Assembly: GCA_905181865.1 (NCBI GenBank)
Contig: CAJIZG010000001.1
Location: 186,001-250,000 of the forward strand
Direction of reading: 5' to 3'
From: Urechidicola croceus
Lineage (GTDB): Bacteria; Bacteroidota; Bacteroidia; Flavobacteriales; Flavobacteriaceae
Length of the DNA: 64,000 bases
The translations under genes were made by a program, and so were the position numbers. The notes below the pieces were generated by a model, which ran no database searches, was not told the DNA's origin, and saw only the letters and a program-made list of their open reading frames with translations. Below are positions 1-64,000 of the stretch, one piece after another; positions within the stretch are counted from its first letter, which is position 1; every line of letters starts with the position of its first letter.

Positions 1-1233
1 AGTGAACTAGACAATTCTAAGACCATTACAAACATTACATTGGAGAAAACACCTTGCGATGTATTTCTAACTGGTCAATTGACGGATAAAAACACAGAAT
101 TACCTATTGTTAATGCCAAAATTTACCTCATTAATAAGGATTCACAAATTAAAGCGACGGCCACAAATTCTTCTGGTATATATTCCTTTAAAGTAGATTG
201 CGAAGAAAACTATAAAATCAACACCGACAAATATGGTTATGAAGACGGATTATTTAATTTTAAATCAGGATCTAATAATAGTGTGGTTGCGTTAAACTCC
301 GCTATTACTCGTCTTAAATGTCGTCAAATTGTAAATGGTAAAATCACCAACCTAATAGATGGTAATGAGATTATTGGAGCCAAAGTTGAACTCATCAATT
401 CAAAAGGAATACTTGTACAATCTGTAGGTGCCAATACAAATGGAAATTTTCATTTCAATATAGATTGTAGTGAAAAATATACTTTACGAGTGTCTAATGA
501 CAATTATATAACAGCTACTTCTAAATTTAAATCAAATGAGATTGATAGACAAATTCAAAGATTGGACTTTGCATTAACATCCAATATCTGTAAACAAACG
601 ATTACTGGTACTGTAATTAATTTTAAATCGAACAAATTCATGTCAAATGTAATCGTAGACTTAGTAAAAGATAATTCTATTCTTAGTTCTGTAAAAACTA
701 ACGAATTAGGTTTCTTTGAGTTTTATGTTGATTGCAATGAAAATTATGAAGTAGCTACTCGAAAGTCTAATTATTTTCCAGAATTTAAATCTGTGGTGAC
801 AAACAACATAAACAATAATAAAAGTGAACTCATATTATCTTTAGAAAGTAAACTTGATTTTGAAATTGTACGTAATCAAAAAATGATACTGACAGGTGAT
901 ATCGATTTTGAATTGAATCAGTCTGAAATAAGAGAAGACGCTGCAATTGAATTGAATAAAATTACCAGTGCGATGAGTAAAAACAAGAATATTAATGTAT
1001 TCATTGGGGTGCATACCGATAGTCGGGCCCCAGATAATTATAATCTGACTTTGTCTAAAGAAAGAGCGCAGTCTATAGTAACGTTTATCATTTCCAAAGG
1101 TATTAATAAGAAGCGATTGTCTGCCGAAGGACACGGAGAAACTAAACTTTTGAATGGCTGCTCTAATGGCGTTAAATGTAGTGAATCAGAACATTTAATA
1201 AACAGACGAATAGAATTCATTGTCAACGAATAA
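1..1233 (+). CDS. OmpA-family outer-membrane protein with carboxypeptidase-regulatory-like repeats (5' partial)
   Basis: The frame is already open at base 1, so the true start lies left of the window and about 410 codons are seen. Three successive repeats of about 90 residues resemble carboxypeptidase-regulatory-like beta domains; each ends in an Asp-Cys-x-x-x-Tyr motif (DCEENY, DCSEKY, DCNENY). From about base 880 to the stop there is an OmpA C-terminal peptidoglycan-binding domain (HTDSRAPDNYN, LSKERA, AEGHGE, NRRIEF). Family knowledge: such proteins sit in the outer membrane/periplasm and tether it to peptidoglycan; in Flavobacteriia they often follow a porP/sprF-like gene, which cannot be checked here. 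A TTG 13 codons into the window would be a poor start because the preceding codons stay open. Confidence 0.85.
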   Translation, partial: SELDNSKTITNITLEKTPCDVFLTGQLTDKNTELPIVNAKIYLINKDSQIKATATNSSGIYSFKVDCEENYKINTDKYGYEDGLFNFKSGSNNSVVALNSAITRLKCRQIVNGKITNLIDGNEIIGAKVELINSKGILVQSVGANTNGNFHFNIDCSEKYTLRVSNDNYITATSKFKSNEIDRQIQRLDFALTSNICKQTITGTVINFKSNKFMSNVIVDLVKDNSILSSVKTNELGFFEFYVDCNENYEVATRKSNYFPEFKSVVTNNINNNKSELILSLESKLDFEIVRNQKMILTGDIDFELNQSEIREDAAIELNKITSAMSKNKNINVFIGVHTDSRAPDNYNLTLSKERAQSIVTFIISKGINKKRLSAEGHGETKLLNGCSNGVKCSESEHLINRRIEFIVNE

Positions 1234-1248
1234 AAACCTATAAAATCG

Positions 1249-1577
1249 ATAATTATCTTTGAAGAATTCTCAAAAGTTGACATAAGAATAGGTACAATTT
1301 TGGAGGTTACTAATTTTCTAAAAGCGCATAAATTAGCGTATCAGTTAAAAGTAGATTTTGGTAAGTTGGAAATTAAACACACTCGTGCTCAAATAACCAC
1401 TCTTTACTCAAAAGACGAATTAATAGAGAAAAAAATATAGCAATTATTAATTTTAAAGAAAAGAAAATTGCGAATTTTAGAAGTCAAGTGTTACTTTTGG
1501 GTATTCAAATTGGATCAAATGTCTTTTTACTACAGTCCTCCAAAAAGAATATCACAAATAGAGAACAAATTTGTTAG
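1249..1577 (+). pseudogene. csaA-like tRNA-binding-domain protein, frameshifted remnant
   Basis: Reading from about base 1249 gives a protein resembling CsaA (small OB-fold tRNA-binding/export chaperone family): FEEFSKVDIRIGTILEV, then RAQITTLYSKDEL, interrupted by TAG at 1438-1440. Shifting frame at that point restores the second half: AIINFKEKKIAN, then VLLLGIQIGSNVFLLQ, ending NREQIC and TAG at 1575-1577. The summed length (about 109 residues) equals an intact CsaA. The break looks like a single missing base near 1436-1440. No ATG precedes the conserved start (codons ATA-ATT-ATC), so the start seems lost as well. It follows the OmpA-family stop directly in the same frame. I infer a recent pseudogene; a sequencing error alone would not explain the missing start. 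Confidence 0.75.
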
Positions 1578-1581
1578 ATTT

Positions 1582-2046
1582 ATGATTAAGCCTGTATTTA
1601 AATTTAATGTGATTCTCTGTTTTCTTATTCTTATAAATTGCTCTGGTAAAAAAGACCTTGTAAACGACAAAACTGAAATTACTTTTGATAAAATAACAAG
1701 CCAATCACATGGTGGGAATCTAGAAGAAAATTTCATATTCGTAAAATCTAATGACGCACTCAAAAAAATATTTGCACAACTTAATATCGCAAGAAAACCA
1801 GGTATCCCTTTGCCTATGATCGATTTCAATAAGGAAAGTGTTATTGTTTTATTTATGGGCCAGCAAAATTCTGGAGGGTATACTATTTTATTAGAATCTG
1901 CAAAATATAATAACACTGGCATTTTACAATTATTCGTAAAGGAAACCAAGCCCAGTGGTATGTCAACTATGGCTATTACGCAACCTTATACCATCTATAA
2001 AATTCACAAACCTCTTGAAAAGGTCAACTTTGTAAAAATAGACTAA
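1582..2046 (+). CDS. lipoprotein with PrcB-like C-terminal domain
   Basis: A 154-residue protein. The start chosen is ATG 1582, which gives a classic lipoprotein signal (MIKPVFKFNVILCFLILINC, lipobox LINC then SGKK). An upstream in-frame ATG at 1468 is rejected because those 38 codons are the out-of-frame translation of the csaA remnant. The C-terminal half (QQNSGGYTILLES, VKETKPSGM, TQPYTIYKI) resembles the PrcB C-terminal domain, named from a Treponema protease-complex subunit; its biochemical role in Bacteroidetes is unknown. Five bases separate its stop from the next gene, so co-transcription with the oxidoreductase is likely. Location is inferred to be membrane-anchored and periplasmic. 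Confidence 0.75.
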   Translation: MIKPVFKFNVILCFLILINCSGKKDLVNDKTEITFDKITSQSHGGNLEENFIFVKSNDALKKIFAQLNIARKPGIPLPMIDFNKESVIVLFMGQQNSGGYTILLESAKYNNTGILQLFVKETKPSGMSTMAITQPYTIYKIHKPLEKVNFVKID

Positions 2047-2051
2047 TATCA

Positions 2052-4952
2052 ATGACACAACCTTTAGAACAACTTAAATTAAATTTATCAGGAGAATTTT
2101 TTTTTGATAAATTACATACATCAATTTACGCTACAGATGCTTCTGTTTACAGAATGACACCAACGGCTGTAGCATATCCAAAATCGGTAGATGATCTTAA
2201 AATATTAATTGCACATGCCAATCAAAATGACACTACGCTAATTCCAAGAACAGCTGGAACTTCATTAGCGGGGCAATGTGTTGGTAATGGTATCGTTGTG
2301 GATGTGTCAAAATACTTCACGAAAATCATCTCTGTTGATAAAGCTTCAAAAACGGTAACTGTTCAACCTGGAGTTATTCGCGATGACTTAAATTTATATT
2401 TAAAACAATTCGGATTATTCTTTGGGCCTAATACTTCAACATCAAATAGATGTATGATTGGAGGAATGGTAGGTAATAATTCATCTGGTACGACTTCTAT
2501 AAAATATGGCGTTACAAGAGAAAAACTAATTAATCTTAAAACAATTTTATCGGATGGGTCGGAAGTTGAATTTTCTTCTATCTCTTCTGAAGCGTTTATT
2601 CGAAAATCCAAATTAAATTCATTGGAAGGGTCTATTTATAAATTCATCCACCAAGAACTTTCCAATACCGCTATTCAGGAAGAAATTAGAAAACAATTTC
2701 CTAAAAAAACGATTCATCGAAGAAATACAGGATACAATATTGACACCTTTTTAAAATCAGAATTATTCGGTGGGAACGAAGAGCAACTCAATCTTTGTGA
2801 ATTACTCTCTGGGAGTGAAGGTACACTCGCTTTCACCACAGAAATAACACTTCAATTAGATGACTTACCACCAAGTCATAGTGTTATGGTCGCTGCACAT
2901 TTTGAAAGTGTTCAAGAGAGCATGGAAGCGGTCGTTATTGCTATGAAACACGATTTATACCTCTGTGAATTGATGGATAAAACCATTCTAGACTGTACTA
3001 AAAGTAATAGAGAACATGTAAAAAATCGCTTTTTTATAGAAGGTGATCCAAAAGCAGTATTAATGTTAGAATTATCTGCAACTACTTTGGAAAATGTACA
3101 ACAACAAGCAAATACTCTTATTGAAGATTTAAAAAATAACAATTACGGATATGCTTTTCCAAAATTGACCGGTATCGAAATTGAAAAAGCCTTCAACTTA
3201 AGAAAAGCTGGATTGGGGCTGCTTGGAAATATCATCGGTGACAACAAAGCGGTTGCGTGTATTGAAGATACTGCGGTACAATTAAATGATCTCCCCCGCT
3301 ATATTTCTGAGTTTTCACAAATGATGAAAGAATTTAAACAAGAAGCGGTTTATTATGCACATGCCGGTGCTGGAGAATTACATCTTCGTCCGATATTAAA
3401 TTTAAAAAAGAAAAAAGATGTTAAACTCTTTAGAAAAATTACTTTAAAAACAGCGCTTTTAGTAAAAAAATATGGAGGTTCTTTTAGCGGAGAACATGGT
3501 GACGGAATTGTTCGAGCAGAATTCATTCCCATTATGATAGGAACTAAAAACTACGAACTTCTTCAAAGACTTAAAAAGACTTTTGACAAAAATAACGTCT
3601 TTAATAAAGGTAAAATTACAGATCCTTTTTTGATGGATACATCGTTACGATATGAAATAGAACGAGCTGAGCCCAATATAGATACTGTCTTTGATTTCTC
3701 TGACTCACAAGGTATATTGCGCGCAACCGAAAAATGTAATGGCTCTGGTGACTGTAGAAAATCAGTAAGTGCTGGCGGTACTATGTGCCCAAGTTACCGA
3801 GGAACCAAAAATGAAAAAGATACAACTCGAGCCCGCGCTAATACCTTGAGAGAATTTTTAACAAATTCTGAAAAATCAAACAAATACAATCATAAAGAAT
3901 TAAAGGAGGTTTTTGATCTTTGTTTAAGTTGTAAAGCCTGTGCTAGTGAATGTCCAAGTAATGTTGATATTGCTGTATTAAAATCTGAATTTCTATACCA
4001 ATATCAAAAAGATAATAAACCAACTTTTAGAGATCGTTTATTTGCTTTCAATGCCAAATACAACCGAATTGGTAGTCGTTTTCCCCATATAACCAATTTT
4101 ATCTTACGTCAACCTATTGCTAAAAAAATCTTAGGAATTTCAATACATAGAACTATTCCACCGTTAAGTAATCAAACTTTTAAAAATTGGATTCAAAAAA
4201 ATAATAGTTCCATTAAAAGTACAAAAAGTACTATTTACCTGTTTTGTGACGAATTTACCAATTATAATGATATCCAAATAGGTATAGACACTTACACACT
4301 CTTAATCAAATTGGGGTATAACGTAAAAACCGTAGCGCACGAAGAAAGTGGAAGAAGTATGGTTTCAAAAGGTTTTTTAGATGAATTTAAGATAATAGCC
4401 AACAAAAATATTGCTATATTTAAAGATATAATAACCTCAGAAACACCCCTTATTGGAATGGAGCCAACTGCCATTCTAACTTTTAAAGATGAGTATCTTC
4501 GGATTGCAGACGACAAAGATTCGGCGAAAAGAATTTCGAATCATTGCTTTACTATTGAAGAGTTTATTCAAAAGGAAGTTAACATAAAGAAAATATCTCA
4601 ATCTCAGTTTACCAATGAACCGAAAAACATTAAAATTCATGGACATTGTCATCAAAAAGCATTGATAGGTATAGAACCCATATTTGCCATGCTTAATTTA
4701 CCGAAAAACTATAACGTATCAATTATAACAGCGGGATGTTGCGGAATGGCTGGTTCTTTTGGGTATGAAAAAGAAAAATATGATCTAAGTATGAAAATAG
4801 GAGAAGATTCTTTATTTCCTAAAATTAGAAATACCAATTTGGAAACAATAATTGCTACATCAGGTATAAGTTGTAAGCATCAAATTTTAGATGGAACAGG
4901 TAGAAAAACTACACATCCATCTACCGTTTTACTTCAAGCCTTAAAAGTATAA
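2052..4952 (+). CDS. FAD-binding and (Fe-S)-binding oxidoreductase, YdiJ/D-2-hydroxyglutarate dehydrogenase type
   Basis: A 966-residue, three-part flavoprotein. Residues about 40-270 form the FAD-binding type 4 domain (PRTAGTSLAGQ, GGMVGNNSSGTTS); about 270-540 the FAD-oxidase C-terminal domain (HAGAGELHLRP, FSGEHGDGIVRAEF near 476). A ferredoxin-like module follows, with cysteines at CNGSGDC...MCPSYR (about 561) and CLSCKACASECPS (about 623). The C-terminus carries a GHCHQKA motif (about 863) and AGCCGMAG (about 893), typical of CCG-type heterodisulfide-reductase-like domains. Length and order match E. coli YdiJ, which oxidises D-2-hydroxyacids (2-hydroxyglutarate or lactate) and passes electrons on through Fe-S clusters. 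Substrate cannot be fixed from sequence. Confidence 0.88.
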   Translation: MTQPLEQLKLNLSGEFFFDKLHTSIYATDASVYRMTPTAVAYPKSVDDLKILIAHANQNDTTLIPRTAGTSLAGQCVGNGIVVDVSKYFTKIISVDKASKTVTVQPGVIRDDLNLYLKQFGLFFGPNTSTSNRCMIGGMVGNNSSGTTSIKYGVTREKLINLKTILSDGSEVEFSSISSEAFIRKSKLNSLEGSIYKFIHQELSNTAIQEEIRKQFPKKTIHRRNTGYNIDTFLKSELFGGNEEQLNLCELLSGSEGTLAFTTEITLQLDDLPPSHSVMVAAHFESVQESMEAVVIAMKHDLYLCELMDKTILDCTKSNREHVKNRFFIEGDPKAVLMLELSATTLENVQQQANTLIEDLKNNNYGYAFPKLTGIEIEKAFNLRKAGLGLLGNIIGDNKAVACIEDTAVQLNDLPRYISEFSQMMKEFKQEAVYYAHAGAGELHLRPILNLKKKKDVKLFRKITLKTALLVKKYGGSFSGEHGDGIVRAEFIPIMIGTKNYELLQRLKKTFDKNNVFNKGKITDPFLMDTSLRYEIERAEPNIDTVFDFSDSQGILRATEKCNGSGDCRKSVSAGGTMCPSYRGTKNEKDTTRARANTLREFLTNSEKSNKYNHKELKEVFDLCLSCKACASECPSNVDIAVLKSEFLYQYQKDNKPTFRDRLFAFNAKYNRIGSRFPHITNFILRQPIAKKILGISIHRTIPPLSNQTFKNWIQKNNSSIKSTKSTIYLFCDEFTNYNDIQIGIDTYTLLIKLGYNVKTVAHEESGRSMVSKGFLDEFKIIANKNIAIFKDIITSETPLIGMEPTAILTFKDEYLRIADDKDSAKRISNHCFTIEEFIQKEVNIKKISQSQFTNEPKNIKIHGHCHQKALIGIEPIFAMLNLPKNYNVSIITAGCCGMAGSFGYEKEKYDLSMKIGEDSLFPKIRNTNLETIIATSGISCKHQILDGTGRKTTHPSTVLLQALKV

Positions 4953-5014
4953 TACAAAATCATTAATTTAGCATGTTAACTCTAGGAGTTACGCAATAAT
5001 TAATCAGCAAAATT

Positions 5015-6655
5015 ATGAAACTATTCAACACACCTCTTGAAGCTTTCTTACATTGGGAAAAGAATACTCCGAATAAAATATTTTTAAAACAGCCTTTTAA
5101 CAAAACGTTACATATTTACACATACAAAGAAGCAGGACAGGAAATTAGAAAAATAGCCGGTGCTATTCAGGCTCATAAACTACCAAATCAGAGCCACATT
5201 GCGTTACTTTCAAAGAATTGTGCACACTGGATCCTAGCTGATTTAGCAATTTTAATGACTCATAATGTTTCAATCCCTGTTTATCCTTCTTTAAATTCAA
5301 CAGCAATCAATCAAATTCTCGTTCATAGTGAGTCTAAACTTATAATTTTAGGTAAGCTCGATACTTACGAAGAACAAAAACAAGGTATTCCTGATATTCC
5401 AAAAATTAGTGTCAATCTATTTGGTGTCAATGATGGTGAATCTTGGGAAAACATTGTTTTATCTAATGCTCCAACTACTGATATCTCCCCATCAAAACCA
5501 GATGACTTACATACTATTATTTACACATCGGGTACTACAGGTATTCCTAAGGGTGTAATGCATACGGTTGGTAATTTTATGAATAGCATTAACACCATAG
5601 GTCCCTTATTATCGCTTAAAGACCATTCTAGATTTTTTTCATATTTACCACTGTCTCATATTGCAGAGCGTGTTATTTCCGCTTTTGCACTTACCATTGG
5701 TGGTCAAATTAGTTTTACAGAATCTTTGGAAACTTTTGCGGCTGATTTGGACGCTACCCAACCACATACTTTTTTTGCGGTACCAAGAATTTGGACAAAA
5801 TTTCAAGAAAAAATATTAGAAGCCCTCCCTCAAAAAAAATTAAATTTATTTTTAACAATTCCTATTCTTAATAACATTGTAAAAAATAAACTCAAAAAGA
5901 AAATTGGATTAAAAGAAAGTGTAATTTCAATTTCAGGTGCGGCTCCATTAGCAAAAGAAGTTATGGAGTGGTATCAAAAAATTGGTGTTGAAATTTTACA
6001 AGTTTATGGTATGACAGAAGACTGTTGTATTTCGCATTTTAGTTTGCCAAATCAAAATAAAATAGGTGCCGTAGGTAAAGCCTTGCCCGGCGTACAAATT
6101 AAACTTTTGCCGGATGGAGAGATTCTAATTAAAAACCCTTGCCTCATGAAAGGTTATTTTAGAAATCCAGAAATCACATCAGAAGTTTTGACTACCGAAG
6201 GTTATTTTCGTACAGGGGATATTGGAGAGTATGATCATCATGGCTATTTAACTATTACTGGTCGTGTTAAAGATCAATTTAAAACCGACAAAGGAAAATA
6301 TATTTGTCCTTCCCCTATAGAGTTGCAACTAGCAGATAATAATAATGTGGAACAATTATGTGTTGTGGGAACTGGTATTCCGGAACCCATAGCATTAATA
6401 GTCCTTTCTCAAAGAGGAAAACAAAAAGATCCAAAAGTCTTGGAAGTGGAATTGTTTGACACTATAAAAATAGTGAATTCTAGTTTAGAAAAACATGAAT
6501 ACATTCGGAAAGTAATAGTGATGAAGGAAGACTGGACTTTGGATAACGGTCTCATGACTCCAACCTTAAAAGTTAAACGAAATCGAGTAGAAAAGATTCA
6601 TAGAGAATATTATAAATCTTGGTTTGAATGTGATGACAAATTAATTTTTGAATAG
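5015..6655 (+). CDS. AMP-dependent long-chain acyl-CoA synthetase
   Basis: A 546-residue member of the ANL adenylating superfamily, nearest in appearance to long-chain fatty acid:CoA ligases (FadD15/FAA type). Visible motifs: the phosphate loop YTSGTTGIPKG (residues about 169-179), the fatty-acid-ligase stretch LSHIAERV, QVYGMTED (about 329), and YFRTGDIGEYDHHG...GRVKDQFK near 400-425. The C-terminal lid with the probable catalytic lysine is in TPTLKVKR (about 515-522). It would activate fatty acids to acyl-CoA through an acyl-adenylate at the cytoplasmic membrane face. It is shorter than the 590-660 residues common in this subgroup. The adjacent CoA-type Nudix hydrolase and acyltransferase suggest a lipid/CoA-linked run, though gaps of 40-60 bases allow separate promoters. 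Confidence 0.85.
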   Translation: MKLFNTPLEAFLHWEKNTPNKIFLKQPFNKTLHIYTYKEAGQEIRKIAGAIQAHKLPNQSHIALLSKNCAHWILADLAILMTHNVSIPVYPSLNSTAINQILVHSESKLIILGKLDTYEEQKQGIPDIPKISVNLFGVNDGESWENIVLSNAPTTDISPSKPDDLHTIIYTSGTTGIPKGVMHTVGNFMNSINTIGPLLSLKDHSRFFSYLPLSHIAERVISAFALTIGGQISFTESLETFAADLDATQPHTFFAVPRIWTKFQEKILEALPQKKLNLFLTIPILNNIVKNKLKKKIGLKESVISISGAAPLAKEVMEWYQKIGVEILQVYGMTEDCCISHFSLPNQNKIGAVGKALPGVQIKLLPDGEILIKNPCLMKGYFRNPEITSEVLTTEGYFRTGDIGEYDHHGYLTITGRVKDQFKTDKGKYICPSPIELQLADNNNVEQLCVVGTGIPEPIALIVLSQRGKQKDPKVLEVELFDTIKIVNSSLEKHEYIRKVIVMKEDWTLDNGLMTPTLKVKRNRVEKIHREYYKSWFECDDKLIFE

Positions 6656-6709
6656 ATTGAATTATAATTTATCAAAAACATATGCGTTTCATTTTAAATA
6701 AAATTAGAA

Positions 6710-7342
6710 ATGAAATTTCAAGATTTTATATCAAACATATGCCCTATTCAAAACGCAGCATTGGGAGGTTTACCAGCGCATCTCAAAATGGCTCCGAATG
6801 AACGAAGGCAATTATCCGAAGGAAAAATAAAAGCAAGAAATCCAAAACAAGCGGCTGTATTGTCATTATTTTATCCAGACAATCAAGAGCAAACTCGTTT
6901 TCTATTAACCCTTCGCGCAAGCTATAAGGGAGTTCATTCTGCTCAAATCAGTTTTCCAGGTGGTAAAAAAGACAAAAATGATACTAATAGTGAACACACT
7001 GCACTTCGAGAAACCTATGAAGAAGTGGGGATTGAAAAAAATAAAGTTGAAATTATAAAACAACTTACACCCGTTTATATTCCACCGAGTAATTTTTTAG
7101 TAGTGCCATTTATGGGTTTCCTAAAAGAAGTCCCTGTTTTTACTAAAAACAATGAGGTTGAAACACTTATAGAAGTAAAACTATCTGAGTTACTTGATGA
7201 AAAAAATGCGATCGTAAAAAATATATCCGCGTCCTACATGGACAATATAGACATACCGTGCTTTAAACTAAATAATTACATTATTTGGGGAGCCACAGCC
7301 ATGATATTGAGTGATATCAAATATATAATTAAGACCTTATAG
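6710..7342 (+). CDS. Nudix hydrolase, CoA diphosphatase (NudL/PCD1) type
   Basis: A 210-residue protein with a full Nudix box at residues about 83-107 (GGKKD...ALRETYEEVGI; G-x5-E-x7-REUxEExGU pattern). Just before it, LLTLRASYKGVHSAQISFPGG fits the CoA-pyrophosphatase signature seen in NudL, YeaB and yeast PCD1, which cleave CoA and acyl-CoA to 4'-phosphopantetheine derivatives and 3',5'-ADP. The N-terminal LPAHLKMAPNERR also matches that subfamily. Function is therefore turnover of CoA or acyl-CoA in the cytoplasm, in keeping with the acyl-CoA synthetase upstream. Confidence 0.85.
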   Translation: MKFQDFISNICPIQNAALGGLPAHLKMAPNERRQLSEGKIKARNPKQAAVLSLFYPDNQEQTRFLLTLRASYKGVHSAQISFPGGKKDKNDTNSEHTALRETYEEVGIEKNKVEIIKQLTPVYIPPSNFLVVPFMGFLKEVPVFTKNNEVETLIEVKLSELLDEKNAIVKNISASYMDNIDIPCFKLNNYIIWGATAMILSDIKYIIKTL

Positions 7343-7385
7343 TGTTTATTTATTTTGTAATATTGCATTCTTAATTTAGAAAACT

Positions 7386-8195
7386 ATGGGGCTTTTTAAA
7401 AGAAATCCTTTTGGACATATATTATTCATAAAAAAATGGATGATTCGAATTTTTGGTGTCATATCACATGGCCGCTATCAAAGATTCAATGACCTTAAAA
7501 TTGAAGGTTCAGAAATTATTAGGGATCTTCCACATAATAATGTCTTATTTGTTGCCAATCATCAAACTTACTTTGCAGATGTTGCTGCCATGCTACATGT
7601 CTTTAACGCTTCATTAAAAGGGCGGGTTGATACTCTTAAGAACGTTGGATATCTCTGGAACCCAAAATTGAATATTTATTATATCGCAGCATCTGAAACG
7701 ATGAAAGATGGATTGCTTCCGAAAATTTTTGCATATATAGGTTCTATTTCCATTCAGCGAACATGGAGAAGCGAAGGGAAAGATATTAACAGACAAGTAA
7801 AAATGTCTGATATTACAAATATTGGTACAGCCTTAAATGATGGCTGGGTTATTACCTTCCCTCAAGGAACTACAACTCCTTTTAAACCAATTAGAAGAGG
7901 AACAGCACATATCATAAAGACCTACAAGCCTATTGTAATACCTGTTGTAATTGATGGTTTTAGAAGATCTTTTGATAAAAAGGGATTGCTCATTAAAAAA
8001 CGTGGCGTATTACAATCTTTAGTCATTAAAAAGCCGTTAGATATAGATTATGAGAACGATGATTTCGCCAAAATTGTTTCTCAAATGGAAATGGCTATTG
8101 AACAGCACAAATCATTTTTAAAAGTCGTATCTGTTAAAGATTACCAAAAGTCTGAAGATGAATTGAACAAACAGCGAAAATTCTGGAGAGATTAA
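7386..8195 (+). CDS. PlsC-like lysophospholipid acyltransferase
   Basis: A 269-residue acyltransferase of the 1-acylglycerol-3-phosphate acyltransferase superfamily. Motif I is ANHQTYFAD (residues about 57-65) and motif III is FPQGTTTPFKP (about 157-167), with RRGTAHI following. It would transfer an acyl chain from acyl-CoA or acyl-ACP to a lysolipid at the inner membrane. The spacing in motif I reads H-x5-D rather than the canonical H-x4-D, a variation that may mark a subfamily. Start ATG 7386 leads into a basic, weakly hydrophobic N-terminus. It is the last gene of the rightward lipid/CoA set; the following 85 bases precede the convergent dps gene. Confidence 0.8.
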   Translation: MGLFKRNPFGHILFIKKWMIRIFGVISHGRYQRFNDLKIEGSEIIRDLPHNNVLFVANHQTYFADVAAMLHVFNASLKGRVDTLKNVGYLWNPKLNIYYIAASETMKDGLLPKIFAYIGSISIQRTWRSEGKDINRQVKMSDITNIGTALNDGWVITFPQGTTTPFKPIRRGTAHIIKTYKPIVIPVVIDGFRRSFDKKGLLIKKRGVLQSLVIKKPLDIDYENDDFAKIVSQMEMAIEQHKSFLKVVSVKDYQKSEDELNKQRKFWRD

Positions 8196-8279
8196 GAATC
8201 TGCTTGATTTTTTTACATTTCCTTTCAGGTATAAACTTCAAACAGATTCTTTAGTACGTATAAAGTGGGTGAAAAATTT

Positions 8280-8750
8280 CTAACTTAACCAAGACTTTAG
8301 CATCCAAATTGTTTTTTCTTGTTCCGTTATAAAGTCACTCATCATTGAATTTGTTCCTTCATCATTTCCATCATCGGAAAGCATTAGAACTTCTCTTTCC
8401 AGTTCCAATAATTTTGACAACGTATTTGAAATTAATTTCACAGCTTCAACATCCTGTGTAATATCTTTTCCTATCGGTACAACGGCTCTAGATGTATAAT
8501 CACTAAAAGTATGAAGTGGTACTCCTTGTAAAGTAAGAATTCGCTCTGCAATAAGATCAATCTTCTCTTGAGAGTCTGTATAGTATTCTTCAAACTTTAC
8601 ATGCAACTCAAAAAAAGATTTTCCCTTAATATTCCAATGCAAGCCTCTTAAACTTTGATAATACACTTGGAAGTTTGATAAAAGAATATTTAATTTTTTT
8701 ACCGTTTCTGTGTTTTTCTCTACATCTAATCCTAAAATTGTTCTTTTCAT
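8280..8750 (-). CDS. dps: Dps-family DNA-protecting ferritin
   Basis: A 156-residue Dps/DpsA protein (start ATG at 8750-8748; the frame extends further upstream but that part overlaps the promoter and oxyR region). Ferroxidase-site residues of Dps are all in place with the expected spacing: H38 (GLHWNIKG), H50 and E54 (ELHVKFEEYY), D65 and E69 (KIDLIAERI). Dps dodecamers oxidise Fe(II) with hydrogen peroxide, mineralise iron and shield DNA. The gene is divergent from oxyR, its classic regulator, and a perfect TACTTTTG box lies 25 bases upstream of the start. Confidence 0.92.
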   Translation of the reverse strand: MKRTILGLDVEKNTETVKKLNILLSNFQVYYQSLRGLHWNIKGKSFFELHVKFEEYYTDSQEKIDLIAERILTLQGVPLHTFSDYTSRAVVPIGKDITQDVEAVKLISNTLSKLLELEREVLMLSDDGNDEGTNSMMSDFITEQEKTIWMLKSWLS

Positions 8751-8774
8751 TTTTATTTGTTTTAATTTATAATT

Positions 8775-8782
8775 CAAAAGTA
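8775..8782 (-). promoter_or_regulatory. -7 promoter box of dps
   Basis: On the minus strand this reads TACTTTTG, a perfect match to the Bacteroidetes TAnnTTTG box. No TTTG is found at the expected -33 position, which fits a promoter that needs an activator such as OxyR. Transcription would begin about 15-20 bases before the dps ATG. Confidence 0.5.
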
Positions 8783-8854
8783 TTGCAAATTTAAATCGAT
8801 AATATATAATTACAATTGATAGTTTTAATATCTTTATCATCAAAATTTATACAA

Positions 8855-9805
8855 ATGACTATAACTCAGTTAAAATACGTCCTTGCCGTGGCCGAATATC
8901 AAAATTTCACCATTGCTTCAGAGCATTGTTTTGTAACCCAACCAACCCTCAGTATGCAAATTCAAAAGTTGGAAGATCAATTGGAGGTTAAAATATTTAA
9001 TCGAAGTAAAAAACCAATTCAACTGACTCAGATTGGAGAAAAGATTATAGAACAAGCAAAAATTATTATTAATGAGAGTAACAGAATTAGCGATATTGTA
9101 GATCAACAAAAAGGGTATGTAGGAGGCGAATTTAAATTGGGAATCATCCCCACTATAATGCCTAGTTTACTTCCTATGTTTCTAAAAACATTTGTAAAGA
9201 AATATCCGAAAGTAAATTTGATCATTGAAGAGTTGACTACGGAAGAAATCATACGGAAACTTTCAGATGGTCACATAGATGCCGGGATTGCAGCAACTCC
9301 TCTCGAAAACGAAGCGATAAAGGAAAGAGTTATTTATTATGAACCATTTATCGGGTTTATTCCTTCTGACCATAGACTTCACAATCATAAAACAATTGAT
9401 GCGAGTGATTTAGAACTAAATGACATATTATTATTGGAAGATGGTCATTGCTTCAAAGAAAGTATCTTAAACCTTTGTAGAGCATATAAAAAAGAATCTG
9501 GAGCCCATTTTCATTTAGAAAGTGGTAACTTTAATACATTGATTAAATTAGCAAAAGAAAATTTAGGGATGACTTTATTACCTTATCTGTACACACTAGA
9601 TCTAAACGATATCGATCAGACTTTTTTAAGAGAGTTTAATGCACCGGTCCCTGCAAGAGAGGTTAGTTTAATCTATCATAAGTCACAATTAAAAATACAA
9701 TTAATAGAAGCTTTAAAAGATGTTATTGATAGTGTAATACGAGGAGCTATTACTTTTAACGATGTTAAAATTGTCAGCCCTTTACAAAATAAAAAAAGAG
9801 CCTAA
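8855..9805 (+). CDS. oxyR: hydrogen-peroxide-sensing LysR-type regulator OxyR
   Basis: A 316-residue LysR regulator. Start ATG 8855 gives the usual MTITQLKYVLAVAEYQNF beginning; an ATG 39 bases upstream adds a non-conserved tail and is rejected. Residues 1-60 form the winged helix-turn-helix (TLSMQIQKLE, FNRSKKPIQLT). The effector domain contains LLEDGHC then CRAYK: cysteines fall at residues 199 and 208, the same numbers as the redox-active pair of E. coli OxyR. Oxidation by peroxide forms the disulfide that activates transcription. It is divergent from dps and very likely controls it; the ahpC, thioredoxin and tpx genes 16-18 kb away are natural further targets. Its stop codon lies in the loop of the terminator that follows. 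Confidence 0.92.
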   Translation: MTITQLKYVLAVAEYQNFTIASEHCFVTQPTLSMQIQKLEDQLEVKIFNRSKKPIQLTQIGEKIIEQAKIIINESNRISDIVDQQKGYVGGEFKLGIIPTIMPSLLPMFLKTFVKKYPKVNLIIEELTTEEIIRKLSDGHIDAGIAATPLENEAIKERVIYYEPFIGFIPSDHRLHNHKTIDASDLELNDILLLEDGHCFKESILNLCRAYKKESGAHFHLESGNFNTLIKLAKENLGMTLLPYLYTLDLNDIDQTFLREFNAPVPAREVSLIYHKSQLKIQLIEALKDVIDSVIRGAITFNDVKIVSPLQNKKRA

Positions 9806-9820
9806 AGGCTCCTTTTTTTT
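9796..9820. terminator. bidirectional intrinsic terminator between oxyR and the convergent small gene
   Basis: GAGCC-TAAA-GGCTC hairpin (9798-9811) with A7 on the left and T8 on the right, so it can act in both directions. The oxyR TAA is the first three bases of the loop, and the convergent small gene ends at 9819 inside the T tract. Confidence 0.8.
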
Positions 9821-10016
9821 ATATATTAATCAGTACTAAACAACTATTTAGTTCTGGTTTTTCATTGATATACGCTCTCAACCATACTCTTAATTCTTCT
9901 ATTTCATCTGGTAGCAATCTTTTTACAGCTTTTTTAAGTTCAATACTAAATAATTCAACATTGAAACTTACCTTTTTTAGTACTGTTTTAGTATACTCCA
10001 ACATTGCTCTTGCCAT
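9819..10016 (-). CDS. small conserved hypothetical protein (65 aa)
   Basis: A 65-residue protein beginning MARAMLEYTKTVLKKVSF, rich in Leu, Glu and Lys and predicted largely helical; no signal peptide or membrane segment. The pattern ELKKAVKRLLPDEIEELRVW resembles small uncharacterised cytoplasmic proteins annotated in many Flavobacteriia, but I cannot name a family. Codon use is like its neighbours and it uses the shared terminator with oxyR, which supports it as a real gene. Function unknown. Confidence 0.6.
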   Translation of the reverse strand: MARAMLEYTKTVLKKVSFNVELFSIELKKAVKRLLPDEIEELRVWLRAYINEKPELNSCLVLINI

Positions 10017-10086
10017 AATTTATTAAAGTAAATTTTAAATTAGTCTACGTATTAAACGAATAGAAAAAGCGTTTAGTATATCCTAT

Positions 10087-10353
10087 TTACAATTTATTTA
10101 CTTTTTCTAATAAACTTAAAGCAACTCCTTCTAAATCACTCTTAACCGTTTTAAAATGTGCTTTTTTATTCACCACATTTTTCTCGTTCACCTTCACGAT
10201 TAAAGAATCAAATAATGAAATTGTTTCATCAATAATAGCTGTTGATTTTTTTGTGTCGGCATCCGGGTTTAATAATTCCCATGAGTATACTTCTTCAATT
10301 ACATCTCCTAAAACATAATTAATGTCCTGTTTTAAATTTTTTACACTTGCCAT
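10087..10353 (-). CDS. small conserved hypothetical protein (88 aa)
   Basis: An 88-residue acidic/basic mixed helical protein starting MASVKNLKQDINYVLGD, without signal peptide or transmembrane segment. The sequence (VIEEVYSWELLNPDADTKKS, FDSLIVKVNEKN) looks like a cytoplasmic helical bundle. It lies 70 bases downstream of nothing obvious and 44 bases from the HAD gene start side, in the same orientation as both flanking genes, so a three-gene leftward transcript (HAD gene, this gene, the 65-aa gene) is possible. Family and role not recognised. Confidence 0.6.
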   Translation of the reverse strand: MASVKNLKQDINYVLGDVIEEVYSWELLNPDADTKKSTAIIDETISLFDSLIVKVNEKNVVNKKAHFKTVKSDLEGVALSLLEKVNKL

Positions 10354-10397
10354 ATTATTCTAGTTTATATTTGATGCAAATTTACGTAATTATTACG

Positions 10398-11087
10398 TTA
10401 TAAAAAATTCAAAATATCCAATAAAGAATCTCCCTTTCTATAAGAGTCGTCTTCTATGTGTCCCGCTATCTCTTCATGCGCCCATGTAGTATGATATGGA
10501 ATATGGATCGCATTGGCTCCAACCCCCACAAGCGGTAATATATCCGATTTTAATGAGTTGCCTATCATCAAAAATTCTATGGGTTGAATATTTAAAAATT
10601 TTATTAATCTGATGTAATTCTCTTCTTTTTTTTGACTTAAAATTTCAACGTGATCGAAATAGTTAGTCAGACCAGATTTTTCTAATTTACGCTCTTGATC
10701 TAGTAAATCTCCTTTTGTAGCCAAAATCAATTTATATTTCGGGCTCAACGTTTTCAAAACCTCTTCGACACCATCCAACAATTGAATTGGCTTGGTTAAC
10801 ATCTTTTTACCGAATCCAATAATTTTATTAATATCATGGGCGTTAATTCTTCCATTAGATAACTCTATGGCCGTTTCTATCAACGACAGCAGAAAACTTT
10901 TAACTCCGTAACCATAAAGCCACAAGTTTTCCAACTCTTTCTTTAGTAATTCATGATTAATTTTATTCTCGGTTTCATAAGAACTTAATAAGTTACAAAA
11001 CTGATGTTCAACCTCTCTAAAATATGGTTCATTCACCCATAATGTATCATCTGCATCGAATGCTATTACCTTTATATTTGAATACAT
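10398..11087 (-). CDS. HAD-family hydrolase
   Basis: A 229-residue haloacid-dehalogenase-type phosphatase. Motif I is FDADDTLW (residues about 9-16; nucleophile is the first Asp), motif II ATKGD, motif III the lysine region around EERKLEKSG, and motif IV MIGNSLKSD. A helical cap (residues about 17-110) follows motif I as in subfamily I enzymes such as phosphoglycolate phosphatase and YjjG nucleotidases. The substrate cannot be told from sequence. It is divergent from the candidate small RNA promoter at 11191. Confidence 0.82.
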   Translation of the reverse strand: MYSNIKVIAFDADDTLWVNEPYFREVEHQFCNLLSSYETENKINHELLKKELENLWLYGYGVKSFLLSLIETAIELSNGRINAHDINKIIGFGKKMLTKPIQLLDGVEEVLKTLSPKYKLILATKGDLLDQERKLEKSGLTNYFDHVEILSQKKEENYIRLIKFLNIQPIEFLMIGNSLKSDILPLVGVGANAIHIPYHTTWAHEEIAGHIEDDSYRKGDSLLDILNFL

Positions 11088-11190
11088 AATATTCTTTTTT
11101 TAACTCAAATTTAAGCATTATAATAGTACTAAAAATGTAAAACAGAATCCAGTGTAATGCTTTTCTAAATATCATTTAATGTTAAAAAAA

Positions 11191-11221
11191 TTTGGTTGAG
11201 TGAAAAATAGTAGTATTTTTG
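11191..11221 (+). promoter_or_regulatory. full Bacteroidetes-type promoter in front of the candidate small RNA
   Basis: TTTG (11191-11194), exactly 19 bases, then TATTTTTG (11214-11221): both elements match the TTTG-N19-TAnnTTTG consensus perfectly. No coding sequence follows, only about 200 bases of non-coding DNA ending in a strong terminator. Predicted transcript start near 11228. Confidence 0.7.
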
Positions 11222-11227
11222 AATTTA

Positions 11228-11424
11228 AATGACATAGTTAATGCTAAATACGATACATATTACGGCCGTCATTCTACGCGAATTTCCTTTAGTCAATTGT
11301 ATGCAAAAACAGTATATCTATAAAAGCACTAACTATTTGTTTAAACGACGCTAAACAATACTAATTAACAACTAATTACTAACTAATTAAAAGGTGCTTT
11401 TTTAGAAAAAAGCACCTTTTTTTT
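11228..11424 (+). ncRNA. candidate small noncoding RNA (~197 nt)
   Basis: Defined by a perfect promoter upstream, a strong intrinsic terminator at the end and no open frame between. The RNA can fold: 11234-11245 (ATAGTTAATGCT) pairs with 11325-11336 (AGCACTAACTAT) at 11 of 12 positions, and TTTAAA blocks at 11224 and 11340 could extend this closing stem around an internal loop. Between the stem and the terminator CTAATTA occurs three times with an exact 11-base period (11361, 11372, 11383), giving a single-stranded A/U-rich tail. Size and a long stem with internal loop recall 6S RNA, but I see no diagnostic feature that proves it. No known family is claimed. Confidence 0.5.
11388..11424 (+). 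terminator. strong intrinsic terminator
   Basis: AGGTGCTTTTTT (11392-11403) pairs perfectly with AAAAAAGCACCT (11406-11417) around a two-base loop, followed by a run of eight T (11417-11424). The left side has only four A, so it works rightward. It ends no recognisable protein gene, which supports the small RNA call. Confidence 0.8.
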
Positions 11425-11429
11425 GATTA

Positions 11430-12024
11430 AAATAATTATCAAGGCATTCCCTAGATCTAAAAATTATGAAATCTAATCACACATTTAGTTCGTTCATCCT
11501 ACATGCCATTCTAAAAATCAAAACTCCTTTAATAAACGCAATATCATTGCTGTTAAATCCATAATGACATGAAAAATACGAATACAAAAACTTCTTTCAA
11601 AAATCATTTCATCGTTACTATAAATGATATAAATAATAGTCGAGCGTTATTACCTCTTAACTTTTACAAAAAAATGGAACAATACGCTCAGTCATGAGCC
11701 TTTTCTTTTAAGGAGTATATTATATCAAGACCTATTTTAGTAAAATTGAATCTTTTAAAAAACACCTACTTGAATGATAAATTTCAATTAGATATCCCTA
11801 AAAGAAATTAAATAGTAGCGAACTTCAATTATCGATTGAGGTGCGTAAAATTGATGGAAATTCTATCGAAGTCATTTGTAAAGCACTCTTTAACTCTACT
11901 CTAAACAATAACAAATAAATAATACTTCCTAATTCGTGCTATCGAATAATAATTATTACCAATATATTGTTATCTTTTTATAAATTAGAACTGCAAATTA
12001 AAATTACCCACTTACAAATTACAT
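11430..12024. other. gene-free stretch with a possible decayed coding remnant
   Basis: About 600 bases without an intact gene. One short frame ending at TAA 11916-11918 reads like the C-terminus of a real protein (SIEVRKIDGNSIEV, ICKALFNSTLNN), with a plausible preceding piece (LDIPKRN) in another frame, suggesting a frameshifted gene end. I could not assign a family. The rest is A/T-rich with no repeats or hairpins that stand out. Confidence 0.3.
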
Positions 12025-12438
12025 TTATTCGCCCGAGTACACCACATAGTTCCTTGACGTCTCATACAATGTTATCGTTAATTCCAATCTTGTTTCAATT
12101 TTCTCCCTTAAAATATTCCAAATTACAACAGCAATATTCTCTGCTGTTGGGTTCAAACTTTTAAAGGGTACAACTTCTTCATTTAAATTTTTATGATCAA
12201 ATTTATCTTCTATCTCAGATTCTATCAAATTTTTTAACCTTTTCATATCCATCACAAATCCGGTTTCTGGATTGATCTCTCCCTTAACAGCTACGATTAA
12301 TTCATAATTGTGACCATGATAATGAGGATTGGCACATTTACCAAATACCAAAGCATTTCTTTCATCACTCCAATCTGAATTGTATAAACGATGTGCTGCA
12401 TTAAAATGCGCTTTTCTGTGTATTGCTACTTTTGCCAT
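12025..12438 (-). CDS. queD: 6-pyruvoyl-tetrahydropterin synthase / 6-carboxy-tetrahydropterin synthase family protein
   Basis: A 137-residue T-fold enzyme. Zinc ligands are H16 (NAAH), H41 and H43 (HYHGHNYE); the catalytic cysteine is C35 in FGKCANP. The GKC-N-P-x-x-HGHNY layout resembles eukaryote-type PTPS as much as E. coli QueD, so the product could be 6-carboxy-tetrahydropterin (queuosine pathway) or 6-pyruvoyl-tetrahydropterin. No other queuosine genes (queC, queE, queF) are nearby to decide. The start overlaps the stop of idi by one base (TAATG arrangement), so the two are translated from one leftward mRNA. Confidence 0.82.
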   Translation of the reverse strand: MAKVAIHRKAHFNAAHRLYNSDWSDERNALVFGKCANPHYHGHNYELIVAVKGEINPETGFVMDMKRLKNLIESEIEDKFDHKNLNEEVVPFKSLNPTAENIAVVIWNILREKIETRLELTITLYETSRNYVVYSGE

Positions 12439-12956
12439 TAATTTGAAATAAATTCTTTATATTTTTCAAAAATAATACGAAACCAAACCGTGTAAGTTTC
12501 AGGGTTCTTATTTATATCCATTTTCACTTCTTCAATTGTCATCCATTTATATGCTTCAGCCTCTTCCCTATTTATCTCTGGATTTTCATCATAGTATCCC
12601 ACCATTACATGATCTATTTCATGTTCTGTTAATCCATTATCAAAAGGTGCTTTATAAGTAAAAACAAATAATTCTTTGAGTTCGCAAACAAAGCCCATTT
12701 CCTCTCGCAATCTGCGCTTTCCAGCCTCAATGTTAGACTCTCCTTCTCTTTGATGACTGCAACAAGTATTAGTCCATAATAAAGGAGAATGATATTTCGA
12801 AGCTGCTCTTTGCTGCAGTAGTAATTGTCCCTTTTTATTAAAGGAAAACACAGAAAATGCGCGATGCAATAAGGCTTTTTCATGGGCCTCTATCTTCTCC
12901 ATTAATCCGATTTTTTCGTCATTTTCATTGACTAATATAACATTTTCTTTTCCCAT
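12438..12956 (-). CDS. idi: isopentenyl-diphosphate delta-isomerase, type I
   Basis: A 172-residue Nudix-fold isomerase that interconverts isopentenyl and dimethylallyl diphosphate. Diagnostic features: HRAFSVFSFNKKGQLLLQQR, the catalytic cysteine in WTNTCCSHQ (two adjacent Cys), the Nudix-like GKRRLREEMGF, and the acidic metal site HEIDHVMVG. It heads a two-gene leftward unit with the pterin synthase. In the same window a UbiA prenyltransferase (54.8 kb) would consume products of this pathway. The start ATG 12956 has no strong Shine-Dalgarno, as usual in Bacteroidetes. Confidence 0.92.
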   Translation of the reverse strand: MGKENVILVNENDEKIGLMEKIEAHEKALLHRAFSVFSFNKKGQLLLQQRAASKYHSPLLWTNTCCSHQREGESNIEAGKRRLREEMGFVCELKELFVFTYKAPFDNGLTEHEIDHVMVGYYDENPEINREEAEAYKWMTIEEVKMDINKNPETYTVWFRIIFEKYKEFISN

Positions 12957-13018
12957 ACGCTGAATTCCTAAAACGATAAACTTTAGATTGTAAAATTACA
13001 AAGATTAAATGATTAATC

Positions 13019-13026
13019 TATCTTTG
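13019..13026 (+). promoter_or_regulatory. -7 promoter box of the cyclophilin lipoprotein gene
   Basis: TATCTTTG, a perfect TAnnTTTG match, 29 bases before the ATG at 13056. No clear TTTG lies at the -33 position. Confidence 0.45.
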
Positions 13027-13055
13027 TAATCAAACAAAAACACTCTTTCTCTTTT

Positions 13056-13757
13056 ATGAATTTATATAAAATTTTCTTTTACTTAATTGTATTAATTAGT
13101 TTCTTAGCATGTAATAGTGAACCTAAAAAAGAATCTCTAGAAAAAGAAACCAAACCAATAATTAAAAAAAAAGAAGTTCCTAAAAAGGTAATTATCAAAA
13201 AAGAATGGGATAGTTTGAGACCCAAAAACGTAGTATCATTTTTTACGGAATATGGAAAACAAAATAAAGAAACCGTGGTATTGTTGCAGACGAAATATGG
13301 CAATATAAAAATGAAGCTCTATGAGGACACCCCTATACATAGAGCAAACTTTATTTTTCTTTCAAAAGTTGGATATTTCAACACAACCATGTTTTACCGA
13401 GTCGCTCCCGATTTTGTGATTCAAGGTGGAAACTCAGACAATATATCCATGATGAGAATTCGTAGGAAATATAGAAACTATCGTCTTCCTCCTAACTTTA
13501 AAAAGCATAGAACTCATAAATATGGAGCACTCGCTTCTGCCAGAGATTGGGATAATAATCCTAACAAACTATCAAGTCCTTTTGAATTTTATATTATTCA
13601 AAAGAAAGATGGTGCCCATCATTTAGACAACGAGCATACAGTTTTTGGAGAAGTGATGTCTGGTTTTTCAACAATGGACAAAATTGCGAATCTCAGAGCA
13701 GGATCTGATGAATGGCCAAAAGAAGACGTATATATTAAAATTGATGTCTTACGTTGA
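13056..13757 (+). CDS. cyclophilin-type peptidyl-prolyl isomerase lipoprotein
   Basis: A 233-residue protein with a lipoprotein signal (lipobox FLAC at residues about 16-19, then NSEPKKE) and a lysine/glutamate-rich spacer to about residue 70. The rest is a cyclophilin domain: GNIKMKLYEDTPIHRANF, FYRVAPDFVIQGG, SPFEFYIIQ, HTVFGEVMSG. Cyclophilins catalyse cis-trans isomerisation of Xaa-Pro bonds; here at the periplasmic membrane face during folding of secreted proteins. It is one of five peptidyl-prolyl isomerases in the window. The canonical arginine is in FYRVAPDFVIQGG. Followed by prfC with its own promoter. Confidence 0.88.
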   Translation: MNLYKIFFYLIVLISFLACNSEPKKESLEKETKPIIKKKEVPKKVIIKKEWDSLRPKNVVSFFTEYGKQNKETVVLLQTKYGNIKMKLYEDTPIHRANFIFLSKVGYFNTTMFYRVAPDFVIQGGNSDNISMMRIRRKYRNYRLPPNFKKHRTHKYGALASARDWDNNPNKLSSPFEFYIIQKKDGAHHLDNEHTVFGEVMSGFSTMDKIANLRAGSDEWPKEDVYIKIDVLR

Positions 13758-13784
13758 TATTTTACTTTCTAAGCGGTATATTTG
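13754..13784 (+). promoter_or_regulatory. promoter of prfC
   Basis: TTGA (13754-13757), 19 bases, TATATTTG (13777-13784): near-perfect Bacteroidetes promoter, with the -33 element overlapping the stop codon of the cyclophilin gene. The prfC ATG follows 18 bases after the -7 box. Confidence 0.55.
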
Positions 13785-13801
13785 CCACCTAATTTTATTC
13801 A

Positions 13802-15388
13802 ATGGAATTTTTAGAAGAATTACAGCGCAGACGTACATTTGGAATTATTTCTCACCCGGATGCGGGTAAAACCACCCTTACAGAAAAACTATTATTGTTT
13901 GGAGGTGCGATACAAGAAGCTGGTGCTGTAAAAAGTAATAAAATTAAAAAAGGCGCAACTTCTGATTTTATGGAAATTGAGCGTCAGCGTGGAATCTCTG
14001 TAGCTACTTCTGTTCTTGCTTTTATTTATAAAGATAAAAAAATAAATATATTAGATACACCTGGCCATAAGGATTTTGCTGAAGATACTTTTAGAACCTT
14101 AACTGCTGTTGATAGTGTTATTGTTGTGATTGATGTTGCCAAAGGTGTTGAAGCACAAACTGAAAAATTAGTAGAAGTATGCAGAATGCGAAATATTCCA
14201 ATCATTGTTTTTATCAATAAATTAGATAGAGAGGGTAAAGATGCGTTTGATTTACTAGATGAAGTAGAACAAAAATTAGGTTTAAGAGTAACTCCTCTTA
14301 GTTTCCCTATTGGAATGGGTTATGACTTTAAAGGAATTTACAATATTTGGGAAGAGAAGTTAAATCTATTTTCTGATGACAAAAAACAAACGGTTACGAA
14401 GGGTATAGAATTTAGCGATTTGAATGACCCTAAATTAGACAATATTGTTGGTGAAAATTCAGCCAATACTTTAAGAGAAGAATTAGAATTAGTATATGAA
14501 GTATATCCGAAATTCAGCAAAGAAGTATACCTTAAAGGTGAACTTCAACCTGTATTTTTCGGATCTGCATTAAATAATTTTGGTGTTAAGGAACTGTTAG
14601 ATTGTTTTACAGAAATTGCTCCAACTCCTCAACCAAAAATGTCTGAAGAACGTTTGGTAGACTCGAAAGAAAATAAGTTGACTGGTTTTGTTTTCAAAAT
14701 TCATGCAAATATGGATCCAAAACATAGAGATAGATTGGCATTTGTAAAAATTGTCTCTGGAACATTCAAACGAAATGCTCCATACTTACATGTCCGTAAT
14801 GGAAAGAAAATGAAATTTTCTAGTCCGAATGCATTTTTCGCAGAGAAAAAAGAAATCGTAGATGAGTCTTTCCCTGGTGATATTGTAGGGTTACACGATA
14901 CAGGTAACTTTAAAATTGGTGATACTCTAACGGAAGGCGAGCACATTAGTTTTAGGGGAATCCCGAGTTTTTCTCCAGAGCATTTTCGCTATGTAAACAA
15001 TGCTGATCCTTTAAAATCAAAACAATTACAAAAAGGCCTTGTTCAATTAATGGATGAAGGAGTAGCGCAGTTATTTACACTTGAAATTAACAATAGAAAA
15101 GTAATTGGTACGGTTGGAGCTTTACAATATGAAGTTATACAGTATCGTTTAGAACATGAATATGGTGCCAAATGTACATATGAGAACTTGGCAATGCACA
15201 AAGTTTGTTGGGTTAAGCCAGATGATCCTAAGAATGAAGAATTTAAAGAATTTAGAAGGACAAAACAGCGCTATTTAGCAAAAGACAAACAAGGTCAGTT
15301 GGTTTTCTTTGCAGATTCTGCATTTACAATACAAATGACACAGAGTAAATTTCCTTCTGTTAAATTACATTTCACAAGTGAATTTTAA
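13802..15388 (+). CDS. prfC: peptide chain release factor 3 (RF3)
   Basis: A 528-residue translational GTPase, full length for RF3. G1 is SHPDAGKTTLTEK, G2 lies in the RQRGISVATS segment, G3 is DTPGHKDF, G4 is INKLDRE. RF3 uses GTP to remove RF1/RF2 from the ribosome after peptide release. The later domains (FVFKIHANMDPKHRDRLAF, VGALQYEVIQYRLEHEYGA) are the standard RF3 hallmarks that separate it from EF-G. It is followed by a short VF530-like gene 12 bases downstream in the same direction. Confidence 0.95.
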   Translation: MEFLEELQRRRTFGIISHPDAGKTTLTEKLLLFGGAIQEAGAVKSNKIKKGATSDFMEIERQRGISVATSVLAFIYKDKKINILDTPGHKDFAEDTFRTLTAVDSVIVVIDVAKGVEAQTEKLVEVCRMRNIPIIVFINKLDREGKDAFDLLDEVEQKLGLRVTPLSFPIGMGYDFKGIYNIWEEKLNLFSDDKKQTVTKGIEFSDLNDPKLDNIVGENSANTLREELELVYEVYPKFSKEVYLKGELQPVFFGSALNNFGVKELLDCFTEIAPTPQPKMSEERLVDSKENKLTGFVFKIHANMDPKHRDRLAFVKIVSGTFKRNAPYLHVRNGKKMKFSSPNAFFAEKKEIVDESFPGDIVGLHDTGNFKIGDTLTEGEHISFRGIPSFSPEHFRYVNNADPLKSKQLQKGLVQLMDEGVAQLFTLEINNRKVIGTVGALQYEVIQYRLEHEYGAKCTYENLAMHKVCWVKPDDPKNEEFKEFRRTKQRYLAKDKQGQLVFFADSAFTIQMTQSKFPSVKLHFTSEF

Positions 15389-15400
15389 TCATTGAAATAA

Positions 15401-15619
15401 ATGTCTCAAGATCAACCAAACAATCCACTGCACGGAGTTAAACTTGCTGAAATACTTCAGTATTTAGTTTCCAATTACGGATGGGAAGAATTGAGTCAAA
15501 AGGTAAATATAAATTCATTTAAAAGGAACCCTTCCATAAAATCGAGTCTAAAATTTTTACGAAGGACCCCATGGGCAAGAGACAAAGTGGAGCGTTTATA
15601 TTTAAAATCTATCAAATAA
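15401..15619 (+). CDS. VF530/DUF2132-family small DNA-binding protein
   Basis: A 72-residue protein whose core [16 protein letters not shown], then [14 protein letters not shown] and [16 protein letters not shown] matches the VF530 family, named after a Vibrio fischeri protein whose structure resembles a double-stranded DNA-binding fold. Its cellular role is not known. It starts 12 bases after prfC and is probably co-transcribed. Confidence 0.82.
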
Positions 15620-15728
15620 AATAATTCCTTTAGTTAATAACTCGTTGATATCATGACTAAAATCTAGGCTTAATTCTTGCGGAATTTCAATTCAATATCG
15701 TATATTTAACGACATAGTTATTTATTTT

Positions 15729-16202
15729 ATGAATACGGCGCTCACAACCTCAAAAGAAATCAGAAAAGCTAGAAGGTCAGAAATTGAAGAAATTGTTCAA
15801 CTTGCATACAATACATTCGATAAATCTTATCGTCCTTTTTTAGGCAATCACAATGTTGATTGGTATATCAATAATGCGGAATTAAGAAAAGAAATACTAA
15901 ATCATTTTAGTGATTTAACCGTCTTAATTCTAAATGACAAAATTACTGGATTTATTATTTATTTCGAAAACTTTATTTATATCATGATGATTGATGCTAG
16001 CAAACATCATAATGGACTCGGCTCTATATTATTGAAGGCTGCAGAAGAAGAATTATTTAAAACAAATGAACATATTAAGCTTCAATCGTTTGTCGGAAAT
16101 ACCATCGCAACCAATTTCTGTTTAAAAAACGGTTGGGTAAAAGGGGAAGTTAATAATGCCAATGATAAAGTAGCAATGGTGTCTTTTGAAAAACATAAAT
16201 AG
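15729..16202 (+). CDS. GNAT-family N-acetyltransferase
   Basis: A 157-residue GCN5-related acetyltransferase. The N-terminal substrate half (RKARRSEIEEIVQLAYNTF) and the acetyl-CoA loop (HHNGLGSILLKAAEEEL) are visible, with the NFCLKNGW motif near the end as in RimI-like enzymes. The acceptor is unknown. A TATATTTA box at about 15702 may be its promoter. It ends 6 bases before miaE. Confidence 0.75.
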   Translation: MNTALTTSKEIRKARRSEIEEIVQLAYNTFDKSYRPFLGNHNVDWYINNAELRKEILNHFSDLTVLILNDKITGFIIYFENFIYIMMIDASKHHNGLGSILLKAAEEELFKTNEHIKLQSFVGNTIATNFCLKNGWVKGEVNNANDKVAMVSFEKHK

Positions 16203-16208
16203 GCCGTA

Positions 16209-16790
16209 ATGCTAGGTATAAAATTGGTTACAGACCCTCGATGGGCAAAATTAGCTGAGTCAAATATTGAAGCGGTATTGATAGATCATGCTTGGTGCGA
16301 GCAGAAAGCAGCAACGAATGCAATTTCTATTATTACGTTGAATCCTGAACTTACAGATTTGGTTACTGAACTAATCTTGCTTGCTCAAGAAGAATTAGAG
16401 CATTTTCAAATGGTACATAACATCCTAAAAAAACGGGGTTTTCAATTGGGACGAGAATCTAAAAACAGTTATGTTAACGAACTTTTTAAGGCCAAAATAA
16501 AAGGTGGTAATCGTAAACAAAACTTAGTAAACCGACTTTTATTTTCTGCAATGATCGAAGCAAGAAGTTGTGAACGCTTTAAAGTACTTTCTGAAACGAT
16601 TAAAGACAAAGAACTCTCAAAATTCTATAGAGAATTAATGATTAGTGAAGCGGGGCATTATACGACTTTTTTAAAATTCGCGCGAAAATATGGAGAAGGA
16701 ATGGACGTTGATAAACAATGGCAAGACCTTCTAGAATTAGAAGGTAAAATCATTTTAAATTACGGTAAGGAAGAAACAATTCATGGGTAA
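16209..16790 (+). CDS. miaE: tRNA-(ms[2]io[6]A)-hydroxylase
   Basis: A 193-residue ferritin-like diiron enzyme. It hydroxylates the isopentenyl group of ms2i6A at tRNA position 37. Diiron ligands are visible as E in the first helix (AWCEQKAA), E-x-x-H in AQEELEHFQM, E in MIEARSCERF and E-x-x-H in ISEAGHYTTF. Length agrees with MiaE proteins. It lies 6 bases after the GNAT gene, so the two are co-transcribed. Substrate supply needs MiaA and MiaB, not in this window, but the tRNA-Leu at 61.2 kb has A37-type context of the kind MiaA acts on only for UNN-reading tRNAs, so it is not itself a target. Confidence 0.9.
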   Translation: MLGIKLVTDPRWAKLAESNIEAVLIDHAWCEQKAATNAISIITLNPELTDLVTELILLAQEELEHFQMVHNILKKRGFQLGRESKNSYVNELFKAKIKGGNRKQNLVNRLLFSAMIEARSCERFKVLSETIKDKELSKFYRELMISEAGHYTTFLKFARKYGEGMDVDKQWQDLLELEGKIILNYGKEETIHG

Positions 16791-16842
16791 TCAATACGCA
16801 ATCCGATCAATGGTATGCACACTCACTCAGCTAAAAACATTT

Positions 16843-17874
16843 TTATTCAGATTCTAAAATTAATTTTTTATCTTTTACTTCCATTGGTAAAAAATCAATA
16901 TCTAAATAACCACCACTCGCATTATCGTCTGTTACTATCTGTGGCGTACCTTTAATTAATTCCATTGAAAAACGATGGGTATGTCCCGCTAATACTCCCA
17001 GAAGGTTTGGAGCCGAAAACACTTCTTTGTGAAAATCAAATGTCGTTTGTGTATGTCCGGCCTCTGGCCACTTTGGTCTTCTTTCTAGTTCAAAAACACC
17101 ATCATTCTCTGCACCCCAATTTGGATTTCCACATCCAAACGAGATGCTTTTTCCTGGGGCATACATCGGTATATGAACTAAAAGCACCAATAGTAATCCA
17201 CTCGATACTTGTTCTTTAAAAAAAGCTAATTGCGCTTCATTTATCTCGTACGTAGAATTATCTATTGCAATAAATCGAACCCCCTTTATATCTGTAGTTC
17301 CCATCAATGGATCCTTGCCTTGATACAAGGGCAGCAATCTTTTTTTAGTCCAAGTATCGCGTAATTCTTCTAGAGAACCATACATCCCTTCGTAATGCCA
17401 ATCATGATTTCCGGCTGTATAAATGTATGGAATCCCAGTTTCCTTTAATCGTGCTAACACCCACTCTATAGCAATTTCAGAAGGAAAACTAAAAAGATCT
17501 CCTACCAGAGTAATTAAATCAGCATTGGCTTCTTTTGCGAGTTTTAGCGTCTTTACAAAAGTTTCTTCAGGATTGGTCTTTTCTCTCGTTTGAAAATGCA
17601 TGGTTTCATTATATGCCTTTGACATTCTCCCACTAAATTCTTGGTAAGGAATTCCTCTTTTATCATCCTTAAATAGATGTGTGTCTGTAATATGAAAAAT
17701 ATTGATTGAGTCATTTATAGCCTCTGAATAAAAAGACAACTTATTACCCTCAACAGTGGCGCAGACCGCTGTCTTTCCGTTTTTCACTTTCTTATTGCTT
17801 GCAAATGATTTTCCAACAAGTCCAAGACCTAAAATAGCTGTTGTTGTTTTTTGAAAGAATGATCGACGTTTCAT
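16843..17874 (-). CDS. exported calcineurin-like metallophosphoesterase with Tat-type signal
   Basis: A 343-residue protein starting MKRRSFFQKTTTAILGLGLVG: twin arginines followed by a hydrophobic stretch and FAS, i.e. a probable Tat signal, which fits a cofactor-loaded exported enzyme. Metallophosphoesterase motifs: DTHLFKDD, GDLFSFPS, AGNHDWHYEG, VHIPMYAP, AGHTHRF. These coordinate a dinuclear metal centre hydrolysing phosphomono- or diesters. Substrate unknown. It runs leftward between miaE (convergent) and ung. Confidence 0.82.
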   Translation of the reverse strand: MKRRSFFQKTTTAILGLGLVGKSFASNKKVKNGKTAVCATVEGNKLSFYSEAINDSINIFHITDTHLFKDDKRGIPYQEFSGRMSKAYNETMHFQTREKTNPEETFVKTLKLAKEANADLITLVGDLFSFPSEIAIEWVLARLKETGIPYIYTAGNHDWHYEGMYGSLEELRDTWTKKRLLPLYQGKDPLMGTTDIKGVRFIAIDNSTYEINEAQLAFFKEQVSSGLLLVLLVHIPMYAPGKSISFGCGNPNWGAENDGVFELERRPKWPEAGHTQTTFDFHKEVFSAPNLLGVLAGHTHRFSMELIKGTPQIVTDDNASGGYLDIDFLPMEVKDKKLILESE

Positions 17875-17944
17875 AAAGAATGTTTAGTTGTGCAAAGATA
17901 AAATAAAATTGACAGATATTTTTATAATAAACAAGACTACAATT

Positions 17945-18610
17945 TTACCATTTAATGACCTTAGAACCATTACTATTAAGGTACGCATTCGTCTTCGAAA
18001 AATGCTTATTCCCAAACCAATAACCTCTATTAGCACTTAACGGAGATGGGTGTCCAGTTTCTAAAATAATATGTTTTTTACGATCAATTTTACGACCTTT
18101 CTTTATTGCAAATCTGCCCCACAATAAAAATACGACTCCTTCCCTACTTTCAGAAATTGTTTCGATTACAGCATCTGTAAATTGCTCCCACCCTTTTTTC
18201 TGATGACTTCCTGCTTCATGGGCTTTTACCGTTAGTGTTGCGTTCAGCAATAACACTCCTTGTTTTGCCAAGTGTTCTAGATTTCCACTTTTTGGAATAG
18301 CAATACCGAGATCCTCTTTTAACTCTTTAAAAATATTTTTCAAAGATGGCGGATGGGATACTCCCGCATTAACAGAAAAACACAAACCATGTGCCTGGTT
18401 TACATCGTGATAAGGATCTTGACCAATCACAACTACTTTCACTTGATCAAACGGACAAGCATCAAAAGCTAAAAAAACTTGATTTTTTGGAGGGAAGCAT
18501 TCACTTTGAGCGTATGCTTTATCAACGAAATGCGAAAGTTCTTTAAAATAAGGCTTTTCAAATTCTTCCTTTAAAACCCTCTTCCAACTTGTATGTATGT
18601 TTGTGTTCAT
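17945..18610 (-). CDS. ung: uracil-DNA glycosylase, family 1
   Basis: A 221-residue UNG. Catalytic water-activating motif GQDPYHDVNQAHGL, the uracil-binding SVNAGVSHPPSL, and the DNA-intercalation loop GHPSPLSANRGYW are all intact. It removes uracil from DNA to start base-excision repair. Divergent from mutS2, with only about 135 bases between the two starts, so their promoters face each other. Confidence 0.95.
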   Translation of the reverse strand: MNTNIHTSWKRVLKEEFEKPYFKELSHFVDKAYAQSECFPPKNQVFLAFDACPFDQVKVVVIGQDPYHDVNQAHGLCFSVNAGVSHPPSLKNIFKELKEDLGIAIPKSGNLEHLAKQGVLLLNATLTVKAHEAGSHQKKGWEQFTDAVIETISESREGVVFLLWGRFAIKKGRKIDRKKHIILETGHPSPLSANRGYWFGNKHFSKTNAYLNSNGSKVIKW

Positions 18611-18715
18611 TGTTCTTTTTGTTCAATATACCTTTTTAATGCGCCCGAAGAGACATACTCTATAAAATCTCAGTTTGACGGCAGCAGATACCTCTCAAAA
18701 TTAAATATTTCTAAC

Positions 18716-18723
18716 TACATTTG
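18716..18723 (+). promoter_or_regulatory. -7 promoter box of mutS2
   Basis: TACATTTG, perfect TAnnTTTG match. It predicts a transcript start near 18730 and therefore forces the mutS2 start codon to lie downstream of it, at TTG 18746, although the reading frame stays open back to an ATG at 18593. Confidence 0.5.
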
Positions 18724-18745
18724 TCAACAAGTCAAAAATACGGTT

Positions 18746-20953
18746 TTGGAAGTAAACATATCAGAAAAAACATTAGAGGATTTAGAGTTTAATACTATTT
18801 TAGAACGCGTAGAAACGTTCTGTATTTCTGACTTGGGAAGAAATACAGTCCCGAAAATCAGACCCTATCTAACCAAAGAAAAATTACTGATTGCGCTTAA
18901 GAAAACCGATGAATATTTAACTTCGTTTGAAAATGATAATCGCCTTCCAAATCACTCTTTTGATGAGATTACACATGAAATAAACCTCCTAAGTATTGAG
19001 AATTCATATATTGTTCCAGAGGGCTTTTTAAAGGTCTTAAACACTTCTGAAACGGCCAATGAAACCTTAAAATTTCTAAAGAAATTTAAAGAAATTTATC
19101 CCGTGCTGTTTACCCATTCTCAAGAAGTCGAATACACTACAATCATTACCGACTATATCAAAAAAGTAATAACTCCATTTGGCGAGGTAGACGATAAAGC
19201 ATCTCCTAATCTTAAAAAAATAAGAAAGGAAATTTTACATATAAGAAATCAAATAAATGAAAGTTTTACGCGTGCCTTATCAAAATTTCATAGTGCTGGG
19301 TATTTAGATGATATCAGAGAGTCAGTAGTCGAAAATCATCGTGTACTAGCGGTTATACCGATGCATAAACGCAAAGTGAAAGGGTCGCTTTTAGGAACTT
19401 CAAAATCTGGAAGTATCGTGTTTATCGCACCACAAGCAACTTTACAATACTCGCGTGAATTAGAAAATCTAATATTTGAAGAGAAACAAGAAATTATACG
19501 AATTTTAAAAGGTCTCACAGAAGATATTAGACCTTTCCAAAGTTTGTTGGTCTTATATCAGCGTTATTTAACACAATTAGATATTATTGGTGCAAAGGCA
19601 AAATACGCTAAAGATATTGATGCTGTTTTACCAAAAATAGTCTCAGAGAAAAAAATATTTTTAAAAGAGGCATTTCATCCTATTCTACTCGAAAAGTATA
19701 GAACAGATAAAAATGTAATCATTCCTCAAACTTTAGAACTAAACGAATACCAACAAATTATTGTCATTTCAGGTCCAAATGCCGGTGGAAAAAGTATCAC
19801 CTTAAAAACTATTGGTCTGCTTCAAATAATGCTGCAAAGTGGTATTTTGATTCCTGTTTCTGACAAAAGCGAGGTCTATATTTTCGATCGTATACTCACA
19901 GATATTGGAGACAATCAATCCATAGAAAACCAGTTGAGCACTTATAGTTACCGACTTAAAAACATGCGTCAGTTTTTAAAGCGATGCAATGAAAACACCT
20001 TGTTTTTAATTGATGAGTTTGGAACAGGATCCGATCCTGAATTAGGAGGTGCCTTAGCGGAAATATTCTTAGAGGAATTCCATAGTAAAAAAGCATTTGG
20101 AATCATCACTACCCACTACGCAAATTTAAAAGTATTAGCAGATGAATTAGACAATGTAGCTAACGCCAATATGCAATTTGACGAACGTAGTTTAGAGCCA
20201 TTGTTTAAATTATTTATTGGTCAGGCTGGTAGTTCATTTACTTTTGAAGTTGCTCAGAAAAACGGTATTCCATATAGCTTGATCAACAGAGCGAAGAAAA
20301 AAGTAGAAGGCGAAAAAATACGTTTAGATAAAACCATTTCGAAACTACAAAAAGAGCGAAATAAACTACAAAAACATTCTGAGTCTTTAGAAAAAGAACA
20401 ATCAAAGGCCAAAGAACAAACCGATAGTTTATCTGATAAAGAAGCGAAGATTCAGCAGAAATTAAGTTTGTTTCAAGAGGTGTATGATACCAATCAGAAA
20501 ATGTTGGTAACGGGTCGTAAAATCAATGAATTGGCCAATAAGTATTTTCAGACCAACAATAAGAAAGAATTAATTGGTGAATTTATGAAATGGGCCACTG
20601 TAGAACGTGCTAAATACCTAAAGAAGAACCCTCCCGTTAAAACGACCAAAGCAGAAAAGAAAAAAGTAAAGGTTGTTGAGAAAAAGCAGCAAGAAAAAAT
20701 TAAAAAAGTTGAAAAAGAAATTTTACAAGAAGTTGTAAAAGTACGCGAGGTTAAAAAAATAGCAGCTGCAAAAGTCGCCAAGGCAAAATCCGATTATATC
20801 TTTCACATAAATGACCGAGTTAAAATTTTAGATGGTTCTGCAGTCGGAACCATTGAGTCTATCGAGAAAAAAATAGTCACCATAAACTTTGGATTTTTAA
20901 CTACAAAAACAAATATGAGCAAGTTAGAATTGGTTCAAGCAGCAAATGCCTGA
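18746..20953 (+). CDS. mutS2: MutS2-family ATPase lacking the Smr nuclease domain
   Basis: A protein of about 735 residues with start taken at TTG 18746, just before the conserved beginning (NISEKTLEDLEFNTILERVE); the frame continues upstream to 18593 but that part overlaps the ung promoter and is not conserved-looking. MutS clamp/lever domain about 10-320, ATPase with Walker A GPNAGGKS (about 344-351) and Walker B LIDEFGTGSDP (about 420), then a charged coiled coil to about 680 and a short KOW-like C-terminus (VKILDGSAVGTIESI). The Smr endonuclease module present in most MutS2 proteins is absent. MutS2 acts on branched DNA and in ribosome-collision rescue in other bacteria; without Smr, cleavage is not expected. 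Confidence 0.85.
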   Translation: MEVNISEKTLEDLEFNTILERVETFCISDLGRNTVPKIRPYLTKEKLLIALKKTDEYLTSFENDNRLPNHSFDEITHEINLLSIENSYIVPEGFLKVLNTSETANETLKFLKKFKEIYPVLFTHSQEVEYTTIITDYIKKVITPFGEVDDKASPNLKKIRKEILHIRNQINESFTRALSKFHSAGYLDDIRESVVENHRVLAVIPMHKRKVKGSLLGTSKSGSIVFIAPQATLQYSRELENLIFEEKQEIIRILKGLTEDIRPFQSLLVLYQRYLTQLDIIGAKAKYAKDIDAVLPKIVSEKKIFLKEAFHPILLEKYRTDKNVIIPQTLELNEYQQIIVISGPNAGGKSITLKTIGLLQIMLQSGILIPVSDKSEVYIFDRILTDIGDNQSIENQLSTYSYRLKNMRQFLKRCNENTLFLIDEFGTGSDPELGGALAEIFLEEFHSKKAFGIITTHYANLKVLADELDNVANANMQFDERSLEPLFKLFIGQAGSSFTFEVAQKNGIPYSLINRAKKKVEGEKIRLDKTISKLQKERNKLQKHSESLEKEQSKAKEQTDSLSDKEAKIQQKLSLFQEVYDTNQKMLVTGRKINELANKYFQTNNKKELIGEFMKWATVERAKYLKKNPPVKTTKAEKKKVKVVEKKQQEKIKKVEKEILQEVVKVREVKKIAAAKVAKAKSDYIFHINDRVKILDGSAVGTIESIEKKIVTINFGFLTTKTNMSKLELVQAANA

Positions 20954-21003
20954 TTTAGTAAACAGTTAGTCTAAAAAGTTCCCAAACACAAGTTTATGCC
21001 CTT

Positions 21004-21357
21004 TTATAAATTATTGGGATCCGCTTTAAATACTATTCTCGTATAGTATTCTAATATTTTAATCAATAGGTTTTTAATCTCTTCAGCAGATTTTGAATAT
21101 ATAATATTAAATGGAATATCCCAGTTTTCATTTTTGATCAAGTAAATTCTAAATTCTCCTTGGCTAGAAGTGACATCACCATACCATCCTAAGTCAATAA
21201 TCATATCCTCTTCTGGAAATGAACATTGCAATAAATCTTCATTTAAATATTTTAAACTATCGACCTCATTGCATGAATTTACAGGATCGTAATTGTGGAA
21301 ATCATTATTAATGATTCTGCAATCTAGCGGGAAGTTTATTTCTTGAATTCTAATCAT
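21004..21357 (-). CDS. hypothetical protein (117 aa)
   Basis: A 117-residue soluble protein starting MIRIQEINFPLDC, acidic, with an aromatic-rich centre (DMIIDLGWYGDVTS, FRIYLIKNENWDIPF) and a helical end (AEEIKNLLIKILEYYTRI). No signal peptide or membrane segment. The size, acidity and isolated position in an orphan-rich patch resemble polymorphic-toxin immunity proteins or other cassette-borne genes, but no family is recognised and no toxin partner is adjacent. It is flanked upstream by one of two related intergenic repeats. Confidence 0.55.
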   Translation of the reverse strand: MIRIQEINFPLDCRIINNDFHNYDPVNSCNEVDSLKYLNEDLLQCSFPEEDMIIDLGWYGDVTSSQGEFRIYLIKNENWDIPFNIIYSKSAEEIKNLLIKILEYYTRIVFKADPNNL

Positions 21358-21402
21358 CTTTAATGGAGCCTATCGGTTGGTGGAAGATTAATTACTTGTT
21401 CT

Positions 21403-21492
21403 AAGTAGCAAATTTAGCAAATACAAACCTAATAGAACATCTACAATAATTTTCTATTAGGTTTATACTAGCAATTAATTTTATAAGGTGCT
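21403..21492. repeat. intergenic repeat copy A with 13-bp perfect inverted repeat
   Basis: About 90 bases upstream of the 117-aa gene, related to copy B at 22493-22584: both contain AATTTAGCAAATA near the left end and a CTxGCAATxAA...TATAxGG-type right end at matching spacing. Copy A also has AAACCTAATAGAA (21425-21437) and its exact reverse complement TTCTATTAGGTTT (21452-21464) around a 14-base loop. Confidence 0.5.
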
Positions 21493-21593
21493 ATAATTTG
21501 TAACTTATGAAACTAGGGCAAAATAGTTGTCCGTTCTAATTTTCAAATCCCCTATGATGGGAAAGTCTAAAATAGTTTTCAGTTTCGGTATAA

Positions 21594-21698
21594 TTAGCCT
21601 TTATTTGATTTCTTTAGTCGCTTTTCTGCTTTTTTTTCTTTAGGAGTTTTCGCCGCTTCTTTTTTCACATTCTTCTTTGAGTCTTTACTTTTTGCCAT
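21594..21698 (-). CDS. 34-aa lysine-rich small protein
   Basis: Short leftward frame starting ATG at 21698: it begins MAKSKDSKKNVKKEAAK and continues TPKEKKAEKRLKKSNKG, with 15 lysines among 34 residues and no acidic cluster beyond isolated Glu. Composition is that of small nucleic-acid-binding or ribosome-associated basic peptides found as lone genes in Flavobacteriia. No family name can be assigned. A real gene is suggested by the strongly biased composition kept through the full frame despite A/T-rich surroundings. Confidence 0.55.
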   Translation of the reverse strand: MAKSKDSKKNVKKEAAKTPKEKKAEKRLKKSNKG

Positions 21699-21949
21699 GA
21701 TATTTTATTTTGATTGATTGTTTTTAACTTAATTATTCACAACGCGTTTTTATAAGACCAGTGTAGAATTAGGAAATCAGGGATTTTCGAATCGTGCACT
21801 GAGCATATACTTGTTTTGGTTTTTAACGAACTAAAAATAATAAATAAGTTTAAACGGACATAGTAAATATGCACGAAACTTCGAATTATGCCACAAAACC
21901 CACGTTGGTATTATGCGTTATAGCTCTTTGTGATTATTCAATTTTCCTT

Positions 21950-22426
21950 TTAAACCTTTTGCAAATCCAAATATTTCTCAAAATTGTTTCGTAGTCGGTT
22001 TCTTAAAAATATTCCAATAGGATAAGATACAGTTCCCAACGTAATGAAGATTAATCCAATACTTAAAAATTGATTATTCTCTTTATTTAATTCTGCTGCT
22101 ATTGTGGTAATTATTCCGATGAATACAGAAAGAATAGCAAAAATGGATAAAATAGAATTTAGTTTGCTATTTAATTTTATCAATGTCTCTTTTCCTGATT
22201 TTATTATTTTTCCTTTTAAATAACCTGATTTCCTTTTAAAATTAGGTAGAGACCACCCTATAATAGTCCATGTATCATAAGCCGCAAACTCATTCAGACT
22301 TATAAATTTTCCAGCAACGTTTAACGTTCTTTGCTCAAAGATATTTTTAATCTTTTTCTTTAAATTATCCTCATTCACATTGGAAGAATAACTTGTTTTC
22401 TTACTATTTAGTATTTTATCTATCAT
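21950..22426 (-). CDS. hypothetical two-span membrane protein (158 aa)
   Basis: A 158-residue protein with a basic soluble N-terminal part (about 1-85) and two hydrophobic segments (LNSILSIFAILSVFIGIITT about 88-107 and FLSIGLIFITLGTVSYPIGI about 118-138), ending in a short charged tail. Topology suggests a hairpin in the inner membrane with both ends in the cytoplasm. No family recognised. It is an orphan in the gene-poor patch, flanked by intergenic repeat copy B on its 5' side, which fits a horizontally moving or rapidly turning-over locus. Confidence 0.55.
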   Translation of the reverse strand: MIDKILNSKKTSYSSNVNEDNLKKKIKNIFEQRTLNVAGKFISLNEFAAYDTWTIIGWSLPNFKRKSGYLKGKIIKSGKETLIKLNSKLNSILSIFAILSVFIGIITTIAAELNKENNQFLSIGLIFITLGTVSYPIGIFLRNRLRNNFEKYLDLQKV

Positions 22427-22492
22427 TTCCTTTCTGTATATATTGTTTTCTGCTTAAGACCCAACTTTTTGCATATGCTTTGCCGCTCGGTT

Positions 22493-22584
22493 AAGCAAGT
22501 AATTTAGCAAATAAAAACTGAATAAAAAGTTCGCGAAAATTTCCTTAAGCGCACTAGAACTCGCAATAAACTATATACGGTTTA
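22493..22584. repeat. intergenic repeat copy B
   Basis: About 92 bases on the 5' side of the 158-aa membrane protein gene, related to copy A (21403-21492) by the shared AATTTAGCAAATA core followed by AAAC, and by a right end ACTCGCAATAAACTATATACGG that lines up with the right end of copy A. The central inverted repeat of copy A is not conserved. Confidence 0.45.
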
Positions 22585-22624
22585 ACTTTAATTTTTTATT
22601 CCTCCGACGAAATATCAACGGTTT

Positions 22625-22717
22625 TCATCTTGTTTTCTTTATGTATTTTATTCTTCTTCCAATATCGTCGTCGTATTCATTATGCTCGTAATATAATTTG
22701 ACGACCATATTTTTCAT
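22625..22717 (-). CDS. possible 30-aa small protein
   Basis: A short leftward frame starting ATG 22717: MKNMVVKLYYEHNEYDDDI then GRRIKYIKKTR and TGA. It has a non-random look (acid cluster then basic end) but nothing external supports expression. It is the only coding candidate in the 22427-22953 gap; otherwise that gap holds repeat copy B and two hairpins. Confidence 0.25.
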   Translation of the reverse strand: MKNMVVKLYYEHNEYDDDIGRRIKYIKKTR

Positions 22718-22869
22718 GATTTATTAACCAAAATTATCAGTAGGATATTCACTATTCAACAACCACAGTCATTACTACACTATTTATAAATTCTTTACAT
22801 TTCTTATCCTCTTTTTTCTTGCTGTTAACGTATATATAAATATACATAAAACAAAGAAATGTAACTACT

Positions 22870-22923
22870 TTCTATTCAAATAGAATCATCGTGGATTTGA
22901 AAATTGATGAGCATCAATTTTCA
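22870..22923. repeat. two adjacent perfect inverted repeats
   Basis: TTCTATT-CA-AATAGAA at 22870-22885 and TGAAAATTGATG-AG-CATCAATTTTCA at 22898-22923 (12-bp arms, two-base centre). Neither is followed by a proper T tract on either strand, so they are not clear terminators; they lie just beyond the 3' end of the 76-aa gene and may stabilise its mRNA end. Confidence 0.5.
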
Positions 22924-22953
22924 CATAAAAAAAACTAACAAATAAACGTAGTT

Positions 22954-23184
22954 TTACTCTTCCTTATAGGCTTTCATTTCATCATCATAAAAGGCACTGG
23001 CCTCTTCTATTAAAGCAGCTACTTCTACTGCTAATTCCTCTTCATCCGTTCTTTCAAAAGATTCCCACCACTCTATTTCATCATCTACCAAATTGATAAG
23101 AAAACGTGGGTATTCCGTATGAATTACAAAGATTGCGTCTAGATGATCTGTATTGTCTCCCAATAAAAATTTAGGTAGTTCCAT
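22954..23184 (-). CDS. small acidic conserved hypothetical protein (76 aa)
   Basis: A 76-residue acidic protein (MELPKFLLGDNTDHLDAIFV, EIEWWESFERTDEEEL). No signal peptide or membrane segment. Its start overlaps the 3' end of the MATE exporter gene by 14 bases on the same strand, so it is translationally coupled to it. Similar small acidic proteins occur in Flavobacteriia next to unrelated genes; function is unknown. Confidence 0.65.
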   Translation of the reverse strand: MELPKFLLGDNTDHLDAIFVIHTEYPRFLINLVDDEIEWWESFERTDEEELAVEVAALIEEASAFYDDEMKAYKEE

Positions 23185-24556
23185 GATTATTTTTGATTAA
23201 TTTATTTGTCAAATAGTTAAAACGTAAATATAATAAAATAGCTGCAGCCGTCAATCCAGCCCACAAACCTATCCAAATTCCAAAACTACCGTACACCTCT
23301 TCCGCCCCCAAAAAGTAACTAACAGGAAACCCTATTAACCAATAAGATATAAAAGTAATTACTGTTGGAATCATTACATCTTGCAGTCCACGCAGCGCTC
23401 CTAAAACAACGACTTGAATACCATCAGAAATTTGAAATACGGCTACTACTAATAACAATTTAGCCGCTAAAAGTACCACTTCTGTATTATCAACAAGATT
23501 TGCAGTTTCACCCATATCAAGATATAATTTCGGCAGTTCCTTATGAAACAGTATAAAGAAAATTGCAAAAACAATTTCTAAAATCGCCGTCATATAAAAT
23601 ATTGATAAGGCAATTCTTCTTACCTCTTTAAAGTCTTTCAATCCTTTTTGGTTGCCAACCCGTATCATGGAAGCAACACTCAACCCTAGCGCTACCATAA
23701 AGGTAATTGCCGACATGTTTAATGCAATTTGATTCGCAGCCTGGGGGTTTTTACCTAACATTCCACTTAGCCAAATTGCTATTGTAAAAATAGAAGTTTC
23801 AAAAACCATTTGTAAAGCACTTGGAAAACCAAGCCTCAAAATTTTCTTAATCATTTGACTATCCAATACAAATAGCTCAATATTTGTTACCAATAATTTT
23901 GATTTTTCTTTACCTCTAAGCAGCCACCATAAATGAAACCACATTATAAAACGTGAAACCAAGGTTCCATAAGCGGCACCAACTATCCCCATTTCTGGAA
24001 AGCCAAACTTCCCGAAAATCAATACATAATTGAGTACTACATTAACGATGTTCCCTAATAATGTTGAATACATTGGATAACGCGTCATGGATAAACCATC
24101 CGAAAATTGTTTAAATCCTTGAAAAACGATAAGAGGAAATAATGATATTGCAACGAGCTGTAGATAAGGAATTGTCAGTTTTACTACTTCTTCCGGCTGC
24201 TCCATATAATGTAGTAATGGAGTCGCTGCATAGGTTAGTAAAAACATCCCTAAGCCCAATGCCGTGCACAAAACCAATCCATGTTTAAATGAAGACTTCG
24301 CTTTCTTAGCGTCTTTTTCTGCATCGGCCTCTGCAACTAATGGCGTAATTGCTGTAGAAAAACCAATACCAACAGACATGGCTACAAAAGCAAAACTGTT
24401 ACCTAAAGAAGAAGCTGCTAATTCAGCAGTCCCTAATTGACCTACCATAATATTATCTACAAAGCCCACGAGCGCATGGCCCAGCATCCCTAAAATAACA
24501 GGAGCAGCCAATTTCCAATTGGTTTTAAATTCAGATGTATATTGCTGTAAAATCAA
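23171..24556 (-). CDS. MATE-family multidrug/Na+ efflux transporter
   Basis: A 461-residue inner-membrane protein with about 12 hydrophobic segments. The start (FKTNWKLAAPVILGMLGHALVGFVDNIMVGQLGTAELAA, read in parts) is diagnostic of NorM-like MATE exporters; GASLGNSF-like and VASMIRVGNQKG segments follow at the expected places. MATE pumps export cationic drugs or metabolites in exchange for Na+ or H+. Substrate unknown. It leads the leftward pair with the 76-aa protein. Confidence 0.9.
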   Translation of the reverse strand: MILQQYTSEFKTNWKLAAPVILGMLGHALVGFVDNIMVGQLGTAELAASSLGNSFAFVAMSVGIGFSTAITPLVAEADAEKDAKKAKSSFKHGLVLCTALGLGMFLLTYAATPLLHYMEQPEEVVKLTIPYLQLVAISLFPLIVFQGFKQFSDGLSMTRYPMYSTLLGNIVNVVLNYVLIFGKFGFPEMGIVGAAYGTLVSRFIMWFHLWWLLRGKEKSKLLVTNIELFVLDSQMIKKILRLGFPSALQMVFETSIFTIAIWLSGMLGKNPQAANQIALNMSAITFMVALGLSVASMIRVGNQKGLKDFKEVRRIALSIFYMTAILEIVFAIFFILFHKELPKLYLDMGETANLVDNTEVVLLAAKLLLVVAVFQISDGIQVVVLGALRGLQDVMIPTVITFISYWLIGFPVSYFLGAEEVYGSFGIWIGLWAGLTAAAILLYLRFNYLTNKLIKNNHGTT

Positions 24557-24764
24557 GTTACCTTTTTATGAAATGCGAAAATACAAATAAAGAAAGTATG
24601 AAATACGAAGGACGTGGGACGAATTAAGATTTAGGAAGTATGATGTACCAATTCTGAGTTCTAAGATTTAACAATTAGAATTTGAGAAAAATTCACCATA
24701 AACAACCTCTATTTTAATATAAAAATTAAAAATGCGTAGTTTCCTTTTTAGTTAGATTAATAAG

Positions 24765-24772
24765 TAAATTTG
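24765..24772 (+). promoter_or_regulatory. -7 promoter box of the peroxiredoxin gene
   Basis: TAAATTTG, perfect TAnnTTTG match, 33 bases before the ATG. The -33 region lacks TTTG, as expected if an activator such as OxyR is needed. Confidence 0.5.
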
Positions 24773-24805
24773 TAGTATAAAAAATTAATATTTAAACATA
24801 ACATT

Positions 24806-25444
24806 ATGGCATTAGTAGGAAAAAAATTTCCAAGTATTGAAGTTGACGCAATTTCAGAAATGGGTGACAACTTAAGAATTAATATATTCGAAGAGGCAGT
24901 AAATAAAAGCAGTAAAGTAATCCTTTTTTGGTATCCAAAAGATTTCACTTTTGTTTGTCCAACAGAATTACATGCATTTCAGGCGGCACTTCCAGAATTT
25001 AAAAAAAGAAACACAATTATAATTGGAGCATCTTGTGATACCAATGAAGTTCACTTTGCTTGGTTAAATACTCCAAAAGATAATGGTGGGATTGAAGGTG
25101 TTACATATCCTTTATTAGCTGATACAACGCGTAACTTATCGAATATTTTAGGGATTTTAGATATTGAAGAAGAAACCTTTAACGAAGAATATAATACTGT
25201 TCATATTAATGGATCTAATGTTACTTATAGAGCAACATATTTAATTGATGAAGATGGAAAAGTATTCCATGAAAGTATAAACGATATGCCATTAGGAAGA
25301 AATGTAAACGAATATTTACGTTTAATTGATGCGTATACACACGTACAAACTAAAGGTGAAGTTTGTCCTGCAAACTGGGAAGAAGGAAAAGATGCTATGG
25401 GTGCCGACAGAAACAGTACTGCAGATTATTTAGCAAGTCACTAA
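24806..25444 (+). CDS. ahpC: typical 2-Cys peroxiredoxin (AhpC/Prx1)
   Basis: A 212-residue peroxiredoxin. Peroxidatic Cys51 lies in FTFVCPTELHAF and the resolving cysteine (about residue 187) in GEVCPANWEEG, the arrangement of Prx1/AhpC. It reduces hydrogen peroxide, organic peroxides and peroxynitrite. No AhpF flavoprotein is adjacent; instead a thioredoxin-like gene with a CGNC site follows 120 bases downstream and may be its reductant. Probably in the OxyR regulon. Confidence 0.93.
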   Translation: MALVGKKFPSIEVDAISEMGDNLRINIFEEAVNKSSKVILFWYPKDFTFVCPTELHAFQAALPEFKKRNTIIIGASCDTNEVHFAWLNTPKDNGGIEGVTYPLLADTTRNLSNILGILDIEEETFNEEYNTVHINGSNVTYRATYLIDEDGKVFHESINDMPLGRNVNEYLRLIDAYTHVQTKGEVCPANWEEGKDAMGADRNSTADYLASH

Positions 25445-25468
25445 TATTAAATATATCGTCTAAACGAG

Positions 25469-25486
25469 TATTCGCTTTAGCGAATA
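25469..25486 (+). repeat. hairpin between ahpC and the thioredoxin gene
   Basis: TATTCGC-TTTA-GCGAATA, seven perfect pairs with a four-base loop, not followed by a T tract. It could protect the ahpC 3' end or attenuate read-through into the downstream genes. Confidence 0.45.
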
Positions 25487-25563
25487 TATTGAGAATGGAA
25501 TCTCTGTTCGCTTTATTAAAATCAACCGATTTCCACTCGAACTGACCTTTAAATACTATAATT

Positions 25564-25872
25564 ATGTTAACAGAATTATCAGAAGATACGTTAGAACAAA
25601 TCATTGCAAGCAATGAAAAGGTAGTTGTTCAATACTCTGCCTCTTGGTGCGGTAACTGCAGGATTATGAAGCCAAAATTCAAGAAATTAGCCTTAGAAAA
25701 TGAAAATATTCCTTTTGTTTTGGTAGACGCTGAAAAGTTTCCAAATTCTAGAAAACTAGCAAACGTTGATAATCTACCAACGTTTGCTAGTTTTAAGAAT
25801 GGTACTATATTAAATCAAACACAAACAAATAAGTTTGATATATTGAAAGAACTAGTTACAGAAATTATTTAA
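25564..25872 (+). CDS. thioredoxin-family protein with CGNC active site
   Basis: A 102-residue thioredoxin-fold protein. The active site is SASWCGNCRIMKP with Cys29 and Cys32; canonical thioredoxins have CGPC. The later cis-Pro region reads VDNLPTFASF. The CGNC site alters redox potential and partner choice. Position between ahpC and a DUF6952-like gene suggests it supplies electrons to the peroxiredoxin, an inference from context. Confidence 0.85.
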   Translation: MLTELSEDTLEQIIASNEKVVVQYSASWCGNCRIMKPKFKKLALENENIPFVLVDAEKFPNSRKLANVDNLPTFASFKNGTILNQTQTNKFDILKELVTEII

Positions 25873-25890
25873 CCTATATACTTTGAATTC

Positions 25891-26148
25891 ATGAAAATAC
25901 CAATTATAAAGCAGTTAACAACCTTTATTGAAAATAACGATGAAGATTACGTTATAGAGGCATTAGAAGTTCTTGAAGATTTAACAGAAGTCTCTTCATT
26001 AAAAGATGAAGAACTAGATATTATTGGTGAACTCATTTCTAATATGTATGGTGCTTTAGAAGTGAATACTGAAATTAAAAAAGGCGTTGCTAAAAAGGAC
26101 GCCATGAATGGTTTTATGAAACGCGTGTTGGGTTCTATAGATCAATAG
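25891..26148 (+). CDS. small conserved protein, DUF6952-like (85 aa)
   Basis: An 85-residue acidic helical protein (MKIPIIKQLTTFIENNDEDY, IIGELISNMYGALEV). I recall this pattern from a Bacteroidetes family annotated DUF6952, always beside peroxiredoxin and thioredoxin genes; the family name is from memory. It starts 18 bases after the thioredoxin gene and is the last gene before a strong terminator, so ahpC-thioredoxin-this gene form one unit. Role in peroxide defence is inferred from that linkage only. Confidence 0.7.
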   Translation: MKIPIIKQLTTFIENNDEDYVIEALEVLEDLTEVSSLKDEELDIIGELISNMYGALEVNTEIKKGVAKKDAMNGFMKRVLGSIDQ

Positions 26149-26173
26149 ACTCGTAATATTTTTACATATAAAC

Positions 26174-26198
26174 TCCCGAATTATTTCGGGATTTTTTT
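26174..26198 (+). terminator. intrinsic terminator of the ahpC operon
   Basis: TCCCGAA-TTAT-TTCGGGA hairpin (26174-26191) followed by seven T. Confidence 0.85.
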
Positions 26199-26356
26199 AT
26201 GATTTTATTTTAGATTTCAACCCTAGACTATGCTATGTGCTATTTACCCTTTGACACATGTTTTCCATTCACCTCTAATAATTCGTAATATCCGGTATCT
26301 TCTCAATTGGATAATTAAAATGTTATAAGAAATTGGACAATGTTTCATATTATCCT

Positions 26357-26364
26357 TATTTTTG
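26357..26364 (+). promoter_or_regulatory. -7 promoter box of tpx
   Basis: TATTTTTG, perfect TAnnTTTG match, 22 bases before the tpx ATG. Confidence 0.45.
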
Positions 26365-26386
26365 AAAATAATCAAAAAATAACAAT

Positions 26387-26887
26387 ATGGCAACAATATA
26401 TCTGAATGAACTCGAAATACACACTTCTGGAACTTTACCTGCAATTGGATCAAAGGCATCAAATTTTACACTTGTGGCGGAAGATCTATCTAAAAAAACT
26501 TTAGCAGATTTTATAGGTTCTAAATTAATTTTAAATATTTTTCCAAGCATCGATACTGGAACTTGTGCAACATCGGTGAGATCATTTAATAAGGCGGCTT
26601 CTAGTTTAAAAAACACCAAAGTTCTTTGCATTTCTAGAGATTTACCTTTTGCTCAAGGACGTTTTTGCGGTGCAGAAGGGATCGAAAATGTTGTGATGTT
26701 ATCTGATTTTGATTCAGGAGATTTTGGAAAATCTTACGGTCTTAATATTATAGATGGTCCTCTTCAAGGATTAAATTCGAGAAGTATTGTCGTGGTAGAT
26801 GAAAATGGTATTGTTATTTATACAGAACAAATACCTAATACTCCAGATGAACCTAATTATGAGGCTGCATTAAATGCATTGAAATAA
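26387..26887 (+). CDS. tpx: thiol peroxidase
   Basis: A 166-residue atypical 2-Cys peroxiredoxin. Peroxidatic Cys60 is in SIDTGTCATSV and resolving Cys94 in QGRFCGAEG, close to the E. coli numbers (61 and 95). It reduces lipid and other peroxides with electrons from thioredoxin, plausibly the CGNC protein encoded 0.5 kb upstream. Own promoter; separated from the ahpC unit by a terminator. A dgkA remnant follows directly. Confidence 0.93.
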   Translation: MATIYLNELEIHTSGTLPAIGSKASNFTLVAEDLSKKTLADFIGSKLILNIFPSIDTGTCATSVRSFNKAASSLKNTKVLCISRDLPFAQGRFCGAEGIENVVMLSDFDSGDFGKSYGLNIIDGPLQGLNSRSIVVVDENGIVIYTEQIPNTPDEPNYEAALNALK

Positions 26888-27268
26888 TTAATAAAAAAAC
26901 CAAAATAAGTCAATTTATTGGCAGTAGAATAAAGAGTGTCCATTACGCTGCTAAAGGTGGTTGGATGCTTTTAACTAAAGAACATAGTATTATTGTACAA
27001 TGTACGATCGCAATAATTATGACTATTATTGGTTTTATACTTGATTTAACCTCATTAGAATGGATGTTTTAATTATTAGTCGTTGGATTGGTATTAATGG
27101 CTGAAGCGGCCAATACTACTATTGAATACTTATGCTATTTTATACATTCTGAATGACATAAATAAATTGGTGTTATAAAGGATATGGCAGCAGACATTCC
27201 TTTTATAACAGCCATCTTTTGCGATTATTATTGGCCTTATCATTTATGTGCCAAAATTTATGAATTAA
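26888..27268 (+). pseudogene. diacylglycerol kinase (DgkA) remnant
   Basis: Translation starting at ATT 26888 gives INKKTKISQFIGSRIKSV, YAAKGGWMLLTKEHSII, then TIIGFILDLTSLEWMF, a stop, LLVVGLVLMAEAANTTIEY, FIHSE, a stop, HK, a stop, IGVIKDMAAD; after a frame change it ends AIIIGLIIYVPKFMN with TAA at 27266. This is the prokaryotic diacylglycerol kinase family, whose members phosphorylate diacylglycerol or undecaprenol in the inner membrane, including the catalytic E-x-x-N-T-x-x-E segment (EAANTTIE). Three in-frame stops, one frameshift and loss of the ATG leave no doubt that it is dead. Intact homologues usually sit between tpx and ftsK in Flavobacteriia. Confidence 0.85.
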
Positions 27269-27294
27269 TTATACTTAAATTTTCTATATTTCTA

Positions 27295-27302
27295 TATTTT
27301 TG
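27295..27302 (+). promoter_or_regulatory. -7 promoter box of ftsK
   Basis: TATTTTTG, perfect TAnnTTTG match, 18 bases before the ftsK ATG, lying in the relic end of the dgkA remnant region. Confidence 0.4.
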
Positions 27303-27320
27303 TAGGAATTACTTAACTGA

Positions 27321-29771
27321 ATGGCTAATAAAAAAAAGGTACTAAAATCAGCTTCACCTAAGAAACCTCGCTTTCAAAAATTAAAGTTATTTTTGGGTAA
27401 CAGACAGACGAAAACTGTTTTTGGTTTGTTTTTTGTTTTATTTTCGATTTTTCTTTTCGCAGCATTTTGCTCTTTTCTATTTAGTTGGCAAATAGATCAA
27501 AGTGAATTGTCTGAATTCACAAATCGAAATACAAACGTTCAAAACTTGTTAGGTAAAGTTGGTCATTTCTTAAGTGAATTCTTCATGTTTAAAGGATTTG
27601 GAGTCGCCGTTTTTATTTTTCCTATTTTATTGTTTTTGAGTGGGGTTTATATCCTATTACAATTAAATTTAAAAAAAATAAGAAAGCAATGGGGCTGGGG
27701 AACCCTGGGAATGATATGGTTTTCTAACTTGTTCGGGTTTCTCATAGAGGATGGATCTCTTTTGTCCGGTGTTGTTGGCTATGAAATGAATAATTACCTC
27801 AATCAGTTTTTAGGTAAAACCGGGGTATTATTAGTACTTGTCTTTACGCTGTTTACATACTTAGCGCTACGTTTTAAATTAAATGCCCATCACTTCTCAA
27901 CTTTATTTAAGAAAAAAGAGAACTTAAGTAGTGAGAAGGATGATAAAATTGGTACCGTTCAAACTATCGATAAATCTGCGCTTGCAAAAGAGTTTAATGA
28001 AGGAAAAACTAATAATTACAACGCAAAGAATAAATCTGATTTCGAATTATCTGTAGAGAATTTACAACCTACAATTACAAATTACCTTGGCAAAGAAAAA
28101 AAGTCTAAAACACTGGAAGTTGAAATTGATGTAATTTCAGAAGAGCCACAATTAAAAATTGAAATTGCAGATACTACTGACGATGTTGTCATCGATGTTG
28201 AAGAAATAATAGAAGAGAAAAGTGAATCAGAAAACCTTGCTAATAAATTGGTAGAAGATTTTGGTGAGTTTGATCCAACCTTAGAACTTGGAACCTTTAA
28301 ATTCCCTACACTCAATCTTTTACGCGAATTCAATGAAAGTATAGCTGTAGATCAAGAAGAGTTAGAAGCCAATAAAAATAGAATTGTTGAAACCCTAAAC
28401 AACTACAAAATTGGTATTGCTAAAATTAAAGCTACGGTAGGGCCAACGGTTACACTTTACGAAATTGTACCTGATGCTGGAGTTCGAATTTCAAAAATTA
28501 AAAACTTAGAAGATGATATCGCCTTATCCTTATCAGCCTTAGGCATTCGTATTATTGCACCAATACCCGGAAAGGGTACCATTGGAATAGAAGTTCCAAA
28601 CAAAAACGCAACCATGGTTTCTATGAAATCTATGATTGCTTCGAGTAAATTCCAAAAAGCACAAATGGAATTACCAATTGCACTCGGTAAGACCATATCA
28701 AATGAAAGTTTGATCGTAGATTTGGCAAAAATGCCGCACCTTTTAATGGCTGGCGCAACGGGACAAGGGAAATCCGTAGGATTAAACGTTGTTCTGACCT
28801 CCCTCCTATACAAAAAACACCCAGCAGAAGTGAAATTTGTATTAGTAGATCCAAAAAAAGTAGAACTTACTTTATTCAACAAAATTGAGCGCCATTACTT
28901 GGCCAAACTTCCAGATTCTGGGGAAGCTATTATTACAGACACAGCCAAAGTGGTCAATACTTTGAACTCCTTGTGTATTGAGATGGATGCGAGATATGAT
29001 CTTTTAAAGGATGCCCTGGTACGGAATATTAAAGAGTACAACGTAAAATTCAAAGCGCGAAAATTAAATCCAGAAAATGGCCATAAATTTTTACCATATA
29101 TTGTTTTGGTTATTGACGAATTTGCTGATTTAATTATGACTGCGGGTAAAGAAGTAGAAACGCCAATAGCAAGATTAGCACAGTTGGCTAGGGCAATTGG
29201 AATCCATTTAATTGTTGCGACTCAAAGACCCTCGGTAAATGTAATTACGGGTATTATAAAAGCTAATTTCCCTGCGAGAATTGCTTTTAGAGTAACTTCT
29301 AAAATAGATTCTAGAACTATTCTAGATAGTTCTGGAGCAGATCAATTAATTGGTAAGGGTGATATGCTGTATTCGAATGGAAATGATCTTATCCGTATTC
29401 AGTGCGCTTTTATAGACACGCCTGAAGTTGAAAAAATTACTGAGTTTATTGGTTCACAAAAAGCTTATCCCGAAGCATATATGTTACCAGAATATGTTGG
29501 AGAAGAAAGCGGCACTAATCTTGATATTGACATTAGTGATAGAGACACTTTATTTAGAGATGCAGCCCTGGTTATTATTATTGCACAACAAGGATCGGCT
29601 TCTTTATTACAAAGAAAATTAAAATTGGGTTATAACAGAGCTGGAAGAATTATAGACCAATTGGAAGTTGCGGGAATTGTAGGGCCTTTTGAAGGAAGTA
29701 AAGCCAGACAAGTGTTAGTTCCGGATGAAATGGGCTTAAATCAATTATTAGATAATGAAAAAAATACTTAA
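27321..29771 (+). CDS. ftsK: DNA translocase FtsK/SpoIIIE
   Basis: An 816-residue septal DNA pump. N-terminal basic tail and four transmembrane segments (about 35-55, 90-112, 125-145, 165-182), an acidic linker to about 300, alpha domain, then the motor: Walker A GATGQGKSVG (about 479) and Walker B region YIVLVIDEFADLI. The gamma winged-helix domain (QQGSASLLQRKLKLGYNRA) is the KOPS/polarity-sequence reader at 750-816. It segregates chromosome termini and activates XerCD. Its stop overlaps the lolA start by 17 bases. Confidence 0.95.
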   Translation: MANKKKVLKSASPKKPRFQKLKLFLGNRQTKTVFGLFFVLFSIFLFAAFCSFLFSWQIDQSELSEFTNRNTNVQNLLGKVGHFLSEFFMFKGFGVAVFIFPILLFLSGVYILLQLNLKKIRKQWGWGTLGMIWFSNLFGFLIEDGSLLSGVVGYEMNNYLNQFLGKTGVLLVLVFTLFTYLALRFKLNAHHFSTLFKKKENLSSEKDDKIGTVQTIDKSALAKEFNEGKTNNYNAKNKSDFELSVENLQPTITNYLGKEKKSKTLEVEIDVISEEPQLKIEIADTTDDVVIDVEEIIEEKSESENLANKLVEDFGEFDPTLELGTFKFPTLNLLREFNESIAVDQEELEANKNRIVETLNNYKIGIAKIKATVGPTVTLYEIVPDAGVRISKIKNLEDDIALSLSALGIRIIAPIPGKGTIGIEVPNKNATMVSMKSMIASSKFQKAQMELPIALGKTISNESLIVDLAKMPHLLMAGATGQGKSVGLNVVLTSLLYKKHPAEVKFVLVDPKKVELTLFNKIERHYLAKLPDSGEAIITDTAKVVNTLNSLCIEMDARYDLLKDALVRNIKEYNVKFKARKLNPENGHKFLPYIVLVIDEFADLIMTAGKEVETPIARLAQLARAIGIHLIVATQRPSVNVITGIIKANFPARIAFRVTSKIDSRTILDSSGADQLIGKGDMLYSNGNDLIRIQCAFIDTPEVEKITEFIGSQKAYPEAYMLPEYVGEESGTNLDIDISDRDTLFRDAALVIIIAQQGSASLLQRKLKLGYNRAGRIIDQLEVAGIVGPFEGSKARQVLVPDEMGLNQLLDNEKNT

Positions 29772-30420
29772 TAAAAATATGAGAAATTTACTAGGTGTAT
29801 GCTTATTTTTAGTAAGTCTCACGAGTCTTTCGCAAGATGCTAAGGCGCTCCTAGAAAAAGTTGGAAAAACTACCAATTCATATAAGAATGTTTATATTGA
29901 GTTTACGCATAAATTAGAAAATACGGTGGCGCAGTTACACCAACAAACTTCTGGCAAAGTAACCATGAAAGGTGACCTTTACAAATTCGAATATATGGGT
30001 TCTGAAAGGATTTTTGACGGCACAAAGATATATACTATCTTCCAGGAAGATGAAGAGGTTGTTATTACATTGCCTAAGCAAGATGATAATAGTGAAATTT
30101 TAACTCCTTCAAATATTCTGTCTTTTTATGAGAACGGATTTACTTATGAAATGGATATCGTTCAAAATGTAGAAAATCGCAAAATACAATTCGTAAAATT
30201 GACTCCAATTGATAGCGAAGCAGAATTAAAATATATTCATGTGGGTATAGACACCGCAACGAATCATATATACAAAGTTATTCAGACAGGAAAAGAGGCT
30301 ACAATCACTACCATTACCGTATCAAAAATGGAAACAAACCAATCCATTTCAGATCAATTATTTACCTTTGACCAAAATAAATTTAAGGAGGGTGGTTACT
30401 ACATCTCCGAACCTAAATAG
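29755..30420 (+). CDS. lolA: LolA-like outer-membrane lipoprotein carrier protein
   Basis: A 221-residue periplasmic protein; an ATG at 29755 overlaps the end of ftsK and a second ATG at 29779 starts the signal peptide proper (MRNLLGVCLFLVSLTSLSQD). The mature part shows the LolA half-barrel pattern (KNVYIEFTHKLENT, SGKVTMKGDLYKFEY, YTIFQEDEEV, FTFDQNKFKEGGYYI). LolA ferries lipoproteins across the periplasm from LolCDE to the outer membrane, matching the many lipoproteins of this window. Translation is probably coupled to ftsK. Confidence 0.85.
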   Translation: MKKILNKNMRNLLGVCLFLVSLTSLSQDAKALLEKVGKTTNSYKNVYIEFTHKLENTVAQLHQQTSGKVTMKGDLYKFEYMGSERIFDGTKIYTIFQEDEEVVITLPKQDDNSEILTPSNILSFYENGFTYEMDIVQNVENRKIQFVKLTPIDSEAELKYIHVGIDTATNHIYKVIQTGKEATITTITVSKMETNQSISDQLFTFDQNKFKEGGYYISEPK

Positions 30421-30426
30421 TATTCA

Positions 30427-31872
30427 TTGAAAAAACTTGATATTTATATCATTAAGAGCTTTTTAAAGCCCTTTCTAGCTACTTTTTTTGTCATACTTTT
30501 TGTGCTTATAATGCAGGCCATATGGGTTGGATTTGATGAAATTTCTGGTAAAGGAATAGACCTGAAATTCATTTTAAAATTTATTGGATACTTAGCGTTG
30601 ACAGTTGTTCCAATGGCCATGCCGATTGGAATTTTACTTTCTTCCATCATGTCTTTAGGGAATTTAGCAGAGAATTATGAGTTTGCCGCAGTAAAATCTG
30701 CTGGTATCTCACTTAGGCGCTTTATCACGCCAGTTATGATGGTAACCCTATTTTTAAGTGGTGTTAATTTTTTATTCTTAAATTATGTATATCCAGACGC
30801 TACATTAAAACAAAAGAACATGTTTTTAAACATGAAAAAAAAACAACCAGCTTTAGCCTTGATCCCTGGAACTTTTAATAATGATATTCCTGGTTTTTCA
30901 ATTAAGTTTGATGAAAAATATGGTGAAGAACAAAATCTATTAAAGAGTGTTCAAATTTATGATTTTACCAAAAAAAATGGTAAAACCATTGTGATTACAG
31001 CAAAAAATGGTAAAATATCATCCGAAGAAGGAAGCCGTTACATGAAGTTTATTCTAACTGATGGAAACTACTATGAGGATCATTCAACAAGAAGAGATAA
31101 TAAAAATAAGAGAAATCGAATGCCTTTTTCAAGATCAACTTTCGAAAAGTATTCTATAAATATTGATATTTCTTCCTTTAGTAATAGTAAATTAGAAGAT
31201 ACCGTTTTTAGCAAGCAACATCAAATGCTGAGTCTAAAACAATTAGTTATTGAGTCCGATACTTCTAAAATAGGATATGACAAATCCATTGCTGCCAGAG
31301 TAAGAAACCTTTCAATATTGCTTAGAACATCAAAATTAGTTCCCTTCCCAGACTCTACTAAAGTACTTCAATTAAGCGATACCATATTGAGTAATTTTGA
31401 ATTGGATGATCGGCCTGCCATCATTCAAAATGCTATTGAGAGTGTTAAAAATAATATTCGCACTTTTAGCAAATCGAAAGTAGATTTATTTAAACGACGA
31501 AGAAAGGCTTTAAATTTATATGATCACGAGTATCACAATAGGATTGCTTTCTCATTTGCTTGTTTAGTGCTGTTTTTTATTGGTGCACCTTTAGGTTCTA
31601 TCATTAGAAAGGGGGGAATGGGCTTGCCCATGGTGCTAGCTATTGTTATTTTTGTAATCTATTTCTTTATTTCTTCTTTTGGAAGAAATTTGGCGGAAGA
31701 AAGTGCTATTTCAGCTTGGTTAGGTGGATGGCTATCAACGTTTATACTATTACCTTTTGGAATCTTTTTAACAAGAAGAGCTGCAAAGGATAAAGGAATT
31801 TTTAATCTAAATTCAATAATCGACTCAATAAAGAATCTATTTAATAGATTCAATTTTAAAAAGAAACCATAA
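30427..31872 (+). CDS. LptF/LptG-family lipopolysaccharide export permease
   Basis: A 481-residue membrane protein starting at TTG 30427, six bases after lolA. It shows the YjgP/YjgQ layout: N-terminal [17 protein letters not shown], transmembrane segments around residues 12-35, 58-80 and 100-120, a periplasmic jellyroll domain (about 130-370) and three C-terminal spans. LptF and LptG pair with LptB2 to extract lipopolysaccharide. Sequence cannot separate F from G. The stop and the ribB start share TAATG, so it is translationally coupled to ribB. Confidence 0.87.
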
Positions 31873-32999
31873 TGAATACTATAAAGAATTCGAGCACACA
31901 ATTAAACTCCATCGAGGAAGCCATTGAAGACATCAAAAATGGTAAAATAGTAATTGTAGTGGATGATGAAGATCGAGAAAATGAAGGTGATTTTATAGCT
32001 GCTGCGGAAATGGTGACTCCAGAAATGATTAATTTCATGGCAACTCACGGAAGAGGTCTTATTTGTGCCCCTTTAACCGAAGATCGATGTAAAGAACTTG
32101 ACTTAGAAATGATGGTTCAAAATAATACGGTAATGCACCATACTCCATTTACGGTATCGGTAGATTTAATTGGACATGGTTGTACAACTGGTATTTCTGT
32201 TCACGATAGAGCAAAAACTATACGATCACTAGTCAACAAAGAAACCAAAGGTTTTGATTTAGGAAGACCCGGACATATTTTTCCTTTAAAAGCTAAAAAT
32301 GGTGGTGTTTTAAGAAGAACGGGGCACACAGAGGCGGCGGTAGATTTAGCTCGTTTGGCTGGTTTTGACCCTGCAGGAATATTAGTGGAAATTTTAAATG
32401 AGGACGGCACTATGGCGAGACTACCTCAATTATTTGACGTTGCCAAACAGTTTAATTTAAAACTTATTTCTATTGAAGACCTAGTTGCTTATCGAATGCA
32501 GCACGATTCTTTAATTGAAAAAATTGAAGATTTTAATACCTCTACTCGATTTGGAGATTTTAGATTGCGTGCCTATAAACAAACAAATAATAATCAAGTT
32601 CACGTTGCTTTAACTAAAGGAACATGGAAACCAACTGATGAAGTCGTGGTTAAAGTCAATTCGACTTTAATAAACAATGCTCTTGGAGTTTTAACACAAA
32701 ATTCTGACGAAAAATTTCAACGAATTTTTAAAATTATAAATGAGGAAGGAGCAGGAGCTATTGTATTTATCAATCAAGATAACCAGCCCGCTAATTTCTT
32801 AAAACATTTATTAAAATTAAAGGAGGAAGATCTTACCAAACCAACATCTATGGACAAAAAAGATTATGGTATTGGTGCTCAGATACTGCACGATATTGGA
32901 ATCAGTAAACTTCGTGTAATTACGAATGTAAATAGTACTTCACGACGTGTTGGAATGACAGGATATGGTTTGGAAGTTGTTGATTATATTCATTACTAA
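31872..32999 (+). CDS. ribB: 3,4-dihydroxy-2-butanone-4-phosphate synthase with degenerate GTP-cyclohydrolase-II-like C-terminus
   Basis: A 375-residue RibBA-type protein. The DHBP-synthase half (about 12-205) is intact: [50 protein letters not shown]; it makes the four-carbon riboflavin precursor from ribulose 5-phosphate. The C-terminal half (about 206-375) keeps the fold pattern ([27 protein letters not shown]) but has no cysteine at all, so the three zinc-binding Cys of GTP cyclohydrolase II are missing, as is the RCDC-type segment. RibA activity is not expected. ribH is encoded 14 kb downstream. Overlaps the lptF/G stop by one base. Confidence 0.9.
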
Positions 33000-33013
33000 A
33001 TAATTTATTTGAA

Positions 33014-33721
33014 ATGCGTAAGAATCTACTATTACCCTTTGTAATTATATTTCTTACGGCTCTTTTTTCATGTAAAAATGAACGAGACGAAAAGACACTT
33101 CAAAATGAATTTGTTGTGTCTGTTTCAATAAGAAATCACAACAATCGAATAGTTTATTTACATAAATTTATTTCGGACAGACCACAGATTATAGACTCCT
33201 CAAAAATTACTCATAATTATGTAACTTTTAAGGGGTATACACCATATCCTGAAAGGTATTTAATTAGTATTGAAAATATTTTTGGATCAAAACTATTTGT
33301 TATAACTAATGATAGCATTCAATTAGAAGTTTCAAAAGAGGGTTTGGTAAATGCCACTATTTCAGGTTCAAAACTAAATGCCGAATTAAAAAACTATCAA
33401 CGTAATTTAAAAGAGATTTACGACAAAATTGATATTCTTTTCCCGGAATTACAACGTGCCAGATTGGAGAATAATCCAATGAAACTATCCAACATTGCTA
33501 AAAAAATTAGTACTATTGAAAAAGAAGGTATTGAATACAATTTTTTATACGCTCAAAAAAATAAAAACTCCTTTATATCTTCCATGATCTTAAACGATTT
33601 ATCTAAAAAAGACAGTGCTGATGTCACTAGAATTCGATCAATTTTCTCTCAATTTGATGACACTGTTAAAGAAAGTAACGATTCCAAGGAACTTTTAGAG
33701 TTTTTAAAAACCTATAAATAA
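33014..33721 (+). CDS. DUF4369-type lipoprotein
   Basis: A 235-residue lipoprotein (lipobox ALFSC at about residues 17-21). The mature N-terminal part (FVVSVSIRNHNNRIVYLHK, then PQIIDSSKI, GSKLFVITNDSIQLEV) matches the DUF4369 domain found at the front of Bacteroidetes thioredoxin-like lipoproteins; here no thioredoxin domain follows, only a helical tail. Function unknown. It follows ribB by 14 bases. Its 3' end overlaps the convergent pepE by 10 bases. Confidence 0.75.
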   Translation: MRKNLLLPFVIIFLTALFSCKNERDEKTLQNEFVVSVSIRNHNNRIVYLHKFISDRPQIIDSSKITHNYVTFKGYTPYPERYLISIENIFGSKLFVITNDSIQLEVSKEGLVNATISGSKLNAELKNYQRNLKEIYDKIDILFPELQRARLENNPMKLSNIAKKISTIEKEGIEYNFLYAQKNKNSFISSMILNDLSKKDSADVTRIRSIFSQFDDTVKESNDSKELLEFLKTYK

Positions 33722-34422
33722 CTTACATCACTTTCTGGAGATAATTCTTTGGCTTCCTCATTTTGCTTAAATAGACGCGCATTCAATTTTCCTTTTAGAA
33801 TTACTTGAGATCCATTTACTGCTAACCAACTCCCCTCTCTCAAACCAAGAACAGGAGTATCATTGTAAATATGAAATTCTTTAATTCTAATCTCTCTTGT
33901 TTCTCCCATATGGGTAGAAGTTAGGTCGAGATCTATATAATGTGGATTTAAGTTAAACCCAATCAATCGTAAGGCCTCAAAACTTGGTGGATATACAACG
34001 GGCATATCGTTCGTAGTTTTTATAGAGATTCCAGCAACATTGCTTCCCGCGCTCGTTCCAAAATAAGGAGTTCCGTTGTTAACACTTTCTCTTAAAACTT
34101 GCATGAGATCATTTTCATGAAGTTTTGAAATAAGTTCAAACGTATTTCCGCCTCCTATAAAAATTCCTTGAGCATGTTCTACTGCCAACTTTGGATCTTC
34201 AAATTCGTGAATTCCCTTTACATCAATATTTATCGAAGAAAAAGCCGTGTGCACATGCTTCGTATATCTGTTATAACTTATTCCACTAGGCCGAGCATAC
34301 GGGATAAATAGTATTTCATGAACACCTTTAAAAAAAGACTTTAATTCCGTTGAAATATATTCTAAATATGGACTTCCATGAACAGTTGAAGTACTTGCTA
34401 AAAATAGTTTTCTCATACCCAC
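33712..34422 (-). CDS. pepE: dipeptidase E (alpha-aspartyl dipeptidase, peptidase S51)
   Basis: A 236-residue serine peptidase. The nucleophile elbow GTSAGSNVAG and the preceding IGGGNTFELI are diagnostic of family S51, which cleaves Asp-Xaa dipeptides; PYARPSGISYNRY and HYIDLDLTSTHMGETRE belong to the same family. Cytoplasmic, no signal peptide. Convergent with the DUF4369 gene, the last ten bases being shared. Confidence 0.9.
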   Translation of the reverse strand: MGMRKLFLASTSTVHGSPYLEYISTELKSFFKGVHEILFIPYARPSGISYNRYTKHVHTAFSSINIDVKGIHEFEDPKLAVEHAQGIFIGGGNTFELISKLHENDLMQVLRESVNNGTPYFGTSAGSNVAGISIKTTNDMPVVYPPSFEALRLIGFNLNPHYIDLDLTSTHMGETREIRIKEFHIYNDTPVLGLREGSWLAVNGSQVILKGKLNARLFKQNEEAKELSPESDVSYL

Positions 34423-34715
34423 TTTATTTTTTTCAAAAATAAAGAATACTTAGAATTAACCCGCTTTATGCAGTAGAAAATCTATTACAGCTTCTAACCA
34501 CTTTAAAATATGAATTTAGTGTGTTTTTAAGTTTGACCATAAACATGCTGTGCTAAGACTGATAAAACACCCTATATTATTATGTTTGAAACCTTCATAA
34601 CAAAGTTCTAATACATAAAGCGAGCTTAACAAAAATTTACACATATTTTGGCTTAATTTTAATAATCCCTCTGAGCACCTTTGAATTAACGAACTACCAA
34701 CTAACTTTTTTAATA

Positions 34716-35485
34716 TTGTTTTTCTTTATTTTTAATTCCTATGGTCAACAGGAAGAAGTTCTGCTTAAAGGTCAAATTATTGAATTTGATAACCCCATAA
34801 CTGACGCTCATTTATACAATACAAATACGATCCAAGGAACTTCATCTACAAACGACGGTAACTTTAGTATACATGTTCGTTTAAACGATACGCTTATTAT
34901 TTCTCATGTAAATTATTTCACGTTAAAAATTACTATAGACCAAAAGTTTTTAAATCAATACCCTTTGATTATTTACATGAAAGAAAAAACCAATCAATTA
35001 GATACGGTGATGATTCCAAACCACGACTTGACTAAAAACTTAAAAAAAGATTCCAATAGTAGGTCTAGAACTGCCAACCGAGATTCCATTATAGCGGACT
35101 TTCAGCGTTTAGCGAAATTGCCTACAATGAAAGTTTATAAAAATACAGAAGCGCCTCCAACGGTTAATGTAGATCCAACTCCTGGCGCTATAGGAGGTCC
35201 AATTACTGGTGGAGTTGGGGTTGGAGTGTTAATATTGATAAGAGACAAAGATGCAGAATTAAGACGTGAACATAAAACAAAAAGAAATTTCCCTAAAAGA
35301 TTATTGCAGATTTTAGAGTCACCTATTTTACAGAAACCTTAAAAATTCCTAAGGATAGAGTGTACCACTTTATTACGTATTGTGAAGAACGAAATATTAT
35401 GCAACTTTATAAAAAAAATGAACTCATAAAAATATTAACCATTTTAGAAGAAGAAAGTAACGTTTATTTAAAAATTGAAAAATAA
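34716..35485 (+). pseudogene. carboxypeptidase-regulatory-like secreted protein, frameshifted and without a start codon
   Basis: A paralogue of the intact gene at 61347. The region shows a signal-peptide-like stretch (TFLILFFFIFNSYGQ) with no ATG in front, only TTG or earlier non-start codons, then the domain LLKGQIIEFDNPITDAHLYN, STNDGNFSI, TLIISHVNY. Near base 35310 the frame closes at 35342 (RLLQILESPILQKP), while the next frame continues sensibly: DFRVTYFTETLKIPKDRVYHF, YCEERNIMQLYKK, EESNVYLKIEK, stop at 35483. Joined, this matches the length and tail of its paralogue. Lost start plus frameshift indicate a pseudogene. Confidence 0.65.
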
Positions 35486-35488
35486 GGA

Positions 35489-36436
35489 CTAACTCGTTTG
35501 TGAAACTTTTCTAAACACAAAATAAATTCCTATAAGTACCATAGGAATACTTAATATCTGTCCTGTGTTCATTAGCCACTCACCTCTTTCGTCAACTTGC
35601 GCTTTTTTGAGAAATTCAACAACGAATCGAATTGACCAAAGTAAAATCATAAACATTCCGAATAGAAATCCTGGTTTGTTTTTTTTATCTGTTTTCCAAT
35701 AAATAAACCATAGAATTAAAAAGACACCAATATAACTCATAGATTCAATTAATTGCGTAGGATATCTAAAAGGTATATTTTCCAAAACATTCTTATAGTT
35801 AGAACTATTGGCTAATAACTTATATCCCTTTTCAAAAGAGTCAGAACTAGTAATATTCATCACTTCTCTCTTTCCTATATCACTTCTAATAAATCTAAAT
35901 CCAATTGCAGAATCCGTTACTTTACCTACAATTTCAGAATTCATTAAATTTCCTAATCGCACAAATACGGCACCTGAAGCAACCGATATTACCACTCTAT
36001 CTAAAATCCATAATAAACTTTTATACTTGTACTTTCTTCTATAAAGTAGCATAGCAACCACGATTCCTATCGCTGCACCATGACTTGCTAAACCTGCAAA
36101 TCCTACAAATTCATACCCTTTAATAAATCCAAACATGGATCCATTAGGTGACTTTGCAATTGGTAAAAACACCTCTAATAAGTTGTTTTTATAACTATCC
36201 CAACTATAAAAGAAAACTTCTCCCAGTCTTGCTCCCAACAATGTAGCAATTACGATGTACATAAATAAAGAATCCACATATTCTAAAGGAACCCCTTCGT
36301 CCTTATAGATTTTCTTCATTATTTGAATCCCCAATAAAAATGCCACAACAAACATTAACCCATAGTATCGTATTGATAATGCCCCTATTTTAAAAATTTC
36401 TGGAGATGGATTCCAATCGATGGTAAGTTGTAACAT
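35489..36436 (-). CDS. lgt: prolipoprotein diacylglyceryl transferase
   Basis: A 315-residue inner-membrane enzyme with about seven spans. The start (SIRYYGLMFVVAFLLG) and the signature LGNLMNSEIVGK (canonical GRxGNFxNxE) mark Lgt, which puts diacylglyceryl on the lipobox cysteine of prolipoproteins. An insertion of about 40 residues between that signature and RYPTQLIES is larger than in E. coli. Ends 3 bases from the paralogue remnant on the other strand. Probably co-transcribed with cysS and yidD upstream. Confidence 0.93.
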   Translation of the reverse strand: MLQLTIDWNPSPEIFKIGALSIRYYGLMFVVAFLLGIQIMKKIYKDEGVPLEYVDSLFMYIVIATLLGARLGEVFFYSWDSYKNNLLEVFLPIAKSPNGSMFGFIKGYEFVGFAGLASHGAAIGIVVAMLLYRRKYKYKSLLWILDRVVISVASGAVFVRLGNLMNSEIVGKVTDSAIGFRFIRSDIGKREVMNITSSDSFEKGYKLLANSSNYKNVLENIPFRYPTQLIESMSYIGVFLILWFIYWKTDKKNKPGFLFGMFMILLWSIRFVVEFLKKAQVDERGEWLMNTGQILSIPMVLIGIYFVFRKVSQTS

Positions 36437-36489
36437 AAATAATTATTTTTTGCTAATATATACTTTTATACTGAATGATTCGTCTATTT

Positions 36490-36723
36490 TTAAGGTACTG
36501 GATCATAACCTCCTTTACTCCAGGGATGGCAGCTGAAAATTCGTTTTACACCCAACCATCCTCCTTTGAATAATCCATGCTTTTTCAGGGCTTCTAAGGT
36601 ATAACTAGAACATGTAGGAGCATAACGACAACTGGCAGGTGTATACGGCGATATGGTTATTTGATAAAACCTTACCACTAAAATAAATGGAAATATAATT
36701 ATTTTCTTTAAAATTTTTAACAT
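36490..36723 (-). CDS. yidD: membrane protein insertion efficiency factor YidD
   Basis: A 77-residue protein with the family hallmark [20 protein letters not shown] and [20 protein letters not shown]. YidD helps YidC insert inner-membrane proteins. Its N-terminal amphipathic helix ([16 protein letters not shown]) attaches it to the membrane. It begins 1 base after the cysS stop, which makes coupling likely; the usual partners rpmH and rnpA are not present here. Confidence 0.93.
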
Positions 36724-36724
36724 C

Positions 36725-38206
36725 TTAATTTACAGAAAAGGTTGTTCCTTCTTTCCCATCTTTCAATTGAATTCCTAAGGTTAATAATTCATCCCTGATT
36801 TTATCCGACAGCGCCCATTCTTTATTCTCTCGTGCGATTTTACGCATATCAATAAGCATTTCCACAACCCCAGAAAGTTTATCTTCTCCGGCAGTATCAT
36901 CGGAACTCATATGACTCTGCAATCCTAATACATCAAATACAAATGAATTCATAGTCGATGTTAATATTTCTAAATCACCTTCTGAAATAGTAATCTTTCC
37001 TTCTACCAATAAATTGATAAACTTCACTCCTTCAAATAAATGCGCAATTAAAATTGGCGTATTAAAGTCGTCATTCATTGCAGTGTAACATTTCTGTCTC
37101 CACAATGCGATATCTAGTTTTGATTCCTTTACGGGTGTTATCTTTTTTAAAGATAGAATGGCCTCCATTAACTTATTAAATCCTTTTTCAGACGCTTCTA
37201 AGGCATCACTCGAAAAGTCTAAAATACTTCTATAATGAGCTTGCATGCAAAAGAACCTCGTAACTCCCGCGCTAAATGGTTTGTTCAAAATACTGTTCTC
37301 ACCAGATAAAATCTCTCCAGGCAAAATACTATTCCCAGTTGATTTAGACATTTTCTGTCCGTTTAAGGTCAACATATTTGTATGCATCCAATAATTCACC
37401 GGATTTTTATGATTACAGGCTTTTGCTTGCGCTATTTCACATTCGTGGTGCGGAAATTTTAAATCCAGCCCACCTCCATGAATGTCTAAAGTTTCACCCA
37501 GGTATTTTGTACTCATCACCGTACATTCTAAATGCCATCCTGGAAAACCAATTCCCCAAGGTGATGGCCATCTCATAATATGCTCTGGACTTGCTTTCTT
37601 CCATAAAGCAAAATCCTGTGGATTTTTCTTTTCTGATTGTCCATCGAGTTGACGCGTATTTGTTAACACATCTTCCATATTTCTTCCAGATAGAATTCCA
37701 TAGTGCTCGTCTTCATTATACTTTAGCACATCAAAATAAACAGATCCATTTGATTCATAAGCCAATCCATTATCTAAAATTGTCTTAATTGCCTCAATTT
37801 GTTCTACAATATGTCCTGTAGCAGTAGGCTCGATACTTGGAGGTAAAAAGTTGAAACGATCTAATATTGTATGAAAATCAACCGTATACTTTTGTACAAT
37901 TTCCATTGGCTCCAATTGCTCAATACGTGCCTTTGTAGCTATTTTATCTTCTGAATCATCATCCGTCAAATGACCTGCATCTGTAATATTACGTACATAT
38001 CGTACTTTATACCCCAAATGTAAAAAATATCGGTAAATCATATCAAAAGACATGAAAGTACGAACATTTCCTAAATGTACATTGTTATAAACGGTAGGAC
38101 CACAAACGTACATCCCTATAATACCATCGTTAATAGGTTTAAAAATTTCTTTTGATCTTGATAATGAGTTGTAAACTTTAATTGAATTTGTTTTGTACAA
38201 TTTCAT
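36725..38206 (-). CDS. cysS: cysteinyl-tRNA synthetase
   Basis: A 493-residue class I synthetase. Zinc-binding cysteine in [16 protein letters not shown] with its HLGN signature (HIGH box), WHLECTVMS and HHECEIAQA as further zinc ligands, and KMSKS in [11 protein letters not shown] short C-terminal DALR/anticodon region ends the protein. It charges tRNA-Cys in the cytoplasm. First gene of the leftward cysS-yidD-lgt group. Confidence 0.96.
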
Positions 38207-38704
38207 GCGTTTCTTTATTTTTTATTTTATGGTTGCATGCTGTTTGCTATTAATCATTCGCTTAAATGAGCAAAAATTCACATGCTCGTTTCATGGAATA
38301 AAAGACTGTTTTTTTCAGTTGTAAAAATACTAACATTTTTTCAAAGAAAAAGTTAAATATTCAAAGCATCTATTTATATAATCTTTTACTTGAAAAACGC
38401 ATTTATTTATTGAGAATTATCTCCTATCTAAAACAAATCACATTTCATAAATTCTGCTAATAAATAAAAAAAATATTCACCAAAGTATTCTTTCAATTTA
38501 TCTAATTGGTATTAGGTATTGATATAAAAGAATGATTATTTTTACGATGCAAGAGATACAGATTTTAATTTCATTCTATAATTACTTATATTGAAATTAA
38601 AATAAATAATTACACTGTACAAAAACTTTAATTTAAAGGATAATACAACGAGTTTTCAATACGTTATATTTTAATAGAATTCAAAAATAAATTAATTTAG
38701 AATT
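38207..38704. other. A/T-rich gene-free region with a 12-bp inverted repeat
   Basis: About 500 bases between divergent cysS and the 224-aa membrane protein gene. No coding sequence on either strand. It contains ATTTTAATTTCA (38562-38573) and its exact reverse complement TGAAATTAAAAT (38592-38603), 18 bases apart, 100 bases before the membrane-protein ATG, and a TATTTTTA near-promoter box at about 38537. Confidence 0.45.
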
Positions 38705-39379
38705 ATGAAATCATTAACCAGAACAGAATTATTAGGATATAGCTTACTACTATTCGTCTATGCCCTAGGTATCTATTTTGCGAATAGCGATGTTGTTTTT
38801 TTTGACACGCATATTGTACAAGAAGATGGATTTGCCGAATACGGCACAGCATTCATGCTATTATGCGTTTTTATATTAACAGGAGGACGCTTATTAAATT
38901 TAGGAAGCAGCAAACCGTTACTCTGGAAAATTGGGCTAGCAGGAATGACATTGGTCTTTTTATTTGGTGCAGGTGAAGAAATTTCTTGGGGACAGCGATT
39001 GTTTGGTATTGAATCTTCTGAATATTTTTTAGAAAATAATGCGCAACAAGAAACCAACCTCCATAATATGATGGTAGGTGAAACCAAAATCAATAAATTA
39101 GTATTTAGTCAAATTTTAACTGTTGTTTTAGTTATCTATTTATTGATATTACCAATACTTTATAGAAAAAAAGAGTGGGCTAAAAACTTAGTAAACAGTT
39201 TTGGGGTTCCAGTTGCTCGTTGGAGTCATACAACTGCATTGGTTTTGGCTACTGGGATGCTAGAATTTATGAAAAGTTCAAGTAGGCGATGGGAACTCTA
39301 CGAATTAGCGTTTGGAGTAATCTTCTTTATCATATTTTTAAATCCTTTAAATGATTCCATTTATAAAAAGGAAGGTTAA
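38705..39379 (+). CDS. uncharacterised membrane protein with EEISWGQR motif (224 aa)
   Basis: A 224-residue protein with about six hydrophobic segments (residues about 9-26, 46-62, 74-92, 132-153, 170-187 and 199-215). A striking polar cluster, GAGEEISWGQRLFGIES followed by NAQQETNLHN, lies at about 90-122 right after the third span; such conserved E-E-W-Q-R and N-x-H-N residues at a membrane edge suggest a catalytic or ligand site. No named family recognised; uncharacterised membrane proteins with this motif occur in other bacteria to my recollection. Its stop and the start of the pentapeptide gene share TAATG, so the two are coupled. Confidence 0.7.
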   Translation: MKSLTRTELLGYSLLLFVYALGIYFANSDVVFFDTHIVQEDGFAEYGTAFMLLCVFILTGGRLLNLGSSKPLLWKIGLAGMTLVFLFGAGEEISWGQRLFGIESSEYFLENNAQQETNLHNMMVGETKINKLVFSQILTVVLVIYLLILPILYRKKEWAKNLVNSFGVPVARWSHTTALVLATGMLEFMKSSSRRWELYELAFGVIFFIIFLNPLNDSIYKKEG

Positions 39380-39952
39380 TGGCAAATGTCTATTTTAAAA
39401 ATAAAATATATAGCAATAAAGATTTCCCTAAGCAAAGATTACCAGTAGCAAAATATGATCAATGTATATTTAAAGACTGTACATTTGGGCAAGGTGACTT
39501 ACCAAACTGTACTTTTATAGAACCTGAATTTATAAATTGTAATTTAAGTTCCGGCTTAATAAAACATACATGCTTTCAAGAAGTTGAATTTACTGAATGT
39601 AAAATTCTAGATATTAAATTTAATCAATGTAATCATTTTTTACTGTCAATACGTTTTAACTCTTGTCTGCTCAATCTCTCTTCTTTTCATCAATTGAAAT
39701 TAGTTAGGACACTATTTTCTAATTGTAAACTTCATGAGGTTGACTTTACAGAAAGTAATTTAAAAAAAAGTGAACTTTGATAATTGTGGACGCAACAAAG
39801 CTGTTTTCGATCAATCCAATCTGGAATTATCAGATTTTAGCACTGCGGTTGGTTTTGAAATAAACCCGACTTTAAACAGACTTCAAAACGCGAAATTTTC
39901 TAAACATAACTTGGAAGGGTTATTGGCAACCTTTAAAATTAAAATAAAATAG
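39379..39952 (+). pseudogene. pentapeptide-repeat protein interrupted by an A8-tract frameshift
   Basis: Residues 1-133 read in one frame (ANVYFKNKIYSNKDF, CIFKDCTFGQGDL, CKILDIKFNQCN, HEVDFTESNLKKSEL, stop at 39778-39780). The tract of eight A at 39762-39769 ends this frame; dropping one A joins it to the other frame, giving SNLKKVNFDNCGRNKAVFDQ and SDFSTAVGFEINPTLN to TAA 39950. The joined protein (190 residues) has the right-handed beta-helix repeat A(D/N)LxX throughout, as in Qnr/McbG proteins that mimic DNA and shield topoisomerases. It could be a pseudogene, a sequencing error, or a slippage/phase-variable gene. Translationally coupled to the membrane protein upstream. Confidence 0.7.
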
Positions 39953-39956
39953 CAAT

Positions 39957-40529
39957 CTAGTTAGATACAAACCTATTCAAGAAAAGTATGAATAGTTTAT
40001 ACACCAATATTCCGATGATAGTTCCTATTAAGAATCCGAATAAGACGTCAAACGGAAAGTGAACTCCTATGTAAATACGGCTATATCCTACAAAAAGTGA
40101 CCATACTATCAAAAACAAGGCGAAATATTTCACTTGCTTTCTAATCAATAAACTAAAAAATACCACGATTGCCATAGATGTTGAAGCATGTGCTGAAAAG
40201 AAAGAATATTTTCCTCCGCAGGTTGGCTTTACCAACCTTATTAGTCCTTGTACGGTTTCATCATGACAAGGTCTTAATCTACCAAATCCATATTTAAACA
40301 AATTTGCTAATTGATCTGAAAAGGTGATTAAAATTGCCAGAAAGAGTAATGAAAAGAGCATTTTCTTTACTCCGTAATTTTTATAAACTATAAAAGCCGC
40401 AATTACATAAACGGGCAAAGAAGTAATACTTGTGGTCATAAACATCCAGAAGCCATCCCAACCTTCACCCCCCAATCCATTTAAGAATATGAGTAATTCT
40501 GTATCAATTTCTATTATTCTTTCTAGCAT
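39957..40529 (-). CDS. PAP2-family membrane phosphatase
   Basis: A 190-residue membrane phosphatase with about five spans. The three catalytic motifs of type 2 phosphatidic acid phosphatases are present: KYGFGRLRP (K-x6-RP), FSAHAS (SxH) and SRIYIGVHFPFDV (SR-x5-H-x3-D). Such enzymes dephosphorylate undecaprenyl diphosphate or lipid phosphates at the periplasmic face; the substrate cannot be fixed. Six bases separate it from the upstream isomerase, so it may be the tail gene of the leftward isomerase operon. Confidence 0.87.
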   Translation of the reverse strand: MLERIIEIDTELLIFLNGLGGEGWDGFWMFMTTSITSLPVYVIAAFIVYKNYGVKKMLFSLLFLAILITFSDQLANLFKYGFGRLRPCHDETVQGLIRLVKPTCGGKYSFFSAHASTSMAIVVFFSLLIRKQVKYFALFLIVWSLFVGYSRIYIGVHFPFDVLFGFLIGTIIGILVYKLFILFLNRFVSN

Positions 40530-40535
40530 TAATTT

Positions 40536-41645
40536 TTAATTAGGAGGAAACAACTCTAACTCAAATATTAAATCAGATTTTGGTGGTATTCCACTCATTC
40601 CCTGTTCTCCATAGCCCAAATGATAAGGAATAAACAATACTGCTTTATCTCCAAACTCCATTTCTTGTAATCCTTCTTTAAAACCTTGAATTAACTGTTC
40701 ATTCATACTATATGTGCTTGGAAACGGATCGTAATACTTTTGTTGCTCTTTCATTGAATCATATATATCATATCGTTTTGCAGTCTCTTTATTATTTGTA
40801 GAAAAAAGTCTTCCATCAGTAAAATAAATGGCATAATCAATTCGAATAGCAGTTTCAAGTGCTGGTTTAGGCCCCTCACCCTTTTCCAATATATAAATTT
40901 TAAATTCCGGCGATAACTCTCGTGCTTTCTTTTTGATTTCCTCAAATTGAGCAACGGTATTGGCCTGAATCTTTTTTAGTTCCTCCGCTTTCTGCCTTGC
41001 TTGTTCAAAAGATGTATTCAAAGCCTTAAATGCGTTAAAATTTTTAGCTTCTCTTCCTATTCTTAGGATATTTAACTTTGAAATTACCGCACCTACTATT
41101 AAAGTATTGGCTATATCTTGTCCTTTTACTACGGAACCAAAAATAGCATGTTTCCCATCTAAATGTCCCTGTGGTGATAAGGTTATAAAAAATTGACTTC
41201 CGTTCGTTCCTGGCCCAGAATTCGCCATAGACAAAATACCTGGTTTATCATGCTTAAATAAAAAGTCTCCGTTTTCATCTTTTGGAAACTCATCGGCAAA
41301 TTTATACCCTGGATTTCCTGTTCCTGTCCCTAAAGGACACCCACTTTGAATCATAAAATCATTTTGACCTCCGTTTGCTATACTTTTTACCCTATGAAAA
41401 TTCAACCCATTATAAAAAGGTTTTCCTTTTATAGAATCTGGTACTTTCTCATTGGTACCTTCTGCCAAAGAAACGAAATTTCCTACCGTTGCTGGAACTT
41501 TTGTAAACTCCAACTTCAAAACGATAGCACCTTCAATGGTTTCGATGACAGCATAAAGGCCATCTCCCAAATCAGGATATTTAGATTCTCCACAAGAATA
41601 CAGCACGAGTAAACAAATGAGTAAAAATGATTTTACAATTCTCAT
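40536..41645 (-). CDS. dual-domain peptidyl-prolyl isomerase lipoprotein: cyclophilin-FKBP fusion
   Basis: A 369-residue lipoprotein (lipobox VLYSC, residues about 14-18). Residues about 30-200 are a cyclophilin domain (GAIVLKLEFTKVPATVGNF, MIQSGCPLGTGTG, MANSGPGTNGSQFFI, LDGKHAIFGSV). A helical linker (about 205-245) follows, then an FKBP domain at about 250-369 (IRIDYAIYFTDGRLFSTNN, LIQGFKEGLQEMEFGDKA, YGEQGMSGIPPKSDLIFEL). Proteins combining both immunophilin families are known from flavobacteria. It would assist proline isomerisation of exported proteins in the periplasm. The order gldI, FKBP, this gene, PAP2 suggests a leftward operon. Confidence 0.9.
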   Translation of the reverse strand: MRIVKSFLLICLLVLYSCGESKYPDLGDGLYAVIETIEGAIVLKLEFTKVPATVGNFVSLAEGTNEKVPDSIKGKPFYNGLNFHRVKSIANGGQNDFMIQSGCPLGTGTGNPGYKFADEFPKDENGDFLFKHDKPGILSMANSGPGTNGSQFFITLSPQGHLDGKHAIFGSVVKGQDIANTLIVGAVISKLNILRIGREAKNFNAFKALNTSFEQARQKAEELKKIQANTVAQFEEIKKKARELSPEFKIYILEKGEGPKPALETAIRIDYAIYFTDGRLFSTNNKETAKRYDIYDSMKEQQKYYDPFPSTYSMNEQLIQGFKEGLQEMEFGDKAVLFIPYHLGYGEQGMSGIPPKSDLIFELELFPPN

Positions 41646-41665
41646 AACTCGATTTAATAAAGGCT

Positions 41666-42370
41666 TTATTTAATTTCTAAAAGTTCTACTTCAAAGATTA
41701 AGGGCATAAAAGGCTTAATTGCTCCTCCTGATCTCGGGTTAGCACCGTATGCCAATTCTTGAGGGATAAAAAATTTGAATTTTGAACCTACACTCATTAA
41801 TTGCAATCCTTCAGTCCAACCTTTTATAACTTGTCCTACTCCAAACTCACTTGGTTCTCCTCTATCTACTGAACTGTCAAATACAGTTCCGTCCGTCAGA
41901 GTTCCATGATAATGAACTTTTACTCGCGATTGGAGTGTTGGTTTATCTCCACTTCCTTCAGTCATTACAATATATTGCAATCCACTAGCGGTTGATTGAA
42001 CCCCTTTCTTTGTTTTGTTAGCAGCAATAAAAGCCTCTCCTTCTTTTTTTGCTTCACCAAAGTTCTCTGCTGCTGCACTAGCAGCATCTCTTTGCTGTTT
42101 CGCAGTGAAATATGCACTAATAATCGATTTGATTGCACTCTCTTCAATCATTGCTTCTTCTGATGACAACCCATTTTTAATACCTTGCACCAACAAATCT
42201 TGATCAACTTCCTCAAAACCAGTTTTCAAACTTGTAGCCATGTCCAATCCAATGGCATAACTAACTGAATCTAATTCTGTATCTAATGATTTTTTAGTTA
42301 CTCCTTGTCCACTACATGAAAACAATACTGCGGCCACTACTACTATTACAGATAAATTTACTACTCTCAT
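41666..42370 (-). CDS. FKBP-type peptidyl-prolyl isomerase lipoprotein
   Basis: A 234-residue lipoprotein (lipobox VLFSC at about residues 16-20). An FkpA/Mip-like N-terminal helical dimerisation part (VSYAIGLDMATSLK, KNGLSSEEAM) precedes the FKBP domain (VKVHYHGTLTDGTVFDSS, EFGVGQVIKGWTEGLQLM, YGANPRSGGAIKPFMPL) at about 125-234. Aromatic active-site residues of FKBP are preserved, so isomerase activity is expected. Periplasmic. Thirteen bases separate it from gldI. Confidence 0.92.
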   Translation of the reverse strand: MRVVNLSVIVVVAAVLFSCSGQGVTKKSLDTELDSVSYAIGLDMATSLKTGFEEVDQDLLVQGIKNGLSSEEAMIEESAIKSIISAYFTAKQQRDAASAAAENFGEAKKEGEAFIAANKTKKGVQSTASGLQYIVMTEGSGDKPTLQSRVKVHYHGTLTDGTVFDSSVDRGEPSEFGVGQVIKGWTEGLQLMSVGSKFKFFIPQELAYGANPRSGGAIKPFMPLIFEVELLEIK

Positions 42371-42382
42371 TCTTTTTTGTTT

Positions 42383-42910
42383 TTATTTTAAATTTATTAA
42401 TTGAACCCTATAAATTAAAGGCTGGTTCATACCTATTTTATCTTTATCCCCTAAAATTCCTAATGCGCTATGCGAAGGAAATAAAAAGGAAACTTCTTCT
42501 CCTACTTTCATTATTTTAAGCCCACTTTGCAATCCTAATTCAATTTCCTCTTTGTCAATTTTATATTGAACTTCTCCGAGTGCATCATAGGAATACAAAA
42601 TTTCATTTCTCAAATTTAATATTTCGTAATTAAATACAACCTCATCTCCCAATACAGGTCGCTTTCCTTCTTTTAATTTCCGCTTTGTATATGCATACCA
42701 AAACCCACTACTCGATGCTATATACGTTTTGCTAGAATCTTGCGCAATATAGTATTTTATTGCTGCTTCTTCAAGAGCATTTACATTCTTATTCCTTTCT
42801 ACAGATTCCTCAAAAAAAGAATCTGTATGATGAGAGACAGGTCGTCTGGGATCTGGCTCTGAACATGAGAAAATGATCATCAACAATACTAACCAAACAC
42901 CGTTAAACAT
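42383..42910 (-). CDS. gldI: gliding-motility-associated FKBP-like lipoprotein GldI
   Basis: A 175-residue lipoprotein (lipobox IIFSC at about 12-16, then SEPDPRRPVS). An FKBP-like domain follows with ELGLQSGLKIMKVGEEVSF and the end QPLIYRVQLINLK. GldI is an essential component for gliding and type IX secretion-linked motility in Flavobacterium johnsoniae; the C-x-x-P-x-x-RRPxS start is its typical look. No other gld genes lie in the window. It overlaps the upstream nrnA by 8 bases, so the two are translationally linked. Confidence 0.88.
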   Translation of the reverse strand: MFNGVWLVLLMIIFSCSEPDPRRPVSHHTDSFFEESVERNKNVNALEEAAIKYYIAQDSSKTYIASSSGFWYAYTKRKLKEGKRPVLGDEVVFNYEILNLRNEILYSYDALGEVQYKIDKEEIELGLQSGLKIMKVGEEVSFLFPSHSALGILGDKDKIGMNQPLIYRVQLINLK

Positions 42911-43931
42911 CCGTTTTTTTTAATTCTAATTCATATTCGGGAAGTAGACTTTCAAATTTATGTGCTGTTCCTTCTAATGTTAATTCCGATCTACCTCCAG
43001 CAGCATTATCATGACCACCTCCGTTGAAGTGATTTCGAGAAAATTGATTCACAGAAAAACTCCCTTTCGATCTTAAAGAAATTTTTATAATCTTTTGTTC
43101 TACATCCTCAATAAAAATAGCCGCAAAAATAATTCCTTCTAAAGACAAGGCGTAATTCACAACACCCTCCGTATCTCCTTTTTGAAAATTGTTCTGATCT
43201 AATTCAGCCTGAGAAAGTAAAATGTATGCTGTTTTATAACTTTCCACTAATTTCAAATTTCTCAATGCACATCCAAGAAGTTGCAGTCTTCCATACGAAT
43301 TTGTATCATACACCTGATTATGGATTTGAGCGTTATTTGCCCCCTTATCAATTAAACTCGCAATAATTCTATGCGTAGTGCTCGTAGTGGATGGAAATCG
43401 AAATGATCCAGTGTCTGTCATGATACCTGTATATAGACAACTAGCTATAGCTTCATCCACTTTATCTACCGCTCCTAATTTTTCTAAAAAATGATAAATC
43501 ATTTGACTTGTTGAACATATGGAGGTATCAGAATAAATATAATCCGTTAAATCGGTATCTGGTTGCTGATGATGATCGATCATAACAAAAGTTCCCTTAA
43601 ATTCTGCTACTGTTTTCGCCATGTCTTCACCTATACGATGTAATACATTAAAATCAAGTAAAAAGACAATAGAAGCCTTATTCAAAACTTTTTTAGATTG
43701 ATTATTTTGTTTGTCAAAAAATTTAACTGTTTCATTACCTGGCAACCACTTCAGAAAACTTGGATAATCATTTGGAGCAACGACACATACATCATGTTTT
43801 ACTTTTAAAAAATGATACAAGGCCAACGAAGACCCTATTGCATCTCCATCAGGATTTCTATGTGGTATGATGGATATACTTTGTGGTGTTGAAAGCAACT
43901 CCTTAATTTGTTCAAATTGAGTATTAGTCAT
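42903..43931 (-). CDS. nrnA: DHH-family nanoRNase / pAp phosphatase
   Basis: A 342-residue DHH/DHHA1 protein. DHH-type metal motifs: HRNPDGDAIGSSLA, FLLDFNVLHRIG, MIDHHQQPDTDL, then the DHHA1 domain with GGGHDNAAGG. NrnA degrades short RNA oligonucleotides and 3'-phosphoadenosine 5'-phosphate. First gene of the leftward nrnA-gldI-FKBP group. The 140 bases to the divergent ndk gene hold the promoters of both. Confidence 0.92.
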   Translation of the reverse strand: MTNTQFEQIKELLSTPQSISIIPHRNPDGDAIGSSLALYHFLKVKHDVCVVAPNDYPSFLKWLPGNETVKFFDKQNNQSKKVLNKASIVFLLDFNVLHRIGEDMAKTVAEFKGTFVMIDHHQQPDTDLTDYIYSDTSICSTSQMIYHFLEKLGAVDKVDEAIASCLYTGIMTDTGSFRFPSTTSTTHRIIASLIDKGANNAQIHNQVYDTNSYGRLQLLGCALRNLKLVESYKTAYILLSQAELDQNNFQKGDTEGVVNYALSLEGIIFAAIFIEDVEQKIIKISLRSKGSFSVNQFSRNHFNGGGHDNAAGGRSELTLEGTAHKFESLLPEYELELKKTDV

Positions 43932-44070
43932 AGGCTGCGAATATACAACTTTAATGCAATTTAATTATTTCGACTAACAGGTAAAATTCATTAAAAATAA
44001 CATCTATTCAAGCATGTCATTTTAGAAAAGAAAACGGTACATTGGTGTCCTGAAATTTAAAACAAAATAA

Positions 44071-44490
44071 ATGGCTACAAATAGAACATTTACAATGCTT
44101 AAACCTGATTCTATCGAAAAAGGAAACATAGGCGCAATATTAGAAAAAATAACGACCTCAGGATTCAGAATTGTAGCAATGAAAATGACACAACTTTCAA
44201 CTGCTAACTGCGAAGAATTTTATGCAATTCACAGCGAACGTCCTTTCTTTGGAGAATTAATAACGTATATGACGCGTGGGGCTATTGTTGCTGCAATCTT
44301 AGAAAAAGAGAATGCAGTAGAAGATTTTAGAGCACTTATTGGTGCTACAAACCCGGCTGACGCAGCTGAAGGAACAATTCGTAAATTGTATGCAGACTCT
44401 ATGGGAGAAAATGCAGTTCATGGCAGTGATAGCAATGAAAATGCTGAAATTGAAGGAAACTTTCATTTTTCTGGTAGAGAACAATTTTAA
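44071..44490 (+). CDS. ndk: nucleoside-diphosphate kinase
   Basis: A 139-residue [19 protein letters not shown] opens the domain and the catalytic histidine is in [15 protein letters not shown]. It balances NTP pools by phosphate transfer via a phosphohistidine. Cytoplasmic. The 287 bases after its stop (to 44777) contain no gene or clear terminator. Confidence 0.96.
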
Positions 44491-44777
44491 GAAATCCTCA
44501 AGTCAGGGTGCTATAAAAAACTAGTATCTAATCTTAAAAACTACGAACTTAGTTTAAAATGAACTGAAAAGGCTTTTGTGGCTATAGGAGAAAAACTGTA
44601 GTTTTAATATGGTGAAAATTAAAACGAAAAAAAGTCATCAAGGTTTTGTAAAAATTATTTCCGAAAATCTAAACAATGATCGGTAAATTTTAATTAAGGG
44701 AACATACACGCGAGGATACTATTAATAACTAATCACGTTATTCTATAAAAATCAAAAGTAAATAGGTTTCTTTAAAA

Positions 44778-45074
44778 CTAGACCAACATCAATTTTGTAA
44801 TCAACTCCTGCTTTAACTCCTCATTTAACATTTTAATTATTTTTTCTTTCCCGTAACTTAATTCTTCACGCAAAACGGAGGACTTTAATTTTACAATAAG
44901 GGTTTTATTTTGCAATTGAACACTATCGGTATAACTTTGAACGCCTTGTCCCATCAATTTGGACCAAACTTCTGTAACATTCATTTGATCCATCCCTTTT
45001 GTAAGATTGTTTTCTTTAATTACAACCTTCATTAGGTCCTCAATACTAGAATATTCGTTTTCTCTTTTTGCCAT
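44778..45074 (-). CDS. DUF721 (DciA-like) protein
   Basis: A 98-residue protein with the DUF721 core (LMKVVIKENNLTKGMDQM, EVWSKLMGQGVQSY, LQNKTLIVKLKSSVLREEL). DUF721 includes DciA, the loader of replicative helicase DnaB in bacteria that lack DnaC, which is consistent with its position after recF. One-base overlap with recF shows translational coupling. Confidence 0.85.
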   Translation of the reverse strand: MAKRENEYSSIEDLMKVVIKENNLTKGMDQMNVTEVWSKLMGQGVQSYTDSVQLQNKTLIVKLKSSVLREELSYGKEKIIKMLNEELKQELITKLMLV

Positions 45075-46153
45075 TACAAATTAAATATTTGATAGGTTTG
45101 ATTTGTTTTTCTAACTACCTCTTTTGTACGTTTTTCGTGCGTGTCACTTATAAATAATTGTCCGAAATCTTCTTGATTTACCATCCCAACAATTTGCCCC
45201 ACTCGTTCATCATCTAATTTATCAAAAATATCATCGAGCAACAAAATAGGGCTTTTTTGAACTAAATTCTTTATAAATTCAAATTGTGCCAGTTTTAACG
45301 CTATTAAAAAAGATTTCTGCTGACCCTGACTGCCAAATTTCTTCACAGGAAATTCATCAATATTAAAAATCAAATCATCCTTATGAACACCGATATTTGT
45401 ATATTGAAGCATTCTATCCTTCTCTAATCCAGCATCCAACAAATCGGTTAAACAACCTTGATCCAACTGCGTTTTATATGATAACCTTACTTTTTCTTTT
45501 CCATTTGTAATAACCCCATAGCGCTCTTCAAATATAGGTGTAAAAATTTCTAAAAAAGCTTTTCTCTTATTATATATAATAGTACCATGTTGCTCTAATT
45601 GCTCATTATAAACCTGTAGGTTTAACTTATCAAATGTTCTGTTAGCAGCAAAATATTTTAACAATGCGTTTCGCTGCTGTAACACCTTATTGTAATTAAT
45701 AAGCGATTTTAAATAACTTGAATCTGATTGAGATATAACGGTATCAACAAATTTTCTTCTTATATCACTCCCTTCAGTTATTAAATCCCTATCAGCTGGA
45801 GAAATAATAACTAACGGAATATGTCCAATATGATCAGAAAAACGTTCATATTCTTTGTCGTTTCGTTTTATTACTTTTTTTGATCCTCTCTTTAAACTGC
45901 AAACAATAGATTCATTTCTATCCATCACATTATAGTTACCTTCAATCATAAAAAAATCTTGATGATGCTTTATATTCTGACTTGCAACTGAATTGAAATA
46001 ACTTTTCCCGAAAGATAAATAATAAATAGCATCTAAGACATTCGTCTTACCTACTCCATTATTCCCAACAAAACAATTTATTTTATCATGAAACTCAAAG
46101 GTTTTCGATTCGAAATTTTTAAAATTTAAGAGGGATAATTTTTTTAGATACAT
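45074..46153 (-). CDS. recF: DNA replication/repair protein RecF
   Basis: A 359-residue SMC-like ATPase. Walker [16 protein letters not shown], the signature [13 protein letters not shown] and Walker [16 protein letters not shown]. RecF with RecO and RecR loads RecA at gapped DNA. The usual dnaA-dnaN-recF cluster is not seen; instead recF is followed by the DUF721 gene. Divergent from the TPR gene. Confidence 0.94.
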
Positions 46154-46236
46154 GGGTTTTTCTCGCTTCGAAATAGAATCCGAAAATTATTAAAAAAAAT
46201 GACAAAAATGGACTTTTACTTTCCAATTAAAAATCA

Positions 46237-46244
46237 TACTTTTG
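46237..46244 (+). promoter_or_regulatory. -7 promoter box of the TPR-protein gene
   Basis: TACTTTTG, perfect TAnnTTTG match, with a T-rich TTTT element about 19 bases upstream and the ATG 23 bases downstream. Confidence 0.5.
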
Positions 46245-46266
46245 CGCTTACAAATTTAAGAATATA

Positions 46267-47037
46267 ATGGCAACATATAAAAAAAGAGGAGACAAAGTTA
46301 AAGGAGAAAATTCAGAACGTATTTCTAAAGTAGAACAAGAAAGTACTACGGCGGAAGTTTTTAATACATTAGACGAAAGGGCTTCTAGATCTGAGGAATG
46401 GGTAATTAAAAATCAACAAAATATTTTTATTCTATTAGGAGTAGTTGTTGCTTGTATTTTAGGATATTTAGGATATCAAAAGTTTGTGAACGAACCAAAT
46501 GAAAAAATTGCTGCAGATGAGTTGGCTTTCCCTAAACAATATTTTGACCAAGCACTTATTACTGCAGTTTCTGCCGATTCACTATATATTTTAGGATTAG
46601 AAGGTGGTGAAGGGAAATACGGATTCCTTGATATATCCGATCAATTTTCTGGAACTGCTTCTGGAAACTTGGCAAATTATTACGCAGGAATCTCTTACTT
46701 AAAAATGAAAAAGTATCCTGAGGCCATTCAATATTTAGAAAAATTCTCGTCTGATGATGATTTACTAGGACCTGTTGCAAAAGGTGCTATTGGAGATGCA
46801 TTTGCAGATTTAAATCAATTGGAGGATGCCCTAAGTTATTATGAACAAGCGGCTAATCTAAAACAAAATAATTTCTCAACGCCTTTATTTTTGTTTAAGG
46901 CAGGAAATATTGCTTTGGATTTAGGAGATGCCTCAAAAGCATTAAAAATGTTCAATAAAATAAAGCAATCATATCCTTCATCAGAGGAAGCAAAAAATAT
47001 TGAGGTATATATTAATAAGGCAAAATATACGAATTAG
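46267..47037 (+). CDS. tetratricopeptide-repeat membrane protein, YfgM-like
   Basis: A 256-residue protein with a charged cytoplasmic N-terminus (about 1-50), one transmembrane segment (IFILLGVVVACILGYLGYQ, about 53-71) and a periplasmic TPR region (YYAGISYLKMKKYPEAI, AIGDAFADLNQLEDALSYY, FLFKAGNIALDLGDASKAL). The layout is that of YfgM, an ancillary SecYEG/chaperone-network component. It precedes ribH by 28 bases and is probably co-transcribed with it. Confidence 0.8.
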   Translation: MATYKKRGDKVKGENSERISKVEQESTTAEVFNTLDERASRSEEWVIKNQQNIFILLGVVVACILGYLGYQKFVNEPNEKIAADELAFPKQYFDQALITAVSADSLYILGLEGGEGKYGFLDISDQFSGTASGNLANYYAGISYLKMKKYPEAIQYLEKFSSDDDLLGPVAKGAIGDAFADLNQLEDALSYYEQAANLKQNNFSTPLFLFKAGNIALDLGDASKALKMFNKIKQSYPSSEEAKNIEVYINKAKYTN

Positions 47038-47065
47038 CAGAGTAATTATCTAAAACCTAATTATA

Positions 47066-47536
47066 ATGGCCACAACAAATTTATCTGATTACGATAAAAC
47101 AACAATCCCAAACTCTCATCATATGAGGTTTGGGATTGTTGTTTCTGAATGGAACCAAAGCATTACTGAAGGACTTTTTAACGGTGCAAAACAAACACTT
47201 TTAGATAATGGTGTATCGTTAGAAAATATCATTCGTTGGGATGTTCCTGGTAGTTTTGAATTAGTTTTTGGTTGCAAAAAAATGCTACAGACTCAAAAAG
47301 TTGATGCCGTTATTGCTATTGGATCTGTAATTCAAGGTGAAACAAAACATTTTGATTTTGTTTGTGAAGGCGTCGCTCAAGGTATCAAGGATTTAAACTT
47401 ACACTATGATGTTCCAACAATCTTTTGTGTCTTGACTGATAATCATATACAACAATCTATAGATAGATCTGGAGGCAAATTTGGCAACAAAGGAATTGAA
47501 GCTGCAGTTACTGCTATTAAAATGTCCCATTTATAA
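47066..47536 (+). CDS. ribH: 6,7-dimethyl-8-ribityllumazine synthase
   Basis: A 156-residue lumazine synthase. Motifs: FGIVVSEWNQSITEGL, DVPGSFEL (substrate loop), GSVIQGETKHFDF with the active-site histidine. It condenses the RibB product with the ribityl-aminopyrimidine. Together with ribB at 31.9 kb this gives two riboflavin steps in the window, not linked in one operon. Confidence 0.95.
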   Translation: MATTNLSDYDKTTIPNSHHMRFGIVVSEWNQSITEGLFNGAKQTLLDNGVSLENIIRWDVPGSFELVFGCKKMLQTQKVDAVIAIGSVIQGETKHFDFVCEGVAQGIKDLNLHYDVPTIFCVLTDNHIQQSIDRSGGKFGNKGIEAAVTAIKMSHL

Positions 47537-47659
47537 TCATTAGTTTTTGCAGGACCTCCTTTTTAATGAAATTTTAACTAGGTTTCTTATACACAAAACT
47601 TGACCACCTTTGAATATTTGTGTAATTTTGATTTTATAATAGTACTTATTTAAAAATTC

Positions 47660-47947
47660 ATGTTCGGAAAGGCATTTAAACCCCGTAAATACTACGTTTT
47701 TGACTATAAGCCTCGCTATTATAGTGAGCGAAAAGAACGTCTCGATGCCCTTCAAAAAGAGCATGATTCTTGCGATACTCTGAAGGATGGAATTGGAATT
47801 AGATTGACTAAAAATAATTTAAGAACTAATTGGGTGAAGAATACAAAAATATCATCTAATAGGAGTACAAATCGAAGATTGGCCATTATCGTAACAATTT
47901 TAGTAGGTGTTGTTGCCTATTTATTCGAACTCCACAAACTCATTTAA
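47660..47947 (+). CDS. small conserved protein with C-terminal membrane segment (95 aa)
   Basis: A 95-residue basic protein (MFGKAFKPRKYYVFDYKPRY) with a long soluble part and a single hydrophobic end (LAIIVTILVGVVAYLF, about 73-88): a tail-anchored topology. It ends with TAATG shared with the mutL start, so it is translationally coupled to mutL. The sequence pattern is familiar from Flavobacteriia immediately before mutL, but no function is known. Confidence 0.7.
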   Translation: MFGKAFKPRKYYVFDYKPRYYSERKERLDALQKEHDSCDTLKDGIGIRLTKNNLRTNWVKNTKISSNRSTNRRLAIIVTILVGVVAYLFELHKLI

Positions 47948-49770
47948 TGTCAGATATCATTCAACTTTTACCGGATCATGTAGCCAATCAAATCGCTGCT
48001 GGTGAGGTTGTACAACGACCTGCTTCTGTAGTGAAAGAGTTGTTAGAAAACGCCATAGATGCTGATGCTACATCCATAAAGTTGTTAATAAAAGATGCCG
48101 GTAAATCATTGATTCAAGTCATTGATAACGGTAAAGGCATGAGTGAAACCGATGCAAGACTGAGCTTTGAACGACATGCTACCTCCAAAATACGTTGTGC
48201 CGAAGACCTATTCCAATTAAATACAAAAGGGTTTAGAGGAGAGGCTTTAGCCTCAATTGCCGCTATTGCACATGTAGAATTAAAAACAAAACAAGAACAG
48301 CAAGAATTAGGATCACACTTAAAGATAGAAGGAAGTGAAATTATGCTACAAGATGTCATAAGTACCTCAAAAGGGACTTCCATTGCAGTGAAAAATTTAT
48401 TTTACAACATTCCTGCGCGTCGTAATTTTTTAAAATCAAATCAGGTAGAAACCAGACATATCATTGATGAATTTCAAAGAGTGGTATTGGTACATCCTAC
48501 TATTTCATTTTCTCTATACCATAACGAAAATGAAGTTTACCGTTTAAATAACTGTAATTTACGTCAACGTATTGTAGCCGTTCTTGGTAAAAAAACCAAT
48601 GAGAAACTTATACCAATAAATGAAAAAACAGATGTATTGGAATTGACCGGTTTCGTTTCTAAACCTGAATATTCTAAGAAAAAAAGAGGAGAGCAATTCT
48701 TTTTTGTCAACCAACGATTTATAAAAAACCCATACTTACACCATGCCATAGTGAGTGCTTTTGACGGATTGCTCTCTAGTGGTTATCACCCCTCCTACTT
48801 TTTATATTTAACCGTTCCAACAAATACTATAGACATCAATATTCACCCTACAAAAACCGAAGTGAAGTTTGATAATGAGAAAATACTCTATGCTATTATA
48901 AGATCTACAGTAAAACATAGTTTGGGACAATATAGCGTTGCTCCTGCCATAGATTTTAATAGGGATGCAACTTTGGATACACCCTATAATTTTAAAAACA
49001 AAAAAATCTATTCAGAGCCTAAAATTGAAGTTAATCGCGATTTCAATCCTTTTAAAAATGATCATAAAGTAACGGCCTTCCCTTACAGTAAAAATCAAGA
49101 TTGGGAAAGTTTGTATGTAGATATAAAAGCCCCTATATCTGAAATAAGAAATATTGAAGTTAAGCATGAAATAATTGAATCAAATCTATTTGATTCTGAT
49201 AGAGTATCCTCCAAAACTTTTCAAATTCATGGAAAATATATCATTAGTACTATAAAATCTGGTGTTATATTTATTAATCAGAATTTAGCACATCAACGAA
49301 TTTTATACGAAGAGTTTCTCGAGACAATCACTGTAAAAGAAGCAATGAGTCAACAGTTATTATTTCCGTTAGACATCCATTTTAGTAAGGATGATGTTCA
49401 AATGATTAGAGAAATACAAGGAGATCTCGAAAGTACAGGATTCTTATTTGACCGAATTGAAGATGAAACAATTATTGTAAAAGGAATTCCTACCACCATT
49501 AATGAAAGTCAGGTTACCATTATTATAGAGCAATTACTTGATGATATTAAAAATGAAATACCCGATGCAAGTTTCAGTCAATTAGATGTTATGGCAAAAA
49601 GTATGGCGAAAAGTTTAGCTATTAAAAATGGAGCCTACTTATCTAAAGAAGAACAAGAGAATATTGTTGAACATTTGTTCGCTTGCAAAGAATCCAACCA
49701 CTCACCATTTGGGAAACCTACATTTATTTCTATGGAGACCAAAGATATTGATAAAAAGTTTGAATTATGA
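47947..49770 (+). CDS. mutL: DNA mismatch repair protein MutL with degraded endonuclease motifs
   Basis: A 607-residue MutL. The GHKL ATPase is intact: AGEVVQRPASVVKELLENA (including the catalytic Glu and Asn), VIDNGKGM, KGFRGEALASI. The C-terminal region, which in MutH-less bacteria has a metal-dependent nicking site, is eroded at every motif: DQHAxxE reads NQNLAHQ (about 444-450), ACR reads AKS (about 554), CPHGRP reads SPFGKP (about 586-591). The ATP-driven matchmaker role should remain. Followed by two rhomboid genes with 4-base overlap to the first. Confidence 0.93.
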   Translation: MSDIIQLLPDHVANQIAAGEVVQRPASVVKELLENAIDADATSIKLLIKDAGKSLIQVIDNGKGMSETDARLSFERHATSKIRCAEDLFQLNTKGFRGEALASIAAIAHVELKTKQEQQELGSHLKIEGSEIMLQDVISTSKGTSIAVKNLFYNIPARRNFLKSNQVETRHIIDEFQRVVLVHPTISFSLYHNENEVYRLNNCNLRQRIVAVLGKKTNEKLIPINEKTDVLELTGFVSKPEYSKKKRGEQFFFVNQRFIKNPYLHHAIVSAFDGLLSSGYHPSYFLYLTVPTNTIDINIHPTKTEVKFDNEKILYAIIRSTVKHSLGQYSVAPAIDFNRDATLDTPYNFKNKKIYSEPKIEVNRDFNPFKNDHKVTAFPYSKNQDWESLYVDIKAPISEIRNIEVKHEIIESNLFDSDRVSSKTFQIHGKYIISTIKSGVIFINQNLAHQRILYEEFLETITVKEAMSQQLLFPLDIHFSKDDVQMIREIQGDLESTGFLFDRIEDETIIVKGIPTTINESQVTIIIEQLLDDIKNEIPDASFSQLDVMAKSMAKSLAIKNGAYLSKEEQENIVEHLFACKESNHSPFGKPTFISMETKDIDKKFEL

Positions 49771-50507
49771 TGAATAAAATTACTGAAGCCGTTAAGCATT
49801 TAATTATTATTAACGTTGTTGTTTTTGCCTTAACTTTTATACTTAAGGTTAATTTTAGCGATTCATTGGCTTTGTATTTTCCAGAAAATGATAATTTTGG
49901 AGTTTGGCAATATGTAACTCATATGTTTGTTCATGGAAGCCCGATGCATTTAATTTTTAATATGTATGGACTTTGGGCTTTTGGAACTCCCCTTGAACAA
50001 ATGTGGGGACGAAATAAATTTATATTATTTTATTTCTCGGCAGGAATAGGAGCTGGGGTTATTTATACACTGGCCAATTATTACCAGTTCAATAGTATTG
50101 TAGATCAATTAGCTACTATCGGTTTATCTTCAGAAGAAATTAAAAATTTGCTAACTTCGGGTAGTTATAATTCTCAAATTCTAGAGAATATTTCAGAAAC
50201 GAAGTTAACAGAACTTTATGGTACTTTTCATGCTCCAGCTGTTGGTGCTTCTGGTGCCGTATATGGCGTTTTGGTTGCCTTTGGAATGGCTTTCCCTAAT
50301 TCAAAATTGGCATTAATATTTTTACCAATACCCATAGCTGCAAAATATTTTATTCCTGTAATTATCTTAGGAGATTTGTTCTTTGGGGTTACTAGTTATT
50401 CTGTTGGAAATATTGCCCATTTTGCCCATATTGGAGGTGCATTAATAGGTTTTATAATTGCTTGGTATTGGAAAAAAAATCAATTCACTCAGAATCGCTG
50501 GAATTAA
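49767..50507 (+). CDS. rhomboid-family intramembrane serine protease
   Basis: A 246-residue rhomboid with about six spans. Catalytic Ser in VGASGAVYGVL (GxSx) and catalytic His in IAHFAHIGGALIGF; the L1-loop FVHGSPMHLIFNMYGLW is also typical. It would cleave transmembrane substrates within the bilayer. Its start overlaps the mutL stop by 4 bases and its stop is immediately next to the second rhomboid, so mutL and both rhomboids are translated from one mRNA. Confidence 0.9.
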   Translation: MMNKITEAVKHLIIINVVVFALTFILKVNFSDSLALYFPENDNFGVWQYVTHMFVHGSPMHLIFNMYGLWAFGTPLEQMWGRNKFILFYFSAGIGAGVIYTLANYYQFNSIVDQLATIGLSSEEIKNLLTSGSYNSQILENISETKLTELYGTFHAPAVGASGAVYGVLVAFGMAFPNSKLALIFLPIPIAAKYFIPVIILGDLFFGVTSYSVGNIAHFAHIGGALIGFIIAWYWKKNQFTQNRWN

Positions 50508-51338
50508 ATGAATATTTTAAATGACATAAAAGCGGCTTACAACCGTGCAAATACTGTTGAAAAAATTATCTACATTCAAGTAGCACTTTTTATAGTTGCC
50601 TTACTTTTTAGAAGTTTTGTCCAAAATTGGTTTGCTTTAAAACCTTCATTCGATGTGTTTTTAACGCAACCTTGGACAATAATTACCTATGGATTTTTTC
50701 ATAACAATTTTATTCACTTAATTTTTAACCTCATTTTTTTATATTATATAGGAAACTTATTTGTTGGTTTTTTTACCGTAAAACAATTTTTAAATTATTT
50801 TATTCTAGGAATTATCACGGGTGGATTATCTTTTCTAATCTTAAGTCCAATAAATGCAGGTCTTATTGGTTCCTCCGCTGGAATCATGGCTGTTTTGGTT
50901 GGATTGGCTACAAAAACACCTCATTATGAACTTCGCTTTAATTTGATAGGGGGCGTTAAATTATGGATCATTGCGGCCCTATATGTCTTTATAAGCCTAT
51001 TAGGCCTTAATGGAATGAATTCAGGAGGAAATATTGCACACTTGGGAGGTGCCTTAATTGGTTTTCTATATACTAAACAACTTTCTAATGGTAATGATAT
51101 AGGACGCTTTGTAGTAATTTTTATAAACTTCATAAATAATTTGTTTCAATCAAAAAAACAAAAACCATTAAAAACTGTTTATAAAAAGAAAACAAACATA
51201 AAGCGCAAACCTACTTACAAAGAACAAAATATCAACCAACAAAAAATAGATGCTATTCTCGATAAAATTAGTAAGTCTGGCTATGAAACTTTGAATAAAC
51301 AAGAAAAAGACTTTCTCTTTAAAGCGGGAAAAGATTGA
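50508..51338 (+). CDS. second rhomboid-family intramembrane serine protease
   Basis: A 276-residue rhomboid. HNNFIHLIFNLIFLYYI corresponds to the L1 region, the Ser is in IGSSAGIMAVL (GxSx) and His in IAHLGGALIGF. A basic cytoplasmic tail (about 205-276, KKKTNIKRKPTYKEQNI) is absent from the first rhomboid. Starts one base after it; a recent-looking tandem but sequences are well diverged. Confidence 0.88.
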   Translation: MNILNDIKAAYNRANTVEKIIYIQVALFIVALLFRSFVQNWFALKPSFDVFLTQPWTIITYGFFHNNFIHLIFNLIFLYYIGNLFVGFFTVKQFLNYFILGIITGGLSFLILSPINAGLIGSSAGIMAVLVGLATKTPHYELRFNLIGGVKLWIIAALYVFISLLGLNGMNSGGNIAHLGGALIGFLYTKQLSNGNDIGRFVVIFINFINNLFQSKKQKPLKTVYKKKTNIKRKPTYKEQNINQQKIDAILDKISKSGYETLNKQEKDFLFKAGKD

Positions 51339-51339
51339 T

Positions 51340-52377
51340 ATGAAAAAACTATCTTGGATTAATAAAATATTGTACGCATTAAATTCGCTAATAGCGACAA
51401 TATTATTGCTATCCTATTTAGTACCCTATATCTCTCCACTCAAGTTTCCTGCTTTATCAATTTTAAGTTTAGCAGTGCCCCTTTTAATCGTATTCAATTT
51501 TATTTTCTTAATCTATTGGATTATCAAATTAAAAAGACAATTTCTTTTACCCCTTATAGTTTTGCTCATTGGATTTAATACTGTTGGAGCATTTTTTAGG
51601 TTTTTCGAAAAAGAAATTTTATTAAATGATGACCTCAAGGTAATGAGTTATAATGTGAGGCTTTTTAACCTTTATAATTGGAAACCTGAAAGTAAGGAAA
51701 GTATTAAAAGTAATATCAAAAAATTTGTGAAGGAAAAATCTCCTGATATTGTTTGTTTTCAAGAATTTGTCAACGAGTACTCACGAGAGTTTAAATACAA
51801 ATATCGATTTGTAAACGATCGAAATGCTAAAAATAAGCGAACCAAATTTGGACAAGCCATCTTTTCTAATTACCCTATTATAAATTATGGATCGGTTAAT
51901 TTTGAAAGTTCAACGAACAACGCAATCTATGCCGATATCGTTGTAAAAGAAGATACCCTTAGGGTATATAATGTTCACTTAGAGTCTCAAAAAATTGAAT
52001 TAGACAAAGAGAATTTTGGTGATGAAAACAAAGAAAAATTAAAAATACGTATTCAAAACACGTTTAAAGCGCAGGCGAATCAAGCTCAGAAATTATTTAA
52101 AAATGAGCAAGAGTGTCCTTACAAAGTAATCCTTTGTGGTGACTTTAATAATACCGCTTTTTCGTGGGTTTACAGAAAACTCAAAGACTCCAAAAACGAT
52201 ACATTTATTGAGGCGGGAAGTGGGTTTGGAAAGTCTTATGATTATAAATTTCCTGCAAGAATTGACTTCATTTTTTCAGATAAAAATATAGACATCAGCA
52301 ACTTCAAAACCTATAACGTAAAATATTCCGATCATTATCCTATCATGGCACGATTTAATCTTTTAAAAAAAAATTAA
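51340..52377 (+). CDS. endonuclease/exonuclease/phosphatase-family protein with N-terminal membrane region
   Basis: A 345-residue protein with three hydrophobic segments in the first 90 residues followed by an EEP domain: VMSYNVRLFNLYNW, IVCFQEFV (catalytic Glu), FGQAIFSNYPI, VYNVHLES, LCGDFNNTAF (Asp-x-Asn) and SDHYPIMARF (Asp-His). It fits metal-dependent phosphodiesterases of the DNase I/ sphingomyelinase fold. Substrate unknown. Two bases after the second rhomboid, it completes the four-gene set mutL-rhomboid-rhomboid-EEP. Confidence 0.85.
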   Translation: MKKLSWINKILYALNSLIATILLLSYLVPYISPLKFPALSILSLAVPLLIVFNFIFLIYWIIKLKRQFLLPLIVLLIGFNTVGAFFRFFEKEILLNDDLKVMSYNVRLFNLYNWKPESKESIKSNIKKFVKEKSPDIVCFQEFVNEYSREFKYKYRFVNDRNAKNKRTKFGQAIFSNYPIINYGSVNFESSTNNAIYADIVVKEDTLRVYNVHLESQKIELDKENFGDENKEKLKIRIQNTFKAQANQAQKLFKNEQECPYKVILCGDFNNTAFSWVYRKLKDSKNDTFIEAGSGFGKSYDYKFPARIDFIFSDKNIDISNFKTYNVKYSDHYPIMARFNLLKKN

Positions 52378-52451
52378 ATTTTGTATCTTACCCAAAGAGT
52401 TTATTGAAAACTTGGAGATAAGCTAGTTTAAAATACCATCGGAAAAAGTTT

Positions 52452-54299
52452 ATGACAGAATTAGCAGGAATAATAATATTAGGAATATTAGCACAATGGG
52501 TTGCCTGGAAAATTAAAATTCCAGCAATATTACCATTAATTCTAATAGGTCTTTTAGTAGGTCCCATCGCTGCTGAATACCTTTCAGAGGATGGAACAAA
52601 ATGGATAGAACCTATATGGAACGGACGCGAAGGTCTTTTTCCTGGTGAAAGTTTATTTTACTTTGTTTCTCTCGCCATCAGTGTAATTTTATTTGAGGGA
52701 GGACTAACACTTAAAATAAGTGAAATAAAAAATGTAGCTCCATCCATTTCTAAATTAATTACCTTAGGTTCTTTAGTTACTTTTTTTGGCGCTGGTATTG
52801 CCTCCCACTACTTATTTTATTTGAGTTGGGAAATGTCATTTTTATTCTCTGCACTCATTATTGTTACTGGACCCACCGTAATCACACCTATTCTAAGAAA
52901 TATTCCATTAAAAAAAGACGTTTCGGCGATTTTAAAATGGGAAGGAATATTAATTGATCCAATTGGTGCATTGGTATCTGTACTTGTATTTGAGTTTATT
53001 ATAATAGAAGGTGGAGGAGAATTTACAAAAACAGCATTTATTGAATTTTCAAAAGTCGTTCTGTTCGGTTCATCTTTTGGTTTTACATTCGCCCATGCGC
53101 TTAATTTCGCTATGAATAAAAGATGGATTCCTCATTACTTATTAAATATTTTTGCGCTAGCCTCTGTCTTGGGAGTTTTTGTATTGTCAGATAATTTCGC
53201 TCATGAATCCGGTCTGTTAGCTGTTGTTGTGATGGGAATGGTTTTGGGAAATTCAAACCATCCGCACTTAAAAGATCTTTTATATTTTAAAGAATCTTTA
53301 AGTATTCTTTTAATTTCTATCCTCTTTATTTTACTTTCTGCAAATATAAATATGGAAGATCTATTACTTGTTCTTAATTGGAATACGGCCATTCTTTTTG
53401 CTATTGTCATTCTCGTTATAAGACCTCTTGGCGTTTTTCTAAGCACTTGGAAATCTAACTTGAAATTGAATGAAAAATTATTTATCAGTTGGGTTGGTCC
53501 TCGAGGAATTGTTGCCGCTGGAATTGCCTCTTTGTTTGGTCTAAAGTTGGCAAGTAAAGGTTATGAGGGCGCTGAATACATTACACCACTCGTGTTTACA
53601 ATTGTATTGGGAACCGTACTCCTGAATGCAACGACAGCGAGGTTATTCGCTAAAATAGTAGGGGTGTTTTTAACAAAATCTGAAGGAATTTTAATCGTTG
53701 GGGCTTCAAAATTTTCAAGATTAATTGGATTATATCTTCTTAATAATGACAGAAATGTGGTAATGATTGATAATAATCAAGCAAACATAAACAAATGCAC
53801 TAAGGTAGGTTTAGAAGCTATAAATACAGATATTTATTCAGATTCTCTTATAAACAATGTAGAATTAAGTGATATTGGATTTCTCATGGCATTGACAGAG
53901 AATGATGCTATTAATAATTATGTCGTTAAAAAATTTAGGAAACAATTTGGGGAAAATGGGTCATTCAGATTAGTTTCAGAAGAAGAAAAAAACAACTCCA
54001 ACCACAATCCTGAAATTGGTTTGTTTTCTCATACATATGATTATATTACACTCACAGAGGTAGCCAGAAACTACCCTGATATTTATGAAATACCTCTTAA
54101 TGATAAGCTTCATTACCACGATTTAATTCAGATTATAAATAATGACTCTGAGTGTATCCCAATTTTCTTAAAAGATTCGAATGGAGAATTAGAAATTATT
54201 TCACCCTACAACACTGACAATGATCGAATAGGTGAAGATTGGAAATTAGTAATATTGGGTAAAAAGATTTCAAAAAATAAATTGACTCCAAATTCGTAA
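52452..54299 (+). CDS. cation:proton antiporter (CPA1, NhaP-like) with C-terminal TrkA-N domain
   Basis: A 615-residue protein. Residues about 1-400 form about 12 spans of a Na+/H+ exchanger (ILFEGGLTLKISEI, VTGPTVITPIL with the ion-path Asp in GILIDPIGALV, and VGPRGIVAAGIASL). From about 410 a Rossmann-like TrkA-N domain (ILIVGASKFSRLIGLYL, VVMIDNN) follows and would bind nucleotide to gate the channel. Inner membrane; adjusts pH and Na+, consistent with a marine host. 75 bases before it and its own transcript are likely. Confidence 0.9.
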   Translation: MTELAGIIILGILAQWVAWKIKIPAILPLILIGLLVGPIAAEYLSEDGTKWIEPIWNGREGLFPGESLFYFVSLAISVILFEGGLTLKISEIKNVAPSISKLITLGSLVTFFGAGIASHYLFYLSWEMSFLFSALIIVTGPTVITPILRNIPLKKDVSAILKWEGILIDPIGALVSVLVFEFIIIEGGGEFTKTAFIEFSKVVLFGSSFGFTFAHALNFAMNKRWIPHYLLNIFALASVLGVFVLSDNFAHESGLLAVVVMGMVLGNSNHPHLKDLLYFKESLSILLISILFILLSANINMEDLLLVLNWNTAILFAIVILVIRPLGVFLSTWKSNLKLNEKLFISWVGPRGIVAAGIASLFGLKLASKGYEGAEYITPLVFTIVLGTVLLNATTARLFAKIVGVFLTKSEGILIVGASKFSRLIGLYLLNNDRNVVMIDNNQANINKCTKVGLEAINTDIYSDSLINNVELSDIGFLMALTENDAINNYVVKKFRKQFGENGSFRLVSEEEKNNSNHNPEIGLFSHTYDYITLTEVARNYPDIYEIPLNDKLHYHDLIQIINNDSECIPIFLKDSNGELEIISPYNTDNDRIGEDWKLVILGKKISKNKLTPNS

Positions 54300-54327
54300 A
54301 ACACTTCTTTCATCCTATAGTAATTGC

Positions 54328-54335
54328 TACATTTG
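54328..54335 (+). promoter_or_regulatory. -7 promoter box of smpB, nearly leaderless
   Basis: TACATTTG, perfect TAnnTTTG match ending 6 bases before the smpB ATG at 54341. If used, transcription starts at or within about three bases of the start codon, so the mRNA would be leaderless or nearly so. Confidence 0.45.
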
Positions 54336-54340
54336 CACCA

Positions 54341-54796
54341 ATGCAACCTAGAATTAACATACAAAATAAAAAAGCGAGATTCGAATACGAAATTCTCGAT
54401 GAATACGTAGCCGGAATTAAACTGAGCGGAACAGAAATAAAAAGTATTCGACAAAGTAAGGCTAGAATTACTGAAAGTTTCTGTGAATTTAATGAGACCG
54501 GAGAACTTTTTGTAATCAACATGTTTATTGAAGAGTATTCACACGGTAATGTTTACAATCATAAAACAAAGAGTGCTCGAAAATTACTACTTAATAAAAG
54601 AGAACTTAAGAAGTTGCAAAAAGAAATTCAAAATGTAGGTTTGACAATTGTGCCGTTAAAGTTATTTATGACAACTAAAGGTTGGGCTAAACTGAATATT
54701 GCTTTATGTCGTGGTAAAAAATTATATGACAAACGTGAAACCATGAAAGATCGCGACAACAAGAGAGATTTGGCTAGAATCAAAAAAGATTTTTAA
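54341..54796 (+). CDS. smpB: SsrA-binding protein SmpB
   Basis: A 151-residue tmRNA partner. Hallmarks: NKKARFEYEILDEYVAG, LSGTEIKSIRQ, RKLLLNKRELKKL, and the end RETMKDRDNKRDLARIKKDF that enters the ribosomal decoding centre. Needed for trans-translation. It overlaps the UbiA gene start by one base (TAATG), so both are coupled. Confidence 0.95.
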   Translation: MQPRINIQNKKARFEYEILDEYVAGIKLSGTEIKSIRQSKARITESFCEFNETGELFVINMFIEEYSHGNVYNHKTKSARKLLLNKRELKKLQKEIQNVGLTIVPLKLFMTTKGWAKLNIALCRGKKLYDKRETMKDRDNKRDLARIKKDF

Positions 54797-55677
54797 TGAA
54801 AATATTAGCGTTTTTTCAATTGATTCGATGGAAAAACCTACTCATTATTTTTTTAATGCAACTGTTAGTTTCGGGTATTCTCTTACCTAAATTTGAATTG
54901 ACAGACCCTTTTCTTCATCTTAATTTTTGGTTGATTTCCATGAGTACTATTTGTATAGCAGCATCTGGCTATATAATAAATGATATTTATGATATTCCGA
55001 TCGACCTAATCAATAAAAAAGGAAAAACCATTGTCAGTAAAATAATTTCTAAAAAAACTGCTAAATTTCTTTATATTCTTACAACAATTGTAGGACTACT
55101 ACTCGGAATTTTCGCTTCGATAAACATTAATAAACCACCGTTTATTTTAATTTTTATACTATTAAGTTTTCTATTATTCTTATACTCTTATACGTTTAAA
55201 TCAACTCCGTTACTAGGCAATATTATCATCGCATTTCTGGTGAGCAGTAGCCTTCTAATTATTGGAATCTTTGAACTAGCAAACATTAGTTATCATTCCC
55301 TTACTATCCTATTTACTTACAGTCTATTTGCCTTTATCACAAATTTACTTCGAGAAATCATAAAAGATATTGAAGATATTGAAGGTGATATATGCCTAGA
55401 CCTTAAAACACTTCCCATTCTTATCGGGAGACAAAGAACAAATAATATCGTATTGATAGTATGTATCGCTTTTACTATTGCTATCGTTATGGTGTTATTT
55501 AAGGTAAATGAATTGGAAATTCTTACTCGAATTTATGGAAGTTTATTTATTGTTTTACCAACAGTTTATTTTATTTCAAAATTATATACCTCAAAAACTA
55601 AAAAGGACTATACGAAGCTAAGTTCATTATTAAAAATAATTATGTTACTCGGTATAGGCTCCATATTCACCTTATAA
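54796..55677 (+). CDS. UbiA-family membrane prenyltransferase
   Basis: A 293-residue protein with about nine spans. First aspartate-rich motif INDIYDIPIDLINK (NDxxDxxxD, about 60-72) and second motif IEDIEGDICLDLKTLP (DxxxD, about 195-205). UbiA-type enzymes transfer prenyl groups to aromatic or glycerol-phosphate acceptors. Flavobacterial homologues are commonly labelled geranylgeranylglycerol-phosphate geranylgeranyltransferase; the actual acceptor is not determinable here and menaquinone-type use is equally possible. Idi at 12.4 kb supplies the precursors. Confidence 0.85.
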   Translation: MKILAFFQLIRWKNLLIIFLMQLLVSGILLPKFELTDPFLHLNFWLISMSTICIAASGYIINDIYDIPIDLINKKGKTIVSKIISKKTAKFLYILTTIVGLLLGIFASININKPPFILIFILLSFLLFLYSYTFKSTPLLGNIIIAFLVSSSLLIIGIFELANISYHSLTILFTYSLFAFITNLLREIIKDIEDIEGDICLDLKTLPILIGRQRTNNIVLIVCIAFTIAIVMVLFKVNELEILTRIYGSLFIVLPTVYFISKLYTSKTKKDYTKLSSLLKIIMLLGIGSIFTL

Positions 55678-55685
55678 ATACAATT

Positions 55686-56264
55686 ATGCTAAAAGAGCGC
55701 TTAAAAAAATACAATATTATATTAGCTTCAGGATCACCGAGAAGGCAACAATTATTGAAAGATTTAAATCTTGACTTTTCGATTCAATTGAAAGAAATCG
55801 AAGAGAATTTCCCCTCCAATTTAAAAGGATCGGAAATAACAGATTATTTAGCCAAACTCAAATCGACTCCTTTTCAGAAATTAAAAAAAAATGATATCCT
55901 AATAACTTCTGACACCATTGTTTGGTTGCACAATAAAGCTATTGGAAAACCTAAAAGCAAAATTGAAGCAATTGAGATATTCAACAAATTATCAGGAAAT
56001 ATGCATCAAGTAATTACTTCTGTTTGCATCAAAACAACTCAAAATATCAAAATTTTTAATGATACTACAAACGTGTTTTTCAAAACATTAACAGATGAAG
56101 AAATTAATTATTATATCGACAATTTTTCGCCATATGACAAGGCTGGAGGTTATGGCGTTCAAGATTGGATAGGATATATTGGTGTTGAAAAAATTGAAGG
56201 AAGTTTTTATAATGTAATGGGGTTCCCTATTCATAAATTCTATCAAGAAATGTTAAAGTTTTAA
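55686..56264 (+). CDS. maf: Maf-like nucleoside-triphosphate pyrophosphatase
   Basis: A 192-residue Maf/YhdE protein. ILASGSPRRQQLLKDL is the nucleotide-binding start, SDTIVWLHNKAIGKPK and the D-K-A-G-G-Y-G-V-Q-D loop (YDKAGGYGVQDW) are further signature elements. Maf proteins hydrolyse noncanonical or dTTP/UTP-type nucleotides (house-cleaning) and in some bacteria block septation. Follows the UbiA gene by 8 bases. Confidence 0.92.
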   Translation: MLKERLKKYNIILASGSPRRQQLLKDLNLDFSIQLKEIEENFPSNLKGSEITDYLAKLKSTPFQKLKKNDILITSDTIVWLHNKAIGKPKSKIEAIEIFNKLSGNMHQVITSVCIKTTQNIKIFNDTTNVFFKTLTDEEINYYIDNFSPYDKAGGYGVQDWIGYIGVEKIEGSFYNVMGFPIHKFYQEMLKF

Positions 56265-56288
56265 TTTCTTTTTTAAACTCCAAACACT

Positions 56289-56296
56289 TACATTTG
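56289..56296 (+). promoter_or_regulatory. -7 promoter box of the transketolase-half gene
   Basis: TACATTTG, perfect TAnnTTTG match, 25 bases before the ATG; no matching -33 element. Confidence 0.4.
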
Positions 56297-56321
56297 TGCC
56301 ATTATTATTTTTAATAGACTC

Positions 56322-57281
56322 ATGAAGAAATATACTTATACTGAAAAGAAAGATACGCGCTCTGGTTTTGGAGATGGACTTACAATATTAGGCAGAACAA
56401 ATCCTAATGTAGTAGCACTTTGTGCAGACTTAATTGGTTCTCTCAAAATGCAACCTTTTATCAATGAAAACCCAGATCGTTTTTTTCAAATTGGTATTGC
56501 TGAAGCAAACATGATGGGGATTGCTGCTGGTTTAACTATTGGTGGTAAAATTCCATTTACTGGAACTTTTGCAAACTTCTCTACAGGTAGAGTCTATGAT
56601 CAAATAAGACAATCTATCGCTTACTCTGGTAAAAACGTAAAGATTTGTGCATCTCATGCAGGCCTTACGCTTGGAGAAGATGGTGCAACGCATCAAATAT
56701 TAGAAGATATTGGATTGATGAAAATGTTGCCTGGAATGACGGTTATTAACACCTGTGATTATAACCAAACAAAAGCCGCTACTATTGCAATTGCTGATTT
56801 TAAAGGGCCTGTTTACTTACGATTTGGTAGACCATCCGTTCCAATTTTTATGCCTGATTATCAAGAAGAAGAATTTGTAATTGGTAAAGCTATTCAACTT
56901 ACAGAAGGTACTGACGTTACTATTGTGGCTACTGGTCACTTGGTTTGGGAAGCATTACAAGCATCTGAAGCATTAGAAGCAAAAGGTATCAGTGCTGAAG
57001 TAATTAATATTCATACTATCAAACCATTAGACGAACAAGCTATATTAAAATCTGTAGCTAAAACTGGTTGTATTGTTACTGCTGAAGAACATAATGTTTT
57101 GGGAGGATTGGGTGAAAGCGTAGCTAGAACATTGGCTTTAAATAATCCAACACCACAGGAATTTGTTGCTGTTGATGATAGCTTTGGTGAATCTGCAACT
57201 CCGGCACAATTAATGGAGAAATACGGATTGAATGCTAGTGCTGTTGTAAAAGCAGTTGAAAAAGTAATTAGCAGAAAATAA
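56322..57281 (+). CDS. transketolase C-terminal subunit (PP-binding pyrimidine domain plus C-terminal domain)
   Basis: A 319-residue protein equal to the second half of a split transketolase. FGDGLTILGRTNPNVVALCAD and IGIAEANMMGIAAGL are the pyrimidine-domain core, GEDGATHQILEDIGLM the catalytic His/Glu region, and VTAEEHNVLGGLGES the C-terminal domain. The first half (thiamine-pyrophosphate diphosphate-binding subunit) normally lies directly upstream in Bacteroidetes; here maf takes that place, so the partner subunit must be elsewhere. Also possible: a 1-deoxyxylulose-5-phosphate-synthase-like activity, less likely. Confidence 0.88.
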   Translation: MKKYTYTEKKDTRSGFGDGLTILGRTNPNVVALCADLIGSLKMQPFINENPDRFFQIGIAEANMMGIAAGLTIGGKIPFTGTFANFSTGRVYDQIRQSIAYSGKNVKICASHAGLTLGEDGATHQILEDIGLMKMLPGMTVINTCDYNQTKAATIAIADFKGPVYLRFGRPSVPIFMPDYQEEEFVIGKAIQLTEGTDVTIVATGHLVWEALQASEALEAKGISAEVINIHTIKPLDEQAILKSVAKTGCIVTAEEHNVLGGLGESVARTLALNNPTPQEFVAVDDSFGESATPAQLMEKYGLNASAVVKAVEKVISRK

Positions 57282-57909
57282 TCCTGTCGCTAATTTTTTT
57301 TAATACTATAAATTGATTATTTCAACTATAAAAATGGATGTATCGATTCGATATTTTGTATTCTTATTTACCAATCTGTTATAGCACAATTAGATTGGAA
57401 TATATAAGATCGACTAAGTTTTTTGGAAACGAATGATATTAAACTATAGGCCAAAGGCCCTGACCTAAAAATACATGGCAGTACTGCATGTACGCCCTAC
57501 TTTCTCTTACCGTTAATTTTATGTAAGACGATCGGCATATTCTACTGCTAAAAGTTCTCATAGCCTATCAGATTTTAAGTTGCGGAAGATTGATTTATCT
57601 TCTCTATTTCTAGGTCTGTTATTTATATATATGCATTAAATGCTTATTTTTAGGTGTTTCTACTAGAAAAATTCGAGAAAGGTTTGAATTCTATACTCAA
57701 AATTGAACTGTTTTTAAATTTTTTTTTGCACTGATACTTGGCTTAAACGATTTTTTTTCAAATAATTTCGCTTATTTTTCAAAGATTGATACAGTTATAA
57801 GTAAAAATTTAGAACCCTTTATTTTAAGTGTTGTCCTAAAAATCTAAATGATGGATAGCTATCTATAGATATTGAGATTTTCACAAAAAAAATATATATT
57901 TAGAGCCTC
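57282..57909. other. gene-free stretch with possible signal-peptide remnant and palindrome
   Basis: No intact gene. Around 57345-57410 a hydrophobic frame (FVFLFTNLL, then AQLDWN after a frame change) looks like the decayed signal peptide and start of a secreted protein. At 57472-57492 there is a 20-base palindrome TACAT-GCAGTACTGC-ATGTA with one bulged base, and a GGCCAAAGGCC hairpin at 57449-57459. No function can be assigned. Confidence 0.35.
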
Positions 57910-58489
57910 GAAAAGAAGTATACTAGGAACAGCGCCCTACTACTTTTAGTGATTTTTATTTACTTATTAAATTCAATTTATTATCAAGATGTAACCTTTG
58001 GAGTTAAAGACGGTGTCAATTTTGGTACTGCTGGTGACGTTTATAATTATAGTCTAAATGGGTGCTAACTGCTACACCTGCCCAAGACGTTTATTATACT
58101 CCGGAAAGTATCATGGGTAAAAATTATGGTGCCACCTTTCGGACCTACATAGATTACTTCTATGTATAACCAGAAATAAACTTTTCTAGCATTGCCGGAA
58201 ATTATCAATTTGCTCTTGAAACTGCTGAATGGATACAACCAAATATAAGGCGTCTAATTCTTTTTGGATATAGAGCCTTTGGTTCTGTTATCATATACGC
58301 AGGACCAATTATAGGTATAATCAGTCATCCCGATTTAGAAGGTGCTGAAGAAACATTATACGCTCGTTGACATATGAAAAAACAAATACGGCTTTAAGTA
58401 TTGGACTCTCTGTTGAAGCTTGATATGTTTACGGATTCATAAAAGTAGAAACCTTAAAAATTGACATGGTACATGTCATACTAATTTAG
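57910..58489 (+). pseudogene. outer-membrane beta-barrel protein remnant
   Basis: Conceptual translation with frame changes gives a signal peptide (KKYTRNSALLLLVIFIYLL), YQDVTFGVKDGVNFGTAGDV, a shift, LTATPAQDVYYTPESIMGKN, PEINFSSIAGNYQFALETA, FGYRAFGSVIIYAGPIIG, DLEGAEETLYAR, a stop, then TALSIGLSVEA, a stop, YVYGFIKVE. The start GVKxGxNF and barrel alternation mark the PorT/OMP beta-barrel family of about 200 residues. At least three stops and two frameshifts are needed, so this is clearly a dead gene. Intact members sit in the outer membrane of Bacteroidetes. Confidence 0.7.
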
Positions 58490-58623
58490 GAGAAGTAGTA
58501 GAATAAAATCCGTCTCTATTCATAATTAATATGTACGTTGATTTATTTAGTTTTCGATGAGGTCGGAAACATAGCAAACGGACTAATTCTGATTGGAGAA
58601 ATTATAAAAATTTAAGGTAAAAA

Positions 58624-58654
58624 GTGTCCCGTTAGCTTGCGGAACATTTTTTTA
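58624..58654 (-). terminator. terminator of the FKBP-calcium-repeat gene, bidirectional-looking
   Basis: On the minus strand TGTTCCG-x8-CGGGACA (seven pairs, one G-U) is followed by ACTTTTTA. The plus-strand side also has T7, so it could end readthrough from either side. Confidence 0.55.
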
Positions 58655-58655
58655 T

Positions 58656-59495
58656 TTAACTGTCAGCATCTAAATAATTTGGAGTTCCATCTCCATCAAT
58701 ATCATCATTCGTTGGATCTTCATCCCCATCGGTATCTTCATTTTTTGTAAGCACACCATCACCGTCATCATCTGCATCAAAATAATTTGGAGTACCGTCA
58801 TTGTCTGTATCATCATTAATATAATCGTCATCTCCATTCAAGTCTTCAGTTAGAGAACTCACATTATCATTATCATGATCGGCAGGAGAAGCATGGTGCA
58901 AAGCCACCGTAAAAACTAGTGGTGAACTTGCCGGAATACTCCCTTGTCCACGAGGACCATACGCCAATCCAGATGGAATAAATAAAAATCCACTTCCATA
59001 ATCAATAAATTCAATTGGCCCTCCAGATTGAGAAATATTTGTTCCTCCTCGAAAATATGGAAAACCATAAGACCATCCCTTAATGACACTTTCTAAACTA
59101 AACCAAGGATTCCCAACGGTAATTGATTTTCTTGAATCAAACACAAAACCTTGTAATAATTCTCCTTTATAAGTAGTCAAGACATCATCCAATCTTCCAG
59201 GTTGATATCCCAAACCCACAGGATCGTTAGCAATATAATATAGGTTGTATTCTATTTCATTTTCCAGTACCTGCACAACATTCGCTTTACTATAAAAAGA
59301 AGATTGTCCTGCATCTATTACTAAAATTGAATCTAAATCTTCATTGTAATAGTGCGTATTCATATAATCAATAAGCGCTTCATCATCTAAAATTGCCTGA
59401 CCTGCAGAATCAAATGGTACAAATGTTCTATCGTCGTCACAAGCCATTACACCTCCAACAAGCAAACAGCAAAGAATTAAATTTTTAATGTTCAT
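58656..59495 (-). CDS. FKBP-type lipoprotein with C-terminal calcium-binding (thrombospondin-3-like) repeats
   Basis: A 279-residue lipoprotein (lipobox GGVMAC, residues about 14-19). An FKBP-like domain (LQGFVFDSRKSITVG, ESVIKGWSYGFPY, YGPRGQGSIPASSPLVF) fills about 60-205. The last 70 residues are a series of Asp-rich repeats of the DxDNDGTPNYxDxDDDGDG kind, as in thrombospondin type 3 modules that bind calcium and act as rigid spacers. Placement at the C-terminus of a surface isomerase suggests an extended stalk. It is the fifth peptidyl-prolyl-isomerase-like gene of the window. Confidence 0.82.
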   Translation of the reverse strand: MNIKNLILCCLLVGGVMACDDDRTFVPFDSAGQAILDDEALIDYMNTHYYNEDLDSILVIDAGQSSFYSKANVVQVLENEIEYNLYYIANDPVGLGYQPGRLDDVLTTYKGELLQGFVFDSRKSITVGNPWFSLESVIKGWSYGFPYFRGGTNISQSGGPIEFIDYGSGFLFIPSGLAYGPRGQGSIPASSPLVFTVALHHASPADHDNDNVSSLTEDLNGDDDYINDDTDNDGTPNYFDADDDGDGVLTKNEDTDGDEDPTNDDIDGDGTPNYLDADS

Positions 59496-59533
59496 TTCCT
59501 ATTTTATTTTAAGGGCGCAAGATACAATTTTGT

Positions 59534-59541
59534 TACCTTTG
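59534..59541 (+). promoter_or_regulatory. -7 promoter box of the S4-domain gene
   Basis: TACCTTTG, perfect TAnnTTTG match, 33 bases before the ATG at 59575. Confidence 0.4.
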
Positions 59542-59574
59542 TTTATAGTGTATTAAGAAAATTTAACTTTTTAA

Positions 59575-59940
59575 ATGAGGATCGATAAATATTTGTGGTG
59601 TATCCGATATTTTAAGACACGAAGCATCGCTACAGAGGCATGCAAGAAGGGTCATATTAGGATAAATAGTCTTGTGGTAAAACCCTCTAAAGAGGTCTAC
59701 AATTCTGAAAAAATTTCGATAAGAAAAAATCAAATCAAGTATGAAATAATTGTATTAGATTTACCTAAAAGTCGCGTTGGGGCTAAGTTAGTAGATATCT
59801 ACAGAAAAGATATTACACTTAAAGATGTTTTTGAGCATCAAGATTTATTAAAATACTCTAAAGAGTACTATCGAAAAAAGGGAGCCGGAAGACCTACCAA
59901 AAAAGACAGAAGAGATATTGACGAATATAAAGACGAATAA
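59575..59940 (+). CDS. S4-domain RNA-binding protein, Hsp15-like
   Basis: A 121-residue protein starting with an S4 domain (MRIDKYLWCIRYFKTRSIAT, KKGHIRINSLVVKPSKEV) and a basic tail (KKGAGRPTKKDRRDIDEY). The pattern is that of Hsp15 (HslR), which rescues stalled 50S subunits with attached nascent chain. Followed after 2 bases by a phosphoribosyltransferase gene, so the two are coupled. Confidence 0.85.
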   Translation: MRIDKYLWCIRYFKTRSIATEACKKGHIRINSLVVKPSKEVYNSEKISIRKNQIKYEIIVLDLPKSRVGAKLVDIYRKDITLKDVFEHQDLLKYSKEYYRKKGAGRPTKKDRRDIDEYKDE

Positions 59941-59942
59941 CT

Positions 59943-60440
59943 ATGACGAATTCTATTATTCTTACAAACAAACAAATAATTCATAAAATAAAGAGAATTG
60001 CTTATCAAATACTGGAAGTAAATTCTTCTGAAAAGGAAATAATCATTGCAGGCATTACCAAAAATGGTTTTACTTTTGCAAAAAAAATAAAAGTAGAACT
60101 AAATCAAATAACGGATATCAATATCCTCTTATGCGAAGTTCTAGTGGATAAGAAAAATCCTCTGCGTCCTGTTAAAACCTCATTGCACATCTCTTCGTAT
60201 ACAAACAAATCGATTGTTTTAGTTGATGATGTATTAAATTCGGGGTCTACATTAATTTATGGCGTCAAGCATTTTTTAGAAGTTCCTCTAAAACGTTTCA
60301 AAACCGCCGTTTTGGTGAATAGAGATCATAAAAAATATCCTGTAAAGGCTGATTTTAAAGGGATCTCTTTATCCACTACACTACAAGATAACATCACTGT
60401 AGATTTCGATACTACAGAGGCAATTGCCTATATTGATTGA
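59943..60440 (+). CDS. phosphoribosyltransferase, PyrR-like
   Basis: A 165-residue type I phosphoribosyltransferase. PRPP loop IVLVDDVLNSGSTLIYGV (about 97-114) and a PyrR-like tail AVLVNRDHKKYPVKADFKG. PyrR is a uracil phosphoribosyltransferase and, in Gram-positives, a pyrimidine attenuator; only the enzymatic part can be inferred here, and no pyr operon is nearby. Its end overlaps the convergent aroK by 13 bases. Confidence 0.8.
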   Translation: MTNSIILTNKQIIHKIKRIAYQILEVNSSEKEIIIAGITKNGFTFAKKIKVELNQITDINILLCEVLVDKKNPLRPVKTSLHISSYTNKSIVLVDDVLNSGSTLIYGVKHFLEVPLKRFKTAVLVNRDHKKYPVKADFKGISLSTTLQDNITVDFDTTEAIAYID

Positions 60441-60943
60441 TTTTCAACCAATTGACTAACAACTTCTGTAATTGTTAAATTATCTGTCGTGACTTGATAA
60501 TTTGCGCGTTCATAAAATGAACGGCGTTCAAATAAGTGCTTTGCTATAAATTCTTGCAATCCATCTTTACTTATGGAAGCTACCAAAGGTCGTTTACTTT
60601 TTTCGTGCATCAATCTTGAATGGATTGTTTGTATCGAAGTTTTTAAATAATAAGAAATCGATTTTTCTAAAATTACATCTATATTACTTCCATAACAAGG
60701 TGTTCCTCCTCCCAGCGACAAGACTAAATCATCCTCATTCGACAATAATTCTAGTAAATAATTTGCTTCTATTGCTCTAAAATAAATTTCACCATCGTCT
60801 GCAAAAATAGCTGAAATAGATTTTCCTTCTTTTAATTCTATATAATCGTCTAAATCTAAAAATGGATACGCTAAAATTTGAGATAATTCCCTACCTACAG
60901 CAGATTTTCCACTCGCCATATACCCTATTAAAACTATTTTCAT
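60428..60943 (-). CDS. aroK: shikimate kinase
   Basis: A 171-residue kinase. P-loop GYMASGKSAVG, substrate motif DLDDYIELKEGKSIS, the G-G-G-T loop LSLGGGTPCYG and R in KRPLVAS. It phosphorylates shikimate in aromatic amino-acid synthesis. Last 13 bases are shared with the convergent PyrR-like gene. 107 bases separate its start from the divergent tRNA pair. Confidence 0.92.
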   Translation of the reverse strand: MKIVLIGYMASGKSAVGRELSQILAYPFLDLDDYIELKEGKSISAIFADDGEIYFRAIEANYLLELLSNEDDLVLSLGGGTPCYGSNIDVILEKSISYYLKTSIQTIHSRLMHEKSKRPLVASISKDGLQEFIAKHLFERRSFYERANYQVTTDNLTITEVVSQLVENQSI

Positions 60944-61017
60944 TATTTCGAGACATTAAAATACAAATATCGAATAAATTTTCATAAAATTGACTTGTCA
61001 AAATAAATAATTGATAG

Positions 61018-61025
61018 TATATTTG
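61018..61025 (+). promoter_or_regulatory. -7 promoter box of the tRNA pair
   Basis: TATATTTG, perfect TAnnTTTG match; a TTG element lies at about 20 bases upstream. The predicted start is about 20 bases before tRNA-Lys. Confidence 0.55.
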
Positions 61026-61050
61026 CACTCGCTTAAAGAAAGAAAAGGAC

Positions 61051-61123
61051 GACTTGGTAGCTCAGTTGGTAGAGCACCTCCCTTTTAAGGAGGTGGTCCT
61101 GGGTTCGAGCCCCAGCCAAGTCA
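61051..61123 (+). tRNA. tRNA-Lys (anticodon TTT)
   Basis: 73 bases: acceptor GACTTGG pairs with CCAAGTC, D-arm GTAGCTCAGTTGGTAGAGC, anticodon stem CCTCC/GGAGG with loop CTTTTAA (TTT at 61084-61086), T-arm GGGTTCGAGCCC. The CCA end is not encoded. Shares a promoter with tRNA-Leu. Confidence 0.97.
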
Positions 61124-61174
61124 CAAAAAAGGTCTATTTTTCACTTTACTTTTTTTATTTAGAATACTCTTAAA

Positions 61175-61258
61175 GCGCGTATGGCGGAATTGGTAGACGC
61201 GCAAGCTTGAGGGGTTTGTGTCCACTAGGATGTGCTGGTTCGACTCCAGTTACGCGCA
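61175..61258 (+). tRNA. tRNA-Leu (anticodon GAG)
   Basis: 84 bases: acceptor GCGCGTA pairs with TACGCGC, anticodon stem CAAGC/GTTTG with loop TTGAGGG (GAG at 61209-61211), a short variable arm as in class II tRNA-Leu, T-arm CTGGTTCGACTCCAG. CCA not encoded. Follows tRNA-Lys by 51 bases and precedes an intrinsic terminator. Confidence 0.97.
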
Positions 61259-61265
61259 CAAAAAT

Positions 61266-61294
61266 CTGTTAAAATACTTAGCAGGTTTTTTTTT
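61266..61294 (+). terminator. intrinsic terminator of the tRNA pair
   Basis: CTGTTAA-AATAC-TTAGCAG hairpin (seven pairs, one T-G) followed by nine T, right after tRNA-Leu. Confidence 0.75.
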
Positions 61295-61346
61295 CTTTTA
61301 GCACTACTTTAACTTATATCTATACTATTATTAGTATACTTGTATT

Positions 61347-62159
61347 ATGAATAAAAATTTAATAGTTTTAATACTAATCCTCACTAGTATAAGTAGTTTT
61401 TCCCAAGAAAAAGAAAACGATAGCACTGCAACTGCCAGTACCGAGATCGTAAATATAAAGGGACAAATTGTAAATGGCTTTGACAAAAAACCGCTCGTTG
61501 GTGCTCACGTATTTAACATGAATTCTATAAGAGGCTCTACTAGTAATGATGAAGGTTTTTTTAGTATTCCTGCTAGGGCAAATGATACTATATTTTTATC
61601 TCATATTGGATTTCAATCTGTTAAAATTAAAATTACCTATGATTTAACAAAAGGAAACCCTTTAGAAATTTCTCTCTACGAACAAGCAGAACTCATAGAA
61701 GAGGTATACGTGAAAAATATTAAATTGGTTGGAGTTTTAGAAATAGATTCTAAAAATGTTCCAACCGATAAGTATACAAGAATACATATTAATGGTCTAC
61801 CTCAAACTTATGAAGTAGGAAAACCAAGAAGTCGCTCCTATTCTTCTCCGGTTGACGCTGTTTTTCATCCTGTCGATTTTGTTTATAATATGTTTGGTAA
61901 AAAACCCAAACAACTCAAGAAGTTAAAGCAAATGCGAGATGAAGATGAAATAAGAAAAATGCTAGATTCCAATACGAACAGAGACTTAATGTTGGAATAT
62001 TTAGAATTAACACGAGTAGAATTAGATGATTTACTTAATGAGTGCAATTACTCCGAGTATTTTGCTAAAACGGCAAGTGACATTCAAGTTATTGAAGCGA
62101 TTCTAGAATGTTATGAAAATTATCGAGCCATTAAAAAAGGTTCGACAAAGAAAAAATAG
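61347..62159 (+). CDS. secreted carboxypeptidase-regulatory-like protein (270 aa)
   Basis: A 270-residue protein with a signal peptide (MNKNLIVLILILTSISSFSQ). Residues about 30-115 are a CarboxypepD_reg-like domain (VNIKGQIVNGFDKKPLVGAH, TSNDEGFFSI, DTIFLSHIGFQSVKI) as on the front of SusC-type receptors; the rest (about 120-270) is a charged helical part ending KKGSTKKK. It is the intact paralogue of the broken gene at 34716. Location periplasmic or outer-membrane-associated; function unknown. Confidence 0.75.
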   Translation: MNKNLIVLILILTSISSFSQEKENDSTATASTEIVNIKGQIVNGFDKKPLVGAHVFNMNSIRGSTSNDEGFFSIPARANDTIFLSHIGFQSVKIKITYDLTKGNPLEISLYEQAELIEEVYVKNIKLVGVLEIDSKNVPTDKYTRIHINGLPQTYEVGKPRSRSYSSPVDAVFHPVDFVYNMFGKKPKQLKKLKQMRDEDEIRKMLDSNTNRDLMLEYLELTRVELDDLLNECNYSEYFAKTASDIQVIEAILECYENYRAIKKGSTKKK

Positions 62160-62282
62160 CAAAACCTAGTAATGCTATAATTTCGTTGAAACTTTAAAGT
62201 TTACTGGTTAATTTTAGACCCGCTAAACTCCATGCTATGCATTATTTCAAAAGGCTTCTTCGGAGCCTAATTTCTCATATAA

Positions 62283-62672
62283 CTGCCATGTCATATTGTC
62301 AAAGGCCAGACACCAACAAAAGAAATTTCAACCATTCATAAATTAACTCGCTGGGGTACAAAACGCGGTTCATCGGAAACTGTTTGCGCACCATCTGTTG
62401 AGATCAATTATTACAGTAATTCTACGAACGAACATATTATTAACATATTGGATTCCAATAATAACGAAATTAAAAAGATTAGCCATAGCAGCGATAAAGG
62501 GTTTCATACAGTCTCCCATGATTTGAGTTATTCTAAAAAGGCAATGAAATCACATCTAAAAAATAATAAGGAAACTATTCTCGACGAAGCCAAAAACGGA
62601 AGTTATTATCTTTTCAAAGAAAAACAAAAAGGTATCGTTCATTACGAAACTATTACGATTGATGTAGAATAA
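62283..62672 (+). pseudogene. C-terminal fragment of a secreted BNR-repeat/glycosyl-hydrolase-like protein
   Basis: From the in-frame stop at 62280-62282 to TAA 62670-62672 there is an open stretch of 130 codons without a credible start (no ATG in the first half). It reads as a beta-rich extracellular C-terminal domain: APSVEINYYSNSTNEHIINI, LDSNNNEIKKISHSSDKGFH, VSHDLSY. This resembles the domain that closes BNR/Asp-box, glycosyl-hydrolase-like secreted proteins of Bacteroidetes, from pattern memory. The preceding 120 bases carry no matching upstream domain, so this is a truncated relic. Confidence 0.5.
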
Positions 62673-62845
62673 TTGATTCATATTTTGAGATGTAAACCTT
62701 AATAGGACTAATGCTAAAAATATTTGGTGTAATTGGTTTTTTTGTCGAACTTTGAATATATTTTAGCTTTACAATAAATATACAGAAATTTTTACTTAAT
62801 TCTTTTAAGCGGTTAAATTTTAAGTACTATAATAAACCTCCAAAT

Positions 62846-63307
62846 ATGAAATCTATAGGTTACTTTATTTCTTTTTTAATTCTAAATTTTAGTGCCCTTG
62901 GTTTGGGCATTATTTTAATGAATAATGGGCCCATGGACAGCTGGTATCAGACTTTAAACCAAGCACCTTGGACACCTCCAAATTGGGTGTTTGGAACTGC
63001 ATGGTCCATTGTTATGATTTGCTTTAGTTTTTACATGACTTCATTGGCAAAGTTACGAATGGGTTCAAGTTTATGGGGATTGTACTTTTTGCAACTAGCA
63101 TTTAATATTGCGTGGAATTATCTATTTTTTAATCAACATCTTGTTTTGTTAGGGAGTATAAATTTAATACTCCTATTAGGATTAATTTCTTTTTTCTTAG
63201 TTAAAAATAAGAAACTATTAGGCTATAAAACAATTTTAATTGCTCCCTATTTCCTATGGCTACTTATTGCAAATTCCTTAAATATTTATATTCTATTCAA
63301 TAATTAA
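62846..63307 (+). CDS. TspO/MBR-family membrane protein
   Basis: A 153-residue protein with five spans. Signature residues NQAPWTPPNWVFGTAWSI and WNYLFFNQHLVLLG are typical of TspO, a porphyrin-binding translocator protein homologue implicated in tetrapyrrole handling and redox or stress response. Inner membrane. It stands alone between the fragment and the TonB-dependent receptor. Confidence 0.9.
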   Translation: MKSIGYFISFLILNFSALGLGIILMNNGPMDSWYQTLNQAPWTPPNWVFGTAWSIVMICFSFYMTSLAKLRMGSSLWGLYFLQLAFNIAWNYLFFNQHLVLLGSINLILLLGLISFFLVKNKKLLGYKTILIAPYFLWLLIANSLNIYILFNN

Positions 63308-63380
63308 TTTAAACTATACACAATAATTTTAACTTAAAATTATTGATAATTATATCTGTTTAATTTAGGTTAACAATTGC

Positions 63381-63388
63381 TAATTTTG
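63381..63388 (+). promoter_or_regulatory. promoter of the TonB-dependent receptor gene
   Basis: TAATTTTG, perfect TAnnTTTG match, with TTTA 18 bases upstream (63359-63362) and the ATG 46 bases downstream. Confidence 0.45.
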
Positions 63389-63434
63389 CTTCTTGTTTTT
63401 CAAAATAGACTGATTTAAAAATTGCTTTAACAAA

Positions 63435-64000
63435 ATGAAACTATCTACCCTATCACTATTATTTGCTATACTTTTTAGTACTAATCTATTTGCGCAAGAA
63501 AACTATACCATAAGCGGACTTGTGAAAGAGGCCAGTAACGGAGAAACCGTTTTTGGAGCTTCTATCTTTTTAGTAGGAACTAGTGTAGGAACCTTAAGTA
63601 ACGAATATGGCTTTTTTTCCATCACAGTCCCAGAGGGAACCTACACTTTAGTAGTTTCTTTTATAGGGTATTCTGAACAGTCCCAAAAAATACTTTTAGA
63701 TAAAAATCTCAATATTGATTTTGAAATTACCGAGACTTCTGAACAACTTGACGAAGTGGTTATTCAATCAAATGAATCTGAAAGAGTCAATATTCGATCA
63801 CCTCAGATGAGTAGAACGAAAGTTCAGATTTCAACCATAAAAAAAGCCCCAGTTGTTTTAGGAGAAGTGGATCTAATAAAATCAATTCAATTATTGCCCG
63901 GGGTTACTAATAATGGTGAAGGTTCAAGTGGCTTTAATGTGCGGGGAGGTGCCGTTGATCAAAATCTTGTTTTATTAGATGAGGCAATTATCTATAATAC
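63435..64000 (+). CDS. TonB-dependent receptor with CarboxypepD-regulatory-like front domain (3' partial)
   Basis: The first 188 codons are seen; the gene runs off the right edge. Signal peptide MKLSTLSLLFAILFSTNLFA, then a CarboxypepD_reg-like domain (ISGLVKEASNGETVFGASIF, TLSNEYGFFSI, YTLVVSFIGY; about 22-110), then the plug domain (VVLGEVDLIKSIQLLPGV, GFNVRGGAVDQNLVLLDEA). This is the SusC-type outer-membrane receptor layout; the ligand would depend on the missing barrel and on neighbouring genes outside the window. Confidence 0.88.
   Translation, partial: MKLSTLSLLFAILFSTNLFAQENYTISGLVKEASNGETVFGASIFLVGTSVGTLSNEYGFFSITVPEGTYTLVVSFIGYSEQSQKILLDKNLNIDFEITETSEQLDEVVIQSNESERVNIRSPQMSRTKVQISTIKKAPVVLGEVDLIKSIQLLPGVTNNGEGSSGFNVRGGAVDQNLVLLDEAIIYN

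Follow-up and report, generated by a model that had tools for sequence, protein, structure and literature searches.

A candidate leader-peptide transcription attenuator preceding a decayed hot-dog-fold gene in Urechidicola croceus

In a 64,000-nucleotide stretch of the Urechidicola croceus genome (assembly GCA_905181865.1, contig CAJIZG010000001.1, positions 186,001 to 250,000; referred to here, at its full length, as the window), a promoter-like sequence, a body of about 197 bases with a long-range stem and an intrinsic terminator follow one another between positions 11191 and 11424. The original prediction read this arrangement as an independent small RNA, possibly 6S-like, with a noncoding body and no neighbouring rightward gene. 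The question raised by the locus is what such a neatly delimited transcript would be: an RNA acting on its own, the messenger of a small protein, or the leader of an operon. Comparison of the locus with its counterparts in relatives makes a leader-peptide transcription attenuator the probable answer. The elements involved are the following:

11191–11221, forward strand: putative Bacteroidota-type promoter, TTTG (-33), 19 nt, TATTTTTG (-7).
11234–11245, forward strand: segment 1, which forms the 5' side of the long-range stem, the protector, in the minimum-energy fold and overlaps the sORF1 start codon.
11241–11354, forward strand: sORF1, candidate leader peptide of 37 aa (MLNTIHITAVILREFPLVNCMQKQYIYKSTNYLFKRR, then stop), with a homologous ORF in relatives.
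11322–11330, forward strand: segment 2 (AAAAGCACU), the predicted antiterminator 5' strand, within the 3' end of sORF1 and overlapping 11325–11336.
11389–11402, forward strand: segment 3, the terminator 5' arm, of which 11393–11401 is the predicted antiterminator partner of segment 2.
11407–11424, forward strand: segment 4, the terminator 3' arm and T run, from the sequence and the terminator scan.
11466–11564, forward strand: sORF2 (MKSNHTFSSFILHAILKIKTPLINAISLLLNP, then stop), with pN < pS in relatives.
11569 to about 11912, forward strand: decayed hot-dog-fold gene, with an in-frame TGA at 11695–11697, a frame change and further stops.

What lies downstream of the terminator differs from what had been supposed, since both sORF2 and the decayed hot-dog gene follow it in the rightward direction. 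Within the genus, the hot-dog gene is broken in the window genome only: it is uninterrupted in 11 of the 13 congeners and was not found in two incomplete ones (77% and 78% complete), and sORF1 and the hot-dog gene are present in the same 12 of the 14 genus genomes. The small ORF between terminator and gene is also under coding constraint, with pN < pS for sORF2 in all nine groups of relatives tested. Many of its copies end in Pro-stop (PLLLYP-stop, LNP-stop), the median distance from sORF2 to the hot-dog start is 11 nt, and sORF2 may couple or pause translation.

When 60 genomes were searched at the nucleotide level, the best matches beyond the window genome fell on the terminator end and came from congeners and one other genus. 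The layout of the congeners consists of a leftward HAD hydrolase gene, the promoter, sORF1, a hairpin (AAGGTGCTTTT...AAAAGCACCTT), sORF2 and the hot-dog gene, and the part common to relatives is promoter, sORF1, GGTGC hairpin, sORF2 and hot-dog gene. Promoter, stem and terminator, on whose conservation the original prediction had staked its claim, all have counterparts in relatives. In the family, 24 of the 299 genomes searched had a match to a hot-dog profile, two of which (L053 and L054, E 8.5e-4 and 8.6e-4) were dropped, as by sequence they probably belong to another hot-dog family; a broader profile matched 29 of 397 genomes, and a scan of named genomes yielded 27 loci, including Formosa, Mariniflexile, Confluentibacter, Gaetbulibacter, Aestuariibaculum, Marixanthotalea, Mangrovimonas, Subsaxibacter, Kordia and Snuella. 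A terminator-like hairpin upstream of the hot-dog gene was found by script at 62 of 63 loci, that of the window included; the locus that the script missed (L052) carries, by eye, sORF1 and an imperfect hairpin, without sORF2, and L125, where the script misplaced the site (the match lies near the contig start), carries sORF1 and the hairpin when inspected in the same way. Leaving aside 14 identical leaders, L052 and L125, there are 47 distinct leaders from at least ten Flavobacteriaceae genera, which are mutually related and so not independent of each other. Leaders lacking a hot-dog gene were also sought: a strict pattern matched 13 of 299 genomes (eight at known leaders and five elsewhere, in unrelated-looking sequence) and a looser one, in 21 genomes, gave two matches, alike each other and unlike the leader, but such exact patterns also miss the window's own leader and their negatives do not show absence elsewhere.

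The surroundings of the operon vary. In L041 and L042, which belong to one genus, it is located elsewhere, flanked (by eye) by a methylthiotransferase-like gene upstream and an ABC transporter ATPase gene downstream. In L032 and L034, of one other genus, what appears by eye to be a DEAD-box RNA helicase gene (1920–3197 and 1925–3202, respectively) comes after the hot-dog gene, has the same orientation and may share its control.

The intact hot-dog protein of the relatives is about 120 aa long, and AlphaFold2 predicts with confidence that it adopts a hot-dog fold (mean pLDDT 89.4). The closest structures retrieved with Foldseek are acyl-CoA hydrolases (5egk, E 4.1e-7, TMq 0.76), and the sequence libraries gave weak matches and no better. 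The residues mutated in the S. aureus entries 5egj and 5egk are Asn28 and Asp43, which by spacing match N23 and E38 here. Among 19 rows, the position matching Asp43, likewise placed by spacing, holds I in L052 and, in the other 18, E in some clades and Q or K in others; given that this acid position varies, the hot-dog protein may not be an ordinary thioesterase.

The body of the supposed RNA, described as noncoding, holds sORF1, which at 37 aa lay below the 50-aa cut-off of the initial ORF list. This ORF is homologous to a conserved ORF in relatives, with pN/pS values of 0.24–0.75 in six groups (sORF1s of unequal length having been aligned from their 3' ends, both here and in the codon-position comparison). 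Along the body of sORF1, third codon positions are the least identical in six of six groups. In the last 12 codons, this third-position excess is weaker or reversed in all six, slightly so in one (the comparison carries no significance test), as is expected if RNA pairing constrains those codons. The window sORF1 shares 41% identity with that of L004 in alignment A1, where QKQ and one Lys are invariant in 11 rows; it is shorter than the sORF1 of the congeners, and its gaps are in frame. There is an upstream in-frame ATG at 11229, where the sORF1 profile match starts, followed by a TAG at 11235, which the match spans; because ATG 11241 is the counterpart of the start codon mainly used in the congeners, we read this TAG as part of the untranslated leader. 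Across the family, the sORF1 profile matched 45 of 299 genomes at E <= 0.1, with three clear matches (the window, L056 and L058, E 1.7e-12 or better), of which L058 (G015) is the sole one outside the window genus, the others there being at E 2.7e-4 or worse. The peptide is thus too diverged for a single profile, and homology between clades rests on position. Both sORF peptides are basic and contain very few Gly or acidic residues.

Upstream of sORF1, the boxes are located as originally claimed, with TTTG at 11191–11194 and, 19 nt on, TATTTTTG at 11214–11221; we take them to form a promoter of the Bacteroidota type, from which transcription would start near 11226. A box of this type recurs in relatives, as described below, and calling the promoter perfect says less than it seems to, as chance matches are not rare: TTTG-N19-TANNTTTG has two perfect matches in the window, versus 0.99 expected from shuffles, and a single match would, taken alone, be weak evidence for a promoter, the support coming from the relatives. 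The second match lies at 44909–44939 on the forward strand. Among the 47 leaders, the longest sORF1 has a TANNTTTR box no more than 50 nt upstream of its start codon in 42 (45 have one before sORF1 when the box helped to choose the start codons), against a background of 10% of the 50-nt stretches elsewhere. The closeness of the box to sORF1 suggests that the transcript begins near the sORF1 start codon. The same box occurs between the hairpin and sORF2 in 12 of the 47 leaders and between sORF2 and the hot-dog start in eight, and some leaders may, as these matches allow, have an internal promoter downstream of the hairpin.

The textbook terminator of the original prediction is borne out at 11389–11420, with 14 pairs around a 4-nt loop and with a T run, and terminator-like sites number three in the 2.2 kb scanned, versus a mean of 0.6 in shuffles. 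Its 5' arm is complementary to segment 2, at the end of sORF1, the predicted duplex averaging -10.1 kcal/mol in the 47 leaders, and the sequence of segment 2 is AAAAGCACY in most of the window genus and GCATCTT or AAGCATC in most other leaders. When each leader is compared with 300 dinucleotide shuffles of its own, the duplex reaches p <= 0.05 in 34 of 47; the other 13 antiterminators miss this level individually, and those of L005 and L009 are weak. Using 4008 other 45-nt stretches from the same loci as controls (mean -5.4), a duplex at -8.7 kcal/mol or better is formed by 44 of the 47 sORF1 ends versus 6.5% of controls, and when all stretches of a locus are ranked, that from the sORF1 end comes first in just 19 of 47 and lies among the top 5% in 30. 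A GCAY core is located 6–26 nt upstream of the sORF1 stop, in frame 0 in two leaders, frame 1 in 11 and frame 2 in 28, with six leaders having a paired stretch without the core. Since the core occurs in all three frames, it is the RNA itself that appears to be constrained, and the element is not a mere by-product of the peptide ending. Mariniflexile fucanivorans (L092), for example, keeps GCATCTTGA though its local frame differs from that of M. gromovii (L091). Additionally, L041, L042 and L137 have AAGTGC or AGTGC in the terminator arm instead of AAGGTGC, and their segment 2 is GCACUU or GUACUUUU, so that pairing with the altered arm is kept.

Between the sORF1 stop and the hairpin (11355–11388 in the window) runs a spacer with a mean of 3% G and 13.8% C in the 47 leaders, which at this G content should be little structured. 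sORF2 is also G-poor (9.7% G, 21.2% C), and these compositions could bear on structure or on Rho.

A simpler explanation of these data is that sORF1 is a plain small-protein gene followed by its terminator, with the downstream genes expressed through constant partial readthrough or from an internal promoter, and with no switching at all. The coding constraint in both sORFs and the basic charge of their products (mean net charge +5.1 each) would fit such a gene, as would the box-like matches 3' of the hairpin and the fact that the terminator is predicted to be stronger than the antiterminator in 45 of the 47 leaders (mean -14.1 vs -10.4). Yet a simple terminator needs neither an element that is found in three frames nor one that tracks the changes in the terminator arm, and the behaviour of third positions in the last 12 codons of six groups, with the reservation on significance already made, also speaks against it; we regard this explanation as rather unlikely. 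For an attenuator, the greater strength of the terminator implies that switching would need kinetics or the help of the ribosome, i.e. control during RNA synthesis, and attenuators usually act while the RNA is being made.

The third pairing is the long-range stem, which is present as the 5'-most helix of the minimum-energy fold, with 11 of 12 pairs formed between 11234–11245 and 11325–11336, the latter strand containing most of segment 2. The window fold has z = -2.55 (an equally good fold arises in three of 200 shuffles), and the protector pairing (1:2) has p = 0.017 versus shuffles. As p <= 0.05 is reached in just 19 of the 47 leaders, the protector was dropped as a general feature of all leaders; it is clear in some clades outside the window genus, e.g. 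in L043 (identical to Confluentibacter lentus L097), with p 0.003. In nine other congeners, a stem of 6–7 pairs (AAAUGAC/GUCAUUU type) forms between the 5' end and the bases directly 3' of segment 2, and the window forms five of its seven pairs. A search for covariation in relatives had been suggested, and compensatory changes were found in this stem: with the segments placed by hand, because MAFFT misplaced the window 5' end in alignment A5, and in a way that favours the stem, standard pairs occupy 63 of 70 cells in ten sequences, with four further pair types. Alternative pairs occur at three positions (A-U/U-A; U-A/C-G; G-C/A-U/G-U), and row shuffles reach the observed number of pairs in three of 5000 cases and that of further pair types in 120 of 5000. 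Minimum-energy snapshots of the growing window RNA pass from 1:2 at 171 nt to 2:3 at 177–187 nt and then to 1:2 together with 3:4 at 195 nt.

At the level of sequence, the locus has the features of a leader-peptide attenuator in general, namely an ORF before a terminator, an intrinsic terminator between that ORF and a gene, and a predicted antiterminator that is incompatible with the terminator and overlaps the ORF. The layout, the coding constraint, the complementarity, the covariation within the genus and the decay of the gene come directly from the computations, and from them we infer that transcription, translation and switching occur, and in which direction the switch works. In the proposed mechanism, transcription would start just upstream of sORF1 and the RNA could adopt three competing pairings: 1:2, the protector, between the 5' end and the sORF1 end; 2:3, the antiterminator, between the sORF1 end and the terminator 5' arm; and 3:4, the terminator. 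A ribosome translating sORF1 to its stop would cover segment 2, allowing the terminator to form, and only an RNA of about 200 nt would be made. A ribosome held or slowed early in sORF1 would keep segment 1 away and leave segment 2 free to form the antiterminator, in which case transcription would continue through sORF2 and the hot-dog gene. Without translation of sORF1, 1:2 would form and the terminator would be left free.

The codons of sORF1 bear on what the ribosome would respond to. Reading of the 47 peptides revealed no control-codon run common to the leaders, although single cases such as MMM in L007 or TTT in L041 exist, and rare codons (strict cut-off) are not enriched, at 0.3% in sORF1 versus 0.9% in the reference; an attenuator of the trp/his kind, gauging a single amino acid, was rejected on these grounds. 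Relative to 34,008 reference codons, CGC, CGT, TGT, ATG and CAG are enriched 3.7 to 5.1 times in sORF1, and GGA, GGT and GAT occur at 0.02 to 0.15 of the reference level. With this profile, a sensing nascent chain, or a sensor responding to slow elongation in general, is a better fit than a gauge of amino acids, with neither of the two being proved. It is possible, albeit doubtful, that the leaders constitute an undescribed Flavobacteriaceae class of attenuator, in which a conserved basic leader peptide, and not codons for one amino acid, holds the ribosome upon a cellular signal and so controls a catalytically altered hot-dog protein, the window leader having outlived its gene and perhaps becoming a free-standing gene for a small RNA or small protein.

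The resemblance of the window locus to a small-RNA gene has an explanation in the attenuator reading. As the hot-dog gene is broken in this genome, the leader would be orphaned and would yield mainly the short terminated RNA, giving it the look of a free-standing small RNA. An independent, trans-acting small RNA, for instance of the 6S type, would equally have the promoter, stem and terminator that delimit a transcript of about 200 nt, next to a gene that is broken here, and to this extent a discrete, terminated RNA with a meaningful stem is a plausible part of the original prediction. The independence of that RNA is not sustained: its body is a conserved ORF, and in relatives it precedes an operon. 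Neither did the suggested comparison with Rfam bring support, as the only matches in the window at gathering score are two tRNAs, with none at the locus, and a permissive search there gave 13 sub-threshold matches (best E 0.051), none of them to 6S. 6S RNA has a rod-like fold with a large central bubble, and the predicted fold of the window RNA combines a long-range stem with small hairpins that stand apart from it, and is no rod with one central bubble. Independent action in trans is, on this evidence, very unlikely, and the 6S assignment is not borne out. A tRNA-Lys and tRNA-Leu pair lies at 61051–61259 of the window, on the forward strand.

A third alternative combines the two ideas: an attenuator, once orphaned, could have acquired a role in trans in the window species, played either by the RNA that it releases or by the peptide encoded in sORF1. 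A trans role has been reported for the trp leader peptide of Sinorhizobium (PMC7298713), and in the window the promoter, sORF1 (with its gaps in frame), stem and terminator are all intact despite the broken hot-dog gene. Against this stands the fact that the species is represented by one genome only; moreover, the loss of the hot-dog gene may be recent, in which case an intact leader need not mean selection. We consider such an acquired role very unlikely; the window leader could be a relic as well as an element retained for that role, and a single genome does not distinguish the two.

The attenuator reading matters for several reasons. Cis-regulatory RNA of Bacteroidota is thinly characterised, and the leader described here occurs in at least ten named genera, its window copy having no Rfam match. 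It is directly testable in culture-collection strains (Formosa, Kordia, Mariniflexile), and it draws attention to two conserved small ORFs. It is also a warning that a tidy small RNA, made of promoter, stem and terminator, may turn out to be an attenuator that has lost its target gene. We found no report of this leader in the literature searched, which covered main texts, mostly of openly available papers.

The attenuators of the trp and his operons represent the classic leader-peptide mechanism of amino-acid operons. Attenuation is discussed in PMC4833913. Like them, the window leader type has a short leader ORF, an intrinsic terminator, alternative 1:2, 2:3 and 3:4 pairings, and an ORF overlapping the competing strands; it differs in having no shared run of codons for a single amino acid, in preceding a hot-dog gene instead of a biosynthetic operon, in the location of segment 2 inside the ORF end, and in the second conserved sORF after the terminator. 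Elements that sense the stalling of ribosomes by antibiotics are known in toiL-topAI, from an upstream ORF (PMC12121999), and in the vmlR leader (PMC9226507); they share with the window leader a short upstream ORF and an RNA rearrangement expected from the position of the ribosome. For toiL, control of the ribosome-binding site and of Rho-dependent termination is proposed (PMC12121999), whereas the window leader has an intrinsic terminator, and no resistance or toxin-antitoxin gene was recognised at the window locus. Within the phylum, clues for leader-peptide attenuation upstream of amino-acid operons are described in Flavobacterium psychrophilum (PMC9723704), and sORFs are carried by 5' UTRs of Bacteroides thetaiotaomicron (PMC7366714); these papers point to the same proposed mechanism and name other genes, and their supplementary tables may overlap with the present leaders. 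Finally, the hot-dog protein resembles acyl-CoA thioesterases of the 4HBT/YbgC type, such as the S. aureus acyl-CoA hydrolase (5egk), in its predicted fold, and differs from that enzyme in sequence (12% identity) and, if placement by spacing is correct, in the variable residue at the Asp43-equivalent position.
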